From Polaromonas sp. (GTDB lineage: Bacteria > Pseudomonadota > Gammaproteobacteria > Burkholderiales > Burkholderiaceae_C), in the NCBI GenBank assembly GCA_028292045.1, contig JAQGMZ010000074.1, positions 1 through 32,020 of the forward strand: a stretch of DNA of 32,020 nucleotides. The letters are read 5' to 3'. Numbering within the stretch: the first letter of the stretch is position 1; each line of letters starts with the position of its first letter. Positions 1 to 32,020 of this stretch are shown one piece after another. Below the pieces are notes generated by a model. It did not search any database, was not told the DNA's origin, and saw only the letters and a program-made list of their open reading frames with translations. The position numbers and the translations under genes were made by a program.

Positions 1-637
<637 letters not shown>

Positions 638-659
638 GTAAAGCTCCTTCTGCCGAATC

Positions 660-687
660 AATTTGGGCTGGCAAAGGCTAATTCAAG
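660..687 (-). promoter_or_regulatory. Candidate sigma32 (heat-shock) promoter of clpB
   Basis: Minus strand reads CTTGAAT-N13-CCCAAATT (681-687 and 660-667), close to the sigma32 consensus CTTGAAA-N(11-16)-CCCCATNT, about 23 nt upstream of the clpB ATG. Confidence 0.55.
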
Positions 688-850
688 ATGTCTGCGCATG
701 CCCCGCATTTGATCTGGCGCAATGGCGAGCCATGCAAACGCAGGCCTGCAATGGGATCGCTACGGCCTGCGGATAAAGCAAAATGCAGTCAGCGGTTGCT
801 TGCAACCCGCCATGTTTTCATCATCCAGAGCACCCCAAGGAGCCACCCCG

Positions 851-1840
851 ATGCGCGAATCCCAACCTCGCAGTTCACCCGTTTCCCTGTTCCGGCGCCG
901 CCTGCTGGCCGGGGGGCTGCTGGCCATGTCCGGTGGGCTGAAGGCCCAGACCACGGCAACGCGGCTGCTGGTCGGCTTTCCGGCCGGGGGCGGCACCGAT
1001 GCCATTGCCCGCCTGCTGGCTGACAAGCTCAAGGACCTGCTGGGCGCACCCGTGGTGGTCGAGAACCGGGCCGGCGCTGGCGGGCAGATCGCCGCGCAGA
1101 CACTCAAGGCGGCCGCGCCGGACGGACACACGCTGTTTCTCAGCCACGACCATTCCATTTCCATCTTGCCGCTGGTAACCAAAAATCCCGGCTTCAACCC
1201 CGCCACGGACTTCATCCCGGTGGCGGGATTTGCGAGTTTTGCCAATGCCCTGGCCATCTCGGCCGCAACGCCCGCGCGCAGCCTGGCCGACTATGTGGGC
1301 CGGGTGCAGTCGCGCGGCGGCAAGGACACTATCGGCGTACCGGCACCTGGCTCGATTCCCGAATTCATCGTCGGCCTGCTGGCAAGCAAGTACAAGCTCG
1401 ACCTGCAGGCGGCGCCTTACCGCGGCAGCGCGCCCATGGTGGCGGACATGATGGGCAACCAGATTGCGGCCGGCGTGGGTTCGGTGCCCGACTTTATCGA
1501 GCAGCACCGCGCTGGCAAGGTGCAGGTGGTCGCCTTGATGGGGTCCAAACGGCAGGCCGTGCTGCCAGACGTGCCGACGTTTGCAGAACTGGGGCTTGCC
1601 GGCCTGGAAGAGTTGCCTTATTACGGCCTGTTCGCACCGGCCGGCACGCCTGGTGCCGTCATCGAACGGCTCAACCTGGCACTGGCCAGGGTGCTGGCGA
1701 TGCCCGATGTGCTGGGCACCATGGCGGCCATGGGCCTGACGGTCAATTACCAGCCGCAGGCGGCATTTGCCGCGGTGGTGCGCAACTACTCCCAGACCTG
1801 GGAGCGCATCATCCGGACCAGCGGCTTTCAGCCCAAGTAG
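851..1840 (+). CDS. Tripartite tricarboxylate transporter substrate-binding protein (TctC/Bug family)
   Basis: FRRRLLAGGLLAMSGGLKAQ signal-like N-terminus, then LLVGFPAGGGTDAIARLLADKL...VVVENRAGAGGQIAAQTLKAAAPDGHTLF, typical Bug/TctC motifs. ATG at 851 preferred over the 722 ORF start; preceded by AAGGAG. Confidence 0.9.
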   Translation: MRESQPRSSPVSLFRRRLLAGGLLAMSGGLKAQTTATRLLVGFPAGGGTDAIARLLADKLKDLLGAPVVVENRAGAGGQIAAQTLKAAAPDGHTLFLSHDHSISILPLVTKNPGFNPATDFIPVAGFASFANALAISAATPARSLADYVGRVQSRGGKDTIGVPAPGSIPEFIVGLLASKYKLDLQAAPYRGSAPMVADMMGNQIAAGVGSVPDFIEQHRAGKVQVVALMGSKRQAVLPDVPTFAELGLAGLEELPYYGLFAPAGTPGAVIERLNLALARVLAMPDVLGTMAAMGLTVNYQPQAAFAAVVRNYSQTWERIIRTSGFQPK

Positions 1841-1862
1841 ACACGGCCAAGCCCCTCTGGCT

Positions 1863-2336
1863 TCAGGTGTTGGATGCGTGGATGCCCCATTTGGCCAGCG
1901 CTGCGTCGTCGCTGACCCGGGCATCGACCCAGCGCGCGCCTTCTGGCGTTTCTTCCTTTTTCCAGAAAGGCGCCTGGGTCTTGAGGTAGTCCATCAGGAA
2001 CTCGCAGGCCTTGAAACTGTCGCCCCGGTGGGCCGAGGTGACGGCCACCAACACCACCTGGTCCAGGGGTTGCAGCAGGCCCACCCGGTGGACCACCCTG
2101 GCGGCAAAGATGTCAAAGCGCGCCAAAGCCTCGTCAACCATGGCCTCAATGGCTTTTTCAGTCATGCCGGGGTAATGCTCGAGTTCCATGGAACTGACCG
2201 CCAAGCCATCGTTGCGATCCCGCACGGTGCCGGTGAAGGTACACACAGCACCAACGCGCTTGTCGCCCTGGCGCAGCGCTTCCACCTCGTCATTCAGATT
2301 GAAGTCGCTCGTCTGGATGCTTACCCGTGCAGCCAT
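1863..2336 (-). CDS. moaE: Molybdopterin synthase catalytic subunit MoaE
   Basis: MAARVSIQTSDFNLNDEVEALRQGDKRVGAVCTFTGTVRD...MELEHYPGMTEKAIEAMVDEA...RVGLLQPLDQVVLVAVTSAHRGDSFKACEFLMDYLKTQAPFWKKE; start at internal ATG 2336. Confidence 0.95.
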   Translation of the reverse strand: MAARVSIQTSDFNLNDEVEALRQGDKRVGAVCTFTGTVRDRNDGLAVSSMELEHYPGMTEKAIEAMVDEALARFDIFAARVVHRVGLLQPLDQVVLVAVTSAHRGDSFKACEFLMDYLKTQAPFWKKEETPEGARWVDARVSDDAALAKWGIHASNT

Positions 2337-2340
2337 GCGC

Positions 2341-2592
2341 TCAGCCTCCGGTGACAGGGGGGAAAAAAGCAACTTCACAGCCCTCGGTCAGCAGCGCCGA
2401 TTCGTCGCTCATGACCTGGTTGATGGCCATGCGAACCGATTTTCCGCGCGCCAGGCTGGCTGCATGCGCCGGGCTGGCCGCCAGGAGTTCAGTGCGCAAG
2501 TCGGCCAGGCGCATGGCCCCGGTTTCACGCGATTCGCTGCCTTGTCCGATGGCCTCGCGGATCGAGGCGAAATATTTGATGGTGACTTGCAT
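2341..2592 (-). CDS. moaD: Molybdopterin synthase sulfur carrier subunit MoaD
   Basis: MQVTIKYFASIREAIGQGSE...EVAFFPPVTGG: ubiquitin-like fold protein with terminal Gly-Gly; directly upstream of moaE. Confidence 0.93.
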   Translation of the reverse strand: MQVTIKYFASIREAIGQGSESRETGAMRLADLRTELLAASPAHAASLARGKSVRMAINQVMSDESALLTEGCEVAFFPPVTGG

Positions 2593-2605
2593 ACCGCAGA
2601 TACTT

Positions 2606-3865
2606 TCAGGACAGCAGCGCCGAAAAGGGAAGGAAGCGCACCATGTCGCCACGGACAATCGTCTGGCCTGACGGATTGTCCACAAGGCCGTCGCCCCAGA
2701 CCACCGAGGTCAGCACGCCGGAGCTCTGGTTTTCAAACAGGCTCAGCGCGCCGGCGGCATTCATCCTGACCCGCAGGAATTCTCGGCGCTTGTCGGCCTT
2801 GGCCCAATCGAAATCCGCACAAATTGCCATCGATCCAGGCGCGACCTCGGTGGCGCCCAGCAGCCTGAGAATGAACGGCCGCACCAGCAGCAAAAACGTC
2901 ACGAAGCTCGACACCGGATTGCCCGGCAGGCCGACGAAATGCGCGGCGCCGATGGTCCCGCAGGCAAACGGCTTGCCGGGCTTCATGGCGATTTGCCAGA
3001 GCTTGAGCTGGCCCAGCGACTGCACCGCCGGCTTGATATGGTCTTCCTCGCCCACCGACACGCCGCCGCTGGTCAAAATGAGGTCATGGTGCTGGCTGGC
3101 TGCCTTGAGCGCATCCACTGTTGCCTCCAGCCGGTCGGGCACGATGCCCAGGTCGGTCACGGTGCAGCCCAGGCGCTGCAAAAGCGCTTTCAGAAAAAAG
3201 CGGTTGGAGTTGTACACAGCGCCGGGGTTCATGTCGGCGGGCGCCACATCGCCGGGCATGACCAGTTCGTCGCCGGTGGAAAACAGCGCCACGCGCAGCC
3301 GGGGCGCTACCAGGAGCCGGTCAAAGCCGACGCTGGCTGCCAGGCCCAAAGAAGCAGGCCCCAGGCGCTCGCCCGCGCGCAAGACCACCTGGCCCGCGGC
3401 AACGTCTTCGCCGCGGCGCCGTATCCACTGGCCGGCCGCGGGTTTTGCCGGGAGGCGCACACCTGCTGCGTCCGCCATGCAGTCCTCCTGCATCACGACG
3501 GCATCGGCACCGGGCGGTATCGGCGCCCCGGTGAATATCCGCGCTGCCGAGCCAGGCGCCAGCAGGTGGCCGCTGCTGCCGGCCGGAATGCGTTGGCTCA
3601 CCTGCAGCAGCGCGTCGGGATGCGTCCAGTCGGCGCAGCGCACGGCGTAGCCGTCCATCGAACTGTTGTCGTGCGCCGGCACGTCCAGACTGGACAAAAT
3701 GTCTTGCGCAAGGACGCGCCCATCCGCTTCGAAGGTCGAAACGCTTTCGGCGGGCGCGGCCGGCCTGGCCAAGGCCAGCAGCTCAGCCAGCGCCACGTCC
3801 AGCGGCTTGAGGGGCGCGCGTTCGGTACGCGCAGGCAGCGGGTTGGAAATCAAGGCTGGGCTCAT
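2606..3865 (-). CDS. moeA: Molybdopterin molybdenumtransferase MoeA
   Basis: PAHDNSSMDGYAVR, IFTGAPIPPGADAVVMQED, LFSTGDEL, YNSNRFFL, LTSGGVSVGEEDH, GLPGNPVSSFVTF. Confidence 0.95.
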   Translation of the reverse strand: MSPALISNPLPARTERAPLKPLDVALAELLALARPAAPAESVSTFEADGRVLAQDILSSLDVPAHDNSSMDGYAVRCADWTHPDALLQVSQRIPAGSSGHLLAPGSAARIFTGAPIPPGADAVVMQEDCMADAAGVRLPAKPAAGQWIRRRGEDVAAGQVVLRAGERLGPASLGLAASVGFDRLLVAPRLRVALFSTGDELVMPGDVAPADMNPGAVYNSNRFFLKALLQRLGCTVTDLGIVPDRLEATVDALKAASQHHDLILTSGGVSVGEEDHIKPAVQSLGQLKLWQIAMKPGKPFACGTIGAAHFVGLPGNPVSSFVTFLLLVRPFILRLLGATEVAPGSMAICADFDWAKADKRREFLRVRMNAAGALSLFENQSSGVLTSVVWGDGLVDNPSGQTIVRGDMVRFLPFSALLS

Positions 3866-3912
3866 GGCGAAAGATCCGGATCAGAAAAAAGCGTCGAACC
3901 CCTTGAAACCGT

Positions 3913-4452
3913 TCAATCGAGCCGGTTTTCAAAGGCGTAGTGAAAGCGATCCTGATTGTTGACCAGGAAATCGGCCACGGCGTCCGCATTATTCAAATCC
4001 AGCACCGGACGCAAGGTCGCCTCTGGCAACTGTTCGGGTGAATCGGTGGCAATGGCGACGACAAAATCGTCGTCACGGTAGCGCGTCGGCTTGCCGGACG
4101 AGGCGCGCCAGACCTCGATTTTCAGCAAGTCGCTGTGCTTGAAGCCTTCGACCAGCACCCAGTCCACGCCGTCATACAACTCGGCAATCAGCTGGTGCAC
4201 TGACAAATCCGTGGGCTGCTCAAACTCGCGCATCAGCGCCAGGCGGTTTTTCGACGCCACCACCACTTCGAAGGCACCGGCTTCCCGGTGGCGAAATGTG
4301 TCTTTGCCGGGGTGGTCAATGTCAAATTTGTGATGGGCATGCTTGATGACCGACACCCTGAGACCGCGCAGTTTGAGCGCGGGAATCAGTTTTTCAACCA
4401 GCGTGGTCTTGCCCGAGCCGGAATAGCCGGCAAATCCGATGACCTTCATCAC
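3913..4452 (-). CDS. mobB: Molybdopterin-guanine dinucleotide biosynthesis adapter protein MobB
   Basis: MMKVIGFAGYSGSGKTTLVEKLIPALKLRGLRVSVIKHAHHKFDIDHPGKDTFRHREAGA...WVLVEGFKHSDLLKIEVWR. Confidence 0.94.
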   Translation of the reverse strand: MMKVIGFAGYSGSGKTTLVEKLIPALKLRGLRVSVIKHAHHKFDIDHPGKDTFRHREAGAFEVVVASKNRLALMREFEQPTDLSVHQLIAELYDGVDWVLVEGFKHSDLLKIEVWRASSGKPTRYRDDDFVVAIATDSPEQLPEATLRPVLDLNNADAVADFLVNNQDRFHYAFENRLD

Positions 4453-4524
4453 ATCGCCTCAGGCGCGTCAACCACGCACGGTGCATGGTTGCCAGTGGCC
4501 CTGCGGCAAGCTGGCGTGTCTGGT

Positions 4525-5952
4525 TTACTGCACATTTTCAGCAATATACCGCTGGATGGACGCGACATCGGCGGGCAGCAGTTTGACCCGCTTGGGCAGT
4601 TCCTCGATGCCCTCGAAGCCCGCAGGCCGAAACGGCGGCCGGCCCAGCGCCTCTTCAATCGTGGCGGCGAACTTGATGGGCAAGGCGGTTTCCAGCACGA
4701 TCATGGGGACGCCGGGTTGCAGGTGCTCACGCGCCACCTTCAGGCCGTCGGCGGTGTGGGTGTCGATCATGGTGGCAAAACGCCGGTACGTGTCCCGGAT
4801 CGTCGCCAGGCGGTCGGCATGCGTGCTTTTGCCGCTGGCAAAGCCGAAACGGTCGGCCGCCTGTGGAAAGGCCGGGTCGGCGCCCAGGTCGAAACTGCCC
4901 TGGCTGGCGATCTGGTCATGAAACAGTGAGCGCGTCTTGCCTCCGTCGCGCCCCAGCAGGTCGAAGACAAAGCGCTCGAAATTAGATGCCTTGGAAATGT
5001 CCATCGACGGGCTGGAGGTCTCATGCGTGTCGGCGCTGGTGCGGACCCGGTAGATGCCGGTGCGAAAAAACTCGTCAAGCACGTCGTTTTCGTTCGTGGC
5101 AACGACCAGCTTGTCAATCGGCAGGCCCATCATGCGGGCGACATGGCCGGCGCAGACATTGCCGAAATTGCCCGACGGCACGGTGAAGCTGACCTTCTCC
5201 GCATTGGAAGGGGTAGCGTGAAAATAGCCGGCAAAGTAGTAAACCACCTGCGCCATCAGCCGTGCCCAGTTGATCGAATTGACCGTGCCGATCTTGTGCT
5301 GGCGCTTGAAGGCCAGGTCGTTCGACACCGCCTTGACGATGTCCTGGCAGTCGTCGAACACGCCGTCGATGGCGATGTTGTGGATGTTCGCGTCCTGCAG
5401 GCTGAACATCTGCGCCTGCTGGAATGGGCTCATGCGGCCCTTGGGCGAGAGCATGAAAACGCGCACGCCTTGCTTGCCGCGCATGGCGTATTCGGCGGCG
5501 CTGCCGGTGTCGCCGCTGGTGGCGCCCAGGATGTTGAGTTCCTCGGCGCGCCGGGCCAGTTCGTACTCGAACAGGTTGCCCAGCAGCTGCATCGCCATGT
5601 CCTTGAAGGCCAGCGTCGGCCCGTTGGACAAGGCTTCAAGGTAGAGGCCGGGCTCCAGCGGGCGCAGCGGCACGATTTCCTTGCTTCCGAAAACTTCCTC
5701 GGTGTAGGTTTTGGTGCAGATGGCCTTCAGGTCGCCGGCGGGAATGTCGTCGATATAAAGCGACAGCACCTCGAACGCCAGTTCGGCGTAAGAGAGGTCG
5801 CGCCATCGGGAAAGCGTGGCGCCATCGACCTGCGGATAGTGTTCGGGCAGGTACAGGCCGCCGTCGGGCGCCAGGCCCTCCAGCAGGATTTCGCAAAAGC
5901 GCTTGCGTTCGGGCGCCTTGCCTGACGAGGCGCGGGTGGAGATGTAATGCAT
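4525..5952 (-). CDS. thrC: Threonine synthase
   Basis: MHYISTRASSGKAPERKRFCEILLEGLAPDGGLYLPEHYP...EALSNGPTLAFKDMAMQLLGNLFEY...LGATSGDTGSAAEYAMRGK. ATG at 5952 overlaps the hom stop (TGATG). Confidence 0.96.
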   Translation of the reverse strand: MHYISTRASSGKAPERKRFCEILLEGLAPDGGLYLPEHYPQVDGATLSRWRDLSYAELAFEVLSLYIDDIPAGDLKAICTKTYTEEVFGSKEIVPLRPLEPGLYLEALSNGPTLAFKDMAMQLLGNLFEYELARRAEELNILGATSGDTGSAAEYAMRGKQGVRVFMLSPKGRMSPFQQAQMFSLQDANIHNIAIDGVFDDCQDIVKAVSNDLAFKRQHKIGTVNSINWARLMAQVVYYFAGYFHATPSNAEKVSFTVPSGNFGNVCAGHVARMMGLPIDKLVVATNENDVLDEFFRTGIYRVRTSADTHETSSPSMDISKASNFERFVFDLLGRDGGKTRSLFHDQIASQGSFDLGADPAFPQAADRFGFASGKSTHADRLATIRDTYRRFATMIDTHTADGLKVAREHLQPGVPMIVLETALPIKFAATIEEALGRPPFRPAGFEGIEELPKRVKLLPADVASIQRYIAENVQ

Positions 5953-7301
5953 CAGGCCAGTTCCTCCTTGCGGATGCGGGTGATGGGTGCCAGCACCGTG
6001 GACAGCGCCTGCATTTGCGCCAGCGCTTCGTTCATCCTGGCTTCCACGCACTCATGCGTCAGGATCACCAGGTCGGTCTGCGTGGAGCCTTCGCCGCCCA
6101 CCTCATCGGCCTCGCGCTGCAGCACCGCGTCGATGCTGATGCCGAATGCCGCCAGAATGCCGGTCACGCTGGCCAGCACGCCGGCCTCGTCGGCCACGTT
6201 CAGGCGCAGGTAGTAGCTGGTGACGATTTCAGACATGGGCAGGATGGCCAGGTCGCTCATGGCGTCGGGCTGGAAAGCCAGGTGCGGCACGCGGTGCTCG
6301 GGGTCGGCGGTGTGCAGGCGGGTGATGTCCACCAGGTCGGCAATCACCGCGCTCGCTGTGGGCTCGCTGCCGGCACCCTTGCCGTAGTAGAGCGTGGTGC
6401 CCACGGCGTCGCCATGCACCACCACGGCGTTCATCGCGCCTTCAACGTTGGCCAGCAGCCGCTTGGCCGGTATCAGGCTCGGGTGCACGCGCAATTCGAT
6501 GCCGCCCGCCACACGCTTGGTGATGCCCAGCAGCTTGATGCGGTAGCCGAGCTGCTCGGCATAGCGGATGTCCTGCGCGGCCAGGCCGGTGATGCCCTCG
6601 ACATAGGCTTTGCCAAATTGCACCGGTATGCCAAAGGCGATGGCGCTCATCAGCGTCGCCTTGTGCGCCGCGTCCACGCCTTCAATGTCAAAGGTCGGGT
6701 CGGCCTCGGCATAGCCCAGGCGCTGTGCCTCCTTCAGCACCACGGAGAAGTCCAACCCCTTGTCGCGCATTTCGGACAGGATGAAGTTGGTCGTGCCGTT
6801 GATGATGCCGGCGATCCACTGGATGGAATTGGCGCTCAGCCCTTCACGCAGCGCCTTGATGATCGGAATGCCGCCGGCCACTGCAGCCTCGAACGCGACC
6901 ACCACGCCCTTGCGCTGCGCGGCGGCAAAAATTTCGGTCCCGTGCACGGCCAGCAGCGCCTTGTTGGCGGTCACCACATGCTTGCCGGATTCGATCGCCT
7001 CCAGCACCAGGGCCTTGGCAATGCCGTAGCCGCCGATGAGCTCGATCACGATATCGATGTCCGGGCTGGCCACCACCTTGCGCGCATCGTCCACCACCAG
7101 CACGCCATCGCCCACCAGCGCCTGGGCACGCGCCACGTCGAGGTCGGCCACCATGGTGATCTCGATGCCGCGTCCGGCGCGCCGGCGAATCTCTTCCTGG
7201 TTGCGCCTGAGCACGTTGAAGGTTCCGCCGCCCACGGTGCCGATGCCCAGCAGGCCGACCCGGATAGGGCTCAAATTCGTCGTTGTCGTTTTAAGGTTCA
7301 C
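5952..7301 (-). CDS. hom: Homoserine dehydrogenase with C-terminal ACT domain
   Basis: IRVGLLGIGTVGGGTFNVLRRNQEEI...VTANKALLAVHG...GGIPIIKALREGLSANSIQWIAGIINGTTNFILSEM...YYLRLNVADEAGVLASVTGILAAFGISI. Confidence 0.96.
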   Translation of the reverse strand: MNLKTTTTNLSPIRVGLLGIGTVGGGTFNVLRRNQEEIRRRAGRGIEITMVADLDVARAQALVGDGVLVVDDARKVVASPDIDIVIELIGGYGIAKALVLEAIESGKHVVTANKALLAVHGTEIFAAAQRKGVVVAFEAAVAGGIPIIKALREGLSANSIQWIAGIINGTTNFILSEMRDKGLDFSVVLKEAQRLGYAEADPTFDIEGVDAAHKATLMSAIAFGIPVQFGKAYVEGITGLAAQDIRYAEQLGYRIKLLGITKRVAGGIELRVHPSLIPAKRLLANVEGAMNAVVVHGDAVGTTLYYGKGAGSEPTASAVIADLVDITRLHTADPEHRVPHLAFQPDAMSDLAILPMSEIVTSYYLRLNVADEAGVLASVTGILAAFGISIDAVLQREADEVGGEGSTQTDLVILTHECVEARMNEALAQMQALSTVLAPITRIRKEELA

Positions 7302-7371
7302 CTGAAGTCCTGCGTGTCGTGGTTGTGCAAGCTGGCCGCTGAAACGGCGTAGCGGGAATAAATGTCAAAAC

Positions 7372-8595
7372 TCAAATCAGCTTGTTGCGGTATTTCTCGA
7401 GAAACAGGGCAATGCGGCCGATGGCCTCGCGCAGGTCTTCTTCATGCGGCAGGAAGACGATGCGGAAATGGTCCGGCGCGGCCCAGTTGACCCCGGTGCC
7501 CTGCACCAGCATGACCTTGGTTTCCTTGAGCAGTTCAAGGAAAAATTGCCGGTCGTCGGTAATGGGGTAGACCTCCGGGTCAAGCCGGGGAAACATATAC
7601 AGCGCGGCGCTTGGCTTGACGCAGCTCACGCCCGGAATGGCGGTGATGAGTTCATAGGCCAGGTCGCGCTGACGCCGCAAACGCCCGCCTTCGCCGGTCA
7701 GGTCGTTGATGCTCTGGTAGCCGCCCAGCGCCGTCTGGATGGCCCATTGGCCTGGCACGTTGGAGCACAACTTCATGTTGGCCAGCATGTTCAGGCCTTC
7801 AATATAGTCCTGCGCTCTTTTCTTGGGCCCTGACAACACCAGCCAGCCAGCCCGGTAGCCGCAGGATCTGTAGCTTTTGGACAGCGAGTTGAAGGTCAGC
7901 GTCAGCACATCGGTGCTCAGGCTGGCCAGCGCGGTATGGCGCGCGCCGTCGTACAGCACCTTGTCATAAACCTCGTCCGCCAGGATGACCAGGTTGTGCT
8001 CGCGGGCGATTTCGACGATGCCCCGGAGCAAGGCGTCCGAATACAGCGCGCCGGTCGGGTTGTTGGGGTTGATCACCACGATTCCCTTGGTCCGGGGCGT
8101 GATTTTGGCGCGAATATCGTCCAGGCTCGGCATCCAGCCATTGGATTCGTCGCAAATGTAGTGGACGGGTGTGCCGCCTGCCAGGCTGACCGAAGCCGTC
8201 CATAAAGGATAGTCGGGGGAAGGCAGCAGCAATTCGTCGCCGTTGTCGAGCAAGGCGTTGGTGGCCATCGAGATCATCTCGCTGGCGCCGTTGCCCAGGT
8301 AGATGTCGTCCAGCATCACGCCCTTGATGCCCTGCTTTTGCGTCTCGTGCATCACGGCCTTGCGCGCCGCGAAAATGCCTTTGCTGTCCGAATAGCCGGC
8401 TGACGCTGGCAGGTTGCGGATCATGTCCTGCTGCACTTCCTCGGGCGCGTCGAAACCGAACACCGCCAGGTTGCCGATGTTGAGCTTGATCAGCTTTTGG
8501 CCTTCTTCTTCCATCTGCTTGGCCGCATCCATGATCGGACCGCGAATGTCGTAAAGCACATTGGCCAGTTTGGCGGACTTGGTGATCGGTTTCAT
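7372..8595 (-). CDS. alaA: Pyridoxal-phosphate-dependent alanine aminotransferase (AlaA-like)
   Basis: MKPITKSAKLANVLYDIRGPIMDAAKQMEEEGQKLIKLNIGN...VVINPNNPTGALYS...SLSKSYRSCGYRAGW; start at internal ATG 8595. Confidence 0.9.
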   Translation of the reverse strand: MKPITKSAKLANVLYDIRGPIMDAAKQMEEEGQKLIKLNIGNLAVFGFDAPEEVQQDMIRNLPASAGYSDSKGIFAARKAVMHETQKQGIKGVMLDDIYLGNGASEMISMATNALLDNGDELLLPSPDYPLWTASVSLAGGTPVHYICDESNGWMPSLDDIRAKITPRTKGIVVINPNNPTGALYSDALLRGIVEIAREHNLVILADEVYDKVLYDGARHTALASLSTDVLTLTFNSLSKSYRSCGYRAGWLVLSGPKKRAQDYIEGLNMLANMKLCSNVPGQWAIQTALGGYQSINDLTGEGGRLRRQRDLAYELITAIPGVSCVKPSAALYMFPRLDPEVYPITDDRQFFLELLKETKVMLVQGTGVNWAAPDHFRIVFLPHEEDLREAIGRIALFLEKYRNKLI

Positions 8596-8788
8596 GTCGC
8601 TTTTTGATTGGATGTCGGACAAAGCCGCTTGTTGAAGGGCTGCGCCCACGCAAAAAACCGGCCCGGCCCCTGGTTTTAGGGCGGAATCTATAATTTGACC
8701 ACATAAACGACTGTTTTCCGGCCTTGCAAACACACCCCAACGCCGAGAACTACCGCCCTTGTGCAGAACTCCATAAGCCCCGAATCCC

Positions 8789-9181
8789 ATGAAACTCCAA
8801 CCTGACCGCCTTGAAGTCCAGTCCATCCTTGCCTACGGCGATGGATGGGTAGGCCTGGGCAACAACGGCACCGCCGAGAAAATCGACTACAGCATTGTCA
8901 TTGGCTCGCGTGGTGAAAAACTGGCCTGGGACTGTCCCGGTTTCGAAGACCTGACTGCCGCGCACTTCGCCTTGCTGGCGGACATGAAGCCGGAACTGGT
9001 CATTTTCGGGAGCGGCAAGCGGCTCCGGTTTCCGCCGCCGGCTTTTTTGCGCGACCTTGCCCAACAGCAGATAGGTCTTGAAACCATGGATACCCTGGCC
9101 GCGTGCCGCACCTACAACATTCTGGCTGGCGAAGGGCGCCATGTGCTCGCAGCCTTGTTGATTGATCCCCACGCAGCTTGA
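8789..9181 (+). CDS. Mth938-like (DUF498) domain protein of unknown function
   Basis: MKLQPDRLEVQSILAYGDGWVGLG...SIVIGSRGEKLAWDCPGFEDLTAAHF...ELVIFGSGKRLRFPPPAFLRDLAQQQIGLETMDTLAACRTYNILAGEGRHVLAALLI, the Mth938/NDUFAF3-like pattern. Confidence 0.85.
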   Translation: MKLQPDRLEVQSILAYGDGWVGLGNNGTAEKIDYSIVIGSRGEKLAWDCPGFEDLTAAHFALLADMKPELVIFGSGKRLRFPPPAFLRDLAQQQIGLETMDTLAACRTYNILAGEGRHVLAALLIDPHAA

Positions 9182-9310
9182 GGGCGTAGAGCTGTCTCAT
9201 TCAGAGTAAAATATAGGGTTGAACTCGGCACCGCACCCTGTGACTTACTTCTGTTTTCACTGGAAAAGGCCGCGGCTAACTACAACTACTTTTGTCAGGG
9301 TACCCTTAGT

Positions 9311-9787
9311 ATGGCAGTCGTCGTTAATAAATCTCTTCCTGAATTTGAAGCGCTCGCCACGGGCGGCCTCAAAGTTTCCAACCAGACACACCTGGGTAAA
9401 GTGGTCGTGCTGTTTTTCTACCCGAAAGATAACACGCCGGGTTGCACCACCGAAGCCATGCAGTTTCGTGACCATTACAAGGATTTTCTCAAGGCTGGTG
9501 CGACGGTTTTCGGGGTTTCGCGTGACAACATGAAATCGCACGATGAATTCAAGTCCAAGCTTGAGCTGCCGTTTGAACTGATTGCAGACACTGAAGAAAA
9601 AATGTGCCACATGTTCGGCGTGGTCAAGAACAAGATCATGTACGGCAAAAAGGTCAAGGGCATTGAAAGAAGTACTTTTCTGGTGGGACCCGATGGTCTG
9701 CTGAAGGAAGAATGGCGCGGGCTCAAGGTTCCCGGCCACGTCGAGGAAGTGCTCAAAGCCGTCAAGGGCCTGAAAAAAGAAGTCTGA
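9311..9787 (+). CDS. bcp: Thioredoxin-dependent peroxiredoxin (Bcp/PrxQ-like)
   Basis: GKVVVLFFYPKDNTPGCTTEAMQFRDHYKDFLKAGATVFGVSRDNMKSHDEFKSKLELPFELIADTEEKMCHMFGV. Confidence 0.93.
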   Translation: MAVVVNKSLPEFEALATGGLKVSNQTHLGKVVVLFFYPKDNTPGCTTEAMQFRDHYKDFLKAGATVFGVSRDNMKSHDEFKSKLELPFELIADTEEKMCHMFGVVKNKIMYGKKVKGIERSTFLVGPDGLLKEEWRGLKVPGHVEEVLKAVKGLKKEV

Positions 9788-9820
9788 AACCTGCGGCACA
9801 CCCGCTGCCAGGGCGGTCAT

Positions 9821-9849
9821 TTGACTTGTGCATAATGACTTCATGCAAT
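9821..9849 (+). promoter_or_regulatory. Candidate sigma70 promoter upstream of phoH
   Basis: TTGACT (9821-9826), 17-nt spacer, TGCAAT (9844-9849). Confidence 0.4.
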
Positions 9850-9870
9850 TGACCCCCTGCTAATGCATTC

Positions 9871-9907
9871 AAAAAAAGCCGCCCCGGCTCTGAGGCGGCT
9901 TTTTTTA
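9871..9907 (+). terminator. Rho-independent (probably bidirectional) terminator after bcp, before phoH
   Basis: AAAAAAAGCCGCC-ccggctctga-GGCGGCTTTTTTT: GC-rich stem with A and T tracts on both sides. Confidence 0.8.
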
Positions 9908-9941
9908 TTTCTGCAACTTCATGTAAAGAGTTCCAAGCACC

Positions 9942-11627
9942 ATGCCCTTGCCACCCGCCCCGACCAAACGCGCAGCCCTGCTTTCCTCCGACGTCCTCAA
10001 TGCTCCTGTTCGCGCGCCTGCAAAAGCTCCGCGAAAAGCCACCAAGCCTGAGGCTTCCATGGGCCAGACTGCAGCCCTGGAAATGCTTGAAAAACCCATT
10101 GCGCGCAATGCCGGCCAAGCCCTTATTTATGTAGACAAGTCCCCGGTTCCTGCAAAAAACGCACGGGTCAACAGCCCTCAAAAAGAGAGCCTTTCCAAGG
10201 CCCAACCGGCTTTCAGGCCGAAAAAAACCAAATCGACCGGCCATCCCAAGCTGTTTGTACTGGACACCAATGTTCTGATGCACGATCCGATGTGCCTGTT
10301 CCGTTTCGAGGAACATGACATTTTTCTTCCGATGATCGTGCTGGAAGAGCTCGACGGGCACAAAAAGGGAATGACGGAAGTCGCCCGCAATGCGCGCCAA
10401 ACCAGCCGGACGCTCGATGGCCTCGCAGGCGCGAACGGTGCCGATATTGCCAAGGGACTGAAGCTCGACACGACGGGCCACCGCGAAGCCAGCGGCTGCC
10501 TTTTTTTCCAGACCAAGGTGCTCGACTATTCATTGCCAATGAGCCTTCCGCAGGGCAAGGCAGACAACCAGATTCTGGGCGTGGTCGAGGCACTGCGCAA
10601 GGAGTATCCGGCGCGGGAAGTGGTGCTGGTTTCAAAAGACATCAACATGCGCGTCAAGGCGCGTGCCCTGGGGCTCAATACCGACGATTACCAAAATGAC
10701 AAGGTTCTGGAGGACGGGGACTTGCTGTATGCAGGTTCGCTCGCCCTGCCGGCTGATTTCTGGACCCGCCAGAGCAAGACCATTGAAAGCTGGCAGCAGG
10801 GAATCCACACGTTTTACCGCATCACCGGGCCGATCGTCCCGAGCCTGCTCATCAACCAGTTTGTTTTCTTTGAGTCCCCCGGCGAGCCGTCGCTGTATGC
10901 GCGCGTGACCGAAATCCAGGCAAAAACGGCGGTATTGAAAACCTTGAAAGATTTCACCCATCTGAAAAATTCAGTCTGGGGCGTGACGATGCGAAACCGC
11001 GAACAAAATTTCGCCATGAATCTGCTGATGGACCCGGAAGTCGACTTTGTCACGCTGGCCGGCACGGCAGGCACTGGCAAAACACTGATGGCCTTGGCCA
11101 GCGGCCTGACGCAAGTGCTCGATGACCGCCGCTACACCGAAATCATCATGACCCGCGCTACGGTGTCAGTCGGCGAGGACATTGGTTTCCTGCCCGGAAC
11201 CGAAGAAGAAAAAATGGGCCCGTGGATGGGCGCGCTCGACGACAACCTGGAGGTTCTTGGCAAGACCGAAGGCGGCTCGGGCGAATGGGGTCGTGCTGCG
11301 ACCAATGAGCTAATCCGGTCGCGCATCAAGGTCAAGAGCATGAACTTCATGCGCGGCCGGACTTTCATGAACAAGTACGTCATCATTGATGAAGCACAGA
11401 ATCTGACGCCCAAGCAAATAAAAACCCTGATTACCCGGGCCGGGCCGGGCACCAAGATTGTCTGCATGGGCAACCTCGCGCAGATTGACACGCCGTACCT
11501 GACCGAAGGGTCTTCAGGCATGACGTTTGCCGTTGATCGGTTCAAGGGCTGGCCGCACGGCGGCCACATCACGCTGGCGCGTGGTGAACGCTCGCGTCTT
11601 GCCGATTTTGCCAGCGAAGTGCTTTAG
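9942..11627 (+). CDS. PIN-domain / PhoH family ATPase
   Basis: KLFVLDTNVLMHDPMCLFRFEEHDIFLPMIVLEELDGHKKG (PIN), then VDFVTLAGTAGTGKTLMALASGLTQVL (Walker A), YVIIDEAQNLTPKQIKTLITRAGPGTKIVCMGNLAQIDTPYL (PhoH). Confidence 0.93.
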   Translation: MPLPPAPTKRAALLSSDVLNAPVRAPAKAPRKATKPEASMGQTAALEMLEKPIARNAGQALIYVDKSPVPAKNARVNSPQKESLSKAQPAFRPKKTKSTGHPKLFVLDTNVLMHDPMCLFRFEEHDIFLPMIVLEELDGHKKGMTEVARNARQTSRTLDGLAGANGADIAKGLKLDTTGHREASGCLFFQTKVLDYSLPMSLPQGKADNQILGVVEALRKEYPAREVVLVSKDINMRVKARALGLNTDDYQNDKVLEDGDLLYAGSLALPADFWTRQSKTIESWQQGIHTFYRITGPIVPSLLINQFVFFESPGEPSLYARVTEIQAKTAVLKTLKDFTHLKNSVWGVTMRNREQNFAMNLLMDPEVDFVTLAGTAGTGKTLMALASGLTQVLDDRRYTEIIMTRATVSVGEDIGFLPGTEEEKMGPWMGALDDNLEVLGKTEGGSGEWGRAATNELIRSRIKVKSMNFMRGRTFMNKYVIIDEAQNLTPKQIKTLITRAGPGTKIVCMGNLAQIDTPYLTEGSSGMTFAVDRFKGWPHGGHITLARGERSRLADFASEVL

Positions 11628-11713
11628 GCAAATCTCAACCAGGCGCCGATGGACCGGTTTCAGCCTGTTGCATGAAAAACCGCCGGCGCCATGCTGCGCT
11701 GTCATCCTTTTAA

Positions 11714-11750
11714 AAATTGGCCGCTTCACTGAACATGAAGCGGCCAATTT
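11714..11750. terminator. Hairpin terminator between convergent phoH and glycosyltransferase genes
   Basis: AAATTGGCCGCTTCA-ctgaaca-TGAAGCGGCCAATTT, a 15-bp perfect inverted repeat; on the minus strand followed by a T5 tract. Confidence 0.78.
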
Positions 11751-11754
11751 GGTT

Positions 11755-12969
11755 TCAGGGCCCGGTGTGCGCCCCGCTCTTGCTGGCAGCCACTTCCAGG
11801 TAAAGCGCCTCCTGCGCCAGAGCCAGCCTGTTCCATTGGTAGCCGCCGGCAAATTCAACAGCATTTTTGCGCAACAGCGCTGTCAGCAGCGGTTGATTGA
11901 GGGCCTGGTCCAGCGCGTGGCGCAATTCATCCGGGTCCCGGGGATTGTTGACGACCAGTGCATTGACGCCATGCTGCAGCAGCCCCGAAACACCGCAATA
12001 GTCCGCATGGCTGACCACCACGGGCAAGCCATGGGACATGGCCTCAAGCACCACCATTGCGAAGGTATCTTCCAGCGTTGGGTGGGCCAGGCAATCTGCA
12101 GCTTCATACGCCGGGGCGACATCCTTCAATGACCCCAGAAAGTAAACCCGGGCCTTCAGGCCAAGCGTTTTTACCTGCTCATCAAAAGCATGCTTTTGCA
12201 AGGTGTTGCCCACGACGGCAAGCACGCAGTCGGCAGGAAATCCGGCCAGGGCCTGGAGCAAGGTTGGCAGGCCCTTCCTTCGATAGTCATTGGCGATGAA
12301 CAAAATGCAGCGCCCGTCCTGAGGCAAGCCCAAGAGCTTTCTTGCTTCGATGCGGCCTGACATGCCCCGTGCCAACGGGGGCATGGCTATTCCAGGCGTG
12401 ATGACGCCAAGCATTTTTCTGCAGGCAGGATAGGTAGTCTCCATGATGCGCTGGAGGCTTGGTGAGGTCACCACCACTTTTTTGGCTGGGCGGGGTTGAA
12501 ACCGCAAGCGCTCAAGTCCCAGGTAAGCCATCAAGCGGGGGCTAGTGGCTATCTTGAGCCATCGCATGGCTCTTCGCCACCCCCTGGGTTTTGCAAGCAG
12601 GGTGTATTTGACCGGCAACACATGCACGGTCTGCACATCGCCCTGCCATGTATTTTCATGCGAATGCACCACATCAAAGCCCTGGCGCGTCATCCACCAG
12701 GTCAAAACGGCAAACCACCACTGGTTGATCCAGCGAGGTTTGCGCAGCAAGACCGGCACCTTGTGGTACGTCAGGCCCGGCCACTGGTGGTCAATTTCCT
12801 GGGCGAACACATGAATGTCATGCCGGGCGGCAAGTTGCTCGGCCATGGCGATGGAATACCGTTCTGCACCGCCGCCAGCGTTCGAAAAAGTTCGATTCAA
12901 AACGGCGATACGCAACTTTTTTTGGACTGGCTTTATAGGACCGTGGGCGCTTGCGCCAGGCTGGCTCAT
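11755..12969 (-). CDS. GT4-family glycosyltransferase (WaaG/RfaG-like, probable LPS core)
   Basis: LRIAVLNRTFSNAGGGAERYSIAMAEQLAARHDIHVFAQ...CILFIANDYRRKGLPTLLQALAGFP...DCLAHPTLEDTFAMVVLEAMSHGLPVVVS. Confidence 0.87.
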   Translation of the reverse strand: MSQPGASAHGPIKPVQKKLRIAVLNRTFSNAGGGAERYSIAMAEQLAARHDIHVFAQEIDHQWPGLTYHKVPVLLRKPRWINQWWFAVLTWWMTRQGFDVVHSHENTWQGDVQTVHVLPVKYTLLAKPRGWRRAMRWLKIATSPRLMAYLGLERLRFQPRPAKKVVVTSPSLQRIMETTYPACRKMLGVITPGIAMPPLARGMSGRIEARKLLGLPQDGRCILFIANDYRRKGLPTLLQALAGFPADCVLAVVGNTLQKHAFDEQVKTLGLKARVYFLGSLKDVAPAYEAADCLAHPTLEDTFAMVVLEAMSHGLPVVVSHADYCGVSGLLQHGVNALVVNNPRDPDELRHALDQALNQPLLTALLRKNAVEFAGGYQWNRLALAQEALYLEVAASKSGAHTGP

Positions 12970-13715
12970 TTATTTCGTCTGTCTTCGTAAGCTGTTGCAA
13001 CCTTGAGCCAAAAGACAGGCAGGGTGGTAGAACGCAAAACCGGCACGCGCGGCAATTGCAGCAGGTCGGTATGTCCATGGCAGCGGCTGCGCGCCGTGGT
13101 GGTGGCCGTTGCGAAGCCCACATCGGCAACCAGCCCGACATGCGGGGGTTCATACCGGCCGTAGGGGTAGCAAAAATGCTCAACCGGCTGGTGGACCACC
13201 CTTTCGAGCTCGCTTTTTCCAAGCGAGACTTCTTCGCGGCACTGGCTTTCGGCAACGGCTGTTAGATCTGCATGCCGATGGGTATGCGAGCCCACTTCCT
13301 GTCCTGCGGCAATCCACTCAAGGAGTTGAGCATCATTCATCAGCGGAGTTTGCGCAATGCCCAGGGAGCCGTCCCACACATTGGTCTGTCCCAGCAAACC
13401 GCTCACCACGTAACAGGTGGATGAAAAGCCCTGGCGGGTCAAGGCCGGCAGGGCATGGGCAAGGTTATTGAGGTAACCGTCGTCAAAGGTGATGCCAACC
13501 ACCTTTCCCTGCTTTTCGCCGAGCAAATACGGCTTCAGGGCACTCATCGACAACCCCAGGTACCCAAGCCGTGCAAGCCAGGCCATCTGCCGGGCAAAGG
13601 CGCCTGGCGCGACATACAGGCTTCGAAATGGACTGCCTTTTGGAGGCGCGGCCGCAATCTGGTGGTAAACCAGAATCGGAATCGGTTTTGGATTGGCGGT
13701 GGTTCGGCTCAGCAT
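12966..13715 (-). CDS. Polysaccharide deacetylase family protein
   Basis: IPILVYHQIAA...GKVVGITFDDGYLNNLAHALPALTRQGFSSTCYVV...QEVGSHTHRHADLTAVAESQCREEVSLGKSELE...VEHFCYPYGRYE (NodB-homology motifs). ATG at 13715 preferred over TTG at 13739. Confidence 0.9.
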   Translation of the reverse strand: MLSRTTANPKPIPILVYHQIAAAPPKGSPFRSLYVAPGAFARQMAWLARLGYLGLSMSALKPYLLGEKQGKVVGITFDDGYLNNLAHALPALTRQGFSSTCYVVSGLLGQTNVWDGSLGIAQTPLMNDAQLLEWIAAGQEVGSHTHRHADLTAVAESQCREEVSLGKSELERVVHQPVEHFCYPYGRYEPPHVGLVADVGFATATTTARSRCHGHTDLLQLPRVPVLRSTTLPVFWLKVATAYEDRRNK

Positions 13716-13735
13716 TGTTGTCAGTCGCCTGATGC

Positions 13736-15232
13736 TCAAATCAGCACGATGTCGTATTGTTCCTGCGCCATCACGGCTTCGGCCTGAAGCGAGATAGGTT
13801 TGCAGATGAACTCGCTCAGGCTGGCCAGGTGCTGGCTTTCTTCATCCAGAAACAACTCGATGACTTTGGGCGAAGCCACGATTCTGAATTCCCGGGGATT
13901 GAACTGACGCGCTTCTCGCAGGATTTCCCGCAGTATGTCGTAGGTCACGCTGCGCGCCGTTTTAACGCTTCCTTTGCCGCTACAGGCCTGGCATGGTTCG
14001 CACAACTGGTGCGCCAATGACTCGCGGGTACGCTTTCGCGTCATTTCCAGCAAGCCCAGGGCAGAAAACCCATTCACCGCAGTCTTGATACGGTCACGCT
14101 CCAGTTGCTTCTTGAATTCAGCCAGCACGCCTTCACGGTGGTTTTCCTTCGTCATGTCGATGAAATCGACTATCACGATGCCGCCCAAATTGCGCAGGCG
14201 AAGCTGGCGGGCTATGGCCTGTGCGGCTTCCAGGTTGGTTTTGTAGATGGTTTCGTCGAAGTTGCGCGCACCCACGAATCCGCCGGTATTGACGTCAACC
14301 GTGGTCAAGGCTTCAGTCTGGTCGACCACCAGGTAGCCGCCGGACTTGAGGTCCACCCGGCGTCCCAATGCCTTGGCAATGTCTTCATCGATATTGAACA
14401 GGTCGAAAATCGGCCTTTCACCGCTGTAGTGCTGAAGTTTCGCAACGGTGGAAGGCATGAATTCCAGGGCAAAGACCTTGAGTTTTTCAAACTGTTCGCG
14501 CGAGTCGATGCGAATGGTTTGTGTGTTTTCAAGCACCATGTCCCGCAGGACCCGCTGCAGCAGGCTCAAATCCTGGTGCAGCACCGAGACTGCCGGCAAG
14601 CGCAAGGAAGCCTGCTTGATGCGCAGCCATGTTTTACGCAAATAGGCAATGTCGTCCGCCAGTTCCGCATCCGTGGCATCTTCGCCGTTGGTTCGCAAAA
14701 TAAAGCCGCCGCCCATCTCACCGCTCAAGGTCTGGACGCGCTGGCGCAGGTCTTCGCGTTGCCGGGGCGGGATTTTTTGCGAAACACCGATGTGGTTGTC
14801 CTGAGGCAGGAAAACCAGCAGCCGCCCTGCAATACTGATTTGGGCCGTCAGCCGCGCGCCCTTTGTGCCCATCGGGTCCTTGAGCACCTGAACCATCACC
14901 GCCTGCCCCTCGAACAGCTGCTTTTCAATCGGCTGGGCCGAACTACCGGGCACAACGGCACCCGCACCGGCGGAGGCTTCGGGTTCCGCATGGCGGCTGT
15001 TGATGCTGCTCATCAAATCCGCAACATGCAAAAAAGCGGCACGGTCCAGGCCAATGTCGATGAACGCAGACTGCATTCCCGGCAGCACCCGCACCACCTT
15101 ACCCAGGTAAACATTCCCGACCAGGCCGCGCTCGAGGGTTCGCTCAACCTGCAACTCCTGTACGGCTGCGTTTTCCACCACCGCCACGCGCGTTTCCTGC
15201 GGCGACCAGTTGATCAGAATTTCTTGTTGCAT
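13736..15232 (-). CDS. rng: Ribonuclease G
   Basis: MQQEILINWSPQETRVAVVENAAVQELQVERTLERGLVGNVYLGKVVRVLPGMQSAFIDIGLDRAAFLHVAD...VDVNTGGFVGARNFDETIYKTNLEAAQAIARQLRLRNLGGIVIVDFIDM...CEPCQACSGKG. Confidence 0.95.
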   Translation of the reverse strand: MQQEILINWSPQETRVAVVENAAVQELQVERTLERGLVGNVYLGKVVRVLPGMQSAFIDIGLDRAAFLHVADLMSSINSRHAEPEASAGAGAVVPGSSAQPIEKQLFEGQAVMVQVLKDPMGTKGARLTAQISIAGRLLVFLPQDNHIGVSQKIPPRQREDLRQRVQTLSGEMGGGFILRTNGEDATDAELADDIAYLRKTWLRIKQASLRLPAVSVLHQDLSLLQRVLRDMVLENTQTIRIDSREQFEKLKVFALEFMPSTVAKLQHYSGERPIFDLFNIDEDIAKALGRRVDLKSGGYLVVDQTEALTTVDVNTGGFVGARNFDETIYKTNLEAAQAIARQLRLRNLGGIVIVDFIDMTKENHREGVLAEFKKQLERDRIKTAVNGFSALGLLEMTRKRTRESLAHQLCEPCQACSGKGSVKTARSVTYDILREILREARQFNPREFRIVASPKVIELFLDEESQHLASLSEFICKPISLQAEAVMAQEQYDIVLI

Positions 15233-15255
15233 GATTTTATTGTCCAGCACCAAAG

Positions 15256-15858
15256 CTAGATTTCAAGGCCGGCTGATCGAAGCAGTGAAGCTGTTTCCCG
15301 CAACGGCAGGCCCATGATGCCACTGTAGCTTCCGTTGATACAGCTGACATGCATGGACGCCCTGCCCTGAATGGCATAAGCCCCTGCTTTGCCCAGCGGT
15401 TCGCCGGTGGCGACATAACGGCTGATCTGGTCGGGGGTCATGGCGTCGAAGGTCACCCGCGAGGTGCTGAGCGCCGAAAAACGCTGCAGCCCATGCTGGA
15501 CCACCACCGCCGTCAGAACGCGATGCGTCTTTCCGGCCAGTTCAGACAACATGGACCTGGCGTGCATTTCGTCATCGGGCTTGCCGTAAATGAGGCGACC
15601 CCTTGCCACCGTGGTGTCAGAGCAGAGAATGGGCGCAGGCGGCAGCTTGCGCCGGGCCATGCGCAACAAGGCAGCATCTATCTTGAGGCCGGTCACCCGC
15701 TTCACGTAGGCTGCAGGCGCCTCATGCTTCAGCGCCGCTTCCAGCGCTTCCGGATCTTCATCGATGCCTGGCAAGAGCAACTCATACGCGACGCCCAATT
15801 GCTCCAGCAACTGGCGCCGCCTGGGACTTTGAGATGCCAGATAAACAAACTTCACCAT
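15256..15858 (-). CDS. maf: Maf-family nucleotide pyrophosphatase
   Basis: [34 protein letters not shown]...CSDTTVARGRLIYGKPDDEMHARSMLSELAGKTHRVLTAVVV...YAIQGRASMHVSCINGSYSGIMGLPL. The start could be 15867 instead. Confidence 0.93.
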   Translation of the reverse strand: MVKFVYLASQSPRRRQLLEQLGVAYELLLPGIDEDPEALEAALKHEAPAAYVKRVTGLKIDAALLRMARRKLPPAPILCSDTTVARGRLIYGKPDDEMHARSMLSELAGKTHRVLTAVVVQHGLQRFSALSTSRVTFDAMTPDQISRYVATGEPLGKAGAYAIQGRASMHVSCINGSYSGIMGLPLRETASLLRSAGLEI

Positions 15859-15877
15859 GCTCGACATGACTGGACGA

Positions 15878-16345
15878 CTATTCGCGGTGATAGGGGTGGT
15901 TGATGGTGATGCTCCACGCACGGTAAAGCTGCTCGATCAGCAGCACGCGCACCATGGCATGCGGCAGGGTCAGGTCGGACAGACGAAGGCGCTGGTGGGC
16001 AGACTGCTTGAAGCCCGGGTCCAGCCCATCGGGTCCGCCGATCACGATGGCGACATCATCACCCGACAACTGCCAGTTTTTCAGGTTCTCGGCCAGCGCC
16101 ATGGTCGTGACGGCCGTGCCACGTTCGTCCAGGGCCACCACCCTGCAATTCCGGGAAATCGCGGCTTCTATGCGGCTTCGCTCGGCCGCCAGCAGAGTTT
16201 CAAGGGTTTTGGAGCCACGCGGCTCTGTCTTGACCGCCCTGATTTCGACCTTCAACTCAGGAGGAAAACGTTTGGCGTAGTCGTCGTAAGCCGTCTGGGC
16301 CCAATCGGGCACCTTCTGGCCTACGGCTACGATCGTCAGCCTCAT
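15878..16345 (-). CDS. rlmH: 23S rRNA (pseudouridine1915-N3)-methyltransferase RlmH
   Basis: [34 protein letters not shown]...[23 protein letters not shown]...[58 protein letters not shown]. Confidence 0.96.
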
Positions 16346-17220
16346 TCTTTCTGGGTCGTGGGTTTCTTCGCAGGGGATTTCCTGGCGGCAGGCTTCTTGG
16401 CAGCGGCCTTGACAGCCGCCTGTTGCGCAGCCACTTTTTTGGCTACCGGAATCTTGACAATCGGTGCCTTGGCTGGCGCTTTCTTGACTGCGGCTTTTTT
16501 GGTGGTGGCGCTAGCTGCGTCTGGCTTCAGGCCCGCTGTTGCAGGGCGCGCTGGTTTGCGGGCCTTGAGTGGTTTGGCCTCGGGTTCTGCGGCGGGTGCG
16601 CTGGCATTGCGCCGGGCGGTCCAGTCGTTGGTTTTGCCTACCCGGCCCACATAGGTTCCATCGTCCGTGCGTGCGGGTTTTGCAGAAGCCGGCTGGTTGT
16701 CGTCTTCCGGAGTTTTGGCCGCTTTGGCTGGCCTGGCCGGTAATTTTGATTTGCCGCCTGCCGCACTGCGCGACCGGGCCGGCTTGGCTTCCGGCTTTGG
16801 CTCTACCTTGGCGGCCTTGGGCAAGGGAGCGGGCGCGCCAAGCTTGAGCTTGATCGGCTTTTCGCCCCACAGTTCTTCCAGGTTGTAATACTGGCGAATG
16901 GTGGGCTGCATGATGTGCGCCACGGCGGCGCCGCAATCCACAATGATCCACTCGCCATTGTCTTCACCCTCGATGCGCGGCTTGGCAAAGCCGGCATCGC
17001 GCACCGCATCGCGCACGCTGGCGGCCAGCGCCTTGGTCTGGCGGTTGGACGTGCCCGACGCAACGATCACACGCTCGAACAGCGAGGTGATGTGTTCCGT
17101 GTCAAAAACCTGGATATCCTGCGCCTTGACATCTTCGAGCCCGTCAATGATGGCCCGCTGCAGTTTTTGGACGTCTTTTTTAGCCTCGGTGCTGGAGGTT
17201 TTGACAGTGATAGGAGTCAT
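16342..17220 (-). CDS. rsfS: Ribosome silencing factor RsfS with long Lys/Ala/Pro-rich C-terminal extension
   Basis: [58 protein letters not shown]...[42 protein letters not shown], followed by about 165 aa of low complexity. Overlaps rlmH by 4 nt. Confidence 0.94.
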
Positions 17221-17249
17221 GCAGTGCTTTGCTTCAAGAGAGTGAAAAA

Positions 17250-17888
17250 TTAACCGGCGCCGTACAGCTGATGCTGCGAAATATAACGCGCAACCGCTTC
17301 AGGTACCAGATGGCCAGCTTCAAGGGCAGCCGCTTTGCTGGCGGCAAACATCTGGCGGATCTGGGTGGCGCTGACCGGCATCAAGGGTAGCTGGAGAATA
17401 AAAAACCGGTGATTGTGCGGCGCGTAAACATCAAATTGGGATTGAGTCAGCGCAAATTTTGAGCGCCCAGCTATGCAAATTATAGCGATTTCAAGAATCT
17501 CGTCCCATTTGTGCCATTGTTTGAAGGCGGCAAACTGGTCAGTACCGATAAACAGGTAAAGCTGGCACCCTGGGTTTTCGACTTGCAGGGCTTTCAGGGT
17601 ATCGATCGTAAAGGTGGGCCCGGCCCGCTGCAGTTCACGCGCATCCACCCGCACGGCCTGCATCCCGTCGAATGCCAGGCGGGTCATGGCCAAACGGTGT
17701 TCGGGAGCGCTCAGGGCTCTGGCCTTGTGCCACGCCTGGCCGGTCGGAATGACGTGCAGCGCATCGAGGTCAAACTGCGCAATGGCCGCCCGGGCCAAGG
17801 CCACATGCGCATGGTGGGGAGGATCAAATGCGCCGCCGAACACGCCTAGGCGTGTTGGCGGGTTGGCGCTGTCGGTGTTCAAACCCAT
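17250..17888 (-). CDS. nadD: Nicotinate-nucleotide adenylyltransferase
   Basis: [45 protein letters not shown]...[22 protein letters not shown]; between rsfS and hemF. Confidence 0.95.
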
Positions 17889-18802
17889 TCCCGCCTGACC
17901 AGAAACTCCTGGTACAGGCGCGCTTCCGGGGAGCCTGCCTCGTTCGGCCGCTGATAAGCCCAGCTTGCCAGCGGCGGCATGGACATCAGGATTGATTCGG
18001 TGCGCCCGCCCGACTGCAGCCCGAAATGGGTTCCCCGGTCCCAGACCAGGTTGAACTCCACATAGCGGCCGCGGCGGTACAGCTGAAAGTCGCGTTCCCG
18101 TTCACTGTAGGCCGCGTCCTTGCGGCGCAGGATGATGGGCAGATAGGCCTGCAGAAAGGAATCGCCCACGCTGCGCATCATGGCGAAGCTTTGCGCCAGG
18201 CCAAGCTCCTGAAAATCGTCGAAGAATATGCCGCCAATGCCGCGCTGTTCCTGGCGGTGCTTCAGGAAAAAATAGTCATCGCACCATGCTTTGAAACGCG
18301 GGTACTTGTCTTCCCCGAAGGGTGCCAGCGATTCCTTGCAAACCTGGTGAAAATGCACCGCGTCTTCATCAAAGCCGTAGTACGGCGTCAGGTCCATACC
18401 GCCGCCAAACCAGCAAACCGGCTCAGCGCCTTCACCCGCAGGCGTAGCCGCCAGCATGCGGACATTCATGTGGACCGTCGGCGCATACGGATTGCGGGGA
18501 TGAAACACCAGCGATACGCCCATGGCCTCGAAAGCAGCGCCTGCCAGTTCTGGCCGGTGCTGGGTGGCAGACGGCGGCAATCGGGGTCCGCGCACATGGG
18601 AAAAGCCGCAGCCGGCGCGTTCAAACACCCGCCCCTGCTCCAGGATTTTGGTAATGCCGTTGCCCTGCAGCATTTCGCCGGGCTCCTTTTGCCAGTTGTC
18701 GACCGCAAAGGGCTGGCCGTCCACTTCAGCCATGGAATCGGTAATGCGCTGCTGAAGGCCCAGCAGGAAAGTGCGAACGTCGGAAAGTTCAATGCTGGAC
18801 AT
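17879..18802 (-). CDS. hemF: Oxygen-dependent coproporphyrinogen-III oxidase
   Basis: [17 protein letters not shown]...[67 protein letters not shown]...[35 protein letters not shown]. Confidence 0.96.
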
Positions 18803-18811
18803 GGTCTGCCT

Positions 18812-20104
18812 TCAGGACTTGATGGCCCGGTGGCCAATATCCTTGCGGAACTGCGCACCGTCGAAGCCGATGCTGCGCGCTACCTCATACGCGCGCTGCT
18901 GCGCGGCCTTGACCGTGCTGCCGAGCGCGGTCACGCACAGCACGCGGCCGCCCGAAGTGACGGTTTCGCCATTCAGCGCCTGCGTCCCCGCATGGAAAAC
19001 CATGGTGTCTTCAGTCATTGCGGGCAGCCCGTGAATGGCATCGCCCTTGCGCGGATGCAACGGATAGCCATGCGCGGCCATGACCACGCCCAGCGCCGGA
19101 CGCCGGTCCCATTCCATTTCCAGCTTGTCCAGGGCGCCCGAGGTCGCGGCCATCATCACGTCGAACAAATCGGTTTTCAGGCGCATCATGATGGGCTGGG
19201 TTTCAGGGTCGCCCATGCGGCAGTTGAATTCCAGCGTCTTGGGCTTGCCCTGCGCATCGATCATCAGGCCGGCATACAGGAAACCGGTAAAAGGAATGCC
19301 GTCTTTTTCCATGCCCTTGATGGTCGGCAAGATGATTTCGCGCATCGCCCGCGCATGCACATCGGGGGTGACCACGGGGGCGGGTGAATAAGCGCCCATG
19401 CCGCCGGTGTTGGGGCCCTCGTCGCCGTCGAGCAGGCGCTTGTGGTCCTGACTGGTGGCCAGGACGGCGACGTTTTTTCCATCGCACATGACAATGAAAC
19501 TGGCTTCCTCGCCCTGCAAAAACTCCTCGATGACGACGCGCGCGCCGCCTTCGTTGTGGCTCACGCCCAGCGGGTTGAATTGCGGGTCGGGCGCCAGCAT
19601 GAATTCAATGGCTTCGTGCGCTTCATGCAGCGTCATGGCCACCACCACGCCTTTGCCGGCGGCCAGGCCGTCGGCCTTGACCACAATCGGCGCGCCCTTT
19701 TCATCGACATAGGCATGGGCTGCTGCTGCGTCGTTGAAGGTTTCGTAGTCGGCCGTTGGAATATGGTGACGCTTCATGAAAGCCTTGGAAAAGGCCTTGG
19801 AGCTTTCAAGCTGCGCTGCCGCCCTGGTTGGGCCGAACACCCGCAGGCCATGCTGGCGAAACTCATCGACCATGCCGGCGGCCAGCGGCTGCTCCGGGCC
19901 AACCACCGTCAGCGCTATTTTTTCCGTAGCAGCCCAAGCACGCAGTGCTTGCGGATCGGTAATGTTTACGTTCACAAGCCGGGCATCAAGTGCCGTGCCT
20001 CCATTGCCTGGCGCCACATAAACCGCCTGCACCTTGGGCGACTGGGCCAGTTTCCAGGCCAGCGCATGTTCACGGCCGCCGCCGCCCACCACTAAGACTT
20101 TCAT
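18812..20104 (-). CDS. purD: Phosphoribosylamine--glycine ligase
   Basis: MKVLVVGGGGREHALAWKLAQSPKVQAVYVAPGNGGTA...VVGPEQPLAAGMVDEFRQHGLRVFGPTRAAAQLESSKAFSKAFM...GPNTGGMGAYSPAPVV...EFNCRMGDPETQP. Confidence 0.97.
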   Translation of the reverse strand: MKVLVVGGGGREHALAWKLAQSPKVQAVYVAPGNGGTALDARLVNVNITDPQALRAWAATEKIALTVVGPEQPLAAGMVDEFRQHGLRVFGPTRAAAQLESSKAFSKAFMKRHHIPTADYETFNDAAAAHAYVDEKGAPIVVKADGLAAGKGVVVAMTLHEAHEAIEFMLAPDPQFNPLGVSHNEGGARVVIEEFLQGEEASFIVMCDGKNVAVLATSQDHKRLLDGDEGPNTGGMGAYSPAPVVTPDVHARAMREIILPTIKGMEKDGIPFTGFLYAGLMIDAQGKPKTLEFNCRMGDPETQPIMMRLKTDLFDVMMAATSGALDKLEMEWDRRPALGVVMAAHGYPLHPRKGDAIHGLPAMTEDTMVFHAGTQALNGETVTSGGRVLCVTALGSTVKAAQQRAYEVARSIGFDGAQFRKDIGHRAIKS

Positions 20105-20143
20105 GCAGAAACTTTCAATGTTGTATGGTTGGAAAAAACGGGC

Positions 20144-20869
20144 TCATTCCGAAAACTCGGCGTTGTGAAACACTTCCTGCGTGTCATCCATGTCTTCGAG
20201 CACATCCAGCAGTTTCTGCATTTTCTGGGCGTCGTCACCCAAAAGCTGGATGGGGTTGTCGGCGCGCATGGTGACTTCCGCCAGTTCGGGCGTCAACCCG
20301 GCAGATTCCAGGGCATTCTTGACTTTTTCCAGTTCGGTATAGGGCGTCAGCACTTCAATGGCACCGTCTTCATGCGCAATCACATCGTCCGCGCCGGCTT
20401 CCAGTGCGATTTCCATTACTTTGTCTTCATCGGTGCCCGGTGCAAAAATCAACTGGCCGCAATGCTTGAACTGGAAAGCCACCGAGCCTTCGGTGCCCAT
20501 GTTGCCGCCGTGCTTGGAAAACGCATGGCGCACTTCGGCCACGGTACGCACCTTGTTGTCGGTCATGCAGTCCACCAAAATGGCAGCGCCGCCAATGCCG
20601 TAGCCTTCATAGCGGACCTCTTCGTAATGAACGCCCTCCAGGTTGCCGGTCGCCTTGTCGATGTTGCGCTTGACGGTATCTGCCGCCAGATTGGCCGCCT
20701 TGGCTTTTTCCACCGCCAGGCGCAGCCTCGGATTGGTGGCCAGGTCGCCTCCGCCCAGACGCGCAGCCACCATGATTTCGCGAATCACCCGCGTCCAGAC
20801 CTTGCCGCGCTTGTCGTCCTGTCGCCCTTTGCGGTGCTGAATATTCGCCCATTTACTATGACCAGCCAC
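20144..20869 (-). CDS. yebC: YebC/PmpR family protein
   Basis: [75 protein letters not shown]...[41 protein letters not shown]. Confidence 0.96.
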
Positions 20870-20962
20870 AAAAATCCTTTAGCAATTGATTTAATCTACA
20901 GCGTTCATTTTACTTTTCGCTGACTGTGGTTTCACGTCAGTTTTCACCAGGACTTCCCCACC

Positions 20963-22480
20963 ATGGCCGAGCCGCTCCTCATTGCTAAAAACTCCCTGAC
21001 CCAATGCGAGCTTTTGCCTGCGCTGGCGAATCGGCACGGCCTGATCACCGGGGCGACCGGGACCGGCAAAACAGTCACCCTGCAAACCTTGGCCGAGAGT
21101 TTCTCGAGAATCGGCGTGCCGGTTTTCATGGCCGATGTAAAGGGTGACCTTGCCGGCATCAGCCAGGCAGGAACCCTGGGCGAGAAAATGGCGGGCATCC
21201 TGAAAGAGCGCGGCTTGGCCGCACCCGAACCGCTGGCCTGCCCCGCCACGCTATGGGACGTATTTGGCGAACAGGGGCACCCGGTGCGGGCCACCATTTC
21301 GGACATGGGCCCTTTGCTGCTGGGCCGCATGCTCAACCTCAATGAAACGCAGTCGGGCGTGCTCAACCTGGTGTTCAAGATCGCCGACGACAACGGCCTG
21401 ATGCTGCTCGACCTCAAGGATTTGCGCGCCATGCTGCAGTACGTGGGTGAAAACGCCAGCGACTTCACCACCAAGTACGGCAATGTCAGCGCCGCCAGCG
21501 TGGGTGCCATCCAGCGCGGGCTGATGCAGATCGAAAGCCAGGGCGGCGATAAATTCTTCGGCGAGCCGATGCTCAACATCAGCGACATGATGCAGACCGA
21601 CGGGGCCGGGCATGGCGTCATCAATATCCTGGCGGCCGACAAGCTGATGCATTCGCCACGGCTGTACGCCACATTTTTGCTGTGGATGCTGTCCGAGCTG
21701 TTCGAGCAGCTGCCTGAAATCGGCGACCCGGACAAACCCAAGCTGGTGTTCTTTTTTGACGAAGCCCATTTGCTGTTCACCGACGCGCCCAAAGCGCTGG
21801 TTGAACGCATCGAGCTGGTGGTCCGCCTGGTTCGCTCCAAGGGCGTCGGCGTGTACTTCGTCACCCAGAACCCACTGGACATTCCAGATTCCGTGCTTGC
21901 CCAACTGGGCAACCGGGTGCAGCACGCTTTGCGCGCCTATACGCCGCGCGACCAGAAGGCAGTAAAGGCGACTGCCCAGACCATGCGCCAGAAGCCCGGC
22001 CTGGACATCGAGGCCGCCATCACTGAGCTGGCGGTGGGCGAAGCGCTGATCAGTTTTCTGGACAAGCAAGGCCGTCCAAGCGTCACCGAGCGGGTATTTG
22101 TGTTGCCGCCCGGCAGCCTGCTGGGGCCTATTTCCCTGCAGCAGCGCCAACAACTGTTGCAAGATTCCCTGGTGGCCGGCGCGTATGAAAAAGAAGTCGA
22201 TCGCGCTTCAGCCTATGAATTGCTTCAGGCGCGTGCGGGTGCGGCGGCCAGCCAGGCGGCTTCTTCCCAAAATGGCGGCTCGGCTGGCCAATCGGCCACA
22301 GGCGGCATGCTGGGCGGCCTGAACGACATGCTGTTCGGCACCACGGGTCCACGTGGCGGCAAGCACGAAGGGCTGGCGCAAAGCATGGCCAAGTCGGCCA
22401 TGCGCACGATGGGTTCGACGGTCGGGCGTGAAATCATCCGGGGCGTGCTCGGCAGCTTGTTCGGCGGCAGAAAGCGTTGA
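20963..22480 (+). CDS. HerA-like DUF853 ATPase (helicase HerA-like C-terminal domain protein)
   Basis: [48 protein letters not shown]...[82 protein letters not shown]. Confidence 0.93.
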
Positions 22481-22518
22481 CAATCCAGACCCATGCCCCC
22501 CAAGAAAGCAATGTCGCC

Positions 22519-23148
22519 ATGAGCAATGTTCACCTGATCAACCACCCGCTGGTGCAGCACAAGCTGACCTTGATGCGCCGCAAGGACGCGTCAACCAATA
22601 CTTTTCGCACGCTGCTCAATGAACTGAGCAGTCTGATGGCCTATGAAGTCACCCGCGACATGCCGCTGCAGGATGTAGAGATCGAAACGCCGCTCGAGAC
22701 CATGACCGGCAGGATGATCGACGGCAAGAAGCTGGTGTTCGTGTCAATTCTGCGTGCAGGCAACGGCATTCTCGAAGGCATGCTGAACGTGGTGCCAGGC
22801 GCCCGCGTTGGCCATGTCGGCCTGTACCGGGACCCGCAAACGCTTGAGCCGGTCGAATATTATTTCAAGATGCCGCAAGAAATGCAAGAGCGCGACATCA
22901 TCATCGTCGATCCGATGCTGGCCACCGGCAACTCGGCCATTGCCGCGGTTGCCCGGTTGAAGCAACTCAAGCCCCGCTCCATCAAGTTCGTGTGCCTGCT
23001 GACCTGCCCGGAAGGCATTGCCGCCTTGCAAAAAGCCCATCCCGATGTGGCAATCTACACGGCGGCCATTGACCGGCAGCTCAATGCGCATGGCTATATC
23101 CTGCCGGGTCTGGGTGATGCCGGTGACCGGATTTTTGGAACCAAATGA
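22519..23148 (+). CDS. upp: Uracil phosphoribosyltransferase
   Basis: [50 protein letters not shown]...[31 protein letters not shown]...[18 protein letters not shown]...[17 protein letters not shown]. Confidence 0.96.
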
Positions 23149-23249
23149 TGCTTTGCCTTGCTGGCGCTGGACATTAATTGCCGCATAACTTGTAGTAATT
23201 ATTTAGATCAGCAGCTCAAGCGCAACCTGACTGCGCCCTCGTTTTTTCC

Positions 23250-24044
23250 ATGCCTTTGCCCAAATCAGCCCGCAAAACCGAACCCCACCTTCCATGGCTG
23301 GAAGCGGGACAGGCTTTCCCTGCACCGGAGACCGCCTGGGGCAGCACCGAGCCGGTGCCGGGATTGCTGGCAGCTGGCGACACGCTGGATGCCGAAACCT
23401 TGCGCAGGGCATATTCAAACGGCATTTTTCCCTGGTTCAGCCTCGGGCAGCCGGTGCTGTGGTGGAGTCCCGACCCGCGCATGGTGCTGAAAACCGACCA
23501 GTTCAGACTGCACCGCTCGCTGCGTAAAAGCATTGTTCGCTTTGCCAGCAATTCTCATTGTGAAATCAGGGTTGACAGTGCCTTTCAGCGCGTTATCAGC
23601 GCTTGTGCCCGCCAACCCAGAGCGGGTCAGTCCGGCACCTGGATAGTCTCCGGGGTGGAGCAGGCGTATGGTGAACTGCACCGCGCAGGGCATGCGCACA
23701 GCGTGGAAACCTGGGTCAACGGCGAACTGGCCGGAGGTCTGTACTGCGTCAATCTGGGCCGCATGGTCTTTGGCGAATCCATGTTCGCAGACCAGACGGA
23801 CGCCTCCAAGATCGCTCTGGCGGCATTGGTGGCTTTCTGTCGGGCCAAGGGCATGGCGATGATCGATTGCCAGCAAAAAACCAGCCATCTGGCCACGTTC
23901 GGGGCGGCTGAAATCAGCCGTTCTGCGTTTGCGAACCACCTGCGTCAACACGTGGGCAAAAGCGCACCCGACTGGAATTTCGATTCTTTATACTGGCAGC
24001 AGATTTTGACAGACACTGCGGCCATTTCTGCCGAAACACCGTGA
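23250..24044 (+). CDS. aat: Leucyl/phenylalanyl-tRNA--protein transferase
   Basis: [43 protein letters not shown]...[62 protein letters not shown]. Confidence 0.95.
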
Positions 24045-24802
24045 CGCACCTGAAAGACCTGCCACTGCATAGCCTGCAGTTTTACGCCACAGCGCCCTAC
24101 CCGTGCAGCTACCTGCCGGGAAGGCAGGCACGCTCGCAAGTCGCAACCCCCAGCCACCTGATCCACAACGACGCCTACTCCGAACTGGTCACCCAGGGTT
24201 TCCGGCGCAGCGGCATGTTTACCTACCGTCCCTATTGCGACGGGTGCCAGGCCTGCATACCGCTTCGGGTACCTGTCGGCACGTTCCAGCCTGACCGCAG
24301 CCAGCGGCGTGCTTGGAAGCGCCACCAGGCACTTCAGGCCAGCAGCCACAAGCTGTGCTTTGAGCCTGAACATTACCAGTTGTACCTGCGCTACCAAAAC
24401 AGCCGCCATGCGGGTGGCGGCATGGACCACGACAGTATTGACCAGTACACCCAGTTCCTGCTCCAGAGCCGCGTCAATTCGCGCCTGGTCGAGTTTCGGG
24501 AACCCATGGCCGATGGAACCGCAGGCGTGCTCAAGATTGTGTCCATCCTCGATGTGCTGGAGGACGGCATTTCGGCGGTCTATACCTTTTATGCGCCCGA
24601 GGCAAATACCGGCTATGGCAACTACAGCGTGCTGTGGCAGATCATGCAGGCCCGGCAACTGGGCCTGCCTTTTGTCTATCTGGGTTACTGGATTGCCGAA
24701 AGCGCAAAAATGAACTACAAGGCCGGCTTCAAGCCCAATGAAATCCGGGTGAACGGTTCATGGACGGATTCCAGCAGGTTCACACCTCAACCCATGCCCT
24801 GA
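24041..24802 (+). CDS. bpt: Aspartate/glutamate leucyltransferase (arginyltransferase-like)
   Basis: [84 protein letters not shown]...[26 protein letters not shown] start in a GTGA overlap with the aat stop. Confidence 0.94.
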
Positions 24803-24845
24803 ACCCGGCAAACGGCTTGTCTTAATTTCACAAGGTAAAATTTGC

Positions 24846-24860
24846 TGCAGAAAGTCTGCA
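24846..24860. promoter_or_regulatory. Candidate autoregulatory palindrome at the iclR-family gene start
   Basis: TGCAG-AAAGT-CTGCA, perfect 5-bp half-sites, ending 1 nt before the ATG at 24862. Confidence 0.35.
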
Positions 24861-24861
24861 T

Positions 24862-25641
24862 ATGACCAAACCTGAAAGCGATTTACCCGTCAAGCCCACC
24901 GTCCAGGTGATCGAGCGCATGTTTTCCCTGCTCGATATATTGGCTTCGCATGAAGATGCGGTTTCCCTGAAAGAAATAAGCGAGCAATCCGGCCTGCACC
25001 CCTCCACGGCCCATCGCATTTTGAATGATCTGGCCACCGGTCAGTTTGTGGAGCGGCCTGCTGCTGGAAATTACCGGCTTGGCATGCGTCTGCTTGAACT
25101 GGGCAACCTGGTCAAGGCACGCCTGAATGTTCGCGATGCCGCATTGATTCCCATGCGCGAACTGCATAAGCTGACACAGCAGCCGGTCAATTTAAGCATG
25201 CGCCAAGGCGATGAAATCTTGTACGTCGAACGCACCTTCAGCGAACGTTCGGGCATGCAGGTGGTGCGCACCATTGGCGGGCGGGCGCCGCTGCACCTGA
25301 CATCTGTGGGCAAGCTTTTCCTGGCGACCGACGAGCCCCAGCGGCTGCGCGCCTATGCAACCCGGACAGGTCTGCCCGGGCAGACACGCAACAGCATCAC
25401 GGAGTTGTCGGTACTGGAGCGTGAACTGTCAAAAGCACGCCAGTACGGCATCGCGCGGGACAATGAAGAACTCGAACTGGGTGTGCGCTGCATGGCGGCA
25501 GGCATTTACGATGACCAGAACAGGCTGGTCGCGGGCCTGTCGATTTCTGCGCCCGCAGACCGGCTTGATGAAAGCTGGCTGCCTAAGCTACAGGCTACAG
25601 CCAACGATATATCTTCAGCGCTGGGATACATTCCCAGGTAA
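24862..25641 (+). CDS. IclR-family transcriptional regulator
   Basis: VIERMFSLLDILASHEDAVSLKEISEQSGLHPSTAHRILNDLATGQFVER...YRLGMRLLELGNLVKARL...LHLTSVGKLFLAT...YGIARDNEELELGVRCMAAGIYDDQNRLVAGLSISAPADRL. Confidence 0.94.
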   Translation: MTKPESDLPVKPTVQVIERMFSLLDILASHEDAVSLKEISEQSGLHPSTAHRILNDLATGQFVERPAAGNYRLGMRLLELGNLVKARLNVRDAALIPMRELHKLTQQPVNLSMRQGDEILYVERTFSERSGMQVVRTIGGRAPLHLTSVGKLFLATDEPQRLRAYATRTGLPGQTRNSITELSVLERELSKARQYGIARDNEELELGVRCMAAGIYDDQNRLVAGLSISAPADRLDESWLPKLQATANDISSALGYIPR

Positions 25642-25765
25642 AAATACCGCATTCACATGCGTACTCACTCCTCATCGCTCTCAAAACAGGAGCCAAGAGG
25701 AGCCAGCAATTTTGAAGGATGCGGGCCTGCCCGCCAGGCAGCCGCGGCTCAGCAGCTATCAGAGA

Positions 25766-26854
25766 TCAACCGCTGATCTGTTTTTCGGATGCGCTGATCT
25801 TCAATTTATGGTCTGTTACCGGGTTGGCTTCCACCCAGCGGCGCACCCGTTCAGCATCGCCCAGCCGGCTGAGCTTGCCTGCTGAATCCAGAAACACCAT
25901 GATCAATTTGCGTCCTGCAATCCTGGTCTGCATCACCAGGCACTGCCCAGCTTCGTTGATGTATCCGGTTTTTTGCAAGCCAATGTCCCATTCCGGATTT
26001 TTGACCAGCCGGTTGGTGTTGTTGTATTGAAGGGTGCGGTTGCCCACTTCCACTTGGTACCCGGGCGACGTGGTCAATTCCCGCAGCACCGGGTCGCCAT
26101 GGGCTGCATTGACCAGCGCAGCCAGGTCCTGGGCGCTGGACTGGTTGCGGCTGGAAAGACCCGTGGGTTCTGCATAGCTGGTGTCGTGCATGCCCAGCAT
26201 TTTTGCTTTGGCATTCATCAGGCTGACAAAAATTCCCATGCCGCCCGGGTAGGTACGTCCCAGCGCATGGGCTGCGCGGTTCTCACTCGACATCAAGGCC
26301 AGGTGAAGCATCTCTCCGCGAGACAGCGTGGTGCCTACGCTCAGCCGTGAACGGCTGTGTTTTTCAGTATCAACGTCATCCTGGGTCACGGTGATCATCT
26401 CGTCCATTGGGAGCTTGGCACCGCTGATCACCACGCCGGTCATCAGCTTGGTCAATGACGCAATTGGCAAAACTGCTTGTTCATTCTTGCTGAACAGCAC
26501 TTCACGCGTGTCCTGATCAATAACCAGGGCCACACTGGACTTCAAGTCCAGCGGGTCGATTGCACTGTGCAAGCCGGCCATCTGGCCGAACGAAGGAATG
26601 GCCGGAATCAAGGCGTGGATGATGGATGGGCGTTTAGCCTGCAGTACCCTGGCCTTGGTTTCAAAACGTACGACTTTTCGAACGGCGACTGTTTTTTTGG
26701 AAACTGCCGATTTTGCTGCTCGGGGTTTTTTAACAATGGCTTGCTTGGCCGACGCTTTTCCCGTGGCCGCCTGAACTGATGGTGCCGCCAAGGCAACCGA
26801 TAAGGCAAAAAATCCGATGATTTTCAGGGCGCGACTCAACAGTTGCTTGGACAT
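25766..26854 (-). CDS. pbpG: D-alanyl-D-alanine endopeptidase (PBP7/PbpG-like)
   Basis: Signal peptide, then VALVIDQDTREVLFSKNEQAVLPIASLTKLMTGVVISGAKLPMDEMITV (SxxK), LMSSENRAAHALGRTYPGG (SxN), LQKTGYINEAGQCLVM (KTG). Confidence 0.92.
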   Translation of the reverse strand: MSKQLLSRALKIIGFFALSVALAAPSVQAATGKASAKQAIVKKPRAAKSAVSKKTVAVRKVVRFETKARVLQAKRPSIIHALIPAIPSFGQMAGLHSAIDPLDLKSSVALVIDQDTREVLFSKNEQAVLPIASLTKLMTGVVISGAKLPMDEMITVTQDDVDTEKHSRSRLSVGTTLSRGEMLHLALMSSENRAAHALGRTYPGGMGIFVSLMNAKAKMLGMHDTSYAEPTGLSSRNQSSAQDLAALVNAAHGDPVLRELTTSPGYQVEVGNRTLQYNNTNRLVKNPEWDIGLQKTGYINEAGQCLVMQTRIAGRKLIMVFLDSAGKLSRLGDAERVRRWVEANPVTDHKLKISASEKQISG

Positions 26855-26913
26855 GATGAATATGGCTCGTGTAGGTGGCGTTAACAGAAAGGCTGAAGTG
26901 TATAGAAATACAA

Positions 26914-26947
26914 AAAGTCACGCAATATCAGGAGCTTGCGTGACTTT
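26914..26947 (-). terminator. Rho-independent terminator downstream of leuA
   Basis: AAAGTCACGCAA-N10-TTGCGTGACTTT 12-bp perfect stem; on the minus strand followed by a T tract, about 100 nt past the leuA stop. Confidence 0.75.
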
Positions 26948-27046
26948 CTTAAATAACTACAGCAATGTCTTGCTTTAACGCCTGCCCAGCTTGCACAAAA
27001 TCATTAAGCCCTTGAATTTAAAGACTATTATTTTGCGATGACAAGC

Positions 27047-28585
27047 TCAACCTTGTGCAGCCACCCGATCAGCTTTACTTTGAAGTTTATTCAAAGCACT
27101 TAAATAAGCTTTGGCTGACGCCACCACAATGTCGGGATCCGCGCCTACGCCGTTCACAACCCGACCGCTATTTTGTAAACGCACGGTCACTTCTCCCTGG
27201 CTTTCCGTCGAACCGCTGATCGCATTCACTGAATACAGCACCATCTCGGCGCCACTTTTGACATGCGTTTCAATCGCTTTCAATGAGGCATCGACCGGTC
27301 CATTTCCATCAGACTGGGCCTTGACCTCTTTGCCCGCCACCGTAAAAACCACACAGGCCTGCGGGCGTTCACCGGTCTCGCTGTGCTGTGACAAGGAGAC
27401 AAAACCGTATTGCTCGTTGCTTTGGCTGATGCTCTCATCATTGACCAGGGCAAGAATGTCTTCGTCGAAAATTTCGCTTTTTCGGTCTGCCAGGTCCTTG
27501 AACTTGATGAACGCATGGTTGATTTCGGTTTCGCTTTCCATTGCCACGCCAAGCTCTTGCAACCGCTGCTTGAATGCATTGCGCCCGCTCAGCTTGCCCA
27601 GCACAATCTTGTTGGCGGACCAGCCCACATCCTCGGCACGCATGATCTCGTATGTGTCGCGTGCCTTGAGCACGCCATCCTGGTGAATGCCGGAAGCATG
27701 GGCAAATGCATTGGCACCCACCACGGCCTTGTTGGGCTGCACGACAAAGCCCGTGGTCTGGCTGACCAGGCGGCTGGCCGACAGGATTTGCTGCGTGTCA
27801 ATGCCAAGCTCAAGCCCAAAATAGTCTTTGCGGGTTTTGACCGCCATGACCACTTCTTCCAGCGAGCAGTTACCCGCACGCTCACCCAAGCCGTTGATGG
27901 TGCATTCAACCTGCCGCGCGCCGCCGATCTTGACGCCTGCCAGTGAGTTGGCAACCGCCATGCCCAGGTCGTTATGGCAATGGACCGACCATACAACCTT
28001 GTCGCTGTTGGGAATGCGTTCGCGCAAGTTCTTGATGAAAGCTCCGTAGAGTTCAGGAATGGCATAGCCCACGGTATCCGGAACATTGATGGTGGTGGCG
28101 CCTTCCTTGATCACTGCCTCGATGACCCGGCACAAGAAGTCAGGATCAGAACGGTAGCCATCTTCAGGACTGAACTCGATGTCGGACATCAGGTTACGGG
28201 CAAACCGCACCGAAAGTTTGGCCTGTTCAAACACCTGGTCAGGCGTCATGCGGAGCTTTTTTTCCATGTGCAGCGCACTGGTCGCCAAAAAGAGATGCAA
28301 GCGGCCTGAATTGGCAGGTTTCAACGCTTCGGCTGCAAGCGAAATATCGCGGTCGTTGGCACGCGCCAATGAACAGATGGTTGAATCCTTGATGACTTCA
28401 GCAATCGCCCTGACGCATTCAAAGTCGCCATTCGAACTTGCCGCAAAACCGGCTTCAATGACATCGACTTTCAGCCGCTCGAGCTGCCGGGCAATGCGCA
28501 GTTTTTCATCTCGAGTCATGGAGGCGCCTGGTGATTGCTCGCCATCGCGCAAGGTAGTGTCAAAAATAATGAGTTTGTCAGTCAT
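27047..28585 (-). CDS. leuA: 2-isopropylmalate synthase
   Basis: [63 protein letters not shown]...[51 protein letters not shown]-terminal regulatory domain present. Start at ATG 28585, not the ORF start at 28750. Confidence 0.97.
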
Positions 28586-28723
28586 GGGAAGGTTCTCAGT
28601 TTGGATGAATTTGCAACGCTTTGACGCCCGCCTTGCAGCAGCGTGATAACAATTTGCGGATGCCGAGTAAAGAAGTTTTTTACAGCATTTGAAGGAATCC
28701 ACTTGGATAAAAACCAGCAACCC

Positions 28724-28760
28724 AAAAAAAACGGCCCGTTGCTGGTGCAAACGGGCCGTT
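28724..28760 (-). terminator. Intrinsic terminator in the leuA leader (attenuator)
   Basis: Minus strand: AACGGCCCGTT-TGCACCAGC-AACGGGCCGTT with T8 tract, 11-bp perfect stem, upstream of leuA. Confidence 0.82.
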
Positions 28761-28780
28761 GAATCGGGTACACGCGTACG

Positions 28781-28834
28781 CTACCGTCTCCGCCCGTTGG
28801 CAGATAGGAATAGGGCTAGCGAAATCGAGTTCAT
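28781..28834 (-). CDS. Putative leuA leader peptide MNSISLALFLSANGRRR
   Basis: ATG AAC TCG ATT TCG CTA GCC CTA TTC CTA TCT GCC AAC GGG CGG AGA CGG TAG; all three Leu codons are CTA; ends 20 nt before the terminator hairpin; begins 18 nt after the pssA stop. Confidence 0.75.
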   Translation of the reverse strand: MNSISLALFLSANGRRR

Positions 28835-28852
28835 CAGGTCAATGTACCACAT

Positions 28853-29665
28853 TTATTTGTGAAGGCCCCGCTCGTCGGGCTCGTCGGTTGAGGTGGAAAT
28901 CACACTTGTCTGCTCTCCCTTGGCCTTGCGCCATCCATAAAGTGCGTAGCCCGACAGGCCATAAATCACGAACAAGCCGAACATGACCGTGGGTGGATCG
29001 ATATTGATGATGGCAATTCCAAGCGCAATCAGCACAATCACCACAAAGGGGACGCTGCGCTTCATTTGTATATCCTTGAAACTGTAAAACGGCACGTTCG
29101 TGACCATGGTCAAGCCGGCATACAGCATCAAGCCAAAGGTGAACCACCGGACTTCGATTCCCTTGATACCCAGGTCGTTCATCAGCCAGATGAAACCGGC
29201 CACCAGCGCAGCAGCGGCGGGCGAAGGCAAACCCTGAAAAAATCGCTTGTCGACCACGGCTGTATTGACATTGAAGCGAGCGAGGCGCAAAGCCGCACAA
29301 GCACAGTAAACGAATGCGCCAATCCAGCCCCAGCGTCCCAGGGTAGTCAGTGCCCAGACATAGGCAATCAGGGCAGGCGCCGCTCCGAAGGACACCATGT
29401 CGGACAAAGAATCCATCTGCTCGCCAAATGCGCTTTGGGTATTGGTGAGGCGAGCGATACGGCCATCCAGGCTGTCCAGCACCATGGCGCAAAACACACC
29501 AACGGCAGCATTGTCAAATTGGCCGTTCATGGCCATGACAATGGCGTAGAAGCCGCCAAACAGTGCGGCGAGCGTGAACAAGTTAGGCAATATGTAAATG
29601 CCTTTGCGCCGCTTGCGCGGCAGGATTTCTTCGTTCGCCGAAGCGGGATTTTCACCATCAAGCAT
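28853..29665 (-). CDS. pssA: CDP-diacylglycerol--serine O-phosphatidyltransferase
   Basis: GIYILPNLFTLAALFGGFYAIVMAMNGQFDNAAVGVFCAMVLDSLDGRIARLTNTQSAFGEQMDSLSDMVSFGAAPALI (CDP-alcohol phosphatidyltransferase motif DG-AR-G-D-D). Confidence 0.95.
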   Translation of the reverse strand: MLDGENPASANEEILPRKRRKGIYILPNLFTLAALFGGFYAIVMAMNGQFDNAAVGVFCAMVLDSLDGRIARLTNTQSAFGEQMDSLSDMVSFGAAPALIAYVWALTTLGRWGWIGAFVYCACAALRLARFNVNTAVVDKRFFQGLPSPAAAALVAGFIWLMNDLGIKGIEVRWFTFGLMLYAGLTMVTNVPFYSFKDIQMKRSVPFVVIVLIALGIAIINIDPPTVMFGLFVIYGLSGYALYGWRKAKGEQTSVISTSTDEPDERGLHK

Positions 29666-29830
29666 AAAAAGTAGTCCTCAGGCACTGCCCACCAACGTAA
29701 ATTACTATTTGATCAATAGCAGCGAGAATCGAGCACCCTCTGCAACATGCACTCAAGTGCAAAAAACCTGACGACGCGCCAGGTAAATATATATTCAACG
29801 TAGCACCGCATCCATTTGCAAGCTCCCATT

Positions 29831-29866
29831 AAAAAGGCCGCGCATTAACTTTGCGCGGCCTTTTTT
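29831..29866 (-). terminator. Rho-independent terminator downstream of ilvC
   Basis: AAAAAGGCCGCGCA-ttaactt-TGCGCGGCCTTTTT; 14-bp stem including A/T tracts, 30 nt past the ilvC stop. Confidence 0.85.
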
Positions 29867-29895
29867 GGTATGCGGCCAGTTGTGGTCGAACCGGA

Positions 29896-30921
<1,026 letters not shown>

Positions 30922-30982
30922 CTAAATAATCATCAGTAAAAACAAAAAACCTACCCTGTCCGCTGTCCAGTTCCTGGCAACG

Positions 30983-31474
30983 TCACACTCTTAAAATCCG
31001 CTCACCACGGCCAATTCCACTTGAGCCGGTACGCACCGTCTCAAGGATGGCGCTGCGTTCGATCGCCTCCAGAAACGCGTCATTCTTGGTCTGGTCGCCG
31101 GTCAGCTCGATCGTGTAGCTTTTTTCAGTCACATCGATGATCCGTCCGCGAAAAATATCCGTCATGCGTTTCATTTCTTCGCGCTCCTTGCCAACTGCGC
31201 GCACCTTGACCATCATCAGTTCACGCTCCGTGTAGGAGCCTTCGGTCAGATCGACCACCTTGACCACTTCAATCAGGCGGTTCAGGTGTTTGGTGATCTG
31301 CTCGATCACGTCGTCAGAACCGGAGGTCTGGATCGTCATGCGCGACAGCGTCGGGTCTTCTGTTGGCGCAACGGTCAGGCTTTCGATGTTGTAGCCACGG
31401 GCTGAAAACAGGCCGACCACGCGGGAAAGCGCGCCGGGCTCGTTCTCTAGCAAAACTGCAATGATGTGTTTCAT
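30983..31474 (-). CDS. ilvN: Acetolactate synthase small (regulatory) subunit
   Basis: MKHIIAVLLENEPGALSRVVGLFSARGYNIESLTVAPTEDPTLSRMTIQTSGSDDVIEQITKHLNRLIEVVKVVDLTEGSYTERELMMVKV (ACT domain). Confidence 0.96.
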   Translation of the reverse strand: MKHIIAVLLENEPGALSRVVGLFSARGYNIESLTVAPTEDPTLSRMTIQTSGSDDVIEQITKHLNRLIEVVKVVDLTEGSYTERELMMVKVRAVGKEREEMKRMTDIFRGRIIDVTEKSYTIELTGDQTKNDAFLEAIERSAILETVRTGSSGIGRGERILRV

Positions 31475-31588
31475 ATGAAGATTCCTCTTTTCGCTGCCCT
31501 CCCCTGCGCACGGTAATGCGCAGGCTCGGCAGTCAATAGATTCGTCAGTTGACGGGGTGAATAAAAATGCGGGAAGGCGCCGTTGCGC

Positions 31589-32020
31589 TCAAAGGTCTTC
31601 AGACCCGAGCAGCATTTCCGTGATGCCCTTGCCGGCCTTGACCATCGGAAACACGTTTTCGGTCGGATCGGTCCGGAAATCCATGAACACGGTGCGGTCC
31701 TTGAGCTTGCGTGCTTCACGCAGCGCCGGTTCAACATCTTGCGGCTTTTCAATCAGCATGCCCACATGCCCGTAGGCCTCGGCCAGCTTGACGAAATTGG
31801 GCAGCGCGTCCATGTAGCTGCTGCTGTAGCGGCCGGAATATTCAATTTCCTGCCACTGGCGAACCATGCCGAGGTAACGATTGTTCAGCGAAACGATCTT
31901 GATCGGCGTGTTGTATTGCAGGCAGGTAGAAAGCTCCTGGATACACATCTGTACCGATCCTTCGCCGGTAATACAGAACACCTCAGACTCGGGCTTGGCG
32001 AGCTTGATGCCCATGGCATA
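31589..32020 (-). CDS. ilvB: Acetolactate synthase large subunit, C-terminal part (runs off the right edge)
   Basis: MGIKLAKPESEVFCITGEGSVQMCIQELSTCLQYNTPIKIVSLNNRYLGMVRQWQEIEYSGRYSSSYMDALPNFVKLAEAYGHVGM (ThDP-binding domain); upstream of ilvN. Confidence 0.95.
   Translation of the reverse strand, partial: YAMGIKLAKPESEVFCITGEGSVQMCIQELSTCLQYNTPIKIVSLNNRYLGMVRQWQEIEYSGRYSSSYMDALPNFVKLAEAYGHVGMLIEKPQDVEPALREARKLKDRTVFMDFRTDPTENVFPMVKAGKGITEMLLGSEDL

Follow-up and report, generated by a model that had tools for sequence, protein, structure and literature searches.

Between pssA and leuA of a Polaromonas sp. (assembly GCA_028292045.1, contig JAQGMZ010000074.1), the minus strand carries a tiny reading frame with three CTA codons, which raises the question of what such an element does 249 nt before the gene of 2-isopropylmalate synthase. 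The window, i.e., the whole stretch of DNA analysed, comprises 32,020 nt, and coordinates count from its position 1. A sequence-only reading had interpreted the region as a leucine attenuator, an interpretation that appears well supported by the comparisons described here. The CTA-rich leader is very probably a leucine sensor that would switch the pathway on when leucine is short, and we assign a probability of about 0.88 to a ribosome-mediated leucine attenuator of leuA with a near-leaderless leader, stalling at CUA codons, and a choice between terminator and antiterminator. The basis for this is given by the ORF, its codon bias, the pairing, the promoter spacing, the conservation, and the gene context, all of which are shown by comparing sequences (Table 1).

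The leader region

Table 1. Positions of the leader elements and of the regulated gene in the window, and of the aromatic leaders in other genomes
Feature	Position	Strand	Basis
Extended -10 promoter element TGGTACATT	28841..28849	-	TGnTAnnnT 6-10 nt before ATG in 73 leaders
Predicted transcription start	about 28836-28833	-	At or just before leader ATG; predicted from -10 spacing
Leader ORF, 17 codons, MNSISLALFLSANGRRR and stop	28834-28781 (ATG 28834-28832)	-	Sequence; conserved in 74/80 loci; CTA enrichment
Control codons, three CTA	28819-28817, 28813-28811, 28807-28805	-	Sequence
Antiterminator 5' arm AACGGGC (segment 2), codons 13-15	28792..28798	-	GGGC:GCCC pairing; GGG bias
Antiterminator hairpin, base AACGGGC:GCCCGTT (GCCCGTT 28756-28750), variable inner stem	28750..28798	-	Predicted fold
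Terminator hairpin, 11-bp arms AACGGCCCGTT (28760-28750) and AACGGGCCGTT (28740-28730)	28730..28760	-	Sequence; compensating changes in relatives
Terminator T8 tract	28724..28731	-	Sequence; T-rich tract in every aligned relative
leuA (2-isopropylmalate synthase), regulated gene, ATG 28585	27047..28585	-	Relatives align from ATG at 83-95% identity
Aromatic leaders	L188-L194, 225-266 nt upstream of aroG; L097 (G093 C1:3503990-3504136)	L097 -	

The leader ORF reads ATG AAC TCG ATT TCG CTA GCC CTA TTC CTA TCT GCC AAC GGG CGG AGA CGG TAG. This 17-codon frame with its three CTA codons had already been described, and every base and coordinate has turned out to be right. The distance of 20 nt from the stop codon to the 11-bp hairpin with its ensuing T8, the complementarity of AACGGGC to GCCCGTT in the 5' arm of the terminator, and the partial repetition of the 3' arm by AACGGGC have likewise been verified in the sequence. 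As had also been pointed out, the ORF caller runs leuA through the whole region, namely back to a TTG within the terminator (28750) instead of the true start at ATG 28585, and the attenuator would explain why ORF callers misplace this start. The hairpin was missed by the terminator scanner, which probably reflects a loop of 9 where the scanner allows at most 8. In the same cluster, an ilvH RNA (Rfam RF02993, 96.7 bits) has been located just upstream of ilvH (31479-31546, minus strand), which represents a separate regulatory-RNA candidate.

CTA codons and predicted competing hairpins

Taking the leuA genes of the loci and the window's own genes as the codon background, CTA makes up 179 of the 330 Leu codons in 73 leaders (54%) as opposed to 12 of 2737 (0.4%) in the corresponding leuA genes; within the window, it is absent from leuA, pssA, and ilvC and occurs once in ilvH. 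The description of the leader as CTA-only holds for the window, with relatives mixing CTA and CTG, and the neighbouring genes indeed prefer CTG, followed by TTG and then CTC rather than by CTC directly. The occurrence of CTA is highest at six and at four codons ahead of GGG, which corresponds to codons 8 and 10 of the window, and no aligned sequence deviates from CT at codon 8. A short, Leu- and CTA-rich ORF before leuA, as is typical of ribosome-mediated (leader-peptide) attenuators, has thus been found. An ordinary terminator of the ilv-pssA operon next to a chance short ORF, without any regulation, would fit the position of the hairpin downstream of pssA, where it would stop pssA read-through, but a chance ORF would neither give 54% CTA or conserved Leu positions nor explain the conserved promoter and the invariant second copy of the terminator arm, and this explanation is extremely improbable.

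The usual ribosome footprint extends ~12 nt downstream of the first base of the A-site codon, so that a stall at codon 6 or 8 would free AACGGGC, a ribosome at codon 10 would mask roughly half of this arm, and one that has reached the stop codon would mask it. The stall geometry proposed earlier, with the ribosome waiting at the first or second CTA, would agree with CTA codon 8 as the most conserved codon. A point against the attenuator model is the proximity of CTA codon 10 to AACGGGC, some of which would be masked by a ribosome waiting at this codon. For the leu attenuator of Salmonella, CUA has been described as the sensitive control codon; exchanging it for CUG lowered the sensitivity (PMC1183508).

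For the leu leader of Polaromonas, we infer start site, translation, stalling, switching, and leucine response as follows. RNA polymerase would start at the extended -10 element, giving a transcript that begins at the leader ATG or a few bases from it, and a ribosome would load on this nearly leaderless 5' end. With charged tRNA-Leu for CUA available, the ribosome would reach the stop codon and cover AACGGGC, the terminator would form, and transcription would end at the T tract. Under leucine shortage, the ribosome would stall at CUA codon 6 or 8 and leave AACGGGC free to pair with GCCCGTT as the base of the antiterminator, and the polymerase would read into leuA.

Both hairpins have been compared among the relatives. 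The terminator, which is an intrinsic one placed between leader ORF and gene as in attenuators, has shown compensating changes in 25 both-side cells compared to 7.3 in shuffles, none of 500 shuffles reaching 25, and this covariation is carried by two base pairs of the alignment. The GGGC:GCCC core of the antiterminator is paired in all 48 distinct sequences, and owing to its invariance no covariation is measurable among them, which is expected if the 5' arm of the terminator must pair with two partners. A mutually exclusive antiterminator with a ribosome-masked 5' arm, as attenuators possess, is accordingly found at the level of the sequence, without covariation. A lack of conserved Leu codons or pairing in relatives, which would have spoken against the sequence-only reading, has not been encountered: Leu codons, CTA bias, arm, terminator, and position before leuA persist throughout the family, and covariation has been recovered for the terminator but not for the antiterminator. 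The predicted antiterminator hairpin is longer than the 7 bp originally assigned to it.

Leader Gly codons are GGG in 68 of 86 cases as against 9% in leuA, the codon after GGG varies (Arg, Gln, His, Pro, Leu) with its first C nearly always kept, and in three loci (L073, L079, L091) the string ACGGGC is kept in a different reading frame. This codon-level pattern of GGG, kept C, and altered frames is the strongest sign of a selection on RNA and not on protein. A further reading is that the leader, as RNA or as peptide, affects other genes in trans like rnTrpL/peTrpL of Sinorhizobium, besides or instead of attenuating leuA. In its favour, the RNA set free on termination would be leaderless and about 110 nt long and would thus be comparable to rnTrpL (PMC7298713). 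The peptide, however, varies outside the Leu codons and the antiterminator segment, and the conserved leader end is kept as an RNA sequence across reading frames, which renders an action in trans highly unlikely.

Folding the leaders without the 3' arm of the terminator has placed the antiterminator in the MFE structure of 73/73 leaders (mean -18.9 kcal/mol). Its inner stem is weakly better than shuffled sequence overall (mean z -0.69) and unsupported in the window (z +1.27), and the detail of this inner stem is therefore uncertain. As a further point against the model, the stability of the terminator greatly exceeds that of the antiterminator, so that the switch would have to be kinetic. On the 5' side of the antiterminator arm, RNAalifold has detected no helix that is conserved, and there is thus no sign of a classical protector (1:2) hairpin. 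At the antiterminator edge, a G-C pair has been observed in L080, L076, and L036 where other leaders have A-U. Directly after the stop codon, GCGCACGCG is conserved in L003-type leaders (window 28780-28771) and forms the antiterminator tip in many sequences; folding of the antiterminator does not fully explain its conservation. A polymerase pause at GCGCACGCG has been considered and rejected, as the segment folds within the antiterminator loop in many sequences.

Promoter spacing and conservation

The distance from TGnTAnnnT to the leader ATG amounts to 6 or 7 nt in 65/73 leaders and to 8-10 nt in the others, with two of the longer spacings arising from a script that picked the hexamer too early, and the conserved extended -10 consensus before the leader is TGnTACATT. 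An SD-like 4-mer at -20 to -5 has been found in none of the 55 leaders tested, compared to 65/73 leuA genes. With a conserved -10 spacing and no SD, transcription is expected to set in at the leader ATG or slightly upstream of it, and the leu leader is probably leaderless, with its start within a few bases of the ATG. Leaderless genes have been reported in Cupriavidus metallidurans (PMC7563307) and Burkholderia cenocepacia (PMC4603805), leuA receiving no mention in the main texts of either report. The attenuator might also operate without being leaderless, on transcripts from ilv-pssA or from a start farther upstream, with translation coupled to the pssA stop codon, in line with which the genes share their direction and 18 nt separate the stop codon of pssA, which ends at 28853, from the leader ATG. 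We regard this as unlikely, since all 73 leaders retain the -10 element at its conserved spacing, including those followed by a different leuA, and since the leaders of aroG described below combine the same promoter with the same distance in the absence of pssA.

A leuA protein search has yielded 80 loci in Comamonadaceae and close relatives, 74 of which carry the element at the head of leuA operons. The Leu-rich ORF stands directly before leuA in 53 loci plus L017 and L068, and in 19 further loci (in L064 only in part) the element precedes a second leuA-like gene that heads the operon; of the other six loci, two are cut by a contig end. Absence of the leader from some leuA loci had been considered and was dismissed, because a second leuA-like gene actually lies in between. 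Tandem leuA operons, in which a leuA-like gene (about 26-28% identity) precedes the window-type leuA and the attenuator heads the pair, have been observed at L002, L003, L018, L021, L026, L034, L046, L058, L062, L069, L071, L077, and others. Divergent leaders of 19-36 codons occur at L010, L074, and L080, where promoter spacing and late Leu codons are kept.

A covariance model (R1) built from 49 of these loci has given the window element as its sole match in the own genome (E 1.6e-21). By itself, R1 matches 149/201 genomes of the family, the lack of a match in the other 52/201 being perhaps due to divergence, and 16/300 genomes across the order, where some of the weak matches are not this element. 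At all ten loci with strong order-wide matches (L082-L091), the element is directly followed by a leuA homologue; several of these homologues are non-orthologous, with only about 26% identity to the window leuA, so that the element stays with the function and not with one gene. This retention of its place with another leuA paralogue, the leaderless start, and the longer antiterminator were all absent from the sequence-only reading.

Related leaders and known systems

A leaderless aromatic leader before one copy of aroG (DAHP synthase) has been found in 7/7 Comamonadaceae genomes. It follows the same promoter element at 7-8 nt from its ATG, encodes peptides such as MQARTSFYFYFWFSSPAEER and MQSRNFFAFYFWFSVPGGREARL, and is followed by an intrinsic terminator (ACCGCCG...CGGCGGTTTTTT). 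The final codons of the leader contain the antiterminator arm GGCGG, with which the 5' arm of this terminator is able to pair. The Comamonadaceae scan has given no aromatic leader at trpE or at the second aroG copy, and its Ile/Leu/Val version no leader at ilvB. The same layout at aroG supports the reading of the leu leader as an attenuator, and the leaderless arrangement is thus no quirk of the pssA-leuA junction.

Regarding other families of Burkholderiales, a strict scan (TAnnnT, 5-9 nt, ATG, and a short ORF in which eight codons include four or more Leu, at most 500 nt from leuA) matches 43/86 genomes, compared to a mean of 0.6 and a maximum of 3 in dinucleotide shuffles. These leaders (L104-L127, L128-L187) stand mostly 160-260 nt before leuA, use CTG codons, and have LLLRPAR, LLRVRAH, or a similar string as their last residues. 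In 45/47 of the other-family leaders, a hairpin in the final codons scores above the leader's own shuffles, with stems that are changed but matched (TGCGC/GCGCG, GCGCC/GGCGC, TGCGCG/CGCGCA). Over the first 25 nt downstream of the stop codon, C accounts for 41% and G for 11% of the bases. A U-tract terminator, as judged by eye, is absent from most of them and present in L106 and L110. In many of these families, the leader's own conserved hairpin precedes a C-rich tract and no U-tract terminator is present, and the read-out may rely on a different mechanism, perhaps a Rho-dependent one. One may tentatively suggest that the leaderless Leu ORF is the ancestral leuA sensor throughout Burkholderiales and that the read-out has been swapped, with terminator and antiterminator in Comamonadaceae and a different mechanism in many of the others.

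The kind of control is already known from the CUA leu leader of Salmonella and the leaderless leaders of Corynebacterium and Sinorhizobium. Like leuL of Salmonella and E. coli (Rfam Leu_leader, RF00512), the window leader encodes a Leu-codon peptide before leuA, with CUA as control codon (PMC1183508) and alternative antiterminator and terminator, and the rare CUA control codons of RF00512 correspond to its CTA enrichment. Unlike leuL, it has no SD and probably no 5' leader, the antiterminator arm lies inside the last codons of the ORF, and no protector hairpin has been found. RF00512 has no match in the window at the gathering threshold nor among the permissive matches of the region, and no relevant Rfam family covers the element at either threshold; weak matches to suhB and anti-hemB, which overlap the hairpin, have been discarded as far below the cut-offs.

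The ilvB leader peptide of Corynebacterium has no ribosome-binding site and starts at the ATG, and leu (leuA) and aroF leaders are listed in the same organism (PMC4046766, PMC5784534). This leaderless system is, however, actinobacterial and without visible sequence similarity, and its ATG start refers to ilvB, the start of leuA being unmapped in C. diphtheriae. The trpL/rnTrpL attenuator of Sinorhizobium meliloti is similar in that the ATG of the leader ORF forms the 5' end of its transcript (PMC7298713), and differs in that it senses tryptophan, is alphaproteobacterial, and has an RNA and a peptide that also act in trans. The LEU element of Actinobacteria shares a Leu-rich upstream ORF before leuA (PMC1262725), but its proposed pseudoknot pairs with the leuA SD, and it has no terminator-antiterminator switch. 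Open-access papers have yielded no description of a leader-peptide attenuator in Comamonadaceae or of a leu leader in Betaproteobacteria; subscription journals, including a proteobacterial attenuator survey (cited in PMC1262725), were mostly uncovered, and an earlier report of a betaproteobacterial leu leader is therefore possible.

For the Comamonadaceae, a large family common in freshwater and soil, the element offers a sequence-based, testable account of how leucine synthesis may be controlled, in which the rare-codon (CUA) logic would be used in a lineage far from the enterobacteria. Its likely leaderless start would also provide a natural system in which to ask how ribosomes load fast enough to match RNA polymerase.
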